The position numbers and the translations under genes were made by a program. Shown here piece by piece: positions 1 through 64,000 of a stretch of DNA of 64,000 nt. The notes under the pieces were generated by a model. It had not been told where the DNA came from. It made no database searches and worked only from the letters and a program-made list of their open reading frames with translations. Position 1 is the first letter of the stretch. Each line of letters opens with the position of its first letter. The stretch is from Aeromicrobium yanjiei (GTDB lineage Bacteria; Actinomycetota; Actinomycetes; Propionibacteriales; Nocardioidaceae): assembly GCF_009649075.1 (NCBI RefSeq), contig NZ_CP045737.1, positions 62,001 to 126,000 of the forward strand, read 5' to 3'.

Positions 1-2
1 CG

Positions 3-653
3 GGCAACGGCGCCGGCATCCGTCGCCCCGACGGCGAGATCTGGGTCGGCCTGCAGGTCGCCCACAACTTCGGCGACATCAGCCGCGACCTCGCCCACGT
101 GATCGAGCTCGCGCGCGAGACCGAGCCGGGCAACCCGGTCCGCATGACCGATCCGGGCGTGGGACCGCGCCTGCAGGACCTGATCGACCCCGACAGCGGC
201 TTCGAGGTCGAGGTCCACGACGGCTTCGACTACTGGGTCGCCGGCGTCGACGACTCCGAGAGCACCGCGGCGATGATCGCCGACGCCAACGAGACGATCG
301 CCCCGACCGTCAAGCTGTCGTCGGTCGAGGGCGCCTACTGGACCGAGATGGGTCCGCAGCGCTTCCTGCGCTGGATCATGACGTACGACGAGGGTGCGCT
401 GCTCGACGCGCTGGCCCGCCTGCGTGCCGCCGACGCCGACAGCCTCGGCGAGGGCACCAAGCTCATCGGCCACTTCCGGGCCCACGGCCTGCTCGTGCCC
501 GTCTGGGAGTTCGAGCACGACGCGGCCGATCTCGAGGGTCCCGCCCAGGAGTTCCAGGAGCGCCTCGCCGCGGCACTCGCGGACGACTCGCCCCTCACGT
601 CCGAGCAGCGTTCCGCCCGCGGCGCCCTGATCAGCCGCCAGGTCCAGGTCTGA
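3..653 (+). CDS. DUF5926 family protein, 5' end missing
   Basis: The reading frame is already open at the left edge (GNGAGIRRPDGEIWVGLQ...) and runs to a TGA at 653, so this is the last 216 residues of a larger protein. An internal ATG at 99 is not the true start. The tail ...LTSEQRSARGALISRQVQV resembles the C-terminus of actinobacterial DUF5926 proteins, whose function is unknown. No membrane segment or signal is visible in this part. It converges on the arginine deiminase gene 28 bp downstream. The family call rests on recall of the C-terminal pattern and could be wrong; that the frame is coding is much more certain. Confidence 0.7.
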   Translation, partial: GNGAGIRRPDGEIWVGLQVAHNFGDISRDLAHVIELARETEPGNPVRMTDPGVGPRLQDLIDPDSGFEVEVHDGFDYWVAGVDDSESTAAMIADANETIAPTVKLSSVEGAYWTEMGPQRFLRWIMTYDEGALLDALARLRAADADSLGEGTKLIGHFRAHGLLVPVWEFEHDAADLEGPAQEFQERLAAALADDSPLTSEQRSARGALISRQVQV

Positions 654-681
654 CCCCACCCGCCCCCCGCGGCGGCCGGGC

Positions 682-1863
682 CTAGTCGCGGTCGATCGGG
701 CAGGACATGCAGCGCGGGCCGCCCCGGCCCGAGCCGAGCTGGTCACCGCTGATCGTGATGACCTCGATGCCGTGCTCCTCGAGCCGGGCGTTGGTCTGCT
801 CGTTGCGCTCGTACGCCACGGCGAGCCTCGCGTCGATGGCCAACGTGTTGTTGCCGTCGTCCCACTGCTCGCGCTCGGCCGTCACGGGGTCGAGGCCCGT
901 GTCGATCTGGTGCAGGGTGTCGATCCCCATCGCCGCGGCGGCCGCGGAGAAGAAGGACGACTCCTGGCCGATCACGAAGCGGTCGTCCTCGAGCGACAGC
1001 GGCACGGCGCGCAGGCTGTCGGCCATGTTGGGATAGATCACGACGGTGTCGACGTCGACCATCGTCACGATCGTGTCGAGGTGCATCGTTGCGCGCTCCT
1101 GCGCGATCGGGACCGCGAGCACCGTCCGCGCGAGGTCCTCGGTCAGCACCTGCCGGGCGAACCGCTCCAGGCCCGCGGGGGTGGTCCGCTCACCGATGCC
1201 GACCGCGATCACGCCCGGCGCGAGCTCGAGGACGTCGCCGCCCTCGAGGTGCTCCAGGTGCGGTCCGTGGACGACCGGGGTGCCGGCGAAGCGCGGGTGG
1301 TGGCGATAGATCAGGCCGGTCAGCTGGGTCTCGCGCGCCCGGGCGGGCATCGCAAGGCTCGTCACGGCGACGCGGTCGCGCAGCCACACCGACGAGTCGC
1401 GGGTGAACAGCAGATTGGGCAGCGGGCTGATGAGGAAGTCCTCGGGCTGCATGAGGGCGTGGGCGACCGAGCCGTCGACGCGTACCTCGTCGTTGCGCAG
1501 GCCCGCCATCAGCACCTCGGCGAGCTTGTCGGGGGCGGCGCCGTGCAGGTGGCTCTCGATCCAGCCCTGCAGGCTCGGGCCGACGTACAAGTCCTTGAGC
1601 GTGCTGGCGATGATCTCCTCGCGGGCCGCCGCGATCTCGAGCGTCGCAGTGAGCAGCTCGGTCAGGTAGAGCACCTCGACGGAGTGGTCGCGCAGGGCCT
1701 GCGCGAAGGCGTCGTGCTCCTCCTGTGCGCGGCCCAGCCACGGGATCCCGTCGAACAGCAGCTGGTCGTTGTTGCGCGGTGTCAGCCGCCCCAGCTCGGC
1801 GCCTGGACGGTGCAGCATGACCGTCCGTAGTCGTCCGACTTCGCTGTCCGCTCCGAGTGTCAT
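682..1863 (-). CDS. arcA: Arginine deiminase
   Basis: Converts L-arginine to citrulline and ammonia, the first step of the arginine deiminase pathway in the cytoplasm. The 393-residue protein has the family landmarks in order: EVGRLRTVMLHRPG at the N-terminus, FTRDSSVWL, a GGDVLEL segment, MHLDTIVTMVD, and the C-terminal GPRCMSCPI carrying the catalytic cysteine. The ATG at 1863 is preferred over an upstream in-frame GTG at 1869 because TACGCT (1870-1875, minus strand) sits exactly 6 nt upstream, implying a leaderless message. No ornithine carbamoyltransferase or carbamate kinase gene is adjacent, so it stands alone rather than in an arcABC operon. Confidence 0.95.
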   Translation of the reverse strand: MTLGADSEVGRLRTVMLHRPGAELGRLTPRNNDQLLFDGIPWLGRAQEEHDAFAQALRDHSVEVLYLTELLTATLEIAAAREEIIASTLKDLYVGPSLQGWIESHLHGAAPDKLAEVLMAGLRNDEVRVDGSVAHALMQPEDFLISPLPNLLFTRDSSVWLRDRVAVTSLAMPARARETQLTGLIYRHHPRFAGTPVVHGPHLEHLEGGDVLELAPGVIAVGIGERTTPAGLERFARQVLTEDLARTVLAVPIAQERATMHLDTIVTMVDVDTVVIYPNMADSLRAVPLSLEDDRFVIGQESSFFSAAAAAMGIDTLHQIDTGLDPVTAEREQWDDGNNTLAIDARLAVAYERNEQTNARLEEHGIEVITISGDQLGSGRGGPRCMSCPIDRD

Positions 1864-1954
1864 GCGCACAGCGTAGTGAGGACGCAGGCTCTTGTGGCGA
1901 GCGTTGCACCCGATCCACTAACGGGACCCCCTCTCACGTGCGTAGGCTCATCGG

Positions 1955-2686
1955 GTGGACTGGAATGATTACGACGCGGCACTGTTCGACCTCGACGGCG
2001 TGATCACGCCGACTGCCGAGGTCCACATGCGTGCCTGGGACAAGATGTTCAACGATTTCCTGCGCGATCGCGGGGTCGACGAGCCCTACACGGATGCCGA
2101 CTACTTCACGTACGTCGACGGCAAGCCGCGCTACGACGGGGTGCGGTCCTTCCTCGCCTCGCGCGACATCACCCTGCCCGAGGGCGACGCCTCCGACCCG
2201 GTCTCCGCCGAGACCGTCTCGGGCCTCGGCAACCGCAAGAACGACGACTTCGAGCAGATCCTCGCCGAGGAGGGCGTCACGCCCTATCCCGGCTCGGTCG
2301 CCCTGGTGGAGGCGCTCGCAACGCGCGGCACCAAGATGGCGATCGTGTCGAGCTCGCGCAACGCCGCCGCGGTGCTGACCGCCGCCGGCATGATCGAGCA
2401 CTTCCCGGTCATCGTGAGCGGCAAGGAGGCCGGCGAGCGCGGCCTGGCCGGCAAGCCCGCTCCCGACACGTTCCTCGACGCCGCCGCCCAGCTGGGCGTG
2501 CCCAAGGAGCGGGCCGTCGTGTTCGAGGACGCGCTGTCGGGCGTCGCGGCCGGACGTGCGGGCGACTTCGGCCTCGTGGTCGGCGTCGACCGTGGCGTCG
2601 GCGAGGACGCGCTGATCGCCAACGGTGCCGACGTCGTGGTCGACGACCTCGCCGAGCTCGTGGAGGAAACGGGGGTGACCGCATGA
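1955..2686 (+). CDS. HAD-family hydrolase, beta-phosphoglucomutase type
   Basis: HAD-superfamily phosphotransferase of 243 residues, closest in layout to beta-phosphoglucomutase. The nucleophile motif FDLDGVIT puts catalytic Asp at residues 12 and 14, followed by a helical cap, SSSRNA (motif II) and EDALSGVAAG (motif IV). The GTG start lies 6 nt after TAGGCT (1943-1948), so the message is probably leaderless. Its stop overlaps the start of the GH65 gene (ATGA, 2683-2686), indicating translational coupling. In such pairs the phosphorylase releases beta-glucose 1-phosphate and this enzyme converts it to glucose 6-phosphate; that role is inferred from the pairing. Confidence 0.9.
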   Translation: MDWNDYDAALFDLDGVITPTAEVHMRAWDKMFNDFLRDRGVDEPYTDADYFTYVDGKPRYDGVRSFLASRDITLPEGDASDPVSAETVSGLGNRKNDDFEQILAEEGVTPYPGSVALVEALATRGTKMAIVSSSRNAAAVLTAAGMIEHFPVIVSGKEAGERGLAGKPAPDTFLDAAAQLGVPKERAVVFEDALSGVAAGRAGDFGLVVGVDRGVGEDALIANGADVVVDDLAELVEETGVTA

Positions 2687-5166
2687 GCCCGTCGCACATC
2701 GCACCCGAGGCGATGGACTTCCTCGATCGCACCCGCTATCCCGTCGACGAGTGGGCCCTGGTCGAGAGGCGCATCGACGCGGACGACCTCGGCGCGACCG
2801 AGACGCTGTTCTCGGTCGGCAACGGCTACCTCGGCCTGCGCGGCAACGTCGAGGAGGGCCGCGACTCGTACTCGCACGGAACCTTCATCAACGGCTTCCA
2901 CGAGACCTGGCCGATCCAGCACGCCGAGGAGGCCTTCGGCTTCGCGCGCGTCGGCCAGACGATCGTCAACGCCCCCGACGCCAAGGTCATCCGCCTCTAC
3001 GTCGACGACGAGCCGCTGCTGCTGCCGATCGCGGACCTCCTGCAGTACGAGCGCCGCCTCGACTTCCGCACCGGCGTGCTGAGCCGCGACATCCTCTGGC
3101 GTACGCCCGGGGGCAAGCGCGTGCAGATCCGGTCGCGGCGCATGGTCTCGTTCACGCAGCGCCACCTCGCGGTGCTGACGTTCGAGGTCACGATGCTCGA
3201 CGACCACGCGCCGGTCGCGATCTCCTCGCAGATCCTCAACCGCCAGGACGGCGAGGACGAGTACCACGTCCGCTCCAAGTCGATGGGCGAAGGCGTCGAC
3301 CCCCGCAAGGCCGGCCAGATGCGCCACCGCGTGCTGGTGCCGCAGAGCAACTCCGGCAACATCGCGGACGGCCGCGTCGCGCTGGGCTACCAGTGCGCCG
3401 AGAGCGGCATGACGATCGCGGTCGCCGCCGACCACCGGCTCGAGACGGCCAACAGCTACACCAAGCGCATGCAGACCGACGACGACCTGGCCAAGATGAC
3501 GTACCGCATCGACGCCGAGCCGGGCCAGCCGATCACGCTGACCAAGTTCGTCAGCTATCACACCTCGCGCGGCGTCCCGTCCCGCGAGCTGCTCGACCGC
3601 TGCCGCCGTACGCTCGACCGCGCCCACGACGAGGGCCTGGACAAGCAGCTCGACGACCAGCGCGCGTGGCTCGACGACTTCTGGACCCGCTCCGACGTCG
3701 AGATCCCGGGCCAGCCCGAGGTGCAGCAGGCGACCCGCTGGAACCTGTTCCAGATCGCCCAGGCCGCGGCGCGCGCCGAGGGCACCGGCATCGCCGCGAA
3801 GGGCGTCACGGGCTCGGGCTACGGCGGGCACTACTTCTGGGACACCGAGGTCTACGTCCTGCCGTTCCTGACGTACACGACGCCGCGGATGGCCCGCAAC
3901 GCCCTGCGCTTTCGCTACACGCTGCTCGATGCCGCCCGCAACCGTGCCAAGCAGATGGCCCAGCAGGGTGCGCTGTTCCCGTGGCGGACGATCAACGGCG
4001 AGGAGGCCTCGGCCTACTACGCCGCGGGCACCGCGCAGTACCACATCGACGCGGACGTCTCGTATGCGTTGAGCCAGTACCTCGCGGCGACCGGCGACAT
4101 CGACTTCCTGACGCGCGAGGGCATCGACATCCTGGTCGAGACCGCTCGCATGTGGGTCGACCTGGGCTTCTGGCGCAACGAGGCCGACGGCACGTTCCAC
4201 ATCCACGGCGTGACCGGCCCGGACGAGTACACGACGGTCGTCAACGACAACCTCTTCACCAACGTCATGGCGCGCTTCAACCTGCGCCGGGCGGTGCAGG
4301 CGGTGCGTGAGCTGGCCGAGCGCGACGGCGCCGAGTACGACGAGGTCGTCAAGCGGCTCAAGCTCGATCTCGCGGAGGTCGACGACTGGGAGCGCGCGGC
4401 CGACGACATGGCGATCCCGTATGACGAGCACCTCGGCGTGCACCCGCAGGACCAGCACTTCCTCGAGCGCGAGGTCTGGGACCTGGCCAACACGCCGCTC
4501 GACAAGCGTCCGCTGCTGCTCAACTACCACCCGCTGGTGATCTACCGGTTCCAGGTGCTGAAGCAGGCCGACGTCGTCCTGGCGCTGTTCCTGCAGGGCG
4601 AGCACTTCACGCCGGAGGAGAAGCGGGCCGACTTCGAGTACTACGACCCGATCACGACCGGCGACTCGACGCTGTCCGCGGTCGTGCAGTCGATCATGGC
4701 CGCCGAGGTCGGCTATCACGATCTCGCGCTGCGCTACTTCCTCGCGGCGCTGTACGTCGACCTCGCCGACCGCCACCACAACACGTCCGACGGCGTCCAC
4801 GTGGCCTCGACGGGCGGCGTGTGGAGCGCGCTGGTCAACGGCTTCGGTGGCTTCCGCGACCAGAGCGGCGTCTTCACGCTCGACCCGCGGCTGCCCGAGA
4901 CGTGGGAGTCGCTCACGTTCCGGCTCACGCTGCTGGGCACGCGGGTCCGCGTCGACGTGCACCACGACCGGGTCGACCTCTGCATCGAGGACGGCAAGGA
5001 GGCCACCTTGGTGGTCCGCGGCACCGAGGTCACGGTGACGCCGGGCGACCCGGTCTCGGTGCCGATCGAGGGCCAGGGGCCGCGTCTGGAGGGTCAGCCG
5101 GCCCCCGTCCCGGGCCGCCGTCGCGCCGACGGCACGATCATCGCGGCCATCGTCCCGGGCACCTGA
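2683..5166 (+). CDS. Glycoside hydrolase family 65 disaccharide phosphorylase
   Basis: An 827-residue GH65 enzyme of the trehalose/maltose/kojibiose phosphorylase type, which cleaves an alpha-glucobiose with phosphate to glucose and beta-glucose 1-phosphate. It has the N-terminal beta-sandwich (LFSVGNGYLGLRGN near residue 45), the (alpha/alpha)6 barrel with YFWDTE, the general acid Glu515 in TGPDEYT, the KQADVVLAL segment and GDSTLSAVVQS near the phosphate site. The start overlaps the stop of the phosphoglucomutase-like gene. The exact disaccharide cannot be read from the sequence. Transport genes are not adjacent, so the substrate may be an internal sugar such as trehalose or maltose. Confidence 0.92.
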   Translation: MSPSHIAPEAMDFLDRTRYPVDEWALVERRIDADDLGATETLFSVGNGYLGLRGNVEEGRDSYSHGTFINGFHETWPIQHAEEAFGFARVGQTIVNAPDAKVIRLYVDDEPLLLPIADLLQYERRLDFRTGVLSRDILWRTPGGKRVQIRSRRMVSFTQRHLAVLTFEVTMLDDHAPVAISSQILNRQDGEDEYHVRSKSMGEGVDPRKAGQMRHRVLVPQSNSGNIADGRVALGYQCAESGMTIAVAADHRLETANSYTKRMQTDDDLAKMTYRIDAEPGQPITLTKFVSYHTSRGVPSRELLDRCRRTLDRAHDEGLDKQLDDQRAWLDDFWTRSDVEIPGQPEVQQATRWNLFQIAQAAARAEGTGIAAKGVTGSGYGGHYFWDTEVYVLPFLTYTTPRMARNALRFRYTLLDAARNRAKQMAQQGALFPWRTINGEEASAYYAAGTAQYHIDADVSYALSQYLAATGDIDFLTREGIDILVETARMWVDLGFWRNEADGTFHIHGVTGPDEYTTVVNDNLFTNVMARFNLRRAVQAVRELAERDGAEYDEVVKRLKLDLAEVDDWERAADDMAIPYDEHLGVHPQDQHFLEREVWDLANTPLDKRPLLLNYHPLVIYRFQVLKQADVVLALFLQGEHFTPEEKRADFEYYDPITTGDSTLSAVVQSIMAAEVGYHDLALRYFLAALYVDLADRHHNTSDGVHVASTGGVWSALVNGFGGFRDQSGVFTLDPRLPETWESLTFRLTLLGTRVRVDVHHDRVDLCIEDGKEATLVVRGTEVTVTPGDPVSVPIEGQGPRLEGQPAPVPGRRRADGTIIAAIVPGT

Positions 5167-5182
5167 CCCGGTCGCGGCCGGC

Positions 5183-5656
5183 TCAGGCGGCGTCGAGCCG
5201 GTCGCGGGCGCGGTCGCGCCGACGGTCGACCGGCACGGCTCTGGTCGCGGCGGCGAGCCCGGCCGGGGCGGAGTTGACGTAGATCGACTCGGCGCGGTCC
5301 ACGACGAAGGTCTCGTGCCACACCCCGACGACCCGGTCGTTCGTACGGGCTCGGCGGTTGAACGCGGCCCATGCGGGGCGGTGCGCTGCCGTCCGGTCGC
5401 TCGCATATGCGTACAGTGCGTCGGCCGACGACCAGTACTGCACAAGCCACGGACCACGGGGGCTGAGCACGAGGCGGTAGCCCATCAGCCCGCTGTCGGG
5501 ATCCTTCGACAGCTCGCTCAGCATGCGGGGCATCGCGGCGAAGACCGGCAGCCAGCGGTCCGGCCGCCACCACCGGTTGATCGACATGCCGATGAGGAAC
5601 ACGACCAGCTCCCCGTCGTGCTGGTGCGTCGTGCGTCCGGGACGTGTGCGGGTCAT
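5183..5656 (-). CDS. DUF4188 domain protein
   Basis: A 157-residue protein with the pattern of DUF4188 (FLIGMSINRWWRPDRW, LGMxxYR-like GYRLVLSPRGPWLVQYW, and AWAAFNRR). These are small cytoplasmic proteins of unknown chemistry related to heme-degrading or antibiotic-monooxygenase-like folds. The ATG at 5656 is chosen over an upstream ORF start because GGAGGT lies 4 nt before it. The gene is divergent from a MerR-type regulator, with a compact operator-rich gap between them, so it is very probably that regulator's target. It converges on the GH65 gene. Confidence 0.8.
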   Translation of the reverse strand: MTRTRPGRTTHQHDGELVVFLIGMSINRWWRPDRWLPVFAAMPRMLSELSKDPDSGLMGYRLVLSPRGPWLVQYWSSADALYAYASDRTAAHRPAWAAFNRRARTNDRVVGVWHETFVVDRAESIYVNSAPAGLAAATRAVPVDRRRDRARDRLDAA

Positions 5657-5668
5657 GACGACCTCCAA

Positions 5669-5699
5669 TGGATAGTTGGACTCTCCAATACTGGATAGT
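5669..5699. promoter_or_regulatory. Probable MerR operator between divergent genes
   Basis: The 64-bp gap between the DUF4188 and MerR-type genes holds a perfect dyad TTGGA-CTC-TCCAA (5676-5688). It is flanked by two direct copies of TGGATAGT at 5669-5676 and 5692-5699, 23 bp apart or about two helical turns. TTGGAC at 5676-5681 could serve as a -35 with the dyad inside the spacer, the usual layout of MerR-controlled promoters. Binding is inferred. Confidence 0.6.
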
Positions 5700-5720
5700 G
5701 GCACTTGCTATTGTCAAGGG

Positions 5721-6320
5721 GTGCGCATCTCCGAGCTGGCCCGACGTGGCGGCGTCACGACCGCGACGGCCAAGTACTACCTGCGCGAGGGGCTCCTCCC
5801 ACCCGGGCGGCTGACCTCCGCCACCCAGGCCCAGTACGACGAGCCGCACGTCCAGCGGCTCCGCCTGACGCGGGCGCTGCTCGCCTCCGGCCTGTCCGTC
5901 GCGACCGCCCGTGAGGTGCTCGGGCACCTCGACAGCCCTGCGGACGGTCCCCTCGACCTGTTGGCCGAGGTGCAGACGACCCTCACGCCGGTGGAGGGTC
6001 CCGTCGACCGCGAGCGGGTGACGGCGCTGCTGCGGCGCTGGGGATGGAACACCGACGTCGCGCTCGACGGGCCCGTCGCCGCGCTGGCCTCCGCGCTCGA
6101 CGTCGCCGAGGCCGCGGGCTTCACGATCGGCCCCGAGCTGCTCGACGGATACGCCGCCGCGGCCCACGAGGTCGCCGAGCTCGACATCGCAGGCGTGCCG
6201 ACGACGTCGTCCGAGGACGCCGTGCAGCACGTCGTCCTGGGCACGATCCTGCTGGAGCCGGTGCTGCTGGCCCTGCGCCGGCTGGCCCAGGCCGATGTGT
6301 CGGCCCGGCGCTTCGGCTGA
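5721..6320 (+). CDS. MerR-family transcriptional regulator
   Basis: A 199-residue regulator. Residues 1-70 form the MerR winged helix (VRISELARRGGVTTATAKYYLREGLL, a variant of the usual TIRYYER motif), followed by a long helical C-terminal region that may bind an effector. The GTG at 5721 is taken as the start because the HTH begins there; the open frame extends upstream only into the operator. No cysteine metal site is visible, so a small organic ligand is more likely than a metal. It is divergent from the DUF4188 gene and probably controls both. Confidence 0.85.
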   Translation: MRISELARRGGVTTATAKYYLREGLLPPGRLTSATQAQYDEPHVQRLRLTRALLASGLSVATAREVLGHLDSPADGPLDLLAEVQTTLTPVEGPVDRERVTALLRRWGWNTDVALDGPVAALASALDVAEAAGFTIGPELLDGYAAAAHEVAELDIAGVPTTSSEDAVQHVVLGTILLEPVLLALRRLAQADVSARRFG

Positions 6321-6380
6321 CGGCGGCGCCCGAGGCGAGGTTCTGGTGCACGCGACCGGGAGGCATGAAAACATCGAGGG

Positions 6381-6764
6381 ATGATCACCGTGACGTGGAC
6401 GACCTCGACGGGCGAGACCGGGACGACGGAGCTGTCCGGCGACGACAAGTGGACCTTCGGTCGCACCGGCGGGGGCGAGGACCTGACGGTCTCGGTCGAC
6501 AACCCGGCCGTCAGCCGCACGGCCCTCGTGATCCGCGACAGCGGCCCCGGGCCGGTCGTCTTTCGCGGACAGACCGACAACGGCGCGAAGGTCGCGCTGA
6601 TCAGCCTCCTCGGGTCCAGGACGTGGCTCGACGAGGGCACCGCAGGCAATCTCACGACCGAGGAGAACCGGGTCGAGCTCTCGATCCAGGACGAGGTCGT
6701 CGTGACCGTGGACGTCGACTTCGACGACCGCGGCTCCGTGGTCGAGCGCCAGCAGGCCCAGTAG
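6381..6764 (+). CDS. FHA-like domain protein
   Basis: A 127-residue soluble acidic protein. Its centre reads WTFGRTGGGEDLTVSVDNPAVSR, matching the GR-(x)n-L-x-(x)n-SR core of forkhead-associated phosphothreonine-binding domains, and the rest is predicted beta-strand. No kinase or second domain is attached. The ATG has AAACAT 6 nt upstream and a weak GAGGG directly before it. The gene lies between the MerR regulator and adenosine deaminase on the same strand. The partner phosphoprotein is unknown. Confidence 0.7.
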   Translation: MITVTWTTSTGETGTTELSGDDKWTFGRTGGGEDLTVSVDNPAVSRTALVIRDSGPGPVVFRGQTDNGAKVALISLLGSRTWLDEGTAGNLTTEENRVELSIQDEVVVTVDVDFDDRGSVVERQQAQ

Positions 6765-6788
6765 CCCCGGTCTCGCTAGTCTCGGGGC

Positions 6789-7793
6789 ATGTCGTTCGAG
6801 ACCGGTCTGCCCAAGGCGGAGCTGCACGTCCATCACGTCGGATCCGCCTCGATGCGGACGGTGGCCGAGCTCGCGGAGCGCCATGCGGGCACGACCACGG
6901 TGCCGACCGACCCCGACGCGCTCGCCGACTTCTTCACGTTCACCGACTTCGGCCACTTCATCGAGGTCTACCTGTCGGTCGTCGACCTGCTGCGCACCCC
7001 GGAGGACCTGTGGACGCTCACCCACGACGTCGCACGTGACCTCGCGGCCCAGAACGTCCGGTACGTCGAGCTGACCTGCACGCCCTACACCTCGATCGCA
7101 GTCGGCATCAGCGCCGAGGCGTACTGCGAGGCGCTCGAGGACGCCCGCCGTCGAGCGGAGGCCGACTTCGGCGTCACGATGCGCTGGATCTTCGACATCC
7201 CCGGCGAGTCCGGGCTGCCCGCCGCGGACGTCACCCTCGACACCGCTCTGCGGCTGCAGCCGGACGGCCTGGTGGGCTTCGGCCTCGGCGGTCCCGAGAT
7301 CGGCGTGCCGCGACCGCAGTTCAAGCCGCACTTCGACCAGGCCCGTGCGGCAGGCCTGCACAGCCTCCCGCACGCGGGCGAGTCGACCGGCCCCCAGACG
7401 ATCTGGGACTCGCTGGAGGCGCTCGGCGCCGAGCGCATCGGCCACGGCATCGCGGCCGCGCAGGACCCCGCCCTCATGGCGTACCTCGCGGAGCACCAGA
7501 TCCCGCTGGAGATCAGCCCGACGTCCAACGTCCGCACTCGCTCGGTGGCGTCGATGGCCGAGCACCCGCTGCCCGCCCTGGTCGCGGCCGGGGTGCCGGT
7601 GTCGATCAACTCCGACGACCCGCCCATGTTCGGCACCACGCTCAGCCAGGAGTACGAGGTCGCGCGCGATCTGCTCGGCCTGGACGACGCCGGCGTCGCC
7701 GAGCTCGCCCGCGCCGCGGTGCGTCACTCGTACGCGCCCGATGCGGTCAGGACGCGGCTGCTCGCCGAGATCGACGCCTACACGGGGTCTTGA
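6789..7793 (+). CDS. add: Adenosine deaminase family protein
   Basis: Hydrolyses adenosine (or a related aminopurine nucleoside) to inosine and ammonia in purine salvage. The 334-residue TIM barrel carries the metal and catalytic motifs: LPKAELHVHHVGS (zinc His13 and His15), HAGES (His195, Glu198), RIGHGI (His219) and NSDDPPMFGT (Asp276, Asp277). HVHHVGS replaces the commoner HLHLEGS, a variant I recall from actinobacterial homologues. The ATG sits 6 nt after TAGTCT (6777-6782), so the transcript is probably leaderless. Substrate specificity within the ADA-like family is not proven. Confidence 0.92.
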   Translation: MSFETGLPKAELHVHHVGSASMRTVAELAERHAGTTTVPTDPDALADFFTFTDFGHFIEVYLSVVDLLRTPEDLWTLTHDVARDLAAQNVRYVELTCTPYTSIAVGISAEAYCEALEDARRRAEADFGVTMRWIFDIPGESGLPAADVTLDTALRLQPDGLVGFGLGGPEIGVPRPQFKPHFDQARAAGLHSLPHAGESTGPQTIWDSLEALGAERIGHGIAAAQDPALMAYLAEHQIPLEISPTSNVRTRSVASMAEHPLPALVAAGVPVSINSDDPPMFGTTLSQEYEVARDLLGLDDAGVAELARAAVRHSYAPDAVRTRLLAEIDAYTGS

Positions 7794-7818
7794 CGCTTCC
7801 ATAACCATCTGGTTATGT
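7790..7818 (+). promoter_or_regulatory. ArsR-family operator embedded in the core promoter
   Basis: A perfect inverted repeat CATAACC-ATCT-GGTTATG spans 7800-7817. It occupies the spacer and -10 of a promoter with TTGACG (7790-7795) as -35 and TTATGT (7813-7818) as -10, spaced 17 bp. The -35 overlaps the adenosine deaminase stop codon, and the regulator's ATG is 6 nt after the -10. Bound repressor would occlude polymerase, so autoregulation is inferred. Confidence 0.72.
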
Positions 7819-7824
7819 AGCGGG

Positions 7825-8145
7825 ATGAACGAGGACCAGCTCGATCTCGTGTTCGGCGCACTCGCCGACCGCACCCGGCGCGCGATCCTCGCGAGGCTGG
7901 CCGATCAGGACACCAGTGTCGGTGACCTGACGGCGCTCTTCGCGATGTCGCAGCCTGCGGTGTCCAAGCACCTCAAGGTGCTGGAGCAGGCCGGGCTGGT
8001 CTCCCGCAACCGGCAGGGGACACTTCGCCTCAGCCACCTCGAGGCCGAGCCGCTCAAGGGCGCGACGGTCTGGATGGCCGACTACCGGACGTACTGGTCC
8101 GAGAGCTATGACCGTCTGGACGCGCTGCTCGAGGAGCTCGACTGA
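7825..8145 (+). CDS. ArsR-family transcriptional repressor
   Basis: A 106-residue winged-helix repressor: LVFGALADRTRRAILARL, then the recognition helix MSQPAVSKHLKVLEQAGLVSRNRQG. It has no CxC or other metal-binding cysteines, placing it with ArsR proteins that work beside SRPBCC (AHSA1) proteins rather than metal sensors. The ATG at 7825 is the only sensible start, being directly after the operator-promoter; the longer open frame runs back into adenosine deaminase. It is followed 19 bp later by the SRPBCC gene, forming a two-gene self-regulated operon. Confidence 0.92.
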   Translation: MNEDQLDLVFGALADRTRRAILARLADQDTSVGDLTALFAMSQPAVSKHLKVLEQAGLVSRNRQGTLRLSHLEAEPLKGATVWMADYRTYWSESYDRLDALLEELD

Positions 8146-8164
8146 TCCCACCAAGGAGAAGCAC

Positions 8165-8647
8165 ATGAGCACCACGAAGCACGACGTCACGATCGAGAAC
8201 GACGGCCAGCACGGCATCACCATCGTCCGCGAGTTCGACCACCCGGCCGAGAAGGTCTATCGCGCGCTGACCGAGCCCGAGCTGATCGGACGCTGGGTCG
8301 GCCCGCGCGGCTACGACAACGTCGAGGTCACGAACGACGCGCGTCACGGCGGCGCCTGGACCCTCGTCCAGCGCGGTCCCGACGGCGACGAGTTCGCCTT
8401 CCGGGGCGTCTTCCACGGCGACCCGACACCCGAGCTGACCCTGCGCACGTTCGAGTGGCTGGGCCTGCCCGGTCACGTGAGCTTCGAGTCGTTGAGCATG
8501 GACGATCTCGGTGACGGCCGCTCGCGGGTGCGCACCACCTCGGTCTTCCTCACCCAGGAGGACCGAGACGGCATCCGGGCCAACGGCATGGACGACGGGG
8601 TGACCGAGGGCTACGAGCGGATGGACGAGGTGCTGGCGACCCTGTGA
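8165..8647 (+). CDS. SRPBCC (AHSA1-like) protein
   Basis: A 160-residue START/SRPBCC ligand-binding protein with the typical VREFDHPAEKVYRALTEPELIGRWVGPRG opening and GGAWTLVQRGPDGDEFAFRG body. Members bind hydrophobic ligands in a deep cavity; the ligand here is unknown. AAGGAGA (8152-8158) lies 6 nt before the ATG. It is the second gene of the ArsR operon, the standard partnership for this family. It converges on the PAP2/lipid kinase gene with a 9-bp gap. Confidence 0.88.
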   Translation: MSTTKHDVTIENDGQHGITIVREFDHPAEKVYRALTEPELIGRWVGPRGYDNVEVTNDARHGGAWTLVQRGPDGDEFAFRGVFHGDPTPELTLRTFEWLGLPGHVSFESLSMDDLGDGRSRVRTTSVFLTQEDRDGIRANGMDDGVTEGYERMDEVLATL

Positions 8648-8656
8648 CCGGACGTC

Positions 8657-10273
8657 TCAGCGCGGCGAGGGCGGTGCCAGGGCGACCGGCACGCGGACCA
8701 GCAGGACGCCCGGCTGCACCTCGGCGGTGATGGTCTGCCCGTCGCCGACGGGGTCGCCGTCGAGCTGCATCGGCACCGGCTTCTCGGCCTTGATGACGAC
8801 CTTCTGGCCGGTGAGGCGGTCGAGGCGCTCGTTGGTGCGCTTCTGCCGCCCGACGACGCGCACGATGATCGCGAGCCAGCCGATGAACCGCTTCGGCGCG
8901 ATCACCACGACGTCCAGCAGCCCGTCGTCGATCTGGGCGTCGGGCAGCAACGGGATGCCGCCCTGCAGGAAGCCGACATTGCCGACGACCACGGTGCGCG
9001 CGCGGAACCTGCGGGGCTCGCCGCCGTCGACCGAGATCTGCACCTTCATCGCGGGGAACCGGGCGGCCTTGACGCCGCTGACGAAGTACGCGAGCCAGCC
9101 CACCTTGCTCTTGAGCTGGTCGTTGACGCCGGTCATGATCGCGGCGTCCATGCCGAGGCCGGCCATCACCAGGAACGTCGTGTGGTGGCCGGTGTCGGTC
9201 TCCAGGACCGCGAGGTCGATGGCCCGGTCCTGGCCGCCGAAGGCGACGTCGAGTGCGTCCCGCGCGTTGAGCGGGATGCCGAGGTTGCGGGCGAGCAGGT
9301 TGCCGGTGCCGTGGGGCAGGACGCCCACCGCGACGCCGGTGCGGGCGACCTCCTGGCACACGGTGCGCACGGTGCCGTCCCCGCCGGCGGCGATGATGAG
9401 GTCGACGCCCTCCTCGAGCGCCGCCCTGGCCTGGCCGCGGCCGGGGTCCTCGATCGAGGTCTCGTACCAGCTCGGCTCGCTCCAGCCGTTGAGGTCGGCG
9501 ACCATCCGCACGCGGGCCTTGAACTCCTCGACGTCACCGACCTTGGCCGGGTTGAGCACGACCGCGGCGCGGCGACGCCCCGATCCGGTGATGGTAGCGA
9601 GCTCGTGCGGCAGGCGGGCGGCGCCGGCCACGATCAGGAGCCACAGGCCGAGGGCGATCACCATGCCGAGGCTGAGCCCGGCGACGACGTCGCTGAGGTA
9701 GTGCACGCCGAGGAAGATCCGGCTCGCGCCGACGCCGATCGCCATCAGGCTGAGCACCGTGACGAGGATGCGCCGCTTCCAGCCGCGGCCGGTCGAGACG
9801 ATGGCCAGCAGGACCAGCACCGTGAAGAACATGCCCGCACCGGTCGAGTGGCCGCTGGGGAAGGAGTAGCCGCCGATCTCGTGCAGCGGCATGTCGAACG
9901 TCGGACGCTCGCGGCCGAACGCGAGCTTGATCAGCGCGTTGCCGCCGATCGCGACCACGCCGGACAGCACGATCCACAGGGCGATCGCCCGCTCACGGCG
10001 CACCAGCGCGACGATCGCGAGCAGCGCGAGCACGATGCCGCACACGAGATTGCTGAACACGACCGCGACGACGTCGAGGAAGTCCACGAGCCCGGGACGA
10101 CCGTCCGTGACGTCGTACGCCCACTCGGCCACGTGCTGGTCCAGGCGCATCACGGGCGAGGCCTCGGTCGCGACGCAGACCGCGAGGATCGCGAAGATGA
10201 GCGTCGGGACGGCCAGCACCCAGGCCAGCACAGCGGGGCGGCCGGGATCGGCTCGACGCAGGTCCAACGTCAC
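8657..10273 (-). CDS. PAP2 phosphatase fused to diacylglycerol-kinase domain
   Basis: A 538-residue two-domain membrane protein. Residues 1-220 are a polytopic PAP2 lipid phosphatase with the three signature motifs KLAFGRERP (116-124), SFPSGHS (137-143) and SRIFLGVHYLSD (184-195). Residues 235-538 are a DAGK catalytic domain with VVLNPAK, the nucleotide loop AAGGDGT (295-301) and LPHGTGN (319-325). Together they could interconvert a phospholipid head-group phosphate, either on a phosphatidate/diacylglycerol pool or a polyprenyl lipid. GTG start with GAGGAGG upstream. The fusion occurs in actinobacteria; the substrate is not known from sequence. Confidence 0.9.
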   Translation of the reverse strand: MTLDLRRADPGRPAVLAWVLAVPTLIFAILAVCVATEASPVMRLDQHVAEWAYDVTDGRPGLVDFLDVVAVVFSNLVCGIVLALLAIVALVRRERAIALWIVLSGVVAIGGNALIKLAFGRERPTFDMPLHEIGGYSFPSGHSTGAGMFFTVLVLLAIVSTGRGWKRRILVTVLSLMAIGVGASRIFLGVHYLSDVVAGLSLGMVIALGLWLLIVAGAARLPHELATITGSGRRRAAVVLNPAKVGDVEEFKARVRMVADLNGWSEPSWYETSIEDPGRGQARAALEEGVDLIIAAGGDGTVRTVCQEVARTGVAVGVLPHGTGNLLARNLGIPLNARDALDVAFGGQDRAIDLAVLETDTGHHTTFLVMAGLGMDAAIMTGVNDQLKSKVGWLAYFVSGVKAARFPAMKVQISVDGGEPRRFRARTVVVGNVGFLQGGIPLLPDAQIDDGLLDVVVIAPKRFIGWLAIIVRVVGRQKRTNERLDRLTGQKVVIKAEKPVPMQLDGDPVGDGQTITAEVQPGVLLVRVPVALAPPSPR

Positions 10274-10345
10274 AGGTCCTCCTCAGGGGTCGGTCAACTC
10301 TAATCGACTGAAAACCCGCCGTGCCCCGGGCGATAGGCTGGCACA

Positions 10346-11620
10346 GTGATCGACGCCCGAATCCTGAGAGATGACCCCGATGCCGTCCGCGCCGCCCAGC
10401 AGCGCCGTGGTCTGCCCACCGAGCTCGTCGACGAGCTCATCAGCGCGGACGAGCAGCGCCGAGCCTCGATCGTGGCGTACGAGGCCGTGCGCGGTGAGCA
10501 GAAGAACCTCGGCAAGCTGATCCCCAAGGCGCAGGGCGAGGAGAAGCAGCAGCTGCTCGCGCGCACCAAGGAGCTCAGCCAGCAGGTCAAGGACGCCGAG
10601 GCCGCGCAGACCGAGGCCGCCGAGACGTTCGAGCGGCTCATGAAGTCGCTGCCCAACCTGGCCTCGCCCGACGCCCCCCAGGGTGGCGAGGACGACTTCG
10701 TGGTGCTCGAGACCGTCGGCACGCCCCGCGACTTCGCGGCGGAGGGCTTCGAGCCCCGTGACCACCTCGAGCTCGGCCAGATGCTGGGTGCGATCGACGT
10801 CGAGCGCGGCGCCAAGGTCAGCGGCTCGCGCTTCTACTTCCTCACCGGCGTCGGCGCCCAGCTCGAGCTCGCGCTGACCCAGCTCGCGATGAGCAAGGCC
10901 GCCGAGTGGGGCTTCACCCCGATGATCCCGCCCGCGCTGGTCAGCGAGCGCGCGATGGAGGGCACGGGCTTCCTCGGCCAGGCCGCGGACGACGTCTACC
11001 ACCTGGAGAAGGACGGCCTGTACCTCGTCGGCACGTCCGAGGTGCCGATGGCGGCCTACCACTCCGACGAGATCCTCGACGCGGGCTCGCTGCCGCGCCG
11101 CTACGCCGCGTTCAGCCCGTGCTTCCGCCGCGAGGCCGGCTCGTACGGCAAGGACACCCGCGGGATCTTCCGCGTCCACTGGTTCGACAAGGTCGAGATG
11201 TTCGTCTACACGACGCTCGACCAGGCCGCCGACGAGCACCAGCGCATCCTGGGCTGGGAGAAGGCCTGGCTGGACGCCCTCGAGCTGCCCTACCGCGTGA
11301 TCGATGTGGCCTCGGGCGACCTGGGGCTCTCGGCTATCCGCAAGTTCGACTGTGAGGCGTGGATCCCGACCCAGGGCAAGTACCGCGAGGTCTCCTCGGC
11401 GTCCAACTGCACCGAGTTCCAGAGCCGCCGGCTCGACATCCGGGTCCGCGGCGGCGAGGCCGAGGGCACGACGCCCGCGGCGACGCTCAACGGCACGCTG
11501 TGCGCCATGACCCGCACGATCATCGCGATCCTCGAGAACGGGCAGCAGGCGGACGGGTCCGTACGCCTGCCCGCGGCGCTGCACCCGCTGCTCGGCGAGG
11601 TCCTGAGGCCGCTGCCGTGA
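10346..11620 (+). CDS. serS: Seryl-tRNA synthetase
   Basis: Class II aminoacyl-tRNA synthetase charging tRNA-Ser, 424 residues. It has the N-terminal antiparallel coiled coil that grips the tRNA long arm (residues about 35-100), then the catalytic core with motif 2 ([18 protein letters not shown]...[12 protein letters not shown]) and motif 3 ([19 protein letters not shown]). The GTG start is 6 nt after TAGGCT (10334-10339), so it is probably leaderless. The stop overlaps the GTG of the next gene. Two tRNA-Ser genes occur about 7 kb downstream. Confidence 0.97.
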
Positions 11621-12399
11621 GCTGGCGCCCCAGGCTCGTCGCGCTCGACGTCGACGGCACGCTGGTCGACAGCGCCAACGAGATGACCCCCGCGGTGCGC
11701 GAGGTCGTGCGCGCGGTGCGTGACTCCGGCATCGAGGTGGCCATCTCGACGGGCCGCGCGATCCCCGGCGTCGTCGACACGACCCAGAAGCTCGGCTTCA
11801 CCGAGGGCTACGCGGTCGCCAGCAACGGCGCGGTCGTGTTCTCCTACGACCCCGTCGAGGTGCTGCACGCGGTGACGTTCGACGCGAGCGATGCGGTGAG
11901 CCGCGTCCTGGAGTACGTCCCCGACGCGATCGTCGCGGTCGAGGAGCTCGGGGTCGGCTTCCGGGTCAACCGGCCGTTCCCCGAGGATGAGATCAGCGGC
12001 AACTTCACCGTCGAGCACATCGACTCGCTGATGGCCGATCCGGTCACCCGCGTCGTGATCCGCTCGACCGACCACACCGCCGAGGAGTTCACCAAGATCG
12101 TCGAGGACCTCGGCCTGATCGGCACCAACTACTTCATCGGCTACTCCGCGTGGCTCGACCTCGCGCCCGAGGGCGTCTCCAAGGCGTCCGGCCTGGCGTT
12201 CCTGACCGACCGCCTCGGCATCGCGCAGGAGGACGTCCTCGCGGTCGGCGACGGCAACAACGACATCGAGATGCTGCAGTGGGCCGGTCGCGGTGTCGCG
12301 ATGGGCCACGCGCCCGACACCCTCACCGACGTCGCCGACCACGTCACCGGCTCGATCGACGACGACGGTCTCGTCGAGGAGCTGCGCCGCTACCTCTAG
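11617..12399 (+). CDS. HAD phosphatase, Cof-type
   Basis: A 260-residue HAD-IIB hydrolase starting [19 protein letters not shown], with nucleophile Asp in LDVDGT, STGR as motif II, a C2-type cap, and [10 protein letters not shown] with the acidic motif IV. Such enzymes dephosphorylate sugar or cofactor phosphates; no substrate can be named. The GTG at 11617 overlaps the serS stop (GTGA), so the two are translationally coupled, an arrangement I recall from other actinobacteria. Its TAG overlaps the TAG of the convergent HxlR gene. Confidence 0.9.
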
Positions 12400-12794
12400 A
12401 CGCTCAGGCGGTGCTCGAGCACCTCGTCCATGTGACCCTCGGCCCAGTCCTTGATCCCGCGGACCAGGTGGTGCAGCGAGAGGCCCAGGTCGGTGAGCTC
12501 GTACGTCACCGTGACGGGCACGGTCGGTGTGACGGTGCGGGTGAGCAGCCCGTCGGCCTCCAGCGACCGCAGGGTCTGGGTGAGCATCTTCTGGCTGACG
12601 CCGGCGATCGTCCGCGACAGCTCCGAGAAGCGCATCGGCTGCGGGTCCCCGCCGCGGCCGAGCGCGCACAGGATCAGCGCGACCCACTTGTCGGAGATCC
12701 GGGCGATCAGCTGGCGGCTGGGACAGGCGGCGTAGAACGCGTTGTACTCGTTCTTGGCCTGCGTCCTGCGCTGCGCTGCGGTGGTCGTGCTCAT
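12396..12794 (-). CDS. HxlR-family transcriptional regulator
   Basis: A 132-residue winged-helix regulator with the family pattern: CPSRQLIARISDKWVALIL, RFSELSRTIAGVSQKMLTQTLRSLEADGLLTRTV and YELTDLGLSL. One cysteine (near residue 22) could sense redox or electrophiles, as in YodB-type members; this is inference. The ATG at 12794 has GAGGAG upstream. It is divergent from the aldo/keto reductase gene with an imperfect dyad in the gap, so the reductase is its probable target. Confidence 0.92.
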   Translation of the reverse strand: MSTTTAAQRRTQAKNEYNAFYAACPSRQLIARISDKWVALILCALGRGGDPQPMRFSELSRTIAGVSQKMLTQTLRSLEADGLLTRTVTPTVPVTVTYELTDLGLSLHHLVRGIKDWAEGHMDEVLEHRLSV

Positions 12795-12818
12795 CGTCGT
12801 GCTCCTCACTCGGTGGTG

Positions 12819-12836
12819 ACCTAGGCACTCCCAGGT
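12819..12836. promoter_or_regulatory. Candidate HxlR operator
   Basis: An imperfect inverted repeat ACCTAGG-CACT-CCCAGGT (6 of 7 arm positions pair) lies between the divergent hxlR and aldo/keto reductase genes, 25 bp from the regulator's start codon. The position suits repression of both promoters. Confidence 0.5.
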
Positions 12837-12877
12837 ACCTACTTCCCGGGGGGAAGCGCCGCGCCCAGTATGGACGC

Positions 12878-13759
12878 ATGAGCACACCATCGACCACCCT
12901 TCCCGGCGGCACGTGGACCCTGGGCGACCTGACCGTCACCCGATTCGGCTACGGAGCCATGCAGCTGGCCGGCCGCTGGGTCATGGGGCCGCCGGCCGAC
13001 CACGACGGCGCGATCGCGGTGCTGCGCGAGGCCGTCGACCTCGGCATCACGCACATCGACACCAGCGACTCCTACGGCCCGCACATCACCAACCAGCTGA
13101 TCCGCGAGGCGCTGCACCCCTATCCGGACTCCCTGCACGTCGTGACCAAGATCGGCGGCCGGCGCGACGAGCAGGGCGGCTGGCCGACCGAGCGGCGGCC
13201 CGATCAGCTGCGGCGCCAGGTCGAGGACAACCTGGAGTCCCTCGGCCTGGACACCCTCGGCGTCGTCAACCTGCGCCTCGGCAACGCCGACGGACCCGTG
13301 CAGGAGTCGATCGCCGAGGCGTACGAGACGCTCGTCGACCTCCAGCAGCGGGGCCTGATCCGGCACCTCGGCGTCAGCAACGCGACGGTCGCGCAGGTGG
13401 ACGAGGCGCGGGCGATCGCGCCGCTCGTGTGCGTGCAGAACATGTACAACCTCGCGCACCGCCTCGACGACGACCTGATCGATCGGCTCGCGGCCGACGG
13501 CGTCGCGTACGTGCCGTTCTTCCCGCTCGGCGGGTTCAGCCCGCTCCAGTCGTCCGCCCTGTCCGCGGTCGCCGCGCGGCTGGACGCCACCGCGATGTCG
13601 GTCGCGCTGGCCTGGCTGCTGCAGCGCTCGCCCAACATCCTGCTCATCCCGGGCACCTCGTCGGTCGCACACCTGCGCGAGAACGTCGCTGGGGCCGGGC
13701 TCACGCTGGGCGAGGACGACCTGGCCGAGCTGGACCGGATCAGCCCGCGAGGAAGCTGA
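12878..13759 (+). CDS. Aldo/keto reductase
   Basis: An NADPH-dependent aldehyde/ketone reductase of 293 residues on a TIM barrel. Catalytic Asp and Tyr appear in HIDTSDSYG and Lys in VVTKIGG. The strand that normally carries the catalytic His reads VVNLRLG, as in the oxidoreductase (YdbC-like) branch, so the usual His is replaced. RHLGVSN and the C-terminal IPGTSSVAHLREN cofactor motif are present. The ATG lies 6 nt after CAGTAT (12866-12871). It is divergent from hxlR, probably its regulator, and overlaps the convergent yjbQ gene by 20 bp. The physiological substrate is unknown. Confidence 0.92.
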   Translation: MSTPSTTLPGGTWTLGDLTVTRFGYGAMQLAGRWVMGPPADHDGAIAVLREAVDLGITHIDTSDSYGPHITNQLIREALHPYPDSLHVVTKIGGRRDEQGGWPTERRPDQLRRQVEDNLESLGLDTLGVVNLRLGNADGPVQESIAEAYETLVDLQQRGLIRHLGVSNATVAQVDEARAIAPLVCVQNMYNLAHRLDDDLIDRLAADGVAYVPFFPLGGFSPLQSSALSAVAARLDATAMSVALAWLLQRSPNILLIPGTSSVAHLRENVAGAGLTLGEDDLAELDRISPRGS

Positions 13760-14144
13760 GCCGCACCTGCCGGTCGGGGTTGTCGACGTTGGTGTCGACC
13801 AGGCACACCGACTGCCAGGTGCCGAGCGTCATCCGTCCGTCCAGCACCGGGACGGTCATCGACGGGGCCAGGAACGCCGGCACGACGTGGTCGCGGCCGT
13901 GCCCGGGCGTCCCGTGCTGGTGGATCCACCGGTCGTCGCGCGGCAGCAGGTCGTCCAGCGCGGTCAGCAGGTCGTCGTCGCTGCCCGATCCGGTCTCGAT
14001 GATCGCGACCCCGGCGGTCGCGTGCGGCACGAACACGTGCAGCAGGCCGTCACCGCGCCCCCGACAGAACGCAGCGCAGTCGCGCGACAGGTCGTGCACG
14101 ACCGACCTGCCACCGGTCCGCACGTCGATCGTGATGGAGTCCAT
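13740..14144 (-). CDS. yjbQ: YjbQ family protein (UPF0047)
   Basis: A 134-residue trimeric-fold protein of the YjbQ/UPF0047 family, with conserved HVFVPHATAGVAIIE, DDRWIHQHG-H and LGTWQSVCLVDTN. E. coli YjbQ has weak thiamine-phosphate synthase activity, but the true role of the family is unsettled. The ATG at 14144 is chosen because the homologous N-terminus MDSITIDV begins there and GACGAT lies 6 nt upstream. It converges on the aldo/keto reductase gene, overlapping its 3' end. Confidence 0.88.
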   Translation of the reverse strand: MDSITIDVRTGGRSVVHDLSRDCAAFCRGRGDGLLHVFVPHATAGVAIIETGSGSDDDLLTALDDLLPRDDRWIHQHGTPGHGRDHVVPAFLAPSMTVPVLDGRMTLGTWQSVCLVDTNVDNPDRQVRLSFLAG

Positions 14145-14168
14145 GCCCCGATCGTCCCACCCGCTCCA

Positions 14169-14237
14169 AGATTTGGCGGCTACCGCCCGCCACATCCCGC
14201 GGATCCCGACATCTGGCGGGCTCAAGCCGCCAAATCT
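14169..14237. repeat. Nested palindrome between whiB-like gene and yjbQ
   Basis: An outer perfect 13-bp inverted repeat AGATTTGGCGGCT (14169-14181) pairs with 14225-14237. An inner 8-bp repeat GCCCGCCA (14185-14192) pairs with 14214-14221. The two would stack into one long hairpin with a 21-nt loop. No T-tract follows on either side, so it is not a textbook terminator. It may be a REP-like element or a regulatory structure. Confidence 0.7.
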
Positions 14238-14267
14238 CGGACGCCGCGGGGGCCGGGCCGGGGCGCG

Positions 14268-14831
14268 TCAGGCGACGCGGCTGGTCGAGAGCTGGTCGAA
14301 GGCGTCGAGGACGGCGTCGGTGCTGGGCAGCAGCGCCACGGGCTCGCGGGGAGCCGCGGCGGCCTCGAGCTGCTGCTCGCGGGCCCGGCGCAGGTGACGC
14401 TTGATCGTGGACGTCGAGCAGCCGAGGCGGTCGGCGAGCTGGTGGCAGGTGTCCTTGGGGTACGCCTGCCGGGCCGTCATGACAGCGTCGTGGCTCACCG
14501 GTCCGCCACCCACGCGCGGGGCGCCGTACGGAGTCGTCGACGCCTGCTGCACCTGGATGCCCAGCTGGCGGCGGATCAGGTGGCGGTCGTGCTCGGTCGT
14601 GCAGGCCACGAATCCGGAGACGTCGACCTCGACGACGGCCCGATAGAGGCACTCGACCATGAGCGGGCACGCGGCGCACTGCCGGTGCGCGGACGCCCGC
14701 TTGGCGGCCAGCCGGTCCCACTCGGCAGCGGTGACGTCGGTCCGCGCCGGCGGGGAGTGCAGCTGCTCGTCGTGATAGATGTCCGGTACGGAGGCGCACG
14801 GAGGCGCAGTTGGTTCAGCCAAGATGGTCAT
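14268..14831 (-). CDS. WhiB-like protein with C-terminal helix-turn-helix
   Basis: A 187-residue protein with the WhiB [4Fe-4S] cysteine set at residues 12, 52, 55 and 61 (CAACPLMVEC). The first gap is 39 residues against the usual 14-22. The GVWGG turn is replaced by VSGFVACTT. A second half (about 125-165) carries a predicted HTH, DTCHQLADRLGCSTSTIKRHLRRA, resembling sigma region 4 or resolvase HTH. It is likely a redox- or NO-responsive transcription factor, but it departs enough from canonical WhiB that cluster binding is uncertain. The start ATG has AAGAGGGA upstream. It is followed by the nested palindrome. Confidence 0.8.
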   Translation of the reverse strand: MTILAEPTAPPCASVPDIYHDEQLHSPPARTDVTAAEWDRLAAKRASAHRQCAACPLMVECLYRAVVEVDVSGFVACTTEHDRHLIRRQLGIQVQQASTTPYGAPRVGGGPVSHDAVMTARQAYPKDTCHQLADRLGCSTSTIKRHLRRAREQQLEAAAAPREPVALLPSTDAVLDAFDQLSTSRVA

Positions 14832-14896
14832 GGGTCCCTCTTCCCAAGAGAGGCAGGCAGGGAGTCGCCGTGCCTCAGGTCACATCAAGGCTCAGG

Positions 14897-15427
14897 TTAG
14901 AGGTACATGCCCCCGGAATCCCGGTTTTCGCCCGAAGTGTCCGAATCGTCACCTTTGGGCACGTTTGGACCCGGTAGGGCCAGCCTCATGTTGTGCAGCT
15001 GCGACTGGGCCTGCACCTGCTGGGCGTACAGCGCCGCCTGGATGCCGTGGAACAATCCCTCGAGCCAGCCGACCAGCTGCGCCTGGGCGATGCGGAGCTC
15101 ACCGTCGCTGGGCGCCTCGCTGTCGAACGGGAGGCTGAGGCGCTCCAGCTCCTCGACCAGCTCGGGGGCGAGACCCTCCTCGAGCTCCTGGATCGACTGG
15201 GTGTGGATCGCGCGGAGCCGGGCCCGGCTGGCCTCGTCGAGAGGGGCGGCCTTCACCTCGTCGAGGAGCTGGCGGATCATCCCCCCGATGCGCATGACCT
15301 TGGCCGGCTGCTCCACGAGCTTGCCGAGCGGGGTGCCGCTCTGCTCAGGCTGCTGCGGCGGCTGGCCACCGGGTGCGGTGATGGGCTGCCCGCCCGGGGC
15401 GATGATCTTCGGCTGCTCCTCAGTCAT
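14897..15427 (-). CDS. bpa: Bacterial proteasome activator Bpa
   Basis: An ATP-independent activator of the actinobacterial 20S proteasome, 176 residues (DUF2587). It has a flexible proline-rich N-terminus (to about residue 35), a helical bundle (RIGGMIRQLLDEVK through VGWLEGLFHGIQAALYAQQV) that forms the dodecameric ring, and a C-terminal tail ending GMYL. The tail docks into proteasome alpha-subunit pockets; the tail I recall from mycobacteria is GQYL, so Met replaces Gln here. The ATG is 6 nt after TACGCT (minus strand, 15434-15439), implying a leaderless message. Proteasome genes are outside the window. Confidence 0.92.
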   Translation of the reverse strand: MTEEQPKIIAPGGQPITAPGGQPPQQPEQSGTPLGKLVEQPAKVMRIGGMIRQLLDEVKAAPLDEASRARLRAIHTQSIQELEEGLAPELVEELERLSLPFDSEAPSDGELRIAQAQLVGWLEGLFHGIQAALYAQQVQAQSQLHNMRLALPGPNVPKGDDSDTSGENRDSGGMYL

Positions 15428-15472
15428 CCATCAAGCGTAGCCACGTTTGCCGAGACCGCAGGGGTGTGCGCC

Positions 15473-16444
15473 TCAGAGGGTCAGCAGGACCTTGCCGATG
15501 TGGCTCGAGTCCTCCAGCACCTGGTGCGCCTGGCGTACGTCCTCCAGCGGGTACGTCGCGTGGACGATCGGCCGCACGGTGCCGTCGGCGATGAGCGGCC
15601 AGACCTGCGCGACCATCGCCGAGACGATCGCGGCCTTCTCGTTGCTGGGCCGGGCCCGCAGCGACGTGGCCATCACGGCGGCGCGCTTGGTGAGCAGCGC
15701 GGCGAGGTTGAGCTCGGCCTTGGTGCCGCCCTGCATGCCGATGACGACGAGGCGCCCCGCGGTGTTGAGCACCGAGACGTTCGAGGCGAGATACTTCGCG
15801 CCGATGATGTCGAGGATGACGTCGGCGCGCAGGCCGGCGCTCTTCATCTCCTCGGCGAAGTCCTGCTCGCGGTAGTTGATGACGACATCCGCGCCGAGCT
15901 CGCGACAGAACGCGGCCTTGTCCTCCGAGCCGACCGTCACCACGACCGTGGCACCGAACGCCTTGGCGACCTGGATCGCCATCGTGCCGATGCCGCTGGC
16001 GCCGCCGTGCACGAGGAGCGTCTCGCCGTGCTGCAGCTTGCCGATCATGAAGACGTTCGACCACACGGTCGCGGCGACCTCCATGAGGCCTGCGGCCTCG
16101 GTCAGCGAGATCCCGGACGGCACGGTGGCGACCTGGCCCGCGGGCACGCTGACGTACTCGGCGTAGCCGCCGCCGGTCAGCAGCGCGCAGACGTGGGCCC
16201 CGGGCTGCAGGTCGGTGACGCCCTCACCGACGGAGACGATGTCGCCCGAGCACTCCAGGCCGAGGACGTCGGTGCTGCCGGGCGGCGGGTCGTAGAAGCC
16301 CTGGCGCTGCAGCAGGTCGGCGCGGTTGACGCCTGCGGCGGTGACGCGGATGAGCACCTCACCGGGTGCGGGTTCGGGTGCCGGACGGTCGACGACCTCG
16401 AGGGCGTCGACTCCGCCGGGCGTGGGAGCTGTGACAGCGCGCAT
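15473..16444 (-). CDS. NAD(P)H-quinone oxidoreductase, MDR family
   Basis: A 323-residue zinc-independent medium-chain dehydrogenase/reductase of the quinone oxidoreductase (PIG3-like) group. It has VTAAGVNRADLLQRQG, the Rossmann motif HGGASGIGTMAIQVAKAFGA and a C-terminal SSHIGKVLL. Zinc-ligand cysteines are missing, consistent with quinone or enone reduction using NADPH. The ATG at 16444 directly follows GGAGG, with TACCGT 7 nt upstream. It is divergent from the nitrilase-family gene. Confidence 0.9.
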   Translation of the reverse strand: MRAVTAPTPGGVDALEVVDRPAPEPAPGEVLIRVTAAGVNRADLLQRQGFYDPPPGSTDVLGLECSGDIVSVGEGVTDLQPGAHVCALLTGGGYAEYVSVPAGQVATVPSGISLTEAAGLMEVAATVWSNVFMIGKLQHGETLLVHGGASGIGTMAIQVAKAFGATVVVTVGSEDKAAFCRELGADVVINYREQDFAEEMKSAGLRADVILDIIGAKYLASNVSVLNTAGRLVVIGMQGGTKAELNLAALLTKRAAVMATSLRARPSNEKAAIVSAMVAQVWPLIADGTVRPIVHATYPLEDVRQAHQVLEDSSHIGKVLLTL

Positions 16445-16521
16445 CCTCCGTACGGTAGTCGGCCCGGCCCGTGCGGGCGATCCAGGTGGCCCCTCACAGG
16501 GCACCTGAGAGGATGGAAGAC

Positions 16522-17307
16522 ATGCATGTTGCCGTGGTCCAGCGCGCGTCCGACATCGACTCGGCCGCCAACCGCGACTCCATCGCGGCCCAGCTCGCCG
16601 CCCTGGGGCCCGGCGACGATCTCGACCTGGTCGTCCTGCCCGAGGCCGCGATGCACGACTTCGGCGCACCCGACCACGACCTGGCCGCGGTGGCCGAGCC
16701 GCTGGACGGCCCGTTCGTGCAACTGCTCGCGGATGAGGCCCGTCGCATCGGCGCGACGGTCGTGGCGGGGATGTTCGAGCGTACGGACGGGCTGCCCTTC
16801 AACACGCTGGTCGTCGTGGGGCCGGACGGAGAGCTGCGGCGGACGTATCGCAAGATCCACCTGTACGACTCGTTCGGCTACAAGGAGTCCGATCGCATGG
16901 CGGCGGGTGAGGTCGAGCCGGTCGTCGTCGAGATCGCGGGCCGGCCGGTCGGGCTGATGACCTGCTACGACCTGCGCTTCCCCGAGCTCGCGCGCGGACT
17001 GGTCGACGCGGGGGCCGAGATATTGGTCGTCCCGGCCGCCTGGGTCGCGGGCGATCGCAAGCTCGAGCACTGGCGGACGCTGCTGACCGCGCGGGCGATC
17101 GAGAACACGGTCCACGTCGTCGCGGCCGGGCAGGGTGGCGACCGCTACACCGGCCATTCCTTGGTTGCCGATCCATGGGGCTCTATCGTGGATGAGGCCG
17201 ACCTGGCTCCCGCGATCATCCGGGCCACCCTGGCCGCAGCCGACCTGGCGCACGCGAGGGACGTGAATCCCTCGCTCTCCAACCGAAGGATCCGACACCG
17301 CTCATGA
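16522..17307 (+). CDS. Carbon-nitrogen hydrolase (nitrilase superfamily)
   Basis: A 261-residue single-domain amidase with the full catalytic triad: Glu41 (VVLPEAAMHDF), Lys111 (YRKIHLYDSFG) and Cys148 (MTCYDLRFPE). The motifs match the Nit/YafV-like amidase group that hydrolyses omega-amides such as deaminated glutathione or ketoglutaramate; the exact substrate is not determinable. ATG 16522 is preferred to the in-frame ATG at 16513 because the conserved MHVAVVQ strand starts there. The stop overlaps the start of the next gene (ATGA). Confidence 0.9.
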   Translation: MHVAVVQRASDIDSAANRDSIAAQLAALGPGDDLDLVVLPEAAMHDFGAPDHDLAAVAEPLDGPFVQLLADEARRIGATVVAGMFERTDGLPFNTLVVVGPDGELRRTYRKIHLYDSFGYKESDRMAAGEVEPVVVEIAGRPVGLMTCYDLRFPELARGLVDAGAEILVVPAAWVAGDRKLEHWRTLLTARAIENTVHVVAAGQGGDRYTGHSLVADPWGSIVDEADLAPAIIRATLAAADLAHARDVNPSLSNRRIRHRS

Positions 17308-18359
17308 GCTCCACCGTGCAGGGAGGACGTCGACGGCTCGACGCGTCGGTGCCTCCCGAGTACGACCTCCCGACGCGTGAGCCGCGCATCGAGTCGGCGC
17401 GCACCGCGCGGCTGCTCATGTGGGTCGTGTTCGTGGCGTGGGTCGTCGGCACGGCGGGCGCAGGGACGTCGATCATCGCGATCGGCGCCCCGGGCTGGGT
17501 CGAGCGTCCCTCGGCCGCCCTGCTCACGATCGTCTTCGCGGTGGGCCTGACCCACCGCGGCGGCGGCCACATGCGCATCTGGCTGCCGATCACGGCCGCC
17601 CTCGCGATCGCCGCGGCCGCCCTGGAGACCAACGTCCTGCTGGCGTCCGCCGCGACGGTCTCCGCCGTCCTCTCGGCGGTGTGGGCGGTGATGGTGACCC
17701 GGCCGGCCGACTCGGTGGTCGGCGCGCTGCGCGAGTACGCCCTGGCGCTCGTGGTCGCGCTGAGCGGCACCCTGTCGGTCGCGGCGTGGAACGCCCCGGT
17801 CAACTACCAGCGGTTCAACCTCCTGGTCATCACCGTCGCGCTCGGCCTCGCGATCGCGTTGGTGTGGAACCTCGGCGCCGGCCTGCACGGCCTCGGCCGG
17901 CAGAACCTCGGGATCCTCGCGGGGGTCGCGGTCCTGCTGCTCGCGATCCTCGCCTACAGCAGCTTCGTGCGCTCGCACGGCTCCGACGTCCTGGTCGAGT
18001 CGTTCAGCGACCTGGTCACCTGGAGCCGCGAGACGTTCGAGGGCGTGCCGCGCCCGGTCGAGGTGTTCATCGGCTTCCCGGCGCTCATCACCGGCGTCTC
18101 GATGCGCTCCAAGCGGCGCGAGGGCTGGTGGGTGCTGGTGTTCGCGGTCATCGGCACCGCGGTGCTGACCACGTCGCTCGTGACGCCGGGCGCCTTCCCG
18201 ACGTACATCGCGCTGTCGACCCTCTACTCGGTCGTCCTCGGCCTCATCGTCGGGCTGATCGTGCGGCACTACGTCCTGCGGGAGCGCTCGGCCCGTGCCG
18301 CGCGCGCGATCGAGCCCATCGTGCGCGTCGAGCCCCCACGCTTCGCCCCCTTGAAGTAG
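17304..18359 (+). CDS. Conserved membrane protein
   Basis: A 351-residue integral membrane protein with roughly eight or nine hydrophobic segments between residues 35 and 320. The N-terminus is short, polar and Arg-rich, and the C-terminal tail is cytoplasmic and basic. I do not recognise the family. It is translationally coupled to the nitrilase-type hydrolase by a 4-bp overlap, so the two probably act together, perhaps with this protein moving or sensing the amidase substrate. It ends 58 bp before tRNA-Ser(UGA). Confidence 0.85.
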   Translation: MSSTVQGGRRRLDASVPPEYDLPTREPRIESARTARLLMWVVFVAWVVGTAGAGTSIIAIGAPGWVERPSAALLTIVFAVGLTHRGGGHMRIWLPITAALAIAAAALETNVLLASAATVSAVLSAVWAVMVTRPADSVVGALREYALALVVALSGTLSVAAWNAPVNYQRFNLLVITVALGLAIALVWNLGAGLHGLGRQNLGILAGVAVLLLAILAYSSFVRSHGSDVLVESFSDLVTWSRETFEGVPRPVEVFIGFPALITGVSMRSKRREGWWVLVFAVIGTAVLTTSLVTPGAFPTYIALSTLYSVVLGLIVGLIVRHYVLRERSARAARAIEPIVRVEPPRFAPLK

Positions 18360-18417
18360 CCGCCGCGCCGGCAGGTGCGACAATCGTCTCTGGCGTGGCG
18401 CTTCGGTGCCGCTGCCA

Positions 18418-18506
18418 GGAGGGGTGCCGGAGTGGCCGATCGGAAGCGCCTTGAAAGCGCTCGCTGGCAGCGATGTCAGCCGCGGGTTCGAATCCCGCCC
18501 CCTCTG
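18418..18506 (+). tRNA. tRNA-Ser (anticodon UGA)
   Basis: An 89-nt type II tRNA. The acceptor is GGAGGGG/CCCCTCT with a G1-U72 wobble and discriminator G. The anticodon stem is AGCGC/GCGCT with loop CTTGAAA (TGA at 18452-18454), followed by a long variable arm and T arm GCGGG-TTCGAAT-CCCGC. CCA is not encoded. The long variable arm and G73 are serine identity features. Confidence 0.96.
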
Positions 18507-18507
18507 C

Positions 18508-18927
18508 GTGACGAAGTATCGCCTTGACCGCCGCTTCACCTTGCCCGCGATCGGGATCCACCTGATCGCCGCGGGCCTCGTGGCCGCCCTCGCCTTCTGG
18601 GTGTGGGCGCCCCTCGGCGTGCTCACGGTGCTGCTGCTGCTCAACGCGCTGCGCGTGTTCGCCTTCCCGCCGGCCGTGGTCCGCGCGGATCCGTCGGGCG
18701 TACGCCTCGGCGGGCTCATGACCATGAAGCCCGTGCGGGTGGTCTGGACCGAGGTCGAGGACGTCACCGTCGACCGCACGCGGCTGGTCTTCGACCGGGG
18801 CGATGCGGGGACCACCGCCTTCCCGCTGGCGTACGTCGGCCCGCGGGCGGAGGAGCTCGTCCGCGAGGTCTACGACCGGCTGAACACCGCCAACGGCTAC
18901 ACCCGCTACGAGGATCCGTCGTCCTGA
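18508..18927 (+). CDS. PH-domain-like membrane protein
   Basis: A 139-residue protein with two adjacent hydrophobic segments (about residues 12-52), then a small beta-rich domain (FPPAVVRADPSGVRLGG...RVVWTEVEDVTVDRTRLVFDRG) of the bacterial PH type. The GTG start is one base beyond the tRNA-Ser discriminator, so translation must begin at the very 5' end left by tRNA 3' processing or from an internal promoter; no ribosome site is possible outside the tRNA. The frame is open through the tRNA upstream, but that part is not protein-coding. Function unknown. Confidence 0.75.
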   Translation: MTKYRLDRRFTLPAIGIHLIAAGLVAALAFWVWAPLGVLTVLLLLNALRVFAFPPAVVRADPSGVRLGGLMTMKPVRVVWTEVEDVTVDRTRLVFDRGDAGTTAFPLAYVGPRAEELVREVYDRLNTANGYTRYEDPSS

Positions 18928-19020
18928 CGCAGGCTCCGAGGGGCTCGGATCGATCCCGATTCGTCGGACCGGTGACCCGGTCGCTATCCTGATCCGGTTG
19001 CTGTCTTCGGACTGCAGCGG

Positions 19021-19107
19021 GGAGATGTCGCATAGTGGCCTAGTGCGCCCGCCTGCTAAGCGGGTTGAGGTTTAAACCTCTCGCGAGTTCAAATCTCGCC
19101 ATCTCCG
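19021..19107 (+). tRNA. tRNA-Ser (anticodon GCU)
   Basis: An 87-nt type II tRNA. The acceptor is GGAGATG/CATCTCC with discriminator G. The anticodon stem is CCCGC/GCGGG with loop CTGCTAA (GCT at 19055-19057). The variable arm is long (TTGAGGTTTAAACCTC region) and the T arm is GCGAG-TTCAAAT-CTCGC. CCA is not encoded. With the UGA isoacceptor 0.5 kb upstream it makes a pair of serine tRNAs. Confidence 0.97.
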
Positions 19108-19117
19108 CAGGCACACC

Positions 19118-19149
19118 AAGGAGCAGGGCCCCGTCGGGTCCTGCTCCTT
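19118..19149 (+). terminator. Intrinsic terminator after tRNA-Ser(GCU)
   Basis: A 10-bp perfect stem AAGGAGCAGG/CCTGCTCCTT, extended by a G-T and three G-C pairs around a CGTC loop, begins 11 nt after the tRNA and ends in TTCG. It probably terminates the tRNA transcript. Confidence 0.85.
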
Positions 19150-19277
19150 CGTGCATGCGCAATCTCCACCGCACTGCAAAGTGACGCGACGGGAAACACA
19201 CGGCCGCCGTTTGGTGAAAACCCTTCGCACTCCAGCACACGCGGTTAACGTGGGATTTCCAGGGGACAGGGGCCGAC

Positions 19278-20318
19278 ATGGGACGAGAGACGCACGGGCT
19301 GCAGAGCCTTGCGGCGATGGCGCACCTCTTGATGCAGCCCCACAGCCTCGAGCGGGTGCTGGAGGTCGCGGCCGAGCACGCCCGCGGCGCGATCGGCGCC
19401 GCGAGCGTCTCGATCAGCCAGTTCGACGAGCCCGCCCAGCAGATCCGCACGATCCTCAACGTCGGCGAGCTCGGACCGGGCGAGGAGCGTTGGCCCGACG
19501 ACGAGACGTACTCGATCGCCGGCGACAAGCGGTTGGCGTCCGCGATCCTGGACAAGCTCAGCTCGCACGACGCGGTCGACGACCCCTCGTCGGACGAGAC
19601 CGAGCGGCGGATGCTGCGCCGGCTCGAGAAGGGGTCGTCGCTGACGACGGCGATCGTGGTGGACGGACGGGCGTGGGGAGAGTTCTACGCGACCCGGCAC
19701 ATCGGCGCCGTCCGGTTCGACGCGGACTCGATCGCGTACGCCGAGGTGCTCGTCGCGATCCTGGCCTCGGCGATCTCGCGCGCGCTGCGGGAGCAGACGC
19801 TGCAGGAGCTCGCGTTCCACGATCCGCTGACCGGGCTGTTCAACCGGCGCGGCCTCGACGCCGAGGCGGCCCAGGTGTTCAACGTCCCGGAGGGGACGAC
19901 CCGCAACGTGGCGATCGTGGTGGTCGACATCAACGGCCTCAAGACGATCAACGACACCCAGGGCCACGCCCAGGGCGATGAGCGGATCCGGTTCGTCGGG
20001 TCCTCTCTCCGGATCGCGTTCGCGCCCCTCGGCGCGTCGATCGTGGCGCGGGTCGGCGGCGACGAGTTCACGGTGATGGTGCCCGATCGTGACGTGCGGG
20101 AGGTGCTGGCCACTGCCGACGCCCTGCTCGACCGGCTCGCGGAGGCGGAGCACGAAGTGGGCGTCTCGGCGGGCGTGGCGGCCGCCGCCATCACCGCCGA
20201 CACCGATGTGCGGCCCACCGACCTGTTCGCGGCCGCCGACCGCGCGCAGTACGTCGCCAAGCGCGCGGGCCTGACCGCGGCCCTGCTCTACGACGACCTT
20301 GAGGCGCAGATCGCCTGA
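19278..20318 (+). CDS. GAF-GGDEF diguanylate cyclase
   Basis: Makes cyclic di-GMP from two GTP. Of 346 residues, about 20-165 form a GAF-like sensor (LEVAAEHARGAIGAASVSISQFD...WGEFYATR), a helix follows, and 175-340 are the GGDEF domain with DPLTGLFNRRGLD, VVDINGLKTINDTQGH and an intact active site RVGGDEF. No obvious RxxD inhibitory site precedes the active loop. No membrane segment is visible, so the protein is cytosolic. The ligand of the GAF domain is unknown. It converges on vanZ-like. Confidence 0.93.
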   Translation: MGRETHGLQSLAAMAHLLMQPHSLERVLEVAAEHARGAIGAASVSISQFDEPAQQIRTILNVGELGPGEERWPDDETYSIAGDKRLASAILDKLSSHDAVDDPSSDETERRMLRRLEKGSSLTTAIVVDGRAWGEFYATRHIGAVRFDADSIAYAEVLVAILASAISRALREQTLQELAFHDPLTGLFNRRGLDAEAAQVFNVPEGTTRNVAIVVVDINGLKTINDTQGHAQGDERIRFVGSSLRIAFAPLGASIVARVGGDEFTVMVPDRDVREVLATADALLDRLAEAEHEVGVSAGVAAAAITADTDVRPTDLFAAADRAQYVAKRAGLTAALLYDDLEAQIA

Positions 20319-20329
20319 CCGCGCCCGTC

Positions 20330-20755
20330 TCAGCGGTGGCGTCGCCGCTCGTGCCGCAGCCACAGGCTGACCACCAGCGCACCCAGGGCGGCACCCGCGG
20401 TGTTGGCCACCACGTCGTCGGTACTGCCCGTGCGCCCCGGCCGGGCAACCGTCTGGGCGAGCTCGAGAGCGACCGAGAAGAGTCCCGCGAGGACCGTCGC
20501 CCACAGCCACCCCAGGCGGGGGAACAGCGCGATCAGCAGGGCACCCAGCGGCACGAACAGCAAGATGTTGGCGCCGAACTCGCCGATCCGATAGCCCTGG
20601 TCGGGGGTCAGGTCGAACAGCGCGACGAGCCACGTCGTCGGGGGCCGGCTCGCGAGGTCGAGGTTCTGGTCGACGTGGGTCGGCCACAGGCCGATGAACA
20701 GCAGCGCCACCACATAGACGACGCCCGCGCCGATGATTGGGAGGCGGACGCGCAT
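20330..20755 (-). CDS. VanZ-like membrane protein
   Basis: A 141-residue protein with about four membrane helices. It carries the VanZ family pattern: IGEFGANILLFVPLGALL, SVALELAQ, GRTGSTDDVVANTAGAALGAL. VanZ gives low-level teicoplanin resistance in enterococci, but most homologues have unknown envelope roles. The ATG lies 6 nt after TACGAT (minus strand, 20762-20767), implying a leaderless mRNA. It marks the left edge of the housekeeping block before the polysaccharide region. Confidence 0.88.
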   Translation of the reverse strand: MRVRLPIIGAGVVYVVALLFIGLWPTHVDQNLDLASRPPTTWLVALFDLTPDQGYRIGEFGANILLFVPLGALLIALFPRLGWLWATVLAGLFSVALELAQTVARPGRTGSTDDVVANTAGAALGALVVSLWLRHERRRHR

Positions 20756-20993
20756 CCCCCGATCGTACGGTCAATCGGGTGCGTGATCAGTTGCTGGGCG
20801 TACGACGGTCAGCGTGACCTCCCGCCCTGGGGAGGCAAGATCGGCGCGGTGCCAGTCTTGAAGCGCGCGCTCCCGGCAGCGCGGGGTGGGCGTTCCGGGA
20901 CGGATTGAGGTCAGGATGCATGTGGTGTCCGTGACCTGCTGGCCGGAGGAGTGTCCCCAGCACTGGCGGGGTGGAGGACCAACGGCCGGTCGG
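20756..20993. other. Intergenic, nothing recognised
   Basis: Apart from the vanZ promoter at its left end I see no ORF, RNA or repeat. Together with the two decayed genes that follow, it separates vanZ from the first polysaccharide gene. Confidence 0.6.
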
Positions 20994-21100
20994 TAGCGTT
21001 CCGTCACGACGAAATGGTGGAGACGTCACGCCTTCGATGCCGATTGAGAAACGGCAGTGTGCGTCCCCACCGAGCCGGGTTCCACGCCTCACGCCCCTAA
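20994..21100 (+). pseudogene. Decayed copy of arginine-rich micro-ORF
   Basis: A degenerate copy of the ORF at 38060-38164. The -10 TAGCGT (20994-20999) and the 6-nt gap are kept, but the start codon is ACG (21006) instead of ATG. One base is missing after the KWWRR codons (near 21025). The frame then resumes as SRLRCRLRNGSVRPHRAGF and ends TAA at 21098-21100. Between the copies many differences are synonymous (CGA/CGG, TTG/CTG, AGA/CGC, AAC/AAT, AGT/AGC), so the ancestor was selected as protein. Confidence 0.7.
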
Positions 21101-21144
21101 GCGGCACACGGGCAGGGAGGGAGTTACGACGGGGTGGACTCGAA

Positions 21145-21594
21145 ATGAGCGAGGACGGTCCCATGCGCTGACAGCCCGAAGAACAAATGGCTCGTGGCGC
21201 TCGTACTGGCCGTCATTGCGCTGCCGGTCACATAGCCGCTGGTCGACGACTACATGGCGGCGGTTGACGGTTTCGAAGCGCAGGATGACCGCATCGGGTT
21301 GGTGCCTTCGTCCAGGACCGCCGACGCAGACCTAATCTGGGAGGCCGCATATTCCAACGACGGGTATGGACGGCCCTGCGGGTCGTCGGACGGATGGGCA
21401 TGCGGCATTGCGTAGTCGCGTAGACAAAGGGGAAACTCGACGTCCCGTACGAGCCGACCGCGGACGGGGATCCCTACTTCGTGGCCGGGATCTTGGCAGG
21501 CACTGTGGCCGCTGAGCGAGACCTCGCGAGCAGCCTGTCTGGAGCCCGGCTGGTCGCACCAGACGGCGTCGTCCTAGCCGAGGCCGATAGCTGA
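21145..21594 (+). pseudogene. Broken gene for a small membrane-anchored protein
   Basis: Protein-like stretches survive in shifted frames. ATG at 21145 gives MSEDGPMR then TGA. The next frame from 21179 reads KNKWLVALVLAVIALPVT, a clear hydrophobic anchor, then TAG at 21233. It continues PLVDDYMAAVDGFEAQDDRI to TAG at 21413. A third frame from 21424 reads KLDVPYEPTADGDPYFVAGI to TGA at 21592. Joined, these make about 140 residues with one membrane anchor and an extracytoplasmic domain. The 3' part overlaps the ligase C-terminus on the other strand. No family recognised. Confidence 0.6.
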
Positions 21595-22790
21595 GTTAAC
21601 GCCAAACCGACCGCGAGCCAGGCGATCGGGAAGTATGTGGCGTTGGAGAAGAAGCTGTTAACCAGCACAATCACAAGGATTTGTCCGGGTATGGTGCGAG
21701 CCGTGACGGCCGCCAGCCCGATCATGAATGCCATGAAGGGTAGAGCTAGGAACCGGCCGTCGACCCAGTTCCCGAGTATCCAGTTGCTGGCCACGTTGTT
21801 TTGAGACTGCTCGGCCGTGTAGAGCAGCCCGGAGACGCCCACTCGGCCGGCCGCAGACAGTCCTCGCCCGTGCCAAGGTGACTCGCTCGCGAGGAACAAC
21901 AGACCCTCGGTCTGCTGGATGCGCGCCCTGCCAGACGCATCATCTTGATCGAGGCTCACCGTGCGCGAGAGCCGTGTCGTCAGGTCCGCGCGCAGAGCGG
22001 GCATCGCCGCGAGGGCTGTCCCGCCGAAGATGAGTGCGACGAGCACCAAGGGGATAACCCGCCCACGACGCTTTGCCGAATGCTCCTTGTTCTTGATCAA
22101 CAGCCCAACCGCGTAGTACGCGACGACGGCCACAACGGCGGCCACCCACGCCGCCCGAGCGAACGCCAGCACAAAGACAGCGCCGTTGATCATGACCAGC
22201 GGGTAGAGCCATCGCTTCTGGTCCACGGATCGCCAGGCAAGGACCACGCCGATGGCGGCGAAGAGGCCCAGCCAGTCGGGTTCGGGGTAGATGCCAACAG
22301 GTCGACCGATGCTGCTGACGTTGGCGTGCCATACCTCGACGGGAATGATGCCTGCTACCTGCCCCATCGCGAAGACGGACGCGAACGTGCAGATCGTGAG
22401 CAGTCCCCGCAGCATGACGGCCACCTCGCGAGGCTGTACCCATAGCGCCAGGATGACGCCACTGAGGGTGAGCACCATGAGTTGTATGACCAGCGAGCTG
22501 CTGTTGACCAAGTCGCCGAGCAGCGCCGACGTGGCCAAGATGGCGGAGCAGCCGATCAGTACCAATGGCATCTTGCTCTCTGCGACCGCCCGCCGGTTCA
22601 GTAGGCGGGGTATCAGCCACAAAACCACGAGGATGGTGAACACATGGAAACGGCCGATGCGTAGATCGATCAGCCCGGCCGATGCGCCGACTGCGAAGGT
22701 CATTAAGTCGTTGCCGCTGCGGTGGGACACCATCACCGCGCCTCCGACGAATGCCGCAGCCGCGAAGATGAGCAGGATGTCGAGCGGCAT
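21474..22790 (-). CDS. O-antigen ligase / Wzy-like membrane protein
   Basis: A 438-residue polytopic protein with about eleven hydrophobic segments and one large external loop (residues about 275-345) containing GRARIQQTEGLLFLASESPWHGRGL, the layout of the O-antigen ligase/polymerase (RfaL/Wzy) family. It would polymerise or attach lipid-linked repeat units outside the membrane. The ATG is 6 nt after TAGTAT (minus strand, 22797-22802). The last about 40 residues (from SASARTTPSGATS) lie antisense to a decayed gene and look like read-through rather than conserved protein, so the 3' end may have been altered by rearrangement. Confidence 0.85.
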   Translation of the reverse strand: MPLDILLIFAAAAFVGGAVMVSHRSGNDLMTFAVGASAGLIDLRIGRFHVFTILVVLWLIPRLLNRRAVAESKMPLVLIGCSAILATSALLGDLVNSSSLVIQLMVLTLSGVILALWVQPREVAVMLRGLLTICTFASVFAMGQVAGIIPVEVWHANVSSIGRPVGIYPEPDWLGLFAAIGVVLAWRSVDQKRWLYPLVMINGAVFVLAFARAAWVAAVVAVVAYYAVGLLIKNKEHSAKRRGRVIPLVLVALIFGGTALAAMPALRADLTTRLSRTVSLDQDDASGRARIQQTEGLLFLASESPWHGRGLSAAGRVGVSGLLYTAEQSQNNVASNWILGNWVDGRFLALPFMAFMIGLAAVTARTIPGQILVIVLVNSFFSNATYFPIAWLAVGLALTQLSASARTTPSGATSRAPDRLLARSRSAATVPAKIPATK

Positions 22791-22939
22791 GCGCTGATAC
22801 TACGGTGCGGGGGTTGACTTCCGCAGTTCCTCGTTCTCCGCGTTGGCCTGCTCGAATAGTTTGTGGGGGGTTGCCGATTTCCGTGTTGGTCTGCGTCAGT
22901 GCCTCACCGCCTGGTTCAGGAGATGCATGGTTCCCCGCA

Positions 22940-24140
22940 TCAGGCGGCCTGTCCTGTCAGATAGTGGGTGACGCCGTCTGAACCGATGACGCCGAACTTC
23001 TTGGTCCCTCCCGCAGCGTTCCTGCAGTGTCATTGGCGGCCAGCCACTTGAACTTGGCGCTGGACTCGATAGATCCAGCGCCAGACCGGCGCAGCCCGGC
23101 GTCGTTGCCCGGCCGAGGCTGATGCCGTGCAGGCGACCTGAAACCGGGCCGACGATGATCTGCGCGGTGGAGTTGCCCTCGTTCAAGATCGTCTGGCCGG
23201 GCCCGGTGGCACCAAGTGGTGCGCGAACCATCAGATCGACCTCGTCGGTGTCGGGTTCCAGACCTCAGGGGCGTCGTCCAGTCGCGTCGCTCCGCTAGCG
23301 ACCCGGAGGCGTAGTGGAGTGTCGACCGGCCGGCTTGGAGCCGTTGACATAGATGCCGTAGCTCTCGTCGGCCAAGGCACGCTGCCGAGATCGCGAATGG
23401 CGCCAAAGTGTGAGTACAACCTCTCCGTTTGCGCGCCGGCTGCGTTGAGCGCGCCCTCCGTCTGCAAGCCTGGATCGTCTGAACTGCGCGCCTGCGGTGT
23501 AGACGAATCTTTACGAGTCGGCCAAGAAATGGTCGCTCCCGGGCCGCGAGCCCGCTGCCGCGTCGGTGGTGACAAAGTCCGCCGTGCCGAACACGAACTC
23601 GGGGTCGGGCCCGAGCGATGCGGACCGTGACACCCGTGGCGCTCGTGCTGGACGTAGCGGCCAGGACGACATGGGTCGCGTCGGTAACGCTCTCGACGCG
23701 CGTCATGAGCGGAGCGCCACCCGGTCCAGCGCCGGGGATGTTGATGGTCCAGCCAACCTCGATCGGAGTGGTGACACCTGTCGTCAGCGTGAGGTTCTTC
23801 GAGCCGGACGCGACGGTGGCGACGCGCGACCGCATCCGTCCCGCGAAGCGGCCTTGGAACTTGATGCCGGCCTAGTGGCCGATGTAATTGTCGCTGCCGC
23901 CCGAGGACAGGAGGTTCGCCCATCGTTGCCCCGTTGACGATGCTGTTCTGGTAGAAGGAGACGCGCCGAGCCGACGCCAGTACCGATGCCGAACCATGTC
24001 GTGGAGCGGAGGCCCTCAAGGCCGGTGTAAGTCTTGGCCCGATGCTGACGTCAGTGTTCTCGAGCGTCTCAATCTTGGCAGCAACAGAGGGGTCCAATAC
24101 CTGACTGAGCTGGGCGATGTAGGTCCCTTGGGATACACGT
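22940..24140 (-). pseudogene. Frame-broken extracellular beta-helix protein gene
   Basis: Coding segments in three frames join into one protein: SQGTYIAQLSQVLDPSVAAK...ENTDVSIG at the 5' end, then VSFYQNSIVNGATMGEP, VATVASGSKNLTLTTGV...GWTINIPG, QTILNEGNSTAQIIVGPVSG and finally KKFGVIGSDGVTHYLTGQAA with a TGA at 22942-22940. This resembles right-handed beta-helix or tail-spike-like surface proteins such as polysaccharide lyases. At least four frameshifts are needed and the start region (GTGTATCCC after AGGAGG) is altered. A further open stretch to 24310 may be more of the same. It is dead by sequence. Confidence 0.72.
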
Positions 24141-24351
24141 GCGAGAGGCCTCCTTCTGACAACTCGTGAACGGCTGGTCCGTGCCCACTGTGGCGCACTG
24201 CAACTGATATCCAGGTCGTAGGAAAAATGCGAGACGCGGCAACGGACGGCACCGCCGAGCCGCCGACGCCCGTGAACTTGATTGTGCCGCTGTTGGGACA
24301 GATCACACGAGCGTGCCCCCGCACGCCCCCTCGCGCCCGTAGGATCGGCGG

Positions 24352-25269
24352 GTGAGCAAACGACTCGGCCTCGCCCTGCTGATCGCCTTCGGGATCGTGG
24401 ACGTCGTCCTCGTCGTCGGAGCCGTGCGGCACGTCAACGGCGCGCCTCCCTCATCCGATCTGCCCGCCGCGGCCCCGGCAACGGGGACGCCGAGCCCGTC
24501 ACCCGTCGGGGCGACCACTTCAGAGACGGCTTCGGCCCCGACGCAGGTGGACTACTCCTTCCGGGCGTCCGCCGCGGTCGCGCTCGCGTCGGCCAACGAC
24601 GGCACGATCGTCTACGGCACTCGTGGACGGTGCACGGCAGGTAAGGACGCCGAGGTGTCGGTGTCCACCAACGGTGGCGAGGACTACGCTCCGGCCAAGA
24701 CCGGACTCACCACGACCCTGAGCGTCCGGACGACCGGCGCAGCGTCGATCACCGTCGTCGGCACCGACGAGGACTGCAAGGCCCGGCAGCTCACCTCGAC
24801 GGACAGCGGCCGGACGTGGGACGAGGTCAAGGAGATCGACCTCTGGTATCCCTCGGCTGACTCCACCCGGAACGTCGTCACCCCCGCGGGCACGTCGTCC
24901 GTCGGCGCCGGCTGCGTCGTGACTTCGGTCAGTCAGGTGACCCCCGAGTCGGGTCGCGTCTCGTGCGCCAACGGCACGGTGCGGGGTTCGGGCGACAACG
25001 GCAAGACGTGGGTGACTCTCGGGCGCCTCGACAACGTCCGTGTGGCCACGTTCATCACGCCCAGCAAGGGCTACGCCCTCGCGCGCTACAGCGGCTGCGG
25101 CGCCAACCAGTTTTCCACCACCGACGGCGGCGTCACCTGGACGCCCGGCGGCTGCATCGCCGGCGACCCCGCCCAGGCCATCAGCGCCACAGTCAACGGT
25201 CTCACCGCCGTCGTCGCCGACCAGCCTTACGTCAGCACCGATGATGGCAAGTCCTGGATGCAGCCCTGA
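24352..25269 (+). CDS. Membrane-anchored Asp-box (BNR) beta-propeller protein
   Basis: A 305-residue protein with one N-terminal signal-anchor (residues 4-25), a Pro/Ala/Thr-rich linker (30-65), then a propeller-like domain marked by repeated Asp-boxes: STDSGRTWDE, SGDNGKTWVTL, STTDGGVTWTPGG and STDDGKSWMQP. Such domains occur in sialidases, sortilin-type receptors and photosystem assembly factors; no catalytic sialidase residues are evident, so a binding role is more likely. The GTG lies 6 nt after TAGGAT (24340-24345), suggesting a leaderless message. It converges on the DUF4012 gene with a shared terminator. Confidence 0.85.
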   Translation: MSKRLGLALLIAFGIVDVVLVVGAVRHVNGAPPSSDLPAAAPATGTPSPSPVGATTSETASAPTQVDYSFRASAAVALASANDGTIVYGTRGRCTAGKDAEVSVSTNGGEDYAPAKTGLTTTLSVRTTGAASITVVGTDEDCKARQLTSTDSGRTWDEVKEIDLWYPSADSTRNVVTPAGTSSVGAGCVVTSVSQVTPESGRVSCANGTVRGSGDNGKTWVTLGRLDNVRVATFITPSKGYALARYSGCGANQFSTTDGGVTWTPGGCIAGDPAQAISATVNGLTAVVADQPYVSTDDGKSWMQP

Positions 25270-25283
25270 CCCATCACATGTGA

Positions 25284-25320
25284 CCGCGGGCTCCCGGGAC
25301 CAAGTCCCAGGAGCCCGCGG
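25284..25320. terminator. Bidirectional terminator
   Basis: A perfect 11-bp stem CCGCGGGCTCC/GGAGCCCGCGG, with an inner GGGA/TCCC stem, sits 15 bp past the Asp-box gene and 18 bp past the convergent DUF4012 gene. It probably stops both transcripts. Confidence 0.8.
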
Positions 25321-25337
25321 TCGGGTGGTGGCAGGGG

Positions 25338-27125
25338 TCAGCAGGCGCTCTTCCACGTCTGCACCGACGCGCCCGGAACGATCGACGGCGTCGAACTGAC
25401 CGTCGTGTCTCCGGACTGTCCCTTGCCGCTGGCGATCGACGACTGCACCGTCACGGTCTTGCCCGGGTCGAGTTGGACCGTGAGGATGATGACCGGGCGG
25501 CCGTCGTGCTTCGCGCGGGTGAACGTCGTCGGCTCGTTGTCGATCCGGACAGTGCTGATCTTGCCGGCATCAGGACCGTAGAGATACAGGTTCACCAGCA
25601 TCGAGCCCGGCTCCGCACCGAAACCGGGGCCGCGGATCGAGTCCGGCAGCGTCGCGGAGTCCGCCGGTGCGGTCGACTGCAGCGTCATCTCCGTCGCATA
25701 CGACTGGACACCGTCCGCGCACTTCGTCGCCTTTCCCTTGACGCCGTAGTTGAGGTAGTACTGCATCTTCGCGCCAGTGGCATCGTTCAGGTAGAAACCG
25801 ATCGCCGGGCTGTCCTCCTTGCCGGTCGGCAAGGCGTTCGCGATCCGAGTGCCCGCGATGTCCTTTGTGATTGATTCGTCGGGCGTCCACAGGGAAACTC
25901 GACGTTCGTTGGTCGCACGCGTCAGGGCCTTGAGCAGCGCAGTCGGGTCGCCCGCACCGGAGAGAACCTCGTCGAAGATCTTGTCCGTCGCGCTCGCGAA
26001 GAAGGCGTCCTGCTCGGCACCGTCCGGGTAGTTGACATAGACGCCGTTGAGCAGCACCTCCACGGCGTTGTCCGCCGTGAGGCGGGTGCCGTCCTCGAGG
26101 TCGATCGGACCGGTGGCCTCGAGCACGTACGACAAGGTGACTGGATCAATGGACAGCACACCGTCGACGTCAACACCCCGCTCGTTCTTGATGAACGCCG
26201 CCGCTATCTCGGCGGCACGGGGAAAGTCGGGGGTGAAGTTCACGTCGCGGAAGTCGCGCACCATCTTGGTGGAGAACAGCTTGCTCTCCTCGGCACTGAG
26301 CGGCGTCGCATTGCGGGGACGCTCCCCGTAGTCGGCGCCTGCGCCCTGGCCGACCAGCTTGACGGTGCCGTTGTCGACCTGCAGGCCCGCGAACGCTCCG
26401 GGCAGGCCTCCGGTCGCGCGGATCTCAGCGTTGTTCTGGAAGAGCAAAAGATAGGTGTGCTTGCCAGTCATCATCTCGGGCACGACGCGGGACGCGACCG
26501 TGGCGCGCGAGGCGATGCTCGCCGCGTCGCCGATCTTGTCCTGAGCGTCAGAGACGGGGTCTTGGAGCTGGCCGAGCAGCGAGGAGGCGTCGACGCTGCG
26601 GATCTGCTCGTCTGCCTTGTCGATGGCGGCTGACGACTTGGTGAGCGCTGGGTTCAGCGCGGCGAGGGCGTCGATGTCGATGCGTCCGCCCTTGGGGTTG
26701 AACGTCTTGGCGTTGAACTTGTCAGCGACGTCGACCAAGGGGGGCAAGCCTTCGTCCGCGACGGTGCGCACCGCCTCGCTCACGGTGCGTACGGCCTTGA
26801 TGTTCTTGCCGAAGTAGGGAGTCTTAGCGGTCAGTGACAAAACGGGGCTGTCAAGGCTCGACTCAGCAGAGCCGACGTGCGCCTGCAGGTCTGCCAGCTT
26901 GGTCTTTGCGCTCACCTGGTCGCCAGCGGTCAGTGCGTCCTGCAGGGCGCTCGCGTCGGTAGTGGCCAAGTTGAGGTCATCTCGCGCTGACGAGAGCTTG
27001 CTGTAGGCGTAGAGCCCGAGACCTGCCACCACGACGGCGACGAGACCCACGACCCCTGCCAGGATGACCCATTTACGCCGGTTGCTGTTGGTCCTCGGCT
27101 GTCCCGAGTCTTGCGTGCGTGCCAC
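25338..27125 (-). CDS. DUF4012 domain protein, membrane-anchored
   Basis: A 595-residue protein with one N-terminal membrane helix (residues 19-41), a coiled-coil-like segment (45-200), then the DUF4012 domain (from about 215: KHTYLLLFQNNAEIRATGGLPGAFAG, VDGVLSIDPVTLSYVLEATGPI, DKIFDEVL). DUF4012 proteins are found beside actinobacterial exopolysaccharide genes; their role is unknown, and they might act in polymer attachment or as receptors. GTG start with GGGGAG upstream. The protein ends in a lone Cys after KSA. It follows the Ig-like gene on the same strand. Confidence 0.9.
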   Translation of the reverse strand: MARTQDSGQPRTNSNRRKWVILAGVVGLVAVVVAGLGLYAYSKLSSARDDLNLATTDASALQDALTAGDQVSAKTKLADLQAHVGSAESSLDSPVLSLTAKTPYFGKNIKAVRTVSEAVRTVADEGLPPLVDVADKFNAKTFNPKGGRIDIDALAALNPALTKSSAAIDKADEQIRSVDASSLLGQLQDPVSDAQDKIGDAASIASRATVASRVVPEMMTGKHTYLLLFQNNAEIRATGGLPGAFAGLQVDNGTVKLVGQGAGADYGERPRNATPLSAEESKLFSTKMVRDFRDVNFTPDFPRAAEIAAAFIKNERGVDVDGVLSIDPVTLSYVLEATGPIDLEDGTRLTADNAVEVLLNGVYVNYPDGAEQDAFFASATDKIFDEVLSGAGDPTALLKALTRATNERRVSLWTPDESITKDIAGTRIANALPTGKEDSPAIGFYLNDATGAKMQYYLNYGVKGKATKCADGVQSYATEMTLQSTAPADSATLPDSIRGPGFGAEPGSMLVNLYLYGPDAGKISTVRIDNEPTTFTRAKHDGRPVIILTVQLDPGKTVTVQSSIASGKGQSGDTTVSSTPSIVPGASVQTWKSAC

Positions 27126-27166
27126 GTCAGCACTCCCCTTCGTCTTCCAGTTTGGTGCAAAGCAGA

Positions 27167-27193
27167 AGTGGGGCCGCCGATGGCAGCCCCACT
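27167..27193 (-). terminator. Hairpin after the Ig-like gene
   Basis: AGTGGGGC/GCCCCACT with an inner GCC/GGC pair forms a strong stem just past the stop of the 27219-27608 gene. On the minus strand it is followed by a T-richer stretch (TTCTGCTTTG). It probably separates that transcript from the DUF4012 gene. Confidence 0.7.
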
Positions 27194-27218
27194 CCTGTGT
27201 TGTTCGACAGAGTCGAGA

Positions 27219-27608
27219 TTACTTCTTGTTCTTGACCTTCACCGAGACCGAAGTGCTGCTGGCCTTGTAGATCGAGCCCTGGTAGGGCTTGTAGTTGAGG
27301 CGGAGGGTCTTGACCGTCGTCTTCTTGACCTTCGGGGCCTTGATGAACAGGGTCGCGCGTCCACCGCTCAGGCTGGCGTTGTACTTCTTGCCGTTGAACA
27401 CGGCCGTGACGCGGCCACCGACGGTGGCGTTGCCCGCGTTCACCTTGGCGGTGACCTTGAACGTGGAGCCTTCGTTGACGGACTTGCTGGCGGCCGACAC
27501 GCTCGTGGCGACGGTGTTGGGGTACGCCGCGTTAGCGGTGCTGCCCAGGGCTCCCATGCCGAGAACCAAGGCCAGCGACGCGAACAGCGCGATTGCTGTC
27601 TTCTTCAT
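27219..27608 (-). CDS. Small secreted Ig-like domain protein
   Basis: A 129-residue exported protein: Sec signal peptide MKKTAIALFASLALVLGMG... with cleavage likely after TANAA (about residue 28), then one beta-sandwich domain (SVNEGSTFKVTAKVNAGNATVGGRVTAVFNGKKY...). It ends in a Lys-rich tail KVKNKK. The domain resembles bacterial Big/Ig-like repeats used for adhesion or wall association. No sortase motif. The high Lys/Asn content differs from its high-GC neighbours. It sits between the DUF4012 and kinase genes, so a part in surface polymer display is plausible. Confidence 0.85.
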   Translation of the reverse strand: MKKTAIALFASLALVLGMGALGSTANAAYPNTVATSVSAASKSVNEGSTFKVTAKVNAGNATVGGRVTAVFNGKKYNASLSGGRATLFIKAPKVKKTTVKTLRLNYKPYQGSIYKASSTSVSVKVKNKK

Positions 27609-27783
27609 GGTGTTCCTTCTCCTGGCATTGAAGCCATGTGCAGATACTTCCCGAATGATGCTCGCTCAAGACTAGGGGACAAAGGCCCTGTAGGTGAACG
27701 GATGTCAACAAAGTTTACACAAGAGAAACAACCTGTCCCAATTCCAGGGTCGGCATGGCTGCTTTTTACTGGTATTGCAGTCT

Positions 27784-29208
27784 CTATGTAGTCGTCGAGG
27801 ATGACGTGTGATCTGTATCACGCATTCCGCTACTGGTCGTCTCGGTATGCGCCCCGGCCTCTGGCGCATATCCGTATCCGTATCCGTAACCGTCCCCACC
27901 TCTAGGCGGGAGCATGTTGAAGATGACGCCCACGGGCCTGGCTCCCACGGCTTCGAGGCGCTCGACCGCAACAGTCACCTGGTCGGACGTGGTCTTCCCG
28001 TGACGTACCACGAGCAGTGCGCCGTCGGCCTCGGCGGCCAGGAGTGCACCATCCGTCACCGGGAGAAGTGGCGGGGCGTCAATGAGCACGATGTCGAACT
28101 GCTCGCGCAAGGATGCGATGACATTGGTCATCGAGGTCGACTTCAGGAGTTCGGCCGGGTTGGGCGGCGTCGAGCCGCTGGTCAGCACGGTGAGGCCCGC
28201 GCGCGCGGAGGGCTGCAACGCATCGTCGAGAGCCAGCCGACCGATCAGGACCGTGGTCAGACCGACGTTGGACTCGACGCGGAGGTACTCGGCGATCTTC
28301 GGACGCCGCAAGTCTGCTTCCACAAGCGCGACCCGCTCGCCGCCCTCCGCCAGCGCCAGCGCCAGATTGATGGCCGTGGTGGTCTTGCCCTCGCCGGGAA
28401 GCGAACTTGTGACGACGAACACCTTGCGTTCGATGTCCGGGTCGATGAACTGCAAGTTGGTGCGCAGCACTCGGAAGGCCTCGGCCCGCGGGGCGTAGGT
28501 GTCTAGGCCAGTGATCAGCGGAGTATCGACGGCGTCAGAAGCGAAGCTGATGGTGCCGACGATGGGGGCGTCGACGAGGGACTCAAGTTGGCGTGTGGAC
28601 TTGATGGTGGTGTCAAGCGTTTCGCGGAGGAGTGCGACCCCCGCCCCGAGAAGCAGACCGATCAGAAGGCCGAGCGAAATGTTGCGCATTGGCTGGGGAG
28701 AGATGGGCGAGCCGGGCACCGACGCCGGGTCGACGATCGTTGCCTTGATTGTCGCCTCGTCTCGCCCAGGCGGCGTTTCAAGCTCTGCCACATATTCGAC
28801 GAATACTCTCGCGACAGCGTCGCTGAGAAGACGGGCTCGTTCAGGGTCAGGGTCGGTGACTGTTACGGCCAAAATAACAGTGTCTAGCTTCGACGATGCG
28901 GAGATCTGTCCAGCGAGTGCGGAGGGGGATTCTTCGAGTCCGAGGTCATCGATGACGCGTCTTGCGATCGCCTGCCCCGTGAGCAGATCCGCGTAGGACT
29001 TCACCCTCTGAACCGAGAACTGGCCGCCTTGGTTCGCCTGCGCGTCATCAGTCGATCCCTGCGTCGATACGAACAGGCGAGCGGACGACGCGTACTGAGG
29101 GGTCGCCCGCCAGGTCAGGAGGGCGGCTATCCCAAGCACAACGAGTCCGCAGATGGCTATCGAGAACCATCGGGTGCGAAGGACTTTCAGGTAGTCGCGC
29201 AGGTCCAC
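27784..29208 (-). CDS. Wzz chain-length determinant fused to BY-kinase
   Basis: A 474-residue polysaccharide co-polymerase and tyrosine kinase that controls polymer length and export. The Wzz domain starts VDLRDYLKVLRTRWF, with membrane helices near residues 16-36 and 175-195. The cytoplasmic BY-kinase has Walker A SSLPGEGKTTTAINLA, Walker A' VALVEADLRRP and Walker B IVLIDAPP. The C-terminal tyrosine cluster GYGYGYGYAPEAG is the likely autophosphorylation site. GTG 29208 with GGAG upstream is preferred to the longer ORF start at 29262, because the extra 18 residues are not typical of Wzz. Confidence 0.93.
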   Translation of the reverse strand: MDLRDYLKVLRTRWFSIAICGLVVLGIAALLTWRATPQYASSARLFVSTQGSTDDAQANQGGQFSVQRVKSYADLLTGQAIARRVIDDLGLEESPSALAGQISASSKLDTVILAVTVTDPDPERARLLSDAVARVFVEYVAELETPPGRDEATIKATIVDPASVPGSPISPQPMRNISLGLLIGLLLGAGVALLRETLDTTIKSTRQLESLVDAPIVGTISFASDAVDTPLITGLDTYAPRAEAFRVLRTNLQFIDPDIERKVFVVTSSLPGEGKTTTAINLALALAEGGERVALVEADLRRPKIAEYLRVESNVGLTTVLIGRLALDDALQPSARAGLTVLTSGSTPPNPAELLKSTSMTNVIASLREQFDIVLIDAPPLLPVTDGALLAAEADGALLVVRHGKTTSDQVTVAVERLEAVGARPVGVIFNMLPPRGGDGYGYGYGYAPEAGAHTETTSSGMRDTDHTSSSTTT

Positions 29209-29301
29209 TGGTGCTCCATCCGAGATGTGCCGACTGGCAGGTCGACTGAGTCTAACCGCCACGGCTGGCCAATTGAGAGCGTGTGTCTCATTCCGCCCAG
29301 A

Positions 29302-30165
29302 TCATCCTTCTAGCAGTCCTAGTAGGTAACTTCCGTAGCCGCTCTTGACCAGGGGGGCGGCCCGCTGGCGCAGCTCGTCGTCGGTGAGGAAGCCGAGTCG
29401 CCAGGCGATCTCCTCGGGGCACGCGATCTTGAGGCCCTGGCGCTTCTCGACGGTGCGGACGAAGTTGGACGCGTCGTTGAGGTCGTCGAACGTCCCGGTG
29501 TCGAGCCACGCCGTGCCGCGCGGCAGCACCTCGACGTTGAGCTTGCCGAGCTCCATGTAGATGCGGTTGAGGTCGGTGATCTCGAGCTCGCCGCGCGCGG
29601 ACGGCTTGAGGTCGCGCGCGTGGCCGATGACGTCGTTGTCGTAGAAGTACAGCCCGGGGATCGCGTAGTTGCTGCGTGGCTCGGCCGGCTTCTCCTCCAG
29701 CGAGATCGCCCGTCCGGACTCGTCGAACTCGACCACGCCGTACGCGGTGGGGTCCGCGACCCGGTAGCCGAACACGAACGCGCCGTCGATCTCCTGGAAC
29801 CGCTGGAGCTTGGTGCCCACGCCGGAGCCGTAGAAGATGTTGTCGCCCAGCACCAGCGCGACCGAGTCGTCGCCGATGTGGTCAGCGCCGAGGATGAACG
29901 CCTGGGCCAGGCCGTCGGGCGAGGGCTGCTGCACGTACGTCAGCGAGATGCCGAACTGGCTGCCGTCGCCCAGCAGGCGCTCGAACTGGTCGGCGTCGTG
30001 CGGCGTGGTGATGATGAGGATGTCTCGGATGCCGGCCGACATCAGCGTTGAGAGCGGATAGTAGATCATCGGCTTGTCATAGACCGGCACGAGCTGCTTG
30101 CTGATGCCTTGGGTGACGGGGTGGAGACGTGAGCCAGTGCCGCCGGCCAGGATGATGCCCTTCAT
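29302..30165 (-). CDS. rfbA: Glucose-1-phosphate thymidylyltransferase
   Basis: The first enzyme of dTDP-L-rhamnose synthesis: glucose 1-phosphate + dTTP gives dTDP-glucose. The 287-residue protein has the nucleotide-binding [11 protein letters not shown] near residue 8, [30 protein letters not shown] and the catalytic region [20 protein letters not shown]. The ATG at 30165 is preceded 7 nt upstream by TAGGCT (30173-30178, minus strand). It is divergent from rfbB, with a 61-bp gap holding both promoters. Confidence 0.97.
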
Positions 30166-30169
30166 GTGA

Positions 30170-31225
<1,056 letters not shown>

Positions 31226-31263
31226 TGCCCCCAACCCCGCCCCCCACCCCCGGTCGCCAGGAC

Positions 31264-31281
31264 GTGAGCGAAGCGAGGCGA
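31264..31281 (+). repeat. Solitary copy of the GTGAGCGAAGCGAGGCG repeat core
   Basis: Between rfbB and the rmlC-rmlD gene lies one copy of the core found in the 57.2-58.4 kb arrays, preceded by GTCGCCAGGAC as a partial match to the array's CGCCAAGGAGG arm. It shows the repeat is dispersed in this genome. Confidence 0.75.
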
Positions 31282-31318
31282 CACCCCCACCACCCGAACG
31301 CCACCCGAACGAGGCGAC

Positions 31319-32656
31319 ATGTCCACTGACCTGACGATCCACGAGACCTCGATCCCCGGCGTCCTCCTGCTCGACCTGCCTGTCCACGGGGACAACCGCG
31401 GCTGGTTCAAGGAGAACTGGCAGCGCGAGAAGATGACCGCGCTCGGCCTGCCCGACTTCGGCCCCGTGCAGAACAACATCTCCTACAACGAAGCCGTGGG
31501 CACGACCCGCGGCATCCACGCCGAGCCGTGGGACAAGTTCGTCTCGGTCGCGACCGGACGCATCTTCGGTGCCTGGGTCGACCTGCGGGCGGGCGACAGC
31601 TTTGGCACGGTCTTCACCGCCGAGCTCGGCCCCGGACAGGCGATCTTCGTGCCCAAGGGGGTCGGCAACTCCTACCAGACCCTCGAGGCCAAGACCGCGT
31701 ACACGTACCTCGTCAACGCGCACTGGACGCCCGACGCCGAGTACACGTTCCTCAACCTGGCCGACGAGACCGTCGCGATCGACTGGCCGATCCCGCTGGC
31801 GGTCGCCGAGCTGTCCGACAAGGACCGCGCCCACCCCCGGCTGGCCGACCTGACCCCGATGGTCTTCGAGCCGGCCGGCAGCGACCCCGACAGCCCCCGC
31901 ACCCTCATCCTCGGCGCGAACGGTCAGCTGGGTCGCGAGCTGGTCACGCAGCTGCCTAACGCCACCGCGTGGTCGCGCAGCGAGTTCGACATCGCCGACC
32001 TCGCCGCGTACGGGTCGGTCGACTGGTCGCAGTTCGACACCGTCATCAACGCCGCGGCCTACACCAAGGTCGACGAGGCCGAGACGCCCCAGGGCCGCCG
32101 CGACGCGTGGCGCATCAACGTGCACGGCGTCGTCGAGCTGGCCCGCGTGGCCATCGCCCACGACCTGACCCTGGTCCACGTCTCCAGCGACTACGTCTTC
32201 GACGGCGAGACGCCCGAGCACACCACGGACGAGCTGTTCTCACCCCTCGGTGTCTACGGCCAGACCAAGGCCGCCGGCGACGCGGTCGTCATGACGGTCC
32301 CCAAGCACCACATCGTGCGGACGAGCTGGGTCGTCGGCGACGGCCCCAACTTCATTGCCACGATGCAGTCGCTCGCCGAGCGTGGCGTGGACCCCGCGGT
32401 CGTGGACGACCAGGTGGGCCGGCTGACCTACACGAGCGACCTGGCCGCGGGGATCCGCGGCCTCCTCGCGGACTCCGCACCGTACGGCGTCCACCACGTC
32501 ACCAGCGGTGGCGAGCCCCGCAGCTGGTTCGAGATCGCCCGCGACGTGTTCGCCGAGGCCGGGGCGGATCCGGCCCGGGTCTCGCCCGTCTCGACCCAGG
32601 AGTACGGCCGGGGCAAGGAGATGGCCCCCCGGCCGGCGAGCAGCGTCCTGGCGTAG
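31319..32656 (+). CDS. rmlCD: Fused dTDP-4-dehydrorhamnose 3,5-epimerase / reductase
   Basis: A bifunctional 445-residue enzyme catalysing the last two steps to dTDP-L-rhamnose. Residues 1-185 are the RmlC cupin with catalytic His67 in RGIHAEPWDK and Tyr130 in AYTYLVN. Residues 194-445 are RmlD, with LGANGQLGREL, INAAAYTKVDEAE and Tyr313/Lys317 in VYGQTKAAGD. The fusion is known in actinobacteria. The protein stops at RPASSVLA, about 20-25 residues before the usual RmlD end. The downstream bases look like decayed coding sequence, so the last helix has probably been lost; activity may or may not survive. Confidence 0.92.
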   Translation: MSTDLTIHETSIPGVLLLDLPVHGDNRGWFKENWQREKMTALGLPDFGPVQNNISYNEAVGTTRGIHAEPWDKFVSVATGRIFGAWVDLRAGDSFGTVFTAELGPGQAIFVPKGVGNSYQTLEAKTAYTYLVNAHWTPDAEYTFLNLADETVAIDWPIPLAVAELSDKDRAHPRLADLTPMVFEPAGSDPDSPRTLILGANGQLGRELVTQLPNATAWSRSEFDIADLAAYGSVDWSQFDTVINAAAYTKVDEAETPQGRRDAWRINVHGVVELARVAIAHDLTLVHVSSDYVFDGETPEHTTDELFSPLGVYGQTKAAGDAVVMTVPKHHIVRTSWVVGDGPNFIATMQSLAERGVDPAVVDDQVGRLTYTSDLAAGIRGLLADSAPYGVHHVTSGGEPRSWFEIARDVFAEAGADPARVSPVSTQEYGRGKEMAPRPASSVLA

Positions 32657-32732
32657 GGCTAGATGTACTTCCCAGACCGCGTCCACGTGGGAGTCGCCCA
32701 GTGTCCGCGGTCGCCCGCAGCTGACGGGCCGT

Positions 32733-32803
32733 CTAGGGGACCAGCGGCGCCAGCCCGGTCGCCACGCCAAGAGCGAGGACCAGCACGAAGAAGTCGCGGT
32801 GTG
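32733..32803 (-). pseudogene. 3' fragment of an MFS transporter gene
   Basis: The minus strand reads HRDFFVLVLALGVATGLAPLVP then TAG. It matches the C-terminal region YRDGFVVLAVALIVATGVALL of the MFS gene at 34916-36364 at both protein and DNA level, with one 3-bp indel. Only about 70 bp survives. See the duplicated rmlD fragment at 34859. Confidence 0.72.
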
Positions 32804-32871
32804 ATCCCGCCCTGGATTGCCGCCTGCGCCCGCGCAAGCGGTGCCGACTCGCCGAGATCTGCGTCGATCAA

Positions 32872-33840
32872 TTATGGAGCGGACAGTCTCTCGGCTCGGC
32901 GTGGCGGTGGCGCAAAGATCCAAGGTGCTCGTCCGAGGGTGCGACCTATCAGATACCCGAGAGCAACAGAAGCGAGCGTGGCGCCAATGGGAAATGTCAC
33001 GCTCAGGGCGGAATCGCTGTCGCCAACTATCGCTCCGAAGGTCTCCAGAACGATCGGGTGGATCAGATAAATAGCCAGCGACTGGACGCCGAGAGCCGCA
33101 AACGCCTCCGCCGTCCGACCAGTTGCGGTCAGTAGCCGGCACAGCGCGAACACTATGGGCACAACAAGCAAGGGCGACAGGGCGTACACAACGCTGCGCG
33201 TCTGGGGAGCAGCCAGCACCGCCGCGCCAAGCACGGCCGACGCCATCAGTAAACCGGGGACCATTCGCCACGTAACGGATCGAGCCCACGCCAGGAGTCG
33301 TGCCGGAAACAGGGTGGCCACTGCGAACGCCACGTAGAAGTGTGGGGTATGCCCGAGCCCCCATGCGTCGAACGGGAACCAGATCGCAAACGGTGCCGCT
33401 ACTACGGTGGCGCCCGCTATTTGAAGCCATGCCGGAACGTCTCGACCGGCGCGGGCTATGACCAGGTACATTGCCAACGCCGCGAGGTACCAGAGAGTGG
33501 TCTGCAGAGAGATGGTGTCCCAGAGAGTCCCACCGAGCCGACCGTCCGTTACGGCGTGAAGCCCTGCATACAGAAGTCCCCAGGCCACCCACAGGTATGC
33601 GATCGGCCAGACCCGTGCCCGTAGATATTCGGGCCAAGGAAGATCGAGGTGGCGGCCCGCGAAGAGCCCCGACATCATGAAAAAGACCGGCATGATGAAT
33701 GCGAACAACCCGTAACCTGCCGCGGTCCAGAGCCTGTCTGGGCCTGCGGCAGTGGCCAGCGACACCGCATGGAACAGGACGACGCCAACGATGGCGACCC
33801 CCTTCGTAACGTCGACCCATGAGTCTCTTGTCTGCGGCAT
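32872..33840 (-). CDS. Acyltransferase 3 family membrane protein
   Basis: A 322-residue integral membrane O-acyltransferase of the OafA/NodX (acyltransferase 3) family with about ten helices. It opens with RDSWVDVTKGVAIVGVVLFHAV (the conserved early-helix His) and carries FFMMSGLFAGRH and LAIYLIHPIVLETFG. It would acetylate or acylate a sugar of the surface polymer. It lies between a truncated MFS fragment and a broken methyltransferase, inside a segment bounded by duplicated sequence, so it may have entered by recombination. It reads as an intact gene. Confidence 0.88.
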   Translation of the reverse strand: MPQTRDSWVDVTKGVAIVGVVLFHAVSLATAAGPDRLWTAAGYGLFAFIMPVFFMMSGLFAGRHLDLPWPEYLRARVWPIAYLWVAWGLLYAGLHAVTDGRLGGTLWDTISLQTTLWYLAALAMYLVIARAGRDVPAWLQIAGATVVAAPFAIWFPFDAWGLGHTPHFYVAFAVATLFPARLLAWARSVTWRMVPGLLMASAVLGAAVLAAPQTRSVVYALSPLLVVPIVFALCRLLTATGRTAEAFAALGVQSLAIYLIHPIVLETFGAIVGDSDSALSVTFPIGATLASVALGYLIGRTLGRAPWIFAPPPRRAERLSAP

Positions 33841-34122
33841 AGGGATCAGTATCGCCGCAGCCGGAATACGGTGGGGGCAATCGGGGAAGATCGACCGAAC
33901 GGATTAGTGGCACGGCCGTCGCTGTCCGCGCGCTTCAATCATAGAACTGGTTGGTCTTCCAGCGGGCCCGTACATGGTCGTCGGATTAGTCGGTTTGCCC
34001 GCCGACCCGCACGCCCAGCAGGGGCCCGACGTCTCCCCGCGCCACTCGCGCGGGTCGGCGTCAAGGGCCTCGCCCCGCGGAGTACGTAGGCTCTCGTGCA
34101 GTGGGAATAGCATGGTTGAGTG

Positions 34123-34814
34123 TCATGTCAGGCGGACCGCTACCTGCTCGTGGAGCGCGTTGAAGCCGATGTGCTCAGCGCCGCCCTCGTAGCGTTCGAG
34201 GAACTCGGTGAACGCCTTGTGCTCGTGCTGCTGCCACCCGGGAAAGTTGAAGTACTCGTCGATATGGATGATCGTTCCTGGTGCGAATCGGTCGAACGCC
34301 AGGTCCAAGATCGTTTTGGTTGACGAGTAGACGTCGGCATCCTCGTGCACGAACGCGATCGGTCCGTCGTGAGTCTCAAGAAATCCGGGCAGAGAATCCT
34401 CGAACCCGCCTCGGTGAAGCTCGGCCTCGCCCACGTCGGGCAGGTCTTGCGCGAACGCGCCTTTGGCGAACCCTCCGCGCCTCGCCTCGGGAAGCCCCTC
34501 GAACGAGTCGAAGCCGTGGGCGGGCAGTCGGTTAGCGGCGATCTCCCGCATCGTGAGGCGGGTTGCAACACCGAACTCCAAACCAGACCTTCATCAGGGG
34601 CTTGGTGGGGGGCCCACCGCAGCAGATCGATTTTCGTGTCTAGAGGGCTAGGGCCACGGAAGCCGATGACTAGCGGCATGTGCTCGTCCACGAATTGCGT
34701 AGAGGTAGCGGCGGCTTGCCGGTAGCGCTCAAGGTCTATGTCTTGAGCTGTCTCGTGCAGCGCATAAGTGATGAAGCGGCGGCCGCGTCGTCATAGCGAG
34801 CGGGTCTGGTTCAC
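34123..34814 (-). pseudogene. TylF/MycF-type O-methyltransferase, frameshifted
   Basis: Two frames together encode a TylF-like SAM-dependent sugar O-methyltransferase. The 5' part reads ITYALHETAQDIDLERYRQA...DTKIDLLRWA in one frame. Near 34583 one base is missing, and the next frame continues EFGVATRLTMREIAANRLPA, HGFDSFEGLPE, FVHEDADVYSSTKTILDLAF, IHIDEYFNFPGWQQHE. Near the GTG start (34814) a TGA also interrupts, with a YDDAAAA-like run in a third frame. Two or three lesions make a functional product unlikely. Its sugar target would have been part of the local polysaccharide. Confidence 0.78.
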
Positions 34815-34858
34815 TATCGATTCCCTTCTGTCGTGTTCGAATTCCGGAGGGTCGCCAG

Positions 34859-34912
34859 ATCGACTGGTCGCAGTTCGACGCCGTGATCAGCGCCGTCGCG
34901 TTCACCAAGTAG
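34859..34912 (+). pseudogene. Internal fragment of rmlD
   Basis: Reads IDWSQFDAVISAVAFTK then TAG, a diverged duplicate of VDWSQFDTVINAAAYTK within the RmlD domain at about 32022-32072. It ends 3 bp from the stop of the MFS gene. Together with the MFS fragment beside the complete rmlCD gene, it marks a duplicated or rearranged rmlD-MFS junction. Confidence 0.75.
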
Positions 34913-34915
34913 CGC

Positions 34916-36364
34916 CTAGACCTGCGCCCGGGCCGCGTCCACCTGCGGCTCGCGGACAGCGTCCTCGGCCGCCTGCGACCGGGGACCCATCTCGGGGATC
35001 AGCAGCGCCACCCCCGTTGCCACGATGAGAGCGACGGCCAGCACAACGAAGCCATCGCGGTATCCCACCTCGAGCGGGAAGCCGCCGGTCCCCGTCCTGG
35101 CAGTGATCACACCGGCCATCATCGCGGTGCCGAGCGACCCGCCGACCAGACGGATGTTGGCGTTCATGCCGCTGGCGGCCCCGGTCTGCTCAGGCGGCAC
35201 TGACCGGAGCACGACCACCGCGAGGCTCGAGACGACACAGCCCGATCCGACACCCTGCAAGAACATCCAGGTGGCGACCTGCCACACCTGATCGTGGAAC
35301 AGCGCCACCGCCCCGTACGCAACCGCGTTGGAGACCAGCCCCACGAAGATGACCCGGCGCGCGGAGAACCGCCGCACCATCCGTGGTGCGACGAATCCCA
35401 TCACGAAGCCCATGAAGGAGGACGGGAGCAGGATCAGCCCGGATTCCGAGATCGATGCGCCGAAGCCGTAGCCCGACTCGGTCGGGGTCTGCAGCATCTG
35501 CGGGAGGAATCCGAGCGAGGCGAAGGTGCCCAACCCGGTCATCAGCGCCACCACATTGGCAGTCCAGACGCCGCGCGTGCGCATGAGCCGGACGTCGATG
35601 AGTGGCGTCGTGGCCCGGTGCTCCGAGCTGATCCACGCAGCGAAGATGACCACCGCACCGGCGAGCATCCCCAAGGTGGGAGCCGAGACCCAGCCGAGGT
35701 CGTTGCCCTTGCTGAGGGCGAGCAGCAGGAGAACGAGCCAAGCCGACAGCAGCACCGCGGGGATGACGCTGATGCGCCCGGACATCCGCACGGGTGACTC
35801 CGGGATGAGGAACCAGGTGCCGATCGCGGCCAACCCTGTCGAGATCGCCGGCAGCCAGAACAGCCAGGTGTAGCCCAGCACGTCGACGATCGGCCCGGCC
35901 AGAACGATGCCGATGCCGAACGCGGCGGAGACCAGCGAAGCGACGATGCCGACTGCGGTGCCCGCCCTGGCAGGCGAGATCTCGTCCCGGATGACGCCGA
36001 ACGCCAGCGGCAGCACGCCACCGCCGATGCCCTGCACCGCTCGCGCCACGATCATCCAGCCGATCGTTGGCGCGAGTGCAGCCATGACCGAGCCGATCGC
36101 CAGCATCGAGAGGGTGACGATCAGCATCCGCTGCTTGCCCACGGCGTCGCCGATGCGACCGATCAGGGGCGTGGCCACAGCAGCCGCCAGCAGGTAGGAC
36201 GTCAGGACCCACGCCGTGGTCGCTTGATCGGTCTCGTACCGCTCCTGAACCTGGGAGAGCACCGGGACGATGAGTGACTGCAGCAGTCCGAAGGAGCCGA
36301 CGCCGACGGCGAGGACCACGATGGTGCCACGCGACGAGGATGTTGCGCTTCCGAGGGGTTTCAT
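34916..36364 (-). CDS. MFS drug/metabolite exporter (DHA2-like), copy 1
   Basis: A 482-residue proton-driven exporter with 13-14 predicted helices. Family signatures are VLTSYLLAAAVATPLIGRIGD (motif A) and AVQGIGGGVLPLAFGVIRDE (a motif C-like GG stretch), plus PPEQTGAASGMNANIR near the C-terminus. It is paralogous to the genes at 36381 and 54174. The ATG at 36364 lies 16 bp after the copy 2 stop, so copies 2 and 1 form an operon. The substrate is unknown; its placement among polymer genes may be coincidental. Confidence 0.93.
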   Translation of the reverse strand: MKPLGSATSSSRGTIVVLAVGVGSFGLLQSLIVPVLSQVQERYETDQATTAWVLTSYLLAAAVATPLIGRIGDAVGKQRMLIVTLSMLAIGSVMAALAPTIGWMIVARAVQGIGGGVLPLAFGVIRDEISPARAGTAVGIVASLVSAAFGIGIVLAGPIVDVLGYTWLFWLPAISTGLAAIGTWFLIPESPVRMSGRISVIPAVLLSAWLVLLLLALSKGNDLGWVSAPTLGMLAGAVVIFAAWISSEHRATTPLIDVRLMRTRGVWTANVVALMTGLGTFASLGFLPQMLQTPTESGYGFGASISESGLILLPSSFMGFVMGFVAPRMVRRFSARRVIFVGLVSNAVAYGAVALFHDQVWQVATWMFLQGVGSGCVVSSLAVVVLRSVPPEQTGAASGMNANIRLVGGSLGTAMMAGVITARTGTGGFPLEVGYRDGFVVLAVALIVATGVALLIPEMGPRSQAAEDAVREPQVDAARAQV

Positions 36365-36380
36365 CGAGGCGTGGTCCGGC

Positions 36381-37826
36381 TCAGGCGCCCATGATCGACA
36401 GGTCGCGGTCGTTGCGTTCCTGGTCGAGCTTCTTCGCGATCTTCTTCTCTGACACCGAGGGGATGACCAGGCCGGCGATCGCGGCTGCGAGCAGCGCCCC
36501 GCCGAGCACCAGGAAACCGGCCGTGTAGCCGATCTCCTTGGGGAAGCCGCTGGGCAGGACGTGGGCCGTGACGATGCTGGCCATGACTGCCGTGCCGATC
36601 GAGCCACCGATCGTGCGGATGTTGGCGTTCATGCCGCTGGCCACGCCCGTCTGCTGCGGGGTCACCGCGGCGACGATGAGACCCGCGAGGCAGGCGAACG
36701 CCAGGCCGATGCCCGTTCCGGTGATGCCGTTGGCGAGGGCGACCTGCCACTTCTCGTCGTGGAACGCCGCGAGCTGGAACATGCCGACCGCTCCCAGCAC
36801 CGAGCCGATCACGACGACGGTCTTGGGGCCGATCCGTCGGGCGATGGGCGCCGCGACGAGACCCGTCAGGAAGGTCATGATGGCCGACGGCAGCAGGATC
36901 ATGCCGGACTCGGTGATCGACGACCCGAAGCCGTAGCCGCTCTCGCTGGGCGTCTGGTTGAACTGCGGGATGAAGCCGAACGAGGCGTACATGCCCACGC
37001 CCAGCAGCAGCGCGACGAGGTTGGTGGTCCACACCCCGGGCAGGCGCATCATCTTCATGTCGATGAGCGGCACCTCGACGACCAGCTCCACGCGGATCCA
37101 GGCCGCGAGCAGCACGACGGCCAGGACCAGAAGGCCGATGACCTTGGGCGACCCCCAGCCCCAGTCGGGCGCCTGGCTCAGGCCGAGCAGCAGGGCGATG
37201 AGCCAGCCGGACAGCAGCACCGCGGGCAGCACGGCGATGCGCCCGGGCGTACGCACGGGAGACTCGGGCACCACGAGCACGGCAACGACGGCGGCGACCG
37301 CGGTGACGATGAACGGCAGCCAGAACAGCCAGCGGAAGCCGAGGGTCGACGTGAGCGGACCGGCCAGGACGATACCGGCGCCGAAGCCGACGGCGAGCAG
37401 CGAGGACACGATGCTGACCGCTCCGCCGATCTTCTCGATCGGGAACTCGTCGCGGATGATGCCGAACGCGAGCGGCAGCACGCCGCCGCCGACGCCTTGG
37501 ATGACCCGGGCCAGGATCAACAGGCCGATGGTCGGGGCCAGCGCGGCGGCCAGCGAGCCGAGCGCAAGCGCCGCGAGTGAGACCACGAGCATGCGCTGCT
37601 TTCCGTACGCGTCTCCGAGGCGTCCCATGATGGGGGTGAAGACCGACGCTGACAGCAGATACGCCGTCAGCACCCAGGTGACCGTGTTCTGGTTGGTGTC
37701 GAACTCGGCCTCGATCTCGGACAGCACCGGGACGGTCAACGACTGCATCAGCGTGTAGGACGCGACGGAGACGGCAAGGACGGCGAACGTCACCCAGTAG
37801 TGGGTACGACGGGTGGACGTGGGCAC
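36381..37826 (-). CDS. MFS drug/metabolite exporter (DHA2-like), copy 2
   Basis: A 481-residue exporter closely related to copies 1 and 3: VLTAYLLSASVFTPIMGRLGD, VIQGVGGGVLPLAFGIIRDEFP, TESGYGFGSSITESGMILLP and TPQQTGVASGMNANIRTIGG. GTG start at 37826 with GAGG about 10 nt upstream. Its promoter region shares the motif ATTGCCTTG-N3-AACTA with copy 3 at 54 kb. It is first in a two-gene operon with copy 1. Substrate unknown. Confidence 0.93.
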   Translation of the reverse strand: MPTSTRRTHYWVTFAVLAVSVASYTLMQSLTVPVLSEIEAEFDTNQNTVTWVLTAYLLSASVFTPIMGRLGDAYGKQRMLVVSLAALALGSLAAALAPTIGLLILARVIQGVGGGVLPLAFGIIRDEFPIEKIGGAVSIVSSLLAVGFGAGIVLAGPLTSTLGFRWLFWLPFIVTAVAAVVAVLVVPESPVRTPGRIAVLPAVLLSGWLIALLLGLSQAPDWGWGSPKVIGLLVLAVVLLAAWIRVELVVEVPLIDMKMMRLPGVWTTNLVALLLGVGMYASFGFIPQFNQTPSESGYGFGSSITESGMILLPSAIMTFLTGLVAAPIARRIGPKTVVVIGSVLGAVGMFQLAAFHDEKWQVALANGITGTGIGLAFACLAGLIVAAVTPQQTGVASGMNANIRTIGGSIGTAVMASIVTAHVLPSGFPKEIGYTAGFLVLGGALLAAAIAGLVIPSVSEKKIAKKLDQERNDRDLSIMGA

Positions 37827-37858
37827 AGCGGCACAACCTCAGAAAAAAGACGCAAAAT

Positions 37859-37875
37859 TAGTTAGCCAAGGCAAT
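37859..37875 (-). promoter_or_regulatory. Shared upstream motif of MFS copy 2
   Basis: The minus strand carries ATTGCCTTG, three bases, then AACTA, about 33 bp before the start codon. The same motif with the same 3-bp spacing precedes MFS copy 3. It includes the half-palindromic CTAACTAA, a pattern compatible with a MarR/TetR-type operator. Confidence 0.55.
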
Positions 37876-37906
37876 TGATTGGCGCAACGAACTTTACGGA
37901 GCGCGT

Positions 37907-37947
37907 CTCCAGTTCGCCACCCAAACGGCGCGTGCGATCCGTCACGG
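37907..37947. repeat. 41-bp diverged repeat, copy A
   Basis: Matches 38447-38487 at 36 of 41 positions, exactly 540 bp apart, in the same orientation. On the minus strand both copies keep the frame VTDRxRRxGGELE with several synonymous differences, so they are remnants of one coding sequence. Confidence 0.7.
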
Positions 37948-38059
37948 CCGCACCGGCCTTTCCGCGCCCACGTCCGGACTTCGCGGCATTCGAGGCATGT
38001 TGTCCCACCGGCACATCGGTGACTTCCAGTTACCACATCTCCGTCGATAGCGTCGCGCT

Positions 38060-38164
38060 ATGAAAAAATGGTGGAGACGCTCACGCCTTCGGTGCCGACT
38101 GCGCAATGGCAGCATCTGTCCCCACCGCACCGCGTTCCACGTGCGCGGGAAACAGACCACCTAG
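38060..38164 (+). CDS. Leaderless arginine-rich micro-ORF
   Basis: A 34-residue protein MKKWWRRSRLRC...HVRGKQTT with 9 Arg, 2 Trp and 2 Cys. The ATG lies 6 nt after a clear -10 TAGCGT (38048-38053), the spacing typical of leaderless genes in this window. A second copy at 20994-21100 keeps the same promoter element and reading frame but has lost the start codon and one base. Many differences between the copies are synonymous, evidence for past selection on the protein. Function unknown; candidates are a DNA/RNA-binding peptide, a leader peptide or part of a mobile unit. CPH and a second Cys could hold a metal. Confidence 0.55.
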   Translation: MKKWWRRSRLRCRLRNGSICPHRTAFHVRGKQTT

Positions 38165-38204
38165 CTGGCCCCCTTGGTCACTACGCCCGAACCTCGCCCG
38201 CCAT

Positions 38205-38415
38205 CTATCGCAGGTCGTCGAGGATCCGCTTGTCGCGCCCAGGCAGGACGGTCACGTCGAAGGCGGCATCACTCGCGTGGATGAACAACCCGCGGTCCCC
38301 CGCATCGACGGCCACCGCGGCATGGCCCCGGGAGTGTCCCGGCATCGGCACCAGCGTGATGCCGGGCAGTACCTCGTGCCCGGTGAGACCGTCTCGCCAG
38401 TCGTTGCCCTTCCCC
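38205..38415 (-). pseudogene. MBL-fold metallo-hydrolase fragment
   Basis: The minus strand reads [59 protein letters not shown], then ILDDLR and TAG. The PGHxxGH-like motif and HASDA are typical of metallo-beta-lactamase-fold hydrolases. Only about 70 residues of this roughly 300-residue family survive, without the HxHxDH metal site, and the frame is lost upstream. It lies between the micro-ORF and the methyltransferase gene and overlaps neither. Confidence 0.7.
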
Positions 38416-38446
38416 CTCGTGCAGCTGCCAGACGGCGACGGAGCGA

Positions 38447-38487
38447 CTCCAGTTCACCGCCCACACGCCGCCTGCGATCCGTCACGG
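38447..38487. repeat. 41-bp diverged repeat, copy B
   Basis: The partner of the 37907-37947 copy (36 of 41 identical). The minus strand here reads [20 protein letters not shown] before losing similarity, consistent with a coiled-coil-like N-terminus of a lost protein. Confidence 0.7.
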
Positions 38488-38547
38488 CGGGTGTGTTGCG
38501 TGGGCACGGCGCGCTGACACGCTGTCTGCTCACGTTATCTTTGGGCC

Positions 38548-39318
38548 ATGAGAAAGAGCGGATCTGCCAGCGCAGCCATTAGAAACGTTTCCCAAACGTC
38601 GGTAGGGCGTTGTCCGATTTGCGGAAGTGTCAGTGTCTTCTTGCTGACAGATAAAGACAATCCGAGGTGGGGGTATCGGTGCATTCGTTGCCGATCGGTC
38701 GGCCGAAATCGGCACGTCGCCCTTGTCCTCGCGGAGGCGCTCGGGGCGGCCTCGCTCGCGGAGGTACGCCGCCGAGGTCTCCAACGGGACGTCTACATTG
38801 CTGCAGCGTCCGGATATCTTCTCAAGGGATTGGCGGTCGGCATGCCGCGGCTGAGAACCTCTGAGTTCATGCCTGGCGTCAAGCCGGGCGATGTGCTTCC
38901 GGACGGTCACAGCACCTGCCAGGACCTCCACGACCTGACATACGAGGATGAGTCCCAAGATTTCGTTGTGACCGAGGACGTGCTTGAGCATGTGAGGCAC
39001 CCCAGCACGTGTTTTGCCGAAATCCGGCGGGTCCTTCGACCGGGAGGGCAGCACATATTTACCGTCCCCTACAGCCACGACAGGCCGACAGTTCAACGAG
39101 TCGACACGTCCGGTCCCACGGACGTCTTGCTCATGGAAGAGGAGTGGCACGGGGACTCAATCCGGGACCGAGTGCTGGCCTATAGGAATTTCGGTTATGA
39201 CATCTTCGATCAGCTCCGTCAGCACGGCTTCGAGACAGAACTCAAACTTCCGTCCATTTCCACTCGAAGAGCCGGTGTCTATGACTCAGCCGTCTTCGTT
39301 GCTACAAAGGCCGAATAA
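38548..39318 (+). CDS. SAM-dependent methyltransferase with N-terminal zinc ribbon
   Basis: A 256-residue class I methyltransferase. The N-terminus has a CPICG...CIRC four-cysteine ribbon (residues about 22-48). The catalytic half shows FVVTEDVLEHVRHP and EIRRVLRPGGQHIFTVPY, typical of Methyltransf_11 proteins near sugar-biosynthesis genes. The usual glycine-rich SAM loop is weak (around YIAAASGYLL). The ATG is 6 nt after TATCTT (38536-38541), so it is leaderless. It probably methylates a polysaccharide residue, inferred from location. Confidence 0.85.
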   Translation: MRKSGSASAAIRNVSQTSVGRCPICGSVSVFLLTDKDNPRWGYRCIRCRSVGRNRHVALVLAEALGAASLAEVRRRGLQRDVYIAAASGYLLKGLAVGMPRLRTSEFMPGVKPGDVLPDGHSTCQDLHDLTYEDESQDFVVTEDVLEHVRHPSTCFAEIRRVLRPGGQHIFTVPYSHDRPTVQRVDTSGPTDVLLMEEEWHGDSIRDRVLAYRNFGYDIFDQLRQHGFETELKLPSISTRRAGVYDSAVFVATKAE

Positions 39319-39721
39319 CACCGGCTATCGGCAACCAATCTAGGAGCCTGTGAGAATCTGCGGTCGGGATCATCAACGCCATCGGGTGTTCACTGAGCCT
39401 GGAGGCGCCCTGTCGACGCTCCGTGACCGCGCATGGTGTTGCATCCTCAGTGCTGCGGGCGGGCCCCATGTGATCAGCGGCGCCACGTGCCTCCACCTGC
39501 TGCCCAATGGGGGCCGGGCGGGCCTGCGACGCCAAGCCCGTGCCGATCCAGTTCAAGGGGCCTTCTCGCTCGTTCAAGACGAGGTAGAGGTCGTCACTTC
39601 AGGCTGGAGGGCCGCGAAAGCCACAGAGAGAATGGCCACCTATTCGCGCAACGTCATCTCCTATTGCGCAGACGACTACCGAAATTCGCCACCACGCACG
39701 CGGTCGGGGGCGAACGGGGCC
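39319..39721. other. Intergenic, nothing recognised
   Basis: About 400 bp with no ORF I trust, no RNA gene and no repeat shared with the rest of the window. Several overlapping open frames exist but none has protein-like composition. Confidence 0.5.
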
Positions 39722-39733
39722 TATGCTTCGACT

Positions 39734-39901
39734 ATGTCATTCGAGGGAGACAAGGCGCGTCTGATCAAGGAGTTGGCGGACGCCCAGAAGCAGATCCGGA
39801 CCAAATATGGGATGGCCAAGCGCGATGACGAACTCAGCGACAGCGAGCCGGCCGAAGAGTCTCCCTCGGGGAACCGGGCCGGGGTCAGTGAGCATCCCTG
39901 A
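39734..39901 (+). CDS. Small acidic coiled-coil protein
   Basis: A 55-residue ORF: MSFEGDKARLIKELADAQKQ, then a charged helix and a Ser/Glu/Pro-rich tail ending SEHP. TATGCT (39722-39727) lies exactly 6 nt before the ATG, the leaderless pattern seen across the window; no Shine-Dalgarno is present. The N-terminal half is amphipathic-helical. No family recognised. The longer open frame upstream (from 39350) has non-protein-like composition and is not included. Confidence 0.5.
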   Translation: MSFEGDKARLIKELADAQKQIRTKYGMAKRDDELSDSEPAEESPSGNRAGVSEHP

Positions 39902-40008
39902 GCTGGGGGTGGCCTCGCGGGGTTGAGCGCCCGCTACAGGTCGCGGGCGATCACCCGGCGCGTCCACGGTTTTACGGATATTTGCCTGCCTGCCCGTAGC
40001 GTCGGGCG

Positions 40009-40179
40009 ATGGACTTCAAGGCGATTCCAGATGCCGTAGTCGGGCTGCTACTGGGCTCCTTCTTCGTGGTTGCGCTCTCAGCGTCCGACGCGGTCAAGTG
40101 GGTGTCTCGGTGGGGCCGCCGAGTCCGATGGGAGTCACCGGACCCACCCAATAGTGACTTCGGAGAGCCAACTAGTTGA
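40009..40179 (+). CDS. Small single-pass membrane protein
   Basis: A 56-residue ORF: MDFKAIPDAVVGLLLGSFFV starts a membrane helix (about residues 8-25), followed by SDAVKWVSRWGRRVRWESPD and a short polar tail ending PTS. The positively charged segment after the helix predicts an inside C-terminus. TAGCGT (39997-40002) is 6 nt before the ATG, so it is leaderless. Function unknown; possibly a small regulator of a membrane enzyme in the polymer locus. Confidence 0.55.
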   Translation: MDFKAIPDAVVGLLLGSFFVVALSASDAVKWVSRWGRRVRWESPDPPNSDFGEPTS

Positions 40180-40659
40180 GTGGGCAGTCCCGCTGATCTG
40201 CCACTTCCACGCTCGGAGCGAGCCAATACGCGTCGGTTCACTTGACCGAGCACCTCGATCCCGAAAGAACATTTCCTCCACAGGCCCGTCGGACGTCTAC
40301 GACCACGCCTCACGGAAACGATCAACTGCCGCTTCAAGGCCGAATGCACCCACGCCGCCGTCTTACACCAGAGCTCATCCCCCCGACCATCGCTGACGTG
40401 GAGTTCGCGACGGCCGGGCGGGTCGATTAGTACAACAGCCGGTGGCGGCACCGAGCCCTGGGTAACGCTCCACTTGTGGAGTGCGAGCACGCCTGAAACG
40501 CGACCCTCGACCGAAATCCGCAGAGGAGCGGCGGAGAACCTGAGGGCGCTTCACGCAACGCGCGCCCGCAGCCCCGAGGCGCGACTCCAAGCGGCGGCTC
40601 CACATTAATAGAAGCCTTCGGCATCGGGGACTGAGGACAGGCGCCGACAGCACTGTGAC
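40180..40659. other. Intergenic, nothing recognised
   Basis: About 480 bp before the convergent end of the flippase gene. No convincing ORF, hairpin or repeat was found. Base composition is less GC-rich than the flanks. Confidence 0.5.
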
Positions 40660-41901
40660 TCAAAGGCTTGCGACCCAGATCGCTACCAGTGACATCGTCA
40701 GCCCACCAGTTAGCAAGGACATGCGCCGATCCTTCAACGACAACAGTAGGAGGAAGGACGTGGCGGCATCGACCAACGCGTAAGCGCATAGAAGCGCGAC
40801 TAGTCCGAAACCGGCCCACTGCGTGGACACCATGACCCCCACTACGATGACCGGAACCACAGCAATCGTGATGCGTGAGAAGCTGGGTGGCAGGAACCGG
40901 AATGCCAGTCTCTGTGCCACAGCACCTGCTGCGGACGCGATCAACCAAAGCCACACGATCACGGCTGGAACAGTATGTTCCGGCGCGACAATCTTCGTTG
41001 CCAATGCGCCGAAGGCGCCCAGCGAACCGAGTATCACGACCACCTGTCGGAGAAACCGGAAGGCTGCCTGCGGCGAATCAGTGTCTTGATGCACCAGCCG
41101 CGGCATCAATGCGTTCACAAACGTCGCCGCGACCGCACCGACGATTTTCATGGGTATAGATAAGATGGTGAGGACAGAGGGTGGCAGCGTCAACGAGATA
41201 CTCTGAACGACCATTAGGCCGCCGTAGGACGTGCCGGACTTGGCCAGAAACCACCAGTGGCCTCGTTGTCGCGCCGCCGGCACCGTCGGCAGATTCCTGA
41301 CGACCGGTCCGCCCACGTCAAATCTGAGCATTACGGCGAGTAAGCCAGCATTCCCAATCACCAGGCAACTGATCATGGCGACTACGGTGTTAGTCGAAGA
41401 TCCCCAGGGCACGAGAACAATGAGTGCCGCGAGAGCATTGGCCGGGAGGGCGACGCTAGCGATCCAGTGCGCAGTTCCGCCGGCCTCCGCCGCCACGGCC
41501 CGATACCAGACCAAGGACTGGACTAGTGCATTGACGGCGGCCAAAGCGATGATCAGCGGAATCTCGCCATCAACTCGGCCGCTCAGAGCCAACCAAACTC
41601 CGCCAGCGACGACGGCAGTGACCGCGCACAGAGGCGCACCAACCGCGAACCACAGGGCCCCTCGTCGTGAAACCCGGGACTGCGTCAGAAGCATCGGATA
41701 GAAGACGCCTACGACGAGTATTTGTACGGGCAGGCTACCTAGGTTGAATAAGTAGAAGTAGGCGTCAGTCGCATTACTGGGTCCGTACCGCCACAGCAAT
41801 CCGAAGAGTTGCGCTACGCCGATTGCTTGCGACGCTACCGAAAGCCCGGACGGCCCCGCTAACGCTCGGAAGCGGTCTTTACGCGCGGCGAAGGGTGGCA
41901 C
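40660..41901 (-). CDS. Polysaccharide flippase (MurJ/Wzx-like)
   Basis: A 413-residue polytopic protein with about twelve hydrophobic segments, resembling the MVF (MurJ/Wzx) superfamily: RYGPSNATDAYFYLFNLGSLP near residue 40 recalls the ...G.s.eaDAYf.A motif of MurJ-like proteins. It would flip the lipid-linked repeat unit across the membrane before polymerisation. Its start overlaps the end of the upstream glycosyltransferase gene by 23 bp on the same strand, so they are co-transcribed. Family sequence identity is weak, as usual for Wzx. Confidence 0.78.
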   Translation of the reverse strand: MPPFAARKDRFRALAGPSGLSVASQAIGVAQLFGLLWRYGPSNATDAYFYLFNLGSLPVQILVVGVFYPMLLTQSRVSRRGALWFAVGAPLCAVTAVVAGGVWLALSGRVDGEIPLIIALAAVNALVQSLVWYRAVAAEAGGTAHWIASVALPANALAALIVLVPWGSSTNTVVAMISCLVIGNAGLLAVMLRFDVGGPVVRNLPTVPAARQRGHWWFLAKSGTSYGGLMVVQSISLTLPPSVLTILSIPMKIVGAVAATFVNALMPRLVHQDTDSPQAAFRFLRQVVVILGSLGAFGALATKIVAPEHTVPAVIVWLWLIASAAGAVAQRLAFRFLPPSFSRITIAVVPVIVVGVMVSTQWAGFGLVALLCAYALVDAATSFLLLLSLKDRRMSLLTGGLTMSLVAIWVASL

Positions 41902-42721
41902 TGATCATCCCTCGGATCAAAGCGGAGACTCGCCGAACCCGATCTGGTTCAAAGGCGCCGACGATCGCCGTCTTGCGCAATAGGACCACGTAGGTCATGA
42001 CCACTCCACGGCCACGAACCTTAAGGTTCCGGGGCGCAGCTCTGTGCTTCCTCGCATAGAAAATCATGTCCCGAGCCATGTGGTAGTTGCGGAATGCCGA
42101 GTGGTTATAGGCGATGACCCGACCATGTTGCTGCATCTGTCCGAGTTCGTGTGAGAGCGTTACAGCGTTGTTCTTGAGTATCAGAAATCCTGCCGCCCGA
42201 AGTCGAAGACAGAAATCGAAGTCGGTGAAATCTATGAAGAAACGTTCATCGTATCCGCCCACCGCCTTCCAAGCCTCCAGGCTACAAAGAGAACCTGACG
42301 TGATGCAGTGATCAACTTCCGCCACTCCAGATGGAACTTGATCGCGATCATCGCGTAGATTTCGATCCACGATTCGTGGCGAGACGATCGCGGTCTCCGG
42401 TTCGGTGCAACTTGCCAAGGACCGCACCATGCCGTCCGAGCACACCGAATCCTGATCGAGGAGGAGGATCGACTGCGCGGCCTTCGAGGCGGCGTACTCG
42501 AAGATCCGGTTATATGCGTGCGACAGTCCGTTGTTGTAGCCAGCCCGGAGCAGCGTGACGCCACAATCCTTCGCGATCGCAGAGATTCGATCCGTCTCCA
42601 GCGAAGCGTTGTCGAATATTACGAGCTCGTCGACTTGCGGGAGTACTGCGTTGATGTTCTCGCTGAGTCGGTCCATATCCGGGTTGAAAGTGACCAAGCC
42701 CGCGATTATGCGCCGTGTCAT
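41879..42721 (-). CDS. Glycosyltransferase family 2, rhamnosyltransferase-like
   Basis: A 280-residue cytoplasmic GT-A enzyme: AGLVTFNPDMDRLSENI, NNGLSHAYNRIFEYA, LLLDQDSVCSDGM (nucleotide/metal-binding DxD region), GGYDERFFIDFTDFDFCLR and the C-terminal membrane-proximal basic helix. LLLDQD and FIDFTDFDFCLR resemble dTDP-rhamnosyltransferases (RfbF/RfbN type), which fits dTDP-rhamnose made at 29-32 kb. It is upstream of and overlaps the flippase gene. Confidence 0.9.
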   Translation of the reverse strand: MTRRIIAGLVTFNPDMDRLSENINAVLPQVDELVIFDNASLETDRISAIAKDCGVTLLRAGYNNGLSHAYNRIFEYAASKAAQSILLLDQDSVCSDGMVRSLASCTEPETAIVSPRIVDRNLRDDRDQVPSGVAEVDHCITSGSLCSLEAWKAVGGYDERFFIDFTDFDFCLRLRAAGFLILKNNAVTLSHELGQMQQHGRVIAYNHSAFRNYHMARDMIFYARKHRAAPRNLKVRGRGVVMTYVVLLRKTAIVGAFEPDRVRRVSALIRGMISATLRRA

Positions 42722-42944
42722 ACTTTCCGGCCACTGTTAGGAGACGTCTGGACCGGCGAATCGGGCAGCGACAGAAACCGGCCATAAATCTGAATAGCGG
42801 GCACCGTCTTTCTCATGCGGTAACCGTAGTTAACCACGGTGCACACCTCCAGTCGGGGTCAAGGTTAACGCCGTCCCAGTCTTACCGCCCGGTCCTAGCC
42901 AGAGTGGTATCACGATGGGAAGAGCGGTGGAGACGGGACAACGC

Positions 42945-44117
42945 CTAGTCAGACCCGAAGAGGTCGCGGGTGTAGACACGGTCTCGCACGTCGTCCAACT
43001 CGGCGACTCGTCGGTTGGCGACAATCACGTCCGATATGCGCTTAAACTCGCCGAGTTCCCGGATAACTCTCGAGCGAAAAAATGTATCCGCTTCGAGTTC
43101 GGGCTCATAGAGGACGACGTCGACGCCTTTCGCCTTAAGGCGCTTCATGATGCCCTGGACACTGCTAGCGCGGAAGTTATCAGACCCAGACTTCATGATC
43201 AGCCGGTGGATGCCAACAACCTTCGGGTTTCGGCGCAGAATGTCGTCCGCTATGAAGTCCTTCCGTGTGCGGTTCGCGTCAACGATCGCACTAATCAGTG
43301 TCTGCGGCACGTCCTGATAATTCGCCAGCAACTGCTTTGTGTCCTTCGGGAGGCAGTAGCCGCCGTAACCAAAAGAGGGATTGTTGTAATGTGTACCGAT
43401 TCGGGGATCGAGGCCTACCCCGTCGATGATCTGTCTGGTGGATAATCCATGGCTGATGGCGAATGAATCGAGCTCGTTGAAGTAGGCCACGCGCATCGCG
43501 AGGTAGGTGTTCGAGAACAGCTTGATCGCCTCAGCCTCCGTGGGCTCGGTCAGCAACACCGGACACTCCTTTTCGACGGCGCCCTCGATGAGTAGGTCGG
43601 CGAACTTCCGCGCGCGACTGCTTTGCTCGCCGACCACGATGCGCGAGGGGTGAAGGTTGTCGTAGAGTGCCCTTCCCTCGCGGAGGAACTCCGGCGAGAA
43701 GATCACGTTCTGCGTGCCGAGCCGACCACGTACATCCAGGACGAATCCGACAGGGATGGTCGACTTGATGACCATAGTGGCGTCCGGTTGGTGCGTGGTG
43801 ACGTCGCAGATGACGCTTTCGACCGTCCGGGTGTTGAAGTAGTTCGTGTCTACGTCGTAGTCGGTAGGGGTCGCTATGACGACGAATTCCGCCCCATCGT
43901 AGGCAAGGGCGGGGTCGTCGGTGAACTTGAGTTGCAGGTCTCCGCGCGCAAGGAAGCTCTCGATCTCAGGATCTTGGATCGGGCTGCGCCCGGCAGTGAG
44001 TTCTCGCAACTTGTCGGAGTCGATCTCCAACCCCACGACTTCGTTGTGCTGCGACAGCAACACGGCAATCGATAGTCCGACATACCCCAGGCCAACGACG
44101 GCGATCTTTGTGCTCAC
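42945..44117 (-). CDS. ugd: UDP-glucose/nucleotide-sugar 6-dehydrogenase
   Basis: Oxidises a UDP-hexose to the uronic acid with two NAD+. The 390-residue protein has the Rossmann [38 protein letters not shown] and catalytic Cys255 in [12 protein letters not shown]. The product, UDP-glucuronate or a related uronate, would feed this locus. The GTG start is 6 nt after TAGGCT (minus strand, 44124-44129). Exact substrate (UDP-Glc versus another hexose) is inferred from the family. Confidence 0.94.
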
Positions 44118-44350
44118 ACACAGAGCCTATCGGCACGCTCCGACACCTCCATCCGACCGTTCGCACGCGTCGGGACGTGCAGTGAGTCGGCGCTGCGACA
44201 CATCGTGTGATTCATCTCTCGCGGGGCCACAGGTTCGTCTTATGAGATAGGGCCTTTTGAGCGAGCCGCACGGCACTAGGGTTATACGGACAGGTTCTCG
44301 CTTAGGGCACTGCCTAAATGCGAGGTGTCCAACGGGGGGGGCAGAGGTGC

Positions 44351-45889
44351 GTGACGGATACGATTTCCAGTGAAGACGGAAGGCACCTGGCCAGTGGCAG
44401 GCAGCGGGGTCGATCCAATCCTGACGATGCGGACTGGAGCGATGCCCCGGCGCGAGGCGCTTGGCGCGATCTCTACGCCCGTGGCCTTTCCCTGACTGAC
44501 GCCCTCGCGTTGGGTGCCGCGGTCGTCATCGCGGAATTCGCACGTTTTGGGACGGATGTGTCTGCAACAACTCCCGGCCCCCTTCGTCTGAGCTACGCCA
44601 CCCTCGGCGTGATCATCGCGGCTGTCTGGTGGTTGATGCTCACGCTCGGGAAGACGCGGGACGCCCGAATTCTCGGAGAGGGCGCTGCGGAATACCGCTT
44701 GGTGATTCGAACTACGGTTCTTCTGTTCGGATGGGTGGCAATAGCCTCCGTGATGCTGAAGTTCGACATGTCGCGGGGCTATCTGGGTGTTGCCTTCCCT
44801 GTGGGCCTAGGACTACTGCTGGTCAGTCGAAAGCTGTGGCGCGTCTGGCTCCATTACGGGCGGGCAAAGGGACGGAATATGTCTCGAGTCTTGGTGATCG
44901 GCGGGATTGAGTCGGCGATGCATACGGCTCGCATGCTGCAGCAAGCTCCGACTTCGGGCATGGCTGTCAGCGGTGTGTGGATCCCTGATCGACAAGTCCG
45001 GAGCAATGAGTGGCTGGAGATCCCAGGAGGACTGATCCCCGTTCTAGGGACCCATCAAACTATCCGCGACGCGCTTTCCTTCACTGGAGCTGACGCGGTG
45101 ATCGTTACAGACACTGAACACCTCGGTCCAGCTGGCCTTCGATCCCTTGCGTGGGACCTCGAGGCTGCGGATGTCGAGGTCGATCTCCTAGTCTCACCGA
45201 ATGTCGTGGACGTCTCTGGGCCGCGAATTCACTTGCGTGCAGTGGCGAATATGCCATTTATCCAACTCGAGGAGCCGCAGTATGCCGGAGCGGCGAAACT
45301 GGGGAAAATCGTTTTCGACAAGACGGTCTCCCTGATTGCACTCTTCGTTCTTTCACCACTTCTGCTCTGCGTGGCAGTGTCAGTGAAGGTCACCAGCCCC
45401 GGCCCTGTCATATATCGGTCAACCCGGGTCGGCGTGGGCGGAGAGCCGTTCGAGATGTTGAAATTCCGGACCATGATCAGCGACGCGGATTTACACGTCA
45501 CATCTCTTGCGGCGCTCAACGACGGTTCGGGCCCCCTATTCAAGATGCGCAATGATCCGCGCGTCACCAGCGTGGGGCACCATCTGCGGCGCTTCTCGAT
45601 CGATGAACTCCCGCAATTGTTCAATGTGTTGAAGGGTGAGATGAGTTTGGTCGGCCCGCGTCCTCCACTCCCGGCGGAGGTCGCGGAGTACGAGGGACAC
45701 GCAAGTAAACGTCTACTGGTCCGGCAAGGAATTACTGGCCTGTGGCAGGTCAGCGGGAGGTCTGACCTGACGTGGGACGAAACAGTTCGGCTAGATCTGG
45801 ACTACGTCGAGAACTGGTCGATGCTTCGAGACCTTCAAATCATTTGGAGGACACTCCGTGCTGTGGTCAAATCCGAGGGAGCTTACTGA
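44351..45889 (+). CDS. Undecaprenyl-phosphate sugar phosphotransferase (WbaP/CpsE-like)
   Basis: Starts repeat-unit synthesis by transferring a hexose 1-phosphate to undecaprenyl phosphate. About 512 residues: four N-terminal helices (about 50-165), a Rossmann-like middle domain (SRVLVIGGIESAMHTARML), then the conserved catalytic domain DKTVSLIALFVLSPLL, KFRTM, FSIDELPQLFNVLKGEMSLV, GPRPPLP and GITGLWQVSGRS. The GTG at 44351 after AGAGG is preferred; an ATG at 44318 would add 11 unlikely residues. The stop abuts the ATG of the next gene. It heads the forward GT operon. Confidence 0.93.
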   Translation: MTDTISSEDGRHLASGRQRGRSNPDDADWSDAPARGAWRDLYARGLSLTDALALGAAVVIAEFARFGTDVSATTPGPLRLSYATLGVIIAAVWWLMLTLGKTRDARILGEGAAEYRLVIRTTVLLFGWVAIASVMLKFDMSRGYLGVAFPVGLGLLLVSRKLWRVWLHYGRAKGRNMSRVLVIGGIESAMHTARMLQQAPTSGMAVSGVWIPDRQVRSNEWLEIPGGLIPVLGTHQTIRDALSFTGADAVIVTDTEHLGPAGLRSLAWDLEAADVEVDLLVSPNVVDVSGPRIHLRAVANMPFIQLEEPQYAGAAKLGKIVFDKTVSLIALFVLSPLLLCVAVSVKVTSPGPVIYRSTRVGVGGEPFEMLKFRTMISDADLHVTSLAALNDGSGPLFKMRNDPRVTSVGHHLRRFSIDELPQLFNVLKGEMSLVGPRPPLPAEVAEYEGHASKRLLVRQGITGLWQVSGRSDLTWDETVRLDLDYVENWSMLRDLQIIWRTLRAVVKSEGAY

Positions 45890-47101
45890 ATGCTGAAGCA
45901 GACTGGGGGATCCCGCCCCAAGCGGGTGGCCATCATCGGCACCCGGGGTTATCCCAGCTATTACGGGGGTTTTGAGACTGCCGTTCGCAAGTTGGCTCCA
46001 CACCTTGCAGACCATGGCTGGGACGTGACTGTCTATGGCCGTAAAGGGCAGTTGAAGACGGACGATCCAACCTTGGATGGGCGCATCCGGTCCGTGGAGA
46101 CCGCAGGCATCGACTCGAACTCGCTGAGCACCCTGACCTTCGGCCTGAGTGCCTGTCTCCACGCGTTTCTGAGGAAGCCGGACGTCGTGTTGGTGATGAA
46201 CGTTGCTAACGGCTACTGGCTGCCACTCCTCAAGATGCGGCGCATCCCCGTAGTAGTGAACGTGGACGGCATCGAGTGGCACCGCGCCAAGTGGGGCAGA
46301 GTGGCCAAGGCCATGTTCCTCTGGGGGGCGCGGCTCACTGCCAAGTTCGCGGATCACCTGGTGTTTGATGCCCGAGCTATTGGTGAGTTCTGGAGGAAAG
46401 AGTTCGGACGAACAGGCACCTTTATTCCATACGGGGGCGAGACAGTGGGCGAGCTTCCCGTTGAGGCAGGATTGTCCAAGCATAAGTATGCGCTGATGGT
46501 TGCGAGATTCGTGCCCGAGAATACGATTTCGGAGTTCGTTTTGGCGGCCGAGAAGATCTCAAGGACGCACGATGTCGTGCTGGTCGGCTCGGCCCCGGAA
46601 GGGCATCCGATCCGCGAAGAGGTGGCTTCGCTTGCTGAGCGCAACTCGCGAGTTTATTGGATGGGTCATATCAGCGATGACAGGCGTCTCCTCGCGCTCT
46701 GGCAACACGCTGGGGCCTACTTCCACGGGCACAGCGTTGGAGGTACGAATCCCGCTCTTGTACAGGCTATGACTGTCGGATCTCCCGTCGTGGCGCGGGA
46801 CACCGTTTACAACCGCGAAGTGTTGGCGGATGCTGGCATGTTCTGTGAGCCGACGCCAGAGGCGATTGCTCGCAGTGTTATCAGCATGATTGAGGACTCG
46901 GGGGATTACAGGGAGCGTTCGATAGCGAGAGCGGCCGAGCAATACTCCTGGTCCGGGGTTTGCGTGGCCTACGAGTCACTCCTTCGGTCGGTTCTTCCAA
47001 CATCGGAAACCAAGACGGAACCTTCGGCGGGAGCCAAGAATCTCTTTTCGGCGTCGGCGGACTCGTCTGGTTACGGTTCAGTTGAATCAGACTTGAGATG
47101 A
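45890..47101 (+). CDS. Glycosyltransferase with DUF1972 N-terminus (GT4-like)
   Basis: A 403-residue GT-B enzyme opening VAIIGTRGYPSYYGGFETAV, the DUF1972 hallmark found in rhamnosyltransferases. It is followed by VNVDGIEWHRAKWG, the phosphate-binding YALMVARFVPENTI and HGHSVGGTNPALVQAMTVG, where the nucleotide-sugar Glu of GT4 enzymes is replaced. It probably adds the second sugar, by analogy. It starts on the base after the WbaP stop codon, so it is tightly coupled to the initiating transferase. Confidence 0.92.
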   Translation: MLKQTGGSRPKRVAIIGTRGYPSYYGGFETAVRKLAPHLADHGWDVTVYGRKGQLKTDDPTLDGRIRSVETAGIDSNSLSTLTFGLSACLHAFLRKPDVVLVMNVANGYWLPLLKMRRIPVVVNVDGIEWHRAKWGRVAKAMFLWGARLTAKFADHLVFDARAIGEFWRKEFGRTGTFIPYGGETVGELPVEAGLSKHKYALMVARFVPENTISEFVLAAEKISRTHDVVLVGSAPEGHPIREEVASLAERNSRVYWMGHISDDRRLLALWQHAGAYFHGHSVGGTNPALVQAMTVGSPVVARDTVYNREVLADAGMFCEPTPEAIARSVISMIEDSGDYRERSIARAAEQYSWSGVCVAYESLLRSVLPTSETKTEPSAGAKNLFSASADSSGYGSVESDLR

Positions 47102-47273
47102 GTCTTCTAGGTTCGATTCGACGGAGGCGGTCGCGATGGGCCGGAGCCACGGAGAGTGTCACCCGCGGAGCGACATGGGTATGGTGTGAGGCACCCATCT
47201 CCGCCGCACACTAACCCGCTATCAGCTCAATCAGTCCGGTGGTCTGGCGGTGGTACTTTTGGAAGCGAGACCC

Positions 47274-48374
47274 GTGTCAGCTGCATCATCTATTCGTGTC
47301 CTCCCCGAACTGCGATCAATCCAGGTTGAAAGGGCCGAGGTCCTCACTCCGGCGCTTCACCTGTACTTCGCGGAAAACTACGACCTTTCTAGGACGTCAG
47401 TGCCTAAGAGCTTCCGTCGGGTGGGACTGATAGGTGCCGTGGCAGTTCTCGCTAGGAGTAGGGCCGTCACTCTCGAACTCCCCGAGCCATTGTGGTTGAG
47501 GGAGTTTCCGAGAACAGCGACGATGGCTCTCGTGTGGCGACTTCGCGGGTTATTGTCGGCCTCCCGGAGGGAGGTGGTTATGTACGCAATCGAGAATAAC
47601 GATCTGGAAACGCTCGTTGGTAAGCGTTCTCGGGTAGCGCACGTCCTCGTCGTGACTGCCCTACGCATTTTCATCAGCCATTTTGTCGATCGAATCGCCT
47701 TCGGCTCTCCCTCAGCGGCGTCAGCCTATTCCGCCCTCATCAGCGGTGACGTGGACGGCGACGGCGGGGTTGTCGAAAGCACCAAGTACGCGCAGTTTAC
47801 AGAGCTGCCAGCGCCGCGAAACAGCATCGACCTAGATACCTCATCCACCGATGCGATATTCGTAGGGGAGCTTTCGGTCCGCAAAGGCATGGAACATCTT
47901 ATGGCCGCATGGGAGCTGGTCGAGAGGCAGAGCCCGGGGGCCCGTCTTCGTGTCGTGGGCACAGGTCCCCTGACCGAAAAGGTTGTGGCTTGGTGCTCCG
48001 CCTCGCCTCAGACGCGGCATTACATGGGCTTCGTGGAGCATGGGGCCCTGGACGCCCACATCGAACAGTGCGCGGTGCTCGTGGCCCCTTCGCGGCGGGC
48101 AGGGCGTTGGCGGGAGCAAATCGGGCTTCCCATCGTGGAGGGCCTCGCGTCCGGCCTCACCATTGTTACAAGCAGAGACACGGGCCTCGCGGCGTGGCTC
48201 GAAGCGCAGGGTCATCAGGTCATTCGGTCTGATTACCAGGTTGTGGAGCTTGCTGGCGCACTGCTGGAGGCATTGGGCTCACCCATTCCTAAGAAGACAG
48301 TGATTGGGTCGCTACCGCTGGAACCTCAGCGCATTAGAGCGGACCGATGGCTGCACGAATCAGGGGCATCATGA
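47274..48374 (+). CDS. Glycosyltransferase family 4, paralogue A
   Basis: A 366-residue GT-B enzyme: SSIRVLPELRSIQVERAEVL at the N-terminus, AIFVGELSVRKGMEHLMAAW and ARLRVVGTGPLTEKV in the donor half, and REQIGLPIVEGLASGLTIVTS as the acceptor/nucleotide region. It is paralogous throughout to the gene at 51194-52276. GTG 47274 is chosen because the paralogue begins at the equivalent point; an upstream GTG at 47250 is possible. Its stop overlaps the next gene's ATG. The sugar specificity is unknown. Confidence 0.9.
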   Translation: MSAASSIRVLPELRSIQVERAEVLTPALHLYFAENYDLSRTSVPKSFRRVGLIGAVAVLARSRAVTLELPEPLWLREFPRTATMALVWRLRGLLSASRREVVMYAIENNDLETLVGKRSRVAHVLVVTALRIFISHFVDRIAFGSPSAASAYSALISGDVDGDGGVVESTKYAQFTELPAPRNSIDLDTSSTDAIFVGELSVRKGMEHLMAAWELVERQSPGARLRVVGTGPLTEKVVAWCSASPQTRHYMGFVEHGALDAHIEQCAVLVAPSRRAGRWREQIGLPIVEGLASGLTIVTSRDTGLAAWLEAQGHQVIRSDYQVVELAGALLEALGSPIPKKTVIGSLPLEPQRIRADRWLHESGAS

Positions 48375-49231
48375 AGGGCCTACAGGAAGTCCAGACCGTC
48401 GTCGTACATCACAACAGCATTGAGACTCTTCGTCGCTGTCTGGCATCGCTGTTAGCCCAAGGGCTGCCGGCCGACCGAATTCACGTGGTCGATAACAGTG
48501 AGATGTTGGGTGACGTGAGCGAGGTGGCCTCCAGTGCGCATTCAGCCATTCGCGTGAGCTCGATCGCGAACAGGGGCTATGCCGCCGCCATTAATTACGG
48601 CGTCATCTCGATACCGAGCGACTCCGAGGCCTCGCTATTGCTTGTCGTAACCCACGAGGTCACCTTTTCCGAAGGCGCCGTGGAGAATATGGTCCGCGAG
48701 CTGCACAGTGATCCGAGTCTGAAAGCCGTCGGCCCAGCACTTCGCAACGCCAGCACCGGCGCTTCATGGTCCGAGGGTGGTTTCCTGACGAGGGTGCTAA
48801 GCCTTCCGCGACACCAGGACGGCCGCACCCGCGGCCGTGGGGCAACGTTGTGGCTCGACGGCGCGGCGGTTCTTTACCGGCTGGAGGAGCTGCAGAGGCA
48901 TCCCATGAGAGAGGACTATTTCCTCTACATGGAAGAGGTCGACTACCACCTGCAGATCAATCGCAGGGGCGGGTCGGTCAAGGTCGTGCAAGATGCCCAG
49001 GCGGAGCAGTCGTCCCACGGCACACCGGCTTACTTTCTCGCACGCAATGTGCAACTTTTTCAAGCGTCGTGGGGAACCCTCGGTCTTAGGTCAGTCGCGG
49101 TTCTGTGGGAATGTTCCAAGTGCTTCGTCCGGGGACTCCGGGCCGGCGCTCCACTCGCTACTCTGCGTCAACTAGCGGCCGGATACGGCGCGGGACGGAA
49201 GGTCTTGGCTGAGAGAAGGACCGGCTTGTGA
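48371..49231 (+). CDS. Glycosyltransferase family 2
   Basis: A 286-residue GT-A enzyme: QTVVVHHNSIETLRRCLASLL, VVDNSEM, ANRGYAAAINYGV, TLWLDGAAVLYRLEEL and DYFLYMEEVDYHLQINRRG, the pattern of WbbL-type rhamnosyltransferases. The ATG at 48371 overlaps the preceding stop (ATGA), and its own stop overlaps the next GTG, so this and its neighbours form a translationally coupled chain. Confidence 0.9.
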   Translation: MKGLQEVQTVVVHHNSIETLRRCLASLLAQGLPADRIHVVDNSEMLGDVSEVASSAHSAIRVSSIANRGYAAAINYGVISIPSDSEASLLLVVTHEVTFSEGAVENMVRELHSDPSLKAVGPALRNASTGASWSEGGFLTRVLSLPRHQDGRTRGRGATLWLDGAAVLYRLEELQRHPMREDYFLYMEEVDYHLQINRRGGSVKVVQDAQAEQSSHGTPAYFLARNVQLFQASWGTLGLRSVAVLWECSKCFVRGLRAGAPLATLRQLAAGYGAGRKVLAERRTGL

Positions 49232-50196
49232 ACGTCGTAGTAATCAATCCGGTCAGTGTTGCGCTTGCTCACTACAACTTGGAACTACGCGCCACGCTCG
49301 AAAGATCTGGCGCCTCCGTCGAGATTCGGGCACAAGCCGAGCCGAGCGCATCCTCGACCAGTAGGGTTCGGTGGTTGATGCGACACTATCGGTCTATCAT
49401 CGCCGCGGCACGCTTATTGCGCCCCAGTGATTCACTGGTCGTTGCTTGGCCTGCATTGGGACACGTCGACTCAGCCTTGGTGGCCTTGGTTACGCGGGGC
49501 CGGGGGGTGACAATCATCCACGACCCTGTCCCGTTAGTTCGTGCATTCGGGCATGGCCGAGCACTAGTGGCGATCGTCCGACGTATACCTGGCGTTCGAC
49601 TCATCGCTCACAGCCAAGTGGCCAAGTCCGCGCTGGTCTCTCAGGGGTTTCGCCACGTGACGCTGCTGAACCACCCACTTCTCACGGAGCGTGAACAAGT
49701 AGCGCCGCGCAACAATGCCGGGCGCCCTTCTGTGCTGGTCTTCGGGCAGTTCAAGCCCGATCGCGACATAGACCTCATGGCCCAACTTTCCGAGTCCATG
49801 GGTAGCGGCGTCGATTTCCGAGTCAGTGGCCGTGGGTGGCCGGACATCGCTGGATGGGACATGGACCGGCGATTCGTGCCCGAACTCGAAATCGATCCAT
49901 TGATCCGGTCTGCCTCGGCGGTCCTGATTCCGTACCGGCGGTTCTTTCAGAGCGGAGTGGCGATACGTTGCCTTGAGCAAGGCACGCCAGTCGTCGGCCC
50001 CGCCGAAAGCAGTCTTGCTGAGGTTCTCCTAGACGATCGTCTGCTTGGAAAAGACGAGGACGTATCGAGTTGGGTGTGCGCGATTCGCGCCGCCATTGAT
50101 ACCAATCGAGAGGACTGGGCCAAGGTGCGCCGCCGTTACCTCGAAGGCACGGACGCACAATGGACCGAATGGGTCGACGGGTTTAAGAAGCGCTGA
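49228..50196 (+). CDS. Glycosyltransferase, GT-B fold
   Basis: A 322-residue GT-B-like protein: INPVSVALAHYNLELRATL, VTIIHDPVPLVRAFG, RPSVLVFGQFKPDRDIDLM and a C-terminal SASAVLIPYRRFFQSGVAIR...EQGTPVVGP. Key features match group 1 glycosyltransferases of exopolysaccharide loci, with weak overall family identity. GTG start overlaps the previous stop (GTGA). It ends the forward operon and converges on the next gene with a 13-bp gap. Confidence 0.85.
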   Translation: MNVVVINPVSVALAHYNLELRATLERSGASVEIRAQAEPSASSTSRVRWLMRHYRSIIAAARLLRPSDSLVVAWPALGHVDSALVALVTRGRGVTIIHDPVPLVRAFGHGRALVAIVRRIPGVRLIAHSQVAKSALVSQGFRHVTLLNHPLLTEREQVAPRNNAGRPSVLVFGQFKPDRDIDLMAQLSESMGSGVDFRVSGRGWPDIAGWDMDRRFVPELEIDPLIRSASAVLIPYRRFFQSGVAIRCLEQGTPVVGPAESSLAEVLLDDRLLGKDEDVSSWVCAIRAAIDTNREDWAKVRRRYLEGTDAQWTEWVDGFKKR

Positions 50197-50209
50197 CAAG
50201 CTTCGACCG

Positions 50210-51181
50210 CTAGCGCGCTGCTTCCAACTGACTCAGAGCTTCGCCAACCCTGACGACGTATGCTTCAAGGCTGTACTCCCTGGCCCAGTGCTCTCGTACT
50301 TCCGTCTCCCGCCCTCGCCATGCCAGGCCAGTCTCTACCAGTTGGTCGAGTAGGTCAGCATGTTCGTCCAGCGTCGCAACAAACGTGCCGTCAACGTAGC
50401 CATCCATTCCGCCAGATCGCGTAGTAATGACCGGCGCACCTGTCTCCAGCGCTCCGACCGCGACCATGTGGCCCGCTGCGCGCGATCCGTCGACGAGAGG
50501 TAGGAACACCACGTCGGCTTGCGACATCTGCGCGCCGAACTCGCTGTTGGTTAGGCGACCAGTGCGGGTGATGGTGGAACTTCCGTTTGACCACGAAGCG
50601 GGCTGTTCGTCCAGAGTGATCGTCAGATGGACTTCGAACTGGCTGGACTGCACACGAGCAATCAGATCCTCGAGAACCTGATGGTCGCGGTCTGAGGAGC
50701 CACCAACAAATATACGTACAGCCGAGTTAACTTTGGGCACCCGCGGTGGGTACTGCAAGGTGTTCCCATATCGGACAGCTATCGCTCGCCCACCGGCCTC
50801 CCGCCACGATCGCGCCTCGCTCTCGACCATTGTGACCACGGAAGACGAGCCCAGAAGGCGCCGCAAGACGCGGTGATTTCTCGACCCCGCCTCGGCGTAG
50901 ATGCCCGTGACGCTCACATGACGCCAGCCGAGCAAGCGTAGCGAGACCCCGACCCATGGATTGGCCGCCAGCACCGGTCCCCGGACCCCGCTGAAAGCAG
51001 TTTTCAAAGCGATGAGAAGAGAGTCAATTCCCATGCCCAAGATCCTCGACCGAAGTCGTCGACCTGAAGGGGCAGCATGGTCGAGGTGAATGACCCTGGT
51101 CGCCACCCCCGAGTTCATCCAAGCCGCGTCGCCTGCGCGCGACCCCGCGCCAAGGGCGACCAGGACATGTCCTCGGCTCAT
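50210..51181 (-). CDS. Glycosyltransferase, GT-B fold
   Basis: A 323-residue protein: MSRGHVLVALGAGSRAGDAA, AVRIFVGGSSDRDHQVLEDL and QADVVFLPLVDGSRAAGHMV, then GALETGAPVITTRSGG. The second half is a recognisable group 1 glycosyltransferase donor domain; the first half is diverged. ATG 51181 with AAAGGAC upstream is preferred over TTG 51187. It follows the paralogue-B glycosyltransferase by 12 bp on the same strand, so they are one operon. Confidence 0.82.
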   Translation of the reverse strand: MSRGHVLVALGAGSRAGDAAWMNSGVATRVIHLDHAAPSGRRLRSRILGMGIDSLLIALKTAFSGVRGPVLAANPWVGVSLRLLGWRHVSVTGIYAEAGSRNHRVLRRLLGSSSVVTMVESEARSWREAGGRAIAVRYGNTLQYPPRVPKVNSAVRIFVGGSSDRDHQVLEDLIARVQSSQFEVHLTITLDEQPASWSNGSSTITRTGRLTNSEFGAQMSQADVVFLPLVDGSRAAGHMVAVGALETGAPVITTRSGGMDGYVDGTFVATLDEHADLLDQLVETGLAWRGRETEVREHWAREYSLEAYVVRVGEALSQLEAAR

Positions 51182-51193
51182 GAGCAAGTCCTT

Positions 51194-52276
51194 TCAGTAG
51201 GCGCGATGCAGCCACGAGTCTGCGACGAGCCGTCCGTGCCGGGTCGGCAGTGAGTCCAGCACCGAGGACGGCTCAATCGGGTAGGTTAGCGCGTCTACCA
51301 ACGCTCTAGACAGGTCGGTCTCAAGCGCGTCCGACGCGATGATGCTGTGTCCGTGTTGATGAAGCCAATCGGCCAGTCCTGTCTCAGAGGTCGTCACTAT
51401 GGTTCGTCCCATTGATAGTCCCTCTTCGATCGGTAGACCAACTTGTTCGCGCCACCTCCTCGCGCGAACTGAGGGAGCCACAACGACCGCAGCTTGCCCT
51501 ACGACCGAGAGGATCCGGTCATGTGGCAATTGGCCCAGGTATCGGCGTGACCCTGGTCTCGCGGTAACCCACTTCTCGACGCTTTCGCGCAACGGCCCAG
51601 CGCCCACCACCACCAGCGAAGCAGAAGGCAGCCGCTGCTCTACCTCACTCCAGGCGCTCATGAGCTCTGGCAGGCCCTTACGCGCGTCAAGATGTCCTAC
51701 GAAGATCGCGGTGTTTGGATCGGCTTCCGCCTCATCGGCGCCCAATGAAGGCGTCGGTAGGCCGAGGATCATTGAGTGTTCGATACGTCTGAAGAACGGG
51801 AGCGTCGCGTACGAGTCAGCGGCGGCTGGTGTCCCGAGTGCAACTCTCTCGAAGAACATGCGCATGAACGCGCCTAGAGCAAAACGCACAAAGACATCCA
51901 GCGGCCAGGGAATCGAGCGACCAAACAGAGCCTCACCAGGAGAATTGTTTTCGATTGCGTACGTACGTGCCTTGCGATTCCGCAGGCGGAGCAATCCCCC
52001 TAAGCGCCACGCAACAACCAACGTCACGTTTTGCGGGAGGAATCTCGCCCAGAGCGGCTCCGGAACCTCTAGTACTGAAGCGTCGGAGGACAGGAGCCTC
52101 CATGCCGCGCGGCGAAGCGACATGCGCTCAAAACCAGGGGGTATCGACGTCTCGAAGAGGTCGTAATTAGTGTCAAAGAACCAGTGCATCGCTGGACTCA
52201 TGAGGAGTCCTTGCTCCACTTGGACAGCACGCAGTTCCGGAAGAACTCGAATCGCGGTTTCCTGTAAGGAACGCAT
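51194..52276 (-). CDS. Glycosyltransferase family 4, paralogue B
   Basis: A 360-residue GT-B enzyme, paralogous to the gene at 47274-48374: TAIRVLPELRAVQVEQGLLM, VPEPLWARFLPQN, RTYAIENN, AIFVGHLDARKGLPELMSAW and RWREQVGLPIEEGLSMGRTI, each matched in the paralogue. The pair lies on opposite strands in a roughly mirror arrangement around 50.2 kb. Duplication followed by divergence would give two related but distinct linkages. First gene of the two-gene minus-strand operon. Confidence 0.9.
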   Translation of the reverse strand: MRSLQETAIRVLPELRAVQVEQGLLMSPAMHWFFDTNYDLFETSIPPGFERMSLRRAAWRLLSSDASVLEVPEPLWARFLPQNVTLVVAWRLGGLLRLRNRKARTYAIENNSPGEALFGRSIPWPLDVFVRFALGAFMRMFFERVALGTPAAADSYATLPFFRRIEHSMILGLPTPSLGADEAEADPNTAIFVGHLDARKGLPELMSAWSEVEQRLPSASLVVVGAGPLRESVEKWVTARPGSRRYLGQLPHDRILSVVGQAAVVVAPSVRARRWREQVGLPIEEGLSMGRTIVTTSETGLADWLHQHGHSIIASDALETDLSRALVDALTYPIEPSSVLDSLPTRHGRLVADSWLHRAY

Positions 52277-52647
52277 TGTGGTCTCTCAATGAGGTTGCTG
52301 GTCGGGCAGCGCTGACCCAGATGGAAAAGCGGGAGGATCCGGCTATGAATGTAAACACAGGTTGCATTGGAGTGCCGCCCGAACCTTCGTATTGGAAACG
52401 TCACGGAAGTCACCTTCGCGCGGGCATCGTTGTCACCTCAATGAGTGGTCGCAGGACCTAAGATCCAGCCTGCCGTCCCCCGCGACACCAATTGGCAAAA
52501 CGCTCCAGGTCCGCCGACACTGGCCGACATCAAAACAGGGGCGAAACGCCGAGGCCGGTTACTGCGACGTCCAGGCGTGGGTCCATGGCGGGACGGCGGC
52601 AGGCGTATCCCGACGTGACGAATGAAGGGGTGGCGTCTGAGCTGCGG
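52277..52647. other. Intergenic, no gene recognised
   Basis: About 370 bp between the GT operon start and the end of the CDP-glycerol transferase gene. It must hold the promoter of the minus-strand GT operon near 52277-52330. A 61-codon open frame (52276-52461) has no promoter or protein-like signal and is not called. Composition shifts back to high GC at about 52,500. Confidence 0.5.
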
Positions 52648-54006
52648 CTAGCGGCCGAGCTCCTCGAGCAGGGCGATGAACCGGGCTGCGGGCTCGGCCC
52701 GGTCGGGGCCGCCGAGGTAGTAGTCGGCGCGCTCGGCCCGGACCGCCGCGAGCGGGTCCTTGCCGAGGGCCGCGTCGAGGGCCTTGTCGAGCTGCGCCAG
52801 GTCGCGGTCGATGACGTACGCGGCCTGGGCCGTGGGGTGGGTCGCGCGGAACTCGTCGGGATCGGCGTACTGCGCGGCGTACATCACGAGCGGCTTGGTG
52901 CTCGCCATGAAGTCCACGACGATGCCCGAGACGTCCGAGACCATCGCGTCGACGTCGTTGAAGGCGTCGATGAGCGGTCGCTCCATCGCCTCGGCGCCCC
53001 ACTGGTGCGGGCGCCCGGTGCGCTCGTGATCGGCCTCGAGCAGCTCGTTGACGCGCACGATCATCGCCTCGGCCTCGACGTGGTTCTGTCCGGCGAAGTG
53101 GCGGCGGAAGTGCACCGTGCAGCCGCGGTCGAGCAGCGCCTGCACGATCTGGTCGGCGACGGCCAGCGACGAGACGTTGAGCGAGTCGTCGGCGTGGCGC
53201 CACGTGGGGGCGTAGAGGACGACCGGGGGGCGGGAGCGGCGCTTGCGGCCGGGGAGGATGCCCTCGGTCTGGGGGCGACCGATCACGCGGATCTTGTCGG
53301 CGGGGATCGCGAGGCCCGCGGCGGCGAAGCGGTCGATCGCGGCCTGGCCGGCCACCGCCACGAGGTCGTACTGCAGCACCCGATCGGACGCGCTGAGCGG
53401 CTTGTCGCTGTCGCCGTGCCCGAGGAAGACGTGCGTCGCGGCCGAGCCGGCGATGAAGTCGGCGTTCGAGGCGGCGCCGTGGGGATAGAACGCGCCCGTC
53501 ACCGAGGCCGGGATCGTGCCCTGGACGATCGGCGTGCCGGGATACATCGCGGCGAGCTCACGGAACAGGGCGGGCGTGCGCGCGACGATGACCCACGGGA
53601 TGCCGGTCCGCTCGATCCAGGGCGACCACATGCCGATGTGCACGCCGACCTTGCCGGCGTACGGCACCGCGAGGCGCGGTGCGAATGCGTCCACGGCCTC
53701 CTGCGACTCGCGGCACCCCGAGGCGTACCGGCCGGCGATCGCGGCCATGAGGCCGAGGACCGCCGCGGCCAGCAGGGCGGCAGCGACCTGGAACGCCGGG
53801 GCGAACAGGATGCAGGCGACCGTGATCGCCGTCAGGACGGCGGCCGCGATGGCCCACGCGCGGAAGCGCAGCGGGGGAGCGGGGCTGAGCCAGGTCGGCT
53901 GGCCCGGGACGTGCGCGGCCAGCGGGGGCCGGGCGGTGAGGCTGCGGCGGACGAGCAGCCCGGTCGAGAGGGCGGCGAGGAGCACCACGACGGCCACGAG
54001 GATCAC
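52648..54006 (-). CDS. CDP-glycerol glycerophosphotransferase family protein
   Basis: A 452-residue membrane-anchored enzyme of the TagB/TagF group, which polymerises or primes glycerol-phosphate (teichoic-acid-like) chains. One N-terminal helix (VILVAVVVLLAALSTGLL) and a second pair (about 48-90) precede the GT-B domain: RVIGRPQTEGIL, PVVLYAPTWRHADDSLNVSS, VHFRRHF and DAFNDVDAMVSDVSGIVVDF. The last is the diagnostic Ser-Asp-x-Ser motif. GTG 54006 is chosen (TAGAGT 7 nt upstream). High GC distinguishes it from the GT genes before it. Confidence 0.9.
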   Translation of the reverse strand: MILVAVVVLLAALSTGLLVRRSLTARPPLAAHVPGQPTWLSPAPPLRFRAWAIAAAVLTAITVACILFAPAFQVAAALLAAAVLGLMAAIAGRYASGCRESQEAVDAFAPRLAVPYAGKVGVHIGMWSPWIERTGIPWVIVARTPALFRELAAMYPGTPIVQGTIPASVTGAFYPHGAASNADFIAGSAATHVFLGHGDSDKPLSASDRVLQYDLVAVAGQAAIDRFAAAGLAIPADKIRVIGRPQTEGILPGRKRRSRPPVVLYAPTWRHADDSLNVSSLAVADQIVQALLDRGCTVHFRRHFAGQNHVEAEAMIVRVNELLEADHERTGRPHQWGAEAMERPLIDAFNDVDAMVSDVSGIVVDFMASTKPLVMYAAQYADPDEFRATHPTAQAAYVIDRDLAQLDKALDAALGKDPLAAVRAERADYYLGGPDRAEPAARFIALLEELGR

Positions 54007-54137
54007 GGGTACGACTCTAGGTCGTGGCGCGCGGGGCCCGTCACCGGCCACGGGCGGAGACCGGCTCCGTTTGGGTGAGTCCCGTCACGAAAGTGACGAC
54101 CGGGCGCGCGCGGACCGTATGCTCTCTCGGCAAGGTG

Positions 54138-54154
54138 ATTGCCTTGTGCAACTA
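54138..54154 (+). promoter_or_regulatory. Shared upstream motif of MFS copy 3
   Basis: ATTGCCTTG-N3-AACTA, identical in spacing to the element before MFS copy 2. Here it also forms the dyads CAAGG-N6-CCTTG (54131-54146) and TTGC-N5-GCAA (54139-54151), 20 bp before the start codon, where a repressor would block transcription. Confidence 0.55.
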
Positions 54155-54173
54155 CCTTGTCGAAAGGGTCCTC

Positions 54174-55646
54174 GTGGCCAACCCGCAGAACCGCTCCCAC
54201 TACCAGCTGACCTTCGCCGTGCTCGCGGTGTCGGTCGCGAGCTTCGCGCTGCTGCAGTCGCTCGTCACGCCGGTGCTGTCCGAGATCCAGGTCGATCTCA
54301 ACACCGACCAGACGACCGTGACCTGGGTCCTGACGGCGTACCTGCTGTCGGCCTCGGTGTTCACGCCCATCATCGGGCGCATCGGCGACAAGGTGGGCAA
54401 GGAGAAGCTGCTCGTCGTGGCGCTCGTCGGCCTCGCTATCGGCTCGATCATCGCCGCGCTCGCCACGAGCATCGGGCCCATGATCGTGGCCCGCATCATC
54501 CAGGGCGTCGGCGGCGGCGTGCTGCCGCTCGCGTTCGGCATCATCCGCGACGAGTTCCCCGAGAAGAAGATCCCCGGCGCGGTGGGCATCATCGCCTCGC
54601 TCGCGGCCGTAGGCGCCGGCGTCGGCCTCGTCCTTGCCGGACCCATCGTCGAGGCGCTCAACTACCACTGGCTGTTCTGGATCCCCGGCATCGTCACGGC
54701 GGTCGCCGCGGTCGCCGCATTCTTCGTCGTCCCCGCGTCCCCCGTGCGTACGCCCGGCAAGATCAGCGTCCTGCCCGCCGTGCTGCTGTCCGCGTGGCTC
54801 GTGTGCCTGCTGCTCGCGCTGAGCCAGGGCCGCAGCTGGGGCTGGACCTCCGGCCGCGTGCTGGGCCTGATCGTCGCGGCCGTCGTCCTGGCCGTCGCGT
54901 GGGTCATGGTCGAGGAGCGCTCGGAGTCGCCGCTGATCGACATGACGATGATGCGCCTGCCGGCGGTGTGGACGACCAACCTCGTCGCGCTGCTCGTGGG
55001 CTTCGCGATGTACGCCTCGTTCGGCTTCCTGCCGCAATTCACCCAGACGCCGACCGAGGCCGGCTACGGCTTCGGCGCCTCGATCACCGAGTCCGGCCTG
55101 ATCCTGCTGCCCTCGTCCGTCACGATGTTCGTCGTCGGCCTGCTGTCTGGGACGTTCGTGCGGCTCATCGGCCCCAAGACGGTCGTCGTGATCGGCAGCC
55201 TCATCGCCGCCAGCTCGATGGCGATCCTGGCGTTCGCGCACGACGAGAAGTGGGAGCTGTACGTCGCCAACGCCATCATGGGCGTGGGTGTCGGGCTGAT
55301 CTTCGCGTGCCTGTCCAACCTCATCGTCGCGGCCGTCCCGCCGGAGCAGACCGGTGTCGCGAGTGGCATGAACGCCAACATCCGGACGATCGGCGGCTCG
55401 GTCGGCGCGGCGGTCATGGCCAGCATCGTCACCGCCTCGGTGTTCCCCAACGGGCTGCCGAAGGAGTCCGGCTACACCAACGGATTCATCATGCTGACGA
55501 TCGCGTTCGTCGTCGCGGCGCTCGTCGCGCTGCTGATCCCGCGGGTCAAGCGCGAGGTCATCGAGGAGCACCTCGTCGGTGAGCCCGAGCACCCCGAGCT
55601 CGGCATGGTGGCCGCCGGCACGCTGGTCGGCGACAAGAGCGAGTAG
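54174..55646 (+). CDS. MFS drug/metabolite exporter (DHA2-like), copy 3
   Basis: A 490-residue exporter, the closest relative of copies 1 and 2: VTWVLTAYLLSASVFTPIIG, GVGGGVLPLAFGIIRDEFPE, TEAGYGFGASITESGLILLP, PPEQTGVASGMNANIRTIGG. GTG 54174 with GAAAGGG upstream is preferred to the 50-codon longer open frame, since the shared motif lies just before it. It is on the opposite strand to the copies at 35-38 kb, so the three flank the glycosyltransferase block. Substrate unknown. Confidence 0.93.
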   Translation: MANPQNRSHYQLTFAVLAVSVASFALLQSLVTPVLSEIQVDLNTDQTTVTWVLTAYLLSASVFTPIIGRIGDKVGKEKLLVVALVGLAIGSIIAALATSIGPMIVARIIQGVGGGVLPLAFGIIRDEFPEKKIPGAVGIIASLAAVGAGVGLVLAGPIVEALNYHWLFWIPGIVTAVAAVAAFFVVPASPVRTPGKISVLPAVLLSAWLVCLLLALSQGRSWGWTSGRVLGLIVAAVVLAVAWVMVEERSESPLIDMTMMRLPAVWTTNLVALLVGFAMYASFGFLPQFTQTPTEAGYGFGASITESGLILLPSSVTMFVVGLLSGTFVRLIGPKTVVVIGSLIAASSMAILAFAHDEKWELYVANAIMGVGVGLIFACLSNLIVAAVPPEQTGVASGMNANIRTIGGSVGAAVMASIVTASVFPNGLPKESGYTNGFIMLTIAFVVAALVALLIPRVKREVIEEHLVGEPEHPELGMVAAGTLVGDKSE

Positions 55647-55722
55647 CGGGTCATCCGGTCCCCGGTGTGGCGCCGGGGACCGGTGACGTGCGGACCGGGC
55701 CGGGACGTGATTGGTTGTCGTC

Positions 55723-56157
55723 ATGCGCACCCGCTCCCAGGTCCTGGCCCCCGCCGTGCTCGTGCTCGCCGGAGCTCTCACCGCGTGCGGAGGCAGCGAC
55801 GCGAAGGACTCGAAGGCGTCCCCGGAGCCGACCCGAGCCACGACGACGGCGACGCCGGACGTCAAGGACGGGGTGGGCGCGGATGCCGACCCGGCGCTGG
55901 TCAAGCTGGTCTGCGCGCCCGACAAGGACGGCGTCTGGTCCGCGCGGATGACGCTGGTCAACAGCACCGACGAACGGGCCGGATACCTGGCGCGGGTCGC
56001 CGTGCTCACGACCGCGACCTCCGACGTGCTGGGCCGGCAGACCTTGAGGGTCGAGCTCGGGCCCGGCGAGCGGGCCGTCGTCCCGTTCGACCGTCTTGCG
56101 GAGGGCGGCAAGGAAGGCCGCTCGTGCGAGCCCCGCGTCGTGCGGATGGACGACTGA
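55723..56157 (+). CDS. Lipoprotein of unknown function
   Basis: A 144-residue exported lipoprotein: signal peptide with lipobox LTAC (Cys near residue 22), a Ser/Thr/Pro-rich linker, then a small domain (VKLVCAPDKDGVWSARMTLV, RVELGPGERAVVPFDRLAEG) resembling beta-sandwich proteins of the FxLD/DUF4352 kind. Cysteines in VCAP and SCEPR may pair. ATG at 55723 is taken over the upstream TTG. No partner gene is obvious. Confidence 0.78.
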   Translation: MRTRSQVLAPAVLVLAGALTACGGSDAKDSKASPEPTRATTTATPDVKDGVGADADPALVKLVCAPDKDGVWSARMTLVNSTDERAGYLARVAVLTTATSDVLGRQTLRVELGPGERAVVPFDRLAEGGKEGRSCEPRVVRMDD

Positions 56158-56199
56158 CCTCTGCGGAACATCGGGACCGCCGATGTGGTTGACGCCTGC

Positions 56200-57219
56200 A
56201 TGAAGAACGTCGGCTTCCTTTCCTTCGGCCACTACCAGGCGGTGCCCGGGTCCCAGACCCGTACGGCGTCGGACGTGATGCTCCAGTCGATCGACCTCGC
56301 GGTCGCGGCCGAGGAGCTCGGCCTCGACGGGGCGTACTTCCGGGTGCACCACTTCGCCCGGCAGCTCGCCTCGCCGTTCCCGCTGCTCGCGGCCGTCGGC
56401 GCCCGGACCAGCCGGATCGAGATCGGCACCGGTGTGATCGACATGCGCTACGAGAACCCGCTCTACATGGCCGAGGACGCCGCCGCGGCCGACCTCATCA
56501 GCGAGGGCAGGCTGCAGCTCGGCATCAGCCGGGGATCACCCGAGACCGCGCTGCGCGGCTACGAGGCGTTCGGCCACGTGCCGGCCGAGGGCACGTCGGA
56601 CGCCGACATGGCCCGGGCCCACGCCGAGCTGTTCAGGGCGGCGATCGCCGGCGCCGGGCTCGTCGAGTCCGATCCGCGCATGACCGGACGTTCGGTGACG
56701 CTGCCGGTCATGCCGCAGGCACCCGGCCTAGCCGACCGCATCTGGTGGGGCTCCGGCACCCGCGCAACCGCCGAGTGGACCGCCCAGCAGGGGATGAACC
56801 TGATGAGCTCGACCCTCCTGACCGAGGACACCGGCGTGCCCTTCGACCAGCTGCAGCTCGAGCAGATCGAGCTGTTCCGCTCTGCCTGGGCTGCTGCCGG
56901 CTGGGAGCGCGAGCCGCGTGTCTCGGTCAGCCGCAGCGTCATCCCGGTGCTGGACGCACAGGACCGCGCGTGGTTCGGCGAGCGTTCCGGCGAGGACCAG
57001 GTCGGTCACCTCGACGGCGGCCTCGCCCGCTTCGGCAAGTCGTACGTCGGCGAGCCCGACGTGCTGGCGGAGGAGCTGGCTGCCGACGTCGCCGTGCAGG
57101 CCGCGGACTCGTTGCTGCTGACCGTGCCCAACCAGCTCGGCGTCGACTACAACGCCCGCCTGCTCTCAGCCCTGGCCGACTACGTCCTGCCCGCCATCGG
57201 CTGGAAGCCCCGCACCTAG
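56200..57219 (+). CDS. Luciferase-like monooxygenase (LLM class)
   Basis: A 339-residue flavin-dependent TIM-barrel enzyme of the bacterial luciferase/LLM family: MKNVGFLSFGHYQ, EELGLDGAYFRVHHFARQLA, IEIGTGVIDMRYENPLYMAE and ISEGRLQLGISRGSPETALR. It would use FMN or F420 to oxidise or reduce a small molecule; the cofactor is not certain from sequence. ATG 56200 is preferred to GTG 56185, since the conserved first strand begins there. It is followed directly by the repeat array. Confidence 0.9.
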   Translation: MKNVGFLSFGHYQAVPGSQTRTASDVMLQSIDLAVAAEELGLDGAYFRVHHFARQLASPFPLLAAVGARTSRIEIGTGVIDMRYENPLYMAEDAAAADLISEGRLQLGISRGSPETALRGYEAFGHVPAEGTSDADMARAHAELFRAAIAGAGLVESDPRMTGRSVTLPVMPQAPGLADRIWWGSGTRATAEWTAQQGMNLMSSTLLTEDTGVPFDQLQLEQIELFRSAWAAAGWEREPRVSVSRSVIPVLDAQDRAWFGERSGEDQVGHLDGGLARFGKSYVGEPDVLAEELAADVAVQAADSLLLTVPNQLGVDYNARLLSALADYVLPAIGWKPRT

Positions 57220-57226
57220 CCGCCCT

Positions 57227-57845
57227 TTCGCCAAGGAGGCCGCCTGCGGCCGACTGTGAGCGAAGCGAGGCGAATTACTTGGACCGGGTCCGCCTCGCTG
57301 CGCTCACGGTCGCTTCGCTCCCTGGCGGACGGTGGGTGTTCGCCAAGGAGGCCGCTTGCGGCCGACTGTGAGCGAAGCGAGGCGAACTACTTGGGTTTCG
57401 TCCGCCTCGCTGCGCTCACGGTCGCTTCGCTCCCTGGCGGCCGTGGGTGTTCGCCAAGGAGGCCGTTTGCGGCCGACTGTGAGCGAAGCGAGGCGAACCC
57501 CTTGGGTTGCGTCCGCCTCGCTGCCGAGCGAGTCGTTCGCCAAGGAGGCCGTTTGCGGCCGACTGTGAGCGAAGCGAGGCGAATTACTTGGGTTTGGTCC
57601 GCCTCGCTGCGCTCACGGTCGCTTCGCTCCCTGGCGGACGGTGGTGTTCGCCAGGGAGGCCGTTTGCGGCCGAGTGTGAGCGAAGCGAGGCGAACTACTT
57701 GGGCCCGGTCCGCCTCGCTGCGCTCCCGGTCGCTTCGCTCCCTGGCGACGTGAGGGCGCGGAGGCGAACCGCGTGGGTTCGTCCGCCTCGCTGCGCTCAC
57801 GGTCGCTTCGCTCCCTGGCGAACGGGAGGGCGCGGAGGCGAACCG
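57227..57845. repeat. Palindromic repeat array left of the GIY-YIG gene
   Basis: Five main units begin at 57227, 57339, 57450, 57536 and 57647 (spacing 112, 111, 86, 111), plus two truncated units to 57845. Each has a 48-bp element, TTCGCCAAGGAGGCC... through GGCCGC-TT-GCGGCC to GTGAGCGAAGCGAGGCGAA, then a short spacer and a partly deleted inverted copy (CGCCTCGCTGCGCTC...). Units can fold into long hairpins. Open frames cross the array on both strands but are artefacts of the repeat. Confidence 0.92.
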
Positions 57846-57846
57846 C

Positions 57847-58140
57847 TCAGCCGCCGGACCCGCCGAAGAGCTGCGAGTCGTCCTCGACCCTCACCCCGGG
57901 CCCGTCGCTGACGAGCATGCGTTTCTTGCCGTGTGTCCAGCCCTGGATCTTCTTCTCGCGCCAGAACGCCATCGCGATCTGCTCGTGCTCCTCGTAGTAG
58001 ACGAGCTTCACGGGTAGTCGCCGTTTGGTGTATTCGGCGCCTTCACCAGAGCGGTGCTGGTTGAGACGGGTCAGCAGGTCGTACGTGCTGCCGGTGTAGT
58101 AGGTCTTGTCCGCGCAGAGCAGGAGGTACGTGTAGGGCAT
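57847..58140 (-). CDS. GIY-YIG nuclease-domain protein
   Basis: A 97-residue single-domain protein of the GIY-YIG superfamily (YhbQ/URI type): TYLLLCADKTYYTGSTYDLL carries the Y...YTG version of the motif, followed by TRLNQHRSGEGAEYTKRRLP and a Glu/Arg helix EHEQIAMAFWREKKIQGW. The motif is intact, and such proteins nick DNA in related families, but many have no proven activity. The ATG at 58140 is used; the longer frame runs into the repeat. The gene is bracketed by the same repeat in opposite orientations, so it may act on or be spread with it. Confidence 0.88.
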   Translation of the reverse strand: MPYTYLLLCADKTYYTGSTYDLLTRLNQHRSGEGAEYTKRRLPVKLVYYEEHEQIAMAFWREKKIQGWTHGKKRMLVSDGPGVRVEDDSQLFGGSGG

Positions 58141-58196
58141 GCGGCATCGTGCTGCGGCGTGGTTTGTGGGGGCAATTGGGTTTCCACAGGTGGAGG

Positions 58197-58353
58197 TTCG
58201 CCTCGCTTCGCTCACGGTCGGCCGCGGGCGGCCTCCCTGGCGAACGGTGGGGGTTGGTGGGTTCGCCTCGCTTCGCTCCCTGGCGAACGGTGGGGGTTGG
58301 GGTTCGCCTCGCTTCGCTCACGGTCGGCCGCAAGCGGCCTCCCTGGCGAACGG
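58197..58353. repeat. Palindromic repeat array right of the GIY-YIG gene
   Basis: Units at 58197-58244, 58262-58292 (shortened) and 58303-58350. The last is the reverse complement of the left-array 48-bp element with two mismatches: TTCGCCTCGCTTCGCTCAC, GGCCGC-AA-GCGGCC, CCTGGCGAA. Orientation is opposite to the left array, so the nuclease gene sits inside an inverted-repeat pair. Confidence 0.92.
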
Positions 58354-58369
58354 TGGGGTGGGGGAGAGG

Positions 58370-59572
58370 TCAGTCGGGCATGCGTCGGGTGGCGCTCAGG
58401 GACAGGAGTCCGGAGGACGCGAGCAGGCCGGCGGTCAGGTAGAAGATGACGCCGACACCCGTGGCTCCCGCGACGGCTCCGGCCCCGAGGGGGACCGCGA
58501 ACTGGGCGATCCGGTTGCCGGCCAGGCGCAGGGACAGCGCCGTGGCCCTGTTGTCCCGGTGCGACACGGTCGTCACCCACACCATCGTCAACGGTTGTCC
58601 GATGCCCCAGAAGAATCCGATGACGAGCATCGCCGCGCTCAACGCCACCACATTCGTGGTCAGAGGGATGAGCGCGACGGGTATGGCCGAGACGAGCGTC
58701 GCCGAGACGATGAGCCAGCGGCGACCGACGTGGACCAGGAGCGCAGGGAGTGCGATCCGCGACAGCACCGACGCCAGGGCGCGCATCGTCAGCAGGAAGG
58801 TGACCATGCCGACGCTCAGGCCCAGGTGCTCGCCGAGCACCGGGACGTAGGCGGTCAGGAGATCCAGACCGGACAGCACCGTCATCGACGAGTACATCGC
58901 CGGCTTCATGCCCGGCTGACGAAGGATGGTCAGGCTCGACTGCTGGGTCCCGACCTGCTCCCGGCGAGACCGTACCGCGCGAGACGCGGGTGAGAACGCG
59001 TAGGCGAGCGGGACGGCGGCCGTGGCGACCGCCGCCATCACGATCAGCGAGAACGTCGTCTTCAGCGTGCCGTCACCGCCTGCGCCGCTGTTCGACAGCG
59101 TTGCCACGATGCCCGCCAGCGGGAAGCCGAGGAACTGTCCCGCGGAGACGCCGAGGGTCAGCTGGCCGAAGCGCTTGTCCATCAGCTCTGGGGGTGACCA
59201 GAGCGGGATCAGGCTCTGGCACGCGATCGTGTGAAGGATCTGGCCGAAACCGAGCAATGCGCTCGCCCCCGCCAGGACGCCGAGGTTGGTGCTCGTGGCA
59301 GCGAGGACGACTGCGCCCACCGTCAGGACGAGTCCGCCCCGGAGGACCCGCATGCCGTGACCGCGATCGACGGCGCGACCGATGGGCAGCGCGACGAGGA
59401 GCGGCAGCACCGCGAACGAGGCCGTGACGATGCCCACGGACAACGCGTCCCCGCCCAGCGCGAGTGCCCGGTAGGAGATGAGCGTGCGCACGCCGTTCAG
59501 AACCGCGTGGGACGCGATCGAGATCAGGACCAGGGAGGTGAACCAGGAAGGGCGGCGGAGCGGTGACCTCAC
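58370..59572 (-). CDS. MFS transporter
   Basis: A 400-residue transporter with twelve predicted helices and a central loop (about residue 195-215, RSRREQVGTQQSS). Motif A-like LPIGRAVDRGHGMRVLRGG follows helix 2. GTG 59572 overlaps the GntR gene's stop (GTGA), so the two are translationally coupled. Co-regulation by that GntR protein with the divergent PrpD/acyl-CoA dehydrogenase operon suggests it imports the catabolised substrate; this is inference. Confidence 0.88.
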   Translation of the reverse strand: MRSPLRRPSWFTSLVLISIASHAVLNGVRTLISYRALALGGDALSVGIVTASFAVLPLLVALPIGRAVDRGHGMRVLRGGLVLTVGAVVLAATSTNLGVLAGASALLGFGQILHTIACQSLIPLWSPPELMDKRFGQLTLGVSAGQFLGFPLAGIVATLSNSGAGGDGTLKTTFSLIVMAAVATAAVPLAYAFSPASRAVRSRREQVGTQQSSLTILRQPGMKPAMYSSMTVLSGLDLLTAYVPVLGEHLGLSVGMVTFLLTMRALASVLSRIALPALLVHVGRRWLIVSATLVSAIPVALIPLTTNVVALSAAMLVIGFFWGIGQPLTMVWVTTVSHRDNRATALSLRLAGNRIAQFAVPLGAGAVAGATGVGVIFYLTAGLLASSGLLSLSATRRMPD

Positions 59573-60279
59573 GGGGCCTGGGGTGATCCGTCGCCGGCAG
59601 CGTCGCTGACGGGACCCGCCGGGCGGAGCGCGGCATGCGTGGCACGCAGGTCGCACGCGTGCATGATGTGCTCGTGCATCGCGCGGCTCGCCCGCTCGGC
59701 GTCACCGTCCTCGATCGCGCTCAGGATCGCCTCGTGGTCGTGACGCAGCTCGGTGGTGAAACCGCTGACGCTCCACAACGTGACGGACGGCGTGAACCGG
59801 CTCCACAACATCTCGATGCACTCGATCATGACCGGCGACGTCGCCTGGTAGATCGCGAAGTGGAGCGCCTTGTTGAGTCGTGAGAGCTCGGCGGAGGAGG
59901 CAGCGGAATCGGTGGCCGCCAAGAGCTCCTCGTTGGCGACGCGGATTCCGGCCAGCACCTCGGGCGTCATCCGTTCCATCGCGACGGTGACTGCGAGCGA
60001 CTCCATCTCGGCCCGCATGCGGTAGAGGTCGGTGGCCATCTGGGGCGTGTAGTCGCGCACCGTGGCGCCGCGGTGGGTGTGGTAATCGATCATGCCGTCG
60101 GCCTCGAGGACGCGCAGCGCCTCGCGAACGGGTGTGGCGCTCACGCCGTAGCGGCGGGCGAGCTCGACCTGGCGCAGCTGGTCGCCGGGATTGATGAGCC
60201 CGTTCCTCAGGTCGGCGCGAAGGCGTTCCAGGACGTACGCGGTGCGGCTACCTGGGATCGCGACGTCGTCGCTGGCCAT
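59569..60279 (-). CDS. GntR-family regulator with FCD domain
   Basis: A 236-residue regulator. The N-terminal winged helix reads RTAYVLERLRADLRNGLINP, GDQLRQVELARRYGVSATPV and REALRVLEADGMI; the all-helical FCD ligand domain follows (about 75-215), with His/Asp metal-ligand candidates such as HDHEAIL and HEHIMHACD. The effector is probably a carboxylic acid. GGAG precedes the ATG. It is divergent from the PrpD-like operon and coupled to the MFS gene. Confidence 0.93.
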   Translation of the reverse strand: MASDDVAIPGSRTAYVLERLRADLRNGLINPGDQLRQVELARRYGVSATPVREALRVLEADGMIDYHTHRGATVRDYTPQMATDLYRMRAEMESLAVTVAMERMTPEVLAGIRVANEELLAATDSAASSAELSRLNKALHFAIYQATSPVMIECIEMLWSRFTPSVTLWSVSGFTTELRHDHEAILSAIEDGDAERASRAMHEHIMHACDLRATHAALRPAGPVSDAAGDGSPQAP

Positions 60280-60404
60280 GGCGCTCCTTCAGGGAGATTT
60301 TGATCGTCGAGGGGATCGGAGGCTCGGGTGCGAGCCGGCGTCGTGCCCACGGATGACTGTGCCGGATGGAGCAGCAGTCTGCCACAGAAGCGTACAGAAA
60401 AGAA

Positions 60405-60421
60405 TCTATAGAATATGTAGA
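60405..60421. promoter_or_regulatory. AT-rich dyad in the GntR-divergent promoter region
   Basis: The 230-bp gap between gntR and the PrpD-like gene contains an AT-rich island with TCTA-N9-TAGA (60405-60421), near GTACAGAAAAG and a further TTTCTAGA (60436-60443). It is the most likely operator of the GntR protein; not proven. Confidence 0.5.
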
Positions 60422-60509
60422 CAAGCGCAGAGATCGTTTCTAGAGTGATGCCGGACACGCGGCCGTGACAACGGTCACTCCCTCTGGACATTGACGATCG
60501 GAGCACCAA

Positions 60510-61829
60510 TTGAGTCAGCTTGACTCTCTCGACGCGACTGAGCGTGAGCGCTGGGGCGTCCTGGTCGCCGACGCCTGGGGCCTGATGGCCGCGGGTGCCG
60601 AGGCGCCCGGACTGCGCGCGATGCTCGCAGCGTCCGCTGAGCTGGGGGACGGCGACATCGTCGTTCCCTACACCCCCCGCACGTGGTCGCCCCAGGGCGC
60701 TGCCGCTGCGGCATCTGCCCTGATCCATGCGTGGGACTTCGACGACACCCACGACACCGCCGTCGTCCACACCGCAGCGATCGCCGTGCCCGCGGCTCTG
60801 GCTGCCGCCCAGCGCCGCAACGCCTCGGGGCGCAGCTTCGCGGACGGGATCGTTGTCGGCGTGCAGGCGCTCTCGCGCCTCGGCGGCCTCGTCGGCCCGC
60901 GAGCCGGTGTCATCCGCACGGCCGGGCTCGGTGCCCCCGCCGCTGCGGCGGCCGCCGCAGCGACCTGGGGGCTGGATCGGGCCGGCATCGAGAACGCGAT
61001 GTCCCTGGCCGTCGGTGTCTCACTCGCGCCCGGCTCACGTCAGGCCGTCGTCGACAGCTCGCTGGCCAAGCGGGTCCAGCCCGGTCTTGCCGTACAGGCC
61101 GGACTCTATGCCGCGGCGCTCGCCCTGAACGGCGTCGAAGGACCCCGGGGTTGGCTCACCGGCGACCACGGACTGCTCCCGGGTGCAGACGTCACCGTCG
61201 CGGACGTGCTCGACGGCCCCTTCGCCGGCGCCGAGCTCGCGATCAAGCCCTATCCCGCGTGCCGCTACGGCCACGCCGCGATCGCCGCCGCTGAGCAGCT
61301 GTACCGGGCGCACGGCGCCCAGACGGACGACAAGCTCGTCGTCCGTCTGCCCGAAGGTGCGTCCTACGCGATGGTGGCCCGCCCGTACGCCGATCGCGGA
61401 GAGCCGATCATCGACGCACAGTTCTCGGTGCCGTGGCAGGTGGCCTCCATCTGGACCTCCGGCCGCTACGACGTCGCGACCCTCGCCGGCCCGGACGTCG
61501 TCGACCCGGTCATCGCCTCGGCCGCTCGTGCCGTCGAGGTTCGCCAGGACCTGCCGGCCAGCACCGTGATGAGCGGCGCCACGGTCGAGCTGCACCGCGC
61601 GGGCGTCGTCCACGTCGCCGAGTCCCCGATGCCGGGCGGCCCCGAAGCGCCCCTCGACCGTTCCGCGGTCGACGCCAAGATCCGCTCCTGCCTCACGGTG
61701 GCGGGCCTCGACCCGGATGCCGAGTCCCGCCGCATCTGGGAGCTCGTCGACGGCGTCGCCGACCTCAGCCCTGCGGACCTGCGCCGCACCCTCACCGAAT
61801 TTGCCCCCGCACGCCAGACCGTGGCGTGA
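60510..61829 (+). CDS. MmgE/PrpD family protein
   Basis: A 439-residue member of the MmgE/PrpD family (2-methylcitrate dehydratase, cis-aconitate decarboxylase and relatives). It shows the helical first half (AAAAASALIHAWDFDDTHDT, VVHTAAIAVPAALAA, SRLGG, AAAAATWGLDRAGIENAMSL, GSRQAVVDSSLAKRVQPGLA) and the YPACRYGHAAIAAAEQL motif. Start is a TTG with GGAG 7 nt before, the best available. Divergent from gntR. The substrate is a small carboxylic acid by family inference only. Confidence 0.85.
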   Translation: MSQLDSLDATERERWGVLVADAWGLMAAGAEAPGLRAMLAASAELGDGDIVVPYTPRTWSPQGAAAAASALIHAWDFDDTHDTAVVHTAAIAVPAALAAAQRRNASGRSFADGIVVGVQALSRLGGLVGPRAGVIRTAGLGAPAAAAAAAATWGLDRAGIENAMSLAVGVSLAPGSRQAVVDSSLAKRVQPGLAVQAGLYAAALALNGVEGPRGWLTGDHGLLPGADVTVADVLDGPFAGAELAIKPYPACRYGHAAIAAAEQLYRAHGAQTDDKLVVRLPEGASYAMVARPYADRGEPIIDAQFSVPWQVASIWTSGRYDVATLAGPDVVDPVIASAARAVEVRQDLPASTVMSGATVELHRAGVVHVAESPMPGGPEAPLDRSAVDAKIRSCLTVAGLDPDAESRRIWELVDGVADLSPADLRRTLTEFAPARQTVA

Positions 61830-61851
61830 CACGACGTACCGAAGGATCATG

Positions 61852-63003
61852 ATGGATTTCACCCTGACCCCCGATCAGACCGCCCTCGTCGACTCCGTCA
61901 CGAAGCTCGCCGAGAAGGAGTTCGCCCCGCAGGCGTTCAAGCGCACCGAGTTCGCGTGGGACAGCCTGAAGGTGCTGGCCGACAACGACCTGACCGGCCT
62001 GACCCTGTCCCCTGAGATGGGTGGCCAGGGCGCGTCGCTGCTGGACGCGGTGCTCGTCATGATGGCGATCACCAAGGTGTGCCCCCACAGTGCAGACGCG
62101 CTGCAGGCCAGCAACTTCGGCGCGATCCGCCAGGTCGCCAAGTTCGGCTCCGACCGGGTCAAGGAGGAGGTGCTGCCCAAGCTGCTCGCGGGTGAGGCCA
62201 TCGTCACCGCCGGCATGAGCGAGCCCGAGGCCGGCAGCGCGCTGACCGAGCTGCGCACCACCGCCCGCTACGACGGCGACGAGGTCGTCCTCAACGGTCA
62301 GAAGATCTACAACTCCCACGGGCCCGACGCCTCCTACTCCGTCGTGTGGTGCCGCTTCGGCCCCACCACCAAGGACATCGGAGCCGTCCTCGTCCCGTTC
62401 GACGCCCCCGGGTTCTCCCGCGGCAAGCGCGAGCTGCACATGTCGGGGGAGTCGCACTGCCAGCTGTACTTCGACGAGTGCCGCGTGCCCAAGGAGTACG
62501 TGCTCGCCGACTCCGGTGCCATCCGGTCGATGATGTCGACCTTCGGTGTCGAGCGGATGGGCAACGCCTCACGGGCGATCGCCCTTGCCGAGACCGCGTA
62601 CGACCGCGCCGTCGAGCACGCCAAGACGCGCACGCAGTTCGGCAAGAACCTGTGCGAGTTCCAGGGCCTGCAGTGGAAGTTCGCCGACATGCGGGTCCAG
62701 CTCGACGCCGCCAAGCTGCTGCTGTTCCGCGCGGTGTCCGACGCCGAGTCCGGATCGCCGGATCCCACGTACGCGTCCATCGCCAAGCTGCACGCCAACG
62801 AGACCGCGTTCAAGGTGGCCAACGAGGCGCTGCAGATCTTCGGCGCCAGCGGCTACTCCCAGGAGTTCCCGATGGAGTACATCGTCCGCCGCACCCGCGG
62901 ATGGATGATCGCCGGCGGCTCGATGGAGATCCTGCGCAACACGATCGCGCAGTCGGTCTTCGGCCGTCGTTTCGACCAGCGTGCAGGAGCTGTGGCCAAG
63001 TGA
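61852..63003 (+). CDS. Acyl-CoA dehydrogenase
   Basis: FAD-dependent oxidation of an acyl-CoA to the enoyl-CoA, 383 residues: SPEMGGQGASLLDAVLVMMA, AGMSEPEAGSALTELRTTAR (FAD/substrate region), YNSHGPDASY, FGVERMGNASRAIALAETAY, RTQFGKNLCEFQGLQWKFAD and MIAGGSMEILRNTIA near the C-terminus. ATG 61852 after GAAGGA fits better than ATG 61849. The stop overlaps the GTG of the following MmgE/PrpD gene. Confidence 0.93.
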   Translation: MDFTLTPDQTALVDSVTKLAEKEFAPQAFKRTEFAWDSLKVLADNDLTGLTLSPEMGGQGASLLDAVLVMMAITKVCPHSADALQASNFGAIRQVAKFGSDRVKEEVLPKLLAGEAIVTAGMSEPEAGSALTELRTTARYDGDEVVLNGQKIYNSHGPDASYSVVWCRFGPTTKDIGAVLVPFDAPGFSRGKRELHMSGESHCQLYFDECRVPKEYVLADSGAIRSMMSTFGVERMGNASRAIALAETAYDRAVEHAKTRTQFGKNLCEFQGLQWKFADMRVQLDAAKLLLFRAVSDAESGSPDPTYASIAKLHANETAFKVANEALQIFGASGYSQEFPMEYIVRRTRGWMIAGGSMEILRNTIAQSVFGRRFDQRAGAVAK

Positions 63004-64000
63004 GTGACGTCCAGATGAACCTGACAGCGCAGCTCGCCGACTGGGCCGCGGCGCAGGCTGACCGCCCCCTCGACGCCGCCGCGCGCCACCACGTGCGCCG
63101 GCTCTGGGTCGACTACCTCGCGGCCGTCATTCCCGGGTCCTCGGCACCGACGTCGCGCCAGGTCGCGGCCCACGCCGCGATCCAGTACCCCGGCGACCAG
63201 GCCGAGGCCGTCGGCACCGGACGCCTGTCGGCGCTCGGCGCCGCGTTGGTCAACGGCACGAGCGCCCACTGCCTCGAGGTCGATGACGGATACACCCCCG
63301 GCAGCGTCCACCCCAGCACGGTCATCTTCCCGGCCGTCCTGGCCGCCGCTCAGGCCGCCGGCAGCGACGACGAGATCACCGAGCGCGCCCTCGCGGTGGG
63401 CCTGGAGGTCGTGTGCCGCCTCGCCGCAGCCGGACACCCGGCCACGTGGCGCAACCACTTCCACAACACCCCGGTCACCGGTGTCCTCGGCTCGGCCGTC
63501 GCCGTCGCGGTGCTGCACCGTCTCGACGCCGAGCAGATCGAGCACGCGCTCGGCATCGCGGCCTCGCACGCCGGCGGACTGTTCGCCTTCCTCGGCCAGG
63601 CGGCCGAGGTCAAGCGCCTGCACCCGGGCAAGGCCGCACGGGACGGCATCGCGAGCGCCGAGCTCGCCGCCGCCGGTGTGACCGGTCCGCGCGGTGTCCT
63701 TGAGGCCCCGCACGGTTACATCGACGCGTTCGCGCGCGGCGACTTCGACAACGAGACGCTGGTCGGCGACCTCGGCGAGAAGTGGGCGTTCCTCGACACC
63801 TACGTCAAGCCGTACCCCTGCTGCCGCCACCTGCACGGACCGATCGACGCCGTCCGGGCGCTCAAGGCCGAGCACCAGGTCAAGGCCGGCGATGTCGAGT
63901 CCGTGACCGTCCGCACGTACACGGTCGCCTCGCACCACGCCGCCCGCACCGTCGACGAGTTCCTCGATGCGCAGATGAGCATCCCGTTCGCGGTCACCGT
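63000..64000 (+). CDS. MmgE/PrpD family protein, 3' end beyond the window
   Basis: The open frame from GTG 63000 (overlapping the previous stop as GTGA; ATG 63015 is an alternative) to the window edge gives 333 codons. The product reads LTAQLADWAAAQADRPLDAA, DYLAAVIPG, NGTSAHCLEVDDGYTPGSVH (the conserved H-ExDD metal/active-site region), AASHAGGLFAFLGQAAEVKR and YVKPYPCCRHLHGPIDAV. It is a second, clearly different member of the same family as the gene at 60510, with the acyl-CoA dehydrogenase between them. It is the third gene of the operon and incomplete here. Confidence 0.92.
   Translation, partial: MSDVQMNLTAQLADWAAAQADRPLDAAARHHVRRLWVDYLAAVIPGSSAPTSRQVAAHAAIQYPGDQAEAVGTGRLSALGAALVNGTSAHCLEVDDGYTPGSVHPSTVIFPAVLAAAQAAGSDDEITERALAVGLEVVCRLAAAGHPATWRNHFHNTPVTGVLGSAVAVAVLHRLDAEQIEHALGIAASHAGGLFAFLGQAAEVKRLHPGKAARDGIASAELAAAGVTGPRGVLEAPHGYIDAFARGDFDNETLVGDLGEKWAFLDTYVKPYPCCRHLHGPIDAVRALKAEHQVKAGDVESVTVRTYTVASHHAARTVDEFLDAQMSIPFAVT

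Follow-up and report, generated by a model that had tools for sequence, protein, structure and literature searches.

Small GIY-YIG nuclease genes flanked by cognate palindromic repeats: a possible counterpart of RAYT/REP systems

In a 64-kb stretch of the genome of a soil bacterium, an Aeromicrobium (hereafter the window; G000:C2:62001–126000 of a 3.68-Mb genome), a gene for a small stand-alone GIY-YIG nuclease lies between arrays of a palindromic repeat. A preliminary description of this DNA had been reminded of RAYT transposases and their REP elements. The arrangement raises the question of whether gene and repeats belong together and, if so, what the nuclease does to the elements around it.

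The nuclease gene and its arrays

Nuclease gene and arrays fill the intergenic gap between a luciferase-like gene (56185–57219) on the left and an MFS gene (58370–59656) on the right (Table 1). The protein belongs to the GIY-YIG superfamily by its match to PF01541 (E 1.4e-14, 54.6 bits against a curated cut-off of 22.6). Pfam found the GIY-YIG domain alone with no further domain, NCBIfam gave no match, and neither did the PADLOC anti-phage defence models up to E 1. A second in-frame start, GTG at 58215, would extend the ORF into the right array. Six residues (Y5, Y15, G17, R25, H29, and E62) are invariant in an alignment of 21 relatives, and we take Y5, Y15, R25, and E62 to be the catalytic Tyr/Arg/Glu of GIY-YIG nucleases, by the roles assigned in I-TevI and UvrC. 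An AlphaFold2 model (pLDDT 85.6) matched the UPF0213 structure 1zg2 best in Foldseek, with Slx1 entries next at E 0.002 and above; by sequence and fold together, the nearest solved relatives are UPF0213 (1zg2, 1ywl) and Slx1 (7cq2/7cq3). The gene is under purifying selection, with pairwise dN/dS values of 0.10–0.33 (ten pairs from five genes of the window's clade). Just two other GIY-YIG matches occur in the same genome, to ORFs 650 and 607 aa long: the former has the size of Pfam-confirmed UvrC proteins in relatives, and the latter is presumably a DnaQ-type fusion.

Table 1 Nuclease gene and repeat elements, in positions of the window
Feature	Position	Strand	Remark
Stand-alone GIY-YIG nuclease gene, 97 aa	57847..58140	minus	PF01541; ATG start chosen by conservation
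Left array, five long (minus) and five short (plus) elements	57226..57823		
Long element 1	57226..57275	minus	
Short element 1	57288..57330	plus	without GGCCGC tip
Long element 2	57338..57387	minus	inverted repeat of right array
Short element 2	57400..57442	plus	without GGCCGC tip
Long element 3	57449..57498	minus	
Long element 4	57535..57584	minus	
Short element 3	57597..57639	plus	without GGCCGC tip
Long element 5	57646..57695	minus	found as inverted repeat of right array, not by fuzzy pattern
Short element 4	57708..57750	plus	without GGCCGC tip
Short element 5	57781..57823	plus	without GGCCGC tip
Right array, long element	58196..58245	plus	
Right array, element without central hairpin	58261..58288	plus	
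Right array, long element	58302..58351	plus	inverted repeat of left array
Solitary remnant element	31263..31294	minus	compared with relative G002

The window element is a 50-bp imperfect palindrome. Much of what the preliminary description had said of the arrays held up, including the two mismatches between the inverted arms (long element 2 against the last right-array element, 50 nt each, 96% complementary). Five main units are indeed present on the left, although the period of about 111 bp given for them is interrupted (start-to-start spacings of 112, 111, 86, and 111). Likewise, two of the three right-hand units are full elements, and the third lacks the central hairpin. The left array had also been taken for one repeat in a single orientation, which does not stand: long minus-strand and short plus-strand elements alternate there, mostly one to one. 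The lone core copy noted at 31264–31281 is real and belongs to an element whose central hairpin is deleted; at the matching site, the relative G002 carries two full elements and one partial one. A fuzzy search of all 64 kb returned 14 matches, 11 of them inside 57200–58370 (the copy at 57646 was missed); the three outside look like chance, and 20 base shuffles of the window gave one match in total. Judged by eye, the repeats look extragenic at the window locus and at three other clusters of the same genome. In a separate observation, window 29.3–32.7 kb is inverted relative to G002 and joined to 52.6 kb, with a rearrangement breakpoint there (29309, 52648).

A repeat common throughout the genome and not enriched beside GIY-YIG genes had been named as one outcome that would make the association one of chance. 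A BLAST search of the 3.68-Mb genome with a right-array query gave 18 matches at E ≤ 0.001, and nine of these fall within 1.2 kb at the nuclease locus, so that the repeat is unevenly distributed. The matches elsewhere lie at C2 93.3, 139.5, 2246, and 3266 kb, and none adjoins a GIY-YIG match. One of these sites (L016, G000:C2:2246.4–2246.7 kb), far from the nuclease, holds five tandem copies, with a 62-bp period, of a variant element whose enlarged hairpin sits in the other arm. Across 49 Aeromicrobium genomes, the window-type repeat occurs in ten, namely in nine of the 24 that have a stand-alone gene and in one of the 25 that lack it, counts that ignore the relatedness of the genomes; the sole gene-less carrier, G008, has a single weak match.

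Flanking repeats in relatives and controls

To compare loci, we aligned the 800 bp on the left of each gene with the 800 bp on its right (blastn, E ≤ 1e-4). Stand-alone genes are present in 24 of the 49 Aeromicrobium genomes, and 26 of 30 loci had matching flanks; the four negatives comprise two loci truncated by the end of a contig (L054, L058) and two genuine ones (L056, L063). The same test was negative at all 14 uvrC loci of the genus, four of them confirmed as UvrC by Pfam; eight more UvrC-type or fusion loci were unusable, the gene running off the locus or not being found. By sequence, a mixed set of 29 relatives, all taken from a single genome scan, divides into a QGW/KKW type (n = 22) and a YhbQ-like type (n = 7). 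Matching flanks were found at 20/22 loci of the former and 0/7 of the latter (0/6 testable, as L045 has no right flank). Removing L018–L020, which are already among the Aeromicrobium loci, leaves 17 positives among 19 further QGW/KKW loci, mostly from Microbacteriaceae and Flavobacteriaceae (16/18 without L023, the same locus as L154). In other Nocardioidaceae, every one of 18 loci was flanked; these are the best-scoring loci of 141 gene-bearing genomes among 244 sampled.

A phylum sample (296 genomes, 28 loci tested) gave 3/3 positives for the QGW type (L126–L128) and 3/17 for the YhbQ type (at 34, 35, and 57 bits), and locus L151 was negative. It also contained a third stand-alone GIY-YIG type with the motif YYVYI..TLYTGVTNNLERR (L136, L137, L143, L145, L148, L149, and L150), positive at 4/7 loci and possibly another nuclease–repeat system. 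Because sham flank positions at the same kind of loci produced 6/30 weak positives, all below 47 bits, 50 bits is the safer threshold. At or above it, by hand count from the listed scores, 24/30 Aeromicrobium loci, 19/22 QGW/KKW loci of the mixed set, and 0/30 sham positions were positive; the tested loci share ancestry, so none of these counts are independent. Slid along the window, the flank test was positive at 15 of 156 positions: two at the nuclease locus, five in repeated genes at 34.8–38 kb, and eight elsewhere at 32–44 bits. The repeated genes form two tandem stretches (34995–37802) that resemble the MFS gene at 54024–55646 through a shared G002 match, at 68–75% identity.

The other outcome that the preliminary description had named as pointing to chance, relatives lacking the repeat, is likewise contradicted: GIY-YIG relatives of the QGW/KKW branch do carry flanking palindromes, and control genes are without them. 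The association is almost certainly general for this branch. A general repeat background of GC-rich genomes is ruled out by the uvrC, YhbQ, and sham controls, together with the paralogue comparison below. Two side observations concern the assemblies. The contig of L025 bears the label Stenotrophomonas maltophilia, and its nuclease groups within Microbacterium in the tree, pointing to mislabelled DNA or transfer. Contigs end at the nuclease locus in L054, L058, and G516:C1, as expected if arrays break short-read assembly, and gene absence in draft genomes is therefore uncertain.

The elements track the nuclease gene more closely than the genome. In six Aeromicrobium genomes with two such genes, left–right scores within a locus were 25–308 bits and those between loci 20–37. 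Both loci clearly exceed the between-locus scores in G011, G023, and G045 and barely so in G041; in G042 and G047 only one locus does, which counts against gene and elements forming a cognate system. Paralogue flanks in one genome thus share nothing above noise, and it is on this that the assignment to the gene is based. In 5/6 of these genomes the paralogues come from different clades. A protein tree of only 94 columns places 68 flanked-type rows on one side of a branch (support 98/93) with nine YhbQ-type rows outside, and groups the window's clade, marked by the C-terminus GPGVRVEDD, in 11 rows (98/99). Over the whole tree, element-class labels change 15 times against a shuffled mean of 23.4, with none of 500 shuffles as low; element class follows nuclease clade. 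Some genomes hold two to five family members. In G354 (C1:1392009–1392735), two members with equal scores start 445 bp apart, likely a tandem duplication.

Element design, folding and turnover

Beyond the window's clade, many loci have an element with the sequence TGGTCGAGTAG-hairpin-CGTATCGAGACCA or a close variant of it. We searched for its core as N5-GAG-(3–45)-TCGA-N5′, that is, a 5-base stem with its exact complement around GAG and TCGA, both of which the search demands. The core was present in 18/19 canonical Aeromicrobium loci (91 copies versus 0.6 expected from local shuffles), in 9/9 Microbacteriaceae-like loci (43 versus 0.2, likewise from local shuffles; two of the nine sit on contigs bearing another or no genus name), in 13/21 other Nocardioidaceae and class-level loci (39 versus 0.6), and in 7/9 Bacteroidota loci (28 versus 0). 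It was found in 2/24 YhbQ-type loci, in none of the seven third-type loci, and in 6/14 uvrC loci, there with one copy each, above shuffles, which we take as coding chance. Within the tree, 39 of 48 rows of the branch sister to the window's clade have the core. The window's clade has it at 1 of 11 loci; its readable elements instead enclose two inverted repeats within an outer stem.

Core stems vary by group (TGGTC, TGATC, TGGTT, ACTTC, ACACT, and others). From the sequence, GAG opposite TCGA may be read as a tandem G.A/A.G mispair plus one extra T. Tandem G.A/A.G mispairs are stable in DNA. In the 3.9-Mb Lacinutrix genome, a short element occurs in seven copies at up to one mismatch, four of them exact, and three of these four are no more than ~0.75 kb away from the gene; this exact element is absent from the two other Flavobacteriaceae genomes searched, where elements have other stems. 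As a separate observation, T-type elements (e.g., L048) carry at the hairpin foot GTAG, the tetranucleotide that RAYTs use in REPs, be it by chance, shared repeat ancestry, or a shared folding rule.

As element sequences diverge, their base pairing is preserved. In T-type inner hairpins (up to 128 distinct), the first seven pairs are Watson–Crick in 63–81% of cases; with the 3′ letters shuffled among elements, the means drop to 29–43% (highest 54%), an excess that cannot be read as a probability as the hairpin sequences are related. Mispairs comprise 21 G.T, 15 A.C, 91 G.A, and 7 C.T, the excess of G.A over C.T being explained in part by purine-rich composition.

One strand also folds better than its complement under DNA parameters. 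This is the GAG strand in 125/141 T-type elements (worse in 13), in 25/28 Microbacteriaceae-like ones (worse in 3), and in 26/26 from Bacteroidota. Among window-type elements the corresponding strand folds better in 78/85 (worse in 6), in a set from which 27 of 112 matches had been dropped beforehand for poor outer stems. Hairpin tips (n = 128) read C-GNA-G in 51 cases and C-TNC-G in one. The fixed GAG/TCGA builds in part of the folding bias, but not the loop bias. Strand-biased folding and loop bias together suggest selection for one folded DNA strand. For the window element in its left-array version, the minimum-energy fold of the favoured strand has two hairpins on an outer stem. The favoured strand of the right-array version prefers another fold, and minimum-energy folds of the opposite strand lack the two-hairpin junction; both observations speak against this fold. 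No Rfam family approached its gathering score; MIR439 matched twice, at 28–30 bits where 90 is needed, which was dismissed as chance.

Repeat abundance goes with gene presence. Among 244 Nocardioidaceae genomes, the exact T-type pattern occurs in 54 of the 141 with the gene and 16 of the 103 without (1701 versus 146 copies), and at least 20 copies are present in 25/141 versus 2/103, one of the two later found with a cut gene; like the window-type counts, these statistics ignore relatedness. The reversed pattern occurred in none of the 244. Six gene-less genomes have at least nine T-type copies. One, G516, has a gene fragment cut by the contig start; in the other five (G003, G430, G453, G495, and G513; 9–43 copies) no gene was found, which weighs against dependence on the nuclease. 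So does G253, a genome of another family with 27 copies and no gene found, one of 3/296 phylum-sample genomes with the pattern (the other two have the gene). Gene loss or assembly gaps could explain such copies. Of the gene-bearing Nocardioidaceae, 87/141 are without the exact T-type pattern, and the loci inspected among them have other palindromes.

How arrays change was visible between the sister species G040 and G007, whose aligned blocks are mostly 91–95% identical over 240 kb. Six of eight G040 clusters have a counterpart at the equivalent position in G007, but sizes differ (2 and 10, 2 and 8, 4 and 7). The comparison revealed no clear case of one element inserted where the other genome has an empty site; at the sole resolved presence/absence site, G040 has a five-element array in place of a gene of G007, and a further lone element sits in a stretch of unclear alignment. 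The luciferase/GH92/PEP-carboxylase surroundings of the nuclease are retained in G000, G002, and G021 (families confirmed for one copy each), except that GH92 is missing from the G002 locus. Blocks of 15 and 19 kb, mutually non-matching, lie at the arrays of G000 and G002. In G000, GH92 stands between a full PEP carboxylase gene and a duplicated 5′ fragment of it (L014 2694–2820; G000:C2:139694–139820), which adjoins a gene-less repeat cluster. We had considered gene movement between arrays of G000 and G002 and rejected it, as the three-way comparison fits insertions and GH92 loss around a fixed gene. Since cluster sizes differ at fixed sites and blocks differ at arrays, array growth looks mainly local, and the arrays are breakpoints.

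Possible explanations and comparison with known systems

We lean, by a little, towards a system analogous to RAYT/REP but built on a GIY-YIG enzyme: the nuclease would recognise its cognate element once this has folded as single-stranded DNA, and would drive the local amplification of such elements. An element would fold when its strand is exposed, during lagging-strand replication or in an extruded cruciform. In most of the family the fold would comprise an outer stem, the G.A internal loop formed by GAG/TCGA, and a hairpin whose sequence is free to vary; for the window's clade, it would be a three-way junction, with two hairpins on an outer stem. The small Slx1/YhbQ-like nuclease may recognise this fold through the conserved linkers and nick it, and repair of the nick by copying neighbouring elements would enlarge the array locally and occasionally seed new sites. 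The nuclease gene itself would be mostly stationary and kept by selection, either as a selfish repeat driver or because the arrays serve the host. Against this reading, slippage or recombination alone could produce array growth.

The strongest alternative, though in our view an unlikely one, reverses the roles: the nuclease would police the repeats, resolving palindrome hairpins or cruciforms as SbcCD or Slx1 do, and be selected where arrays exist, while slippage or recombination amplifies them. That its nearest solved relatives, UPF0213 and Slx1, are structure-selective nucleases fits this, as do the purifying selection on the gene and the changes in array length at fixed sites, which need no transposition. 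Policing leaves unexplained, however, why the gene is embedded among elements cognate to it and why two paralogues of one genome are surrounded by different ones.

We consider a homing-like cassette quite improbable. Here the nuclease would cut gene-less sites, gene and flanking elements would move together, and solo elements would be leftovers, an idea that draws on the GIY-YIG fold of homing endonucleases (I-TevI, a weak Foldseek match at E 1.6), on the two to five family members of some genomes, and on the two close copies in G354. The constant surroundings of the locus in G000, G002, and G021, the solo clusters without a GIY-YIG match in the window's own genome, and the different clades of paralogues in 5/6 two-gene genomes all speak against it. 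The elements might also act as RNA, as transcribed structures that are bound by the protein or that terminate or stabilise the nuclease message. Although one strand folds better and stems covary, both orientations occur in one array, elements also lie at sites without a nuclease, G.T is barely above A.C among mispairs (21 versus 15), and no Rfam family comes near its gathering score, which makes this very improbable. Hardly credible, lastly, is a hot-spot accident in which repeat-rich junctions collect genes and the nuclease is one passenger: unrelated 15–20 kb blocks do lie at the arrays of G000 and G002, yet element types are clade-specific and flanks match at 24/30 Aeromicrobium loci versus 0/14 uvrC, 0/6 testable YhbQ-type, and 0/30 sham (Aeromicrobium and sham at 50 bits or more).

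A wider proposal, for and against which we see equal grounds, is a second, independently evolved class of REP-spreading enzyme. Small GIY-YIG nucleases would read strand-specific folded DNA, through the GAG/TCGA G.A loop in Actinomycetota and Bacteroidota or through the two-hairpin junction in the window's clade, and so generate palindromic families in genomes without RAYT. A widespread nuclease family (141/244 sampled Nocardioidaceae genomes) would then have its substrate written beside the gene, and cognate pairs could therefore be read directly from sequence, so that nature would supply a collection of nucleases whose recognition of folded DNA is readable. Enzyme-driven REP systems would also have had more than one origin, with unrelated chemistry. 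In addition, arrays mark sites where 15–20 kb gene blocks differ between related species.

Several known systems invite comparison. The closest solved relatives, YhbQ/UPF0213 and Slx1, share the small size and the catalytic core. YhbQ-type loci, however, mostly lack flanking repeats (0/6 testable in the mixed set; 3/17 positive in the phylum sample) and fall outside the flanked-type branch of the tree, and Slx1 has a second domain, whereas Pfam shows the GIY-YIG domain alone in the window protein. I-TevI-type homing endonucleases have the same catalytic fold (1ln0, the weak Foldseek match above), and their gene, too, lies inside what may be its own target. Unlike them, the window gene is intergenic rather than in an intron or intein and encodes no further domain, and its targets would be many short palindromes instead of one site.

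Some bacterial palindromic families have no known propagating enzyme. CGTC-tagged REPs, as portrayed in the available sections of PMC3733652, are such families, seemingly without a dedicated transposase; they resemble the present elements in being palindromic repeat families without RAYT and differ in that those sections name no cognate enzyme. The main text of PMC12306157 contains none of the terms RAYT, nuclease, transposase, and GIY. Among the open-access titles and abstract openings listed, no report joined GIY-YIG genes to REP-like repeats, and PMC9465073, PMC10928387, and PMC12455944, in their accessible portions, mention both terms but draw no link between them.

RAYTs themselves are ruled out as the driver within Aeromicrobium: Y1_Tnp (PF01797) was found in 0/49 genomes of the genus, and E. 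coli and four other control genomes were positive. The analogy drawn in the preliminary description nevertheless survives in flanking position, cognate specificity, copies that follow gene presence, and mosaic arrays, and fails in the enzyme family. RAYT/REP systems, to which REPtrons, BIMEs, and REPINs belong, are described in passages of PMC2817692 with flanking inverted repeats, co-evolution, abundance that follows the gene, mosaic arrays, and complementary changes. In both systems the gene is flanked by cognate palindromes, often inverted, and mosaic arrays mix the two orientations; each enzyme goes with its own element type; copies track the presence of the gene and can cluster close to it; and complementary changes keep palindromicity. 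Strand-specific single-strand recognition by RAYTs has its parallel here in strand-biased folding, and T-type elements and REPs both have GTAG at the hairpin foot (both points as far as the available text of PMC2817692 and PMC8266576 goes). The enzyme there is the Y1 HUH transposase TnpA_REP, here an unrelated GIY-YIG nuclease, and what the present elements share is an internal loop, GAG/TCGA, set within a longer stem or, in the window's clade, two hairpins. By this analogy, the GIY-YIG system appears to work like RAYT/REP, yet it is not a member of RAYT/REP.
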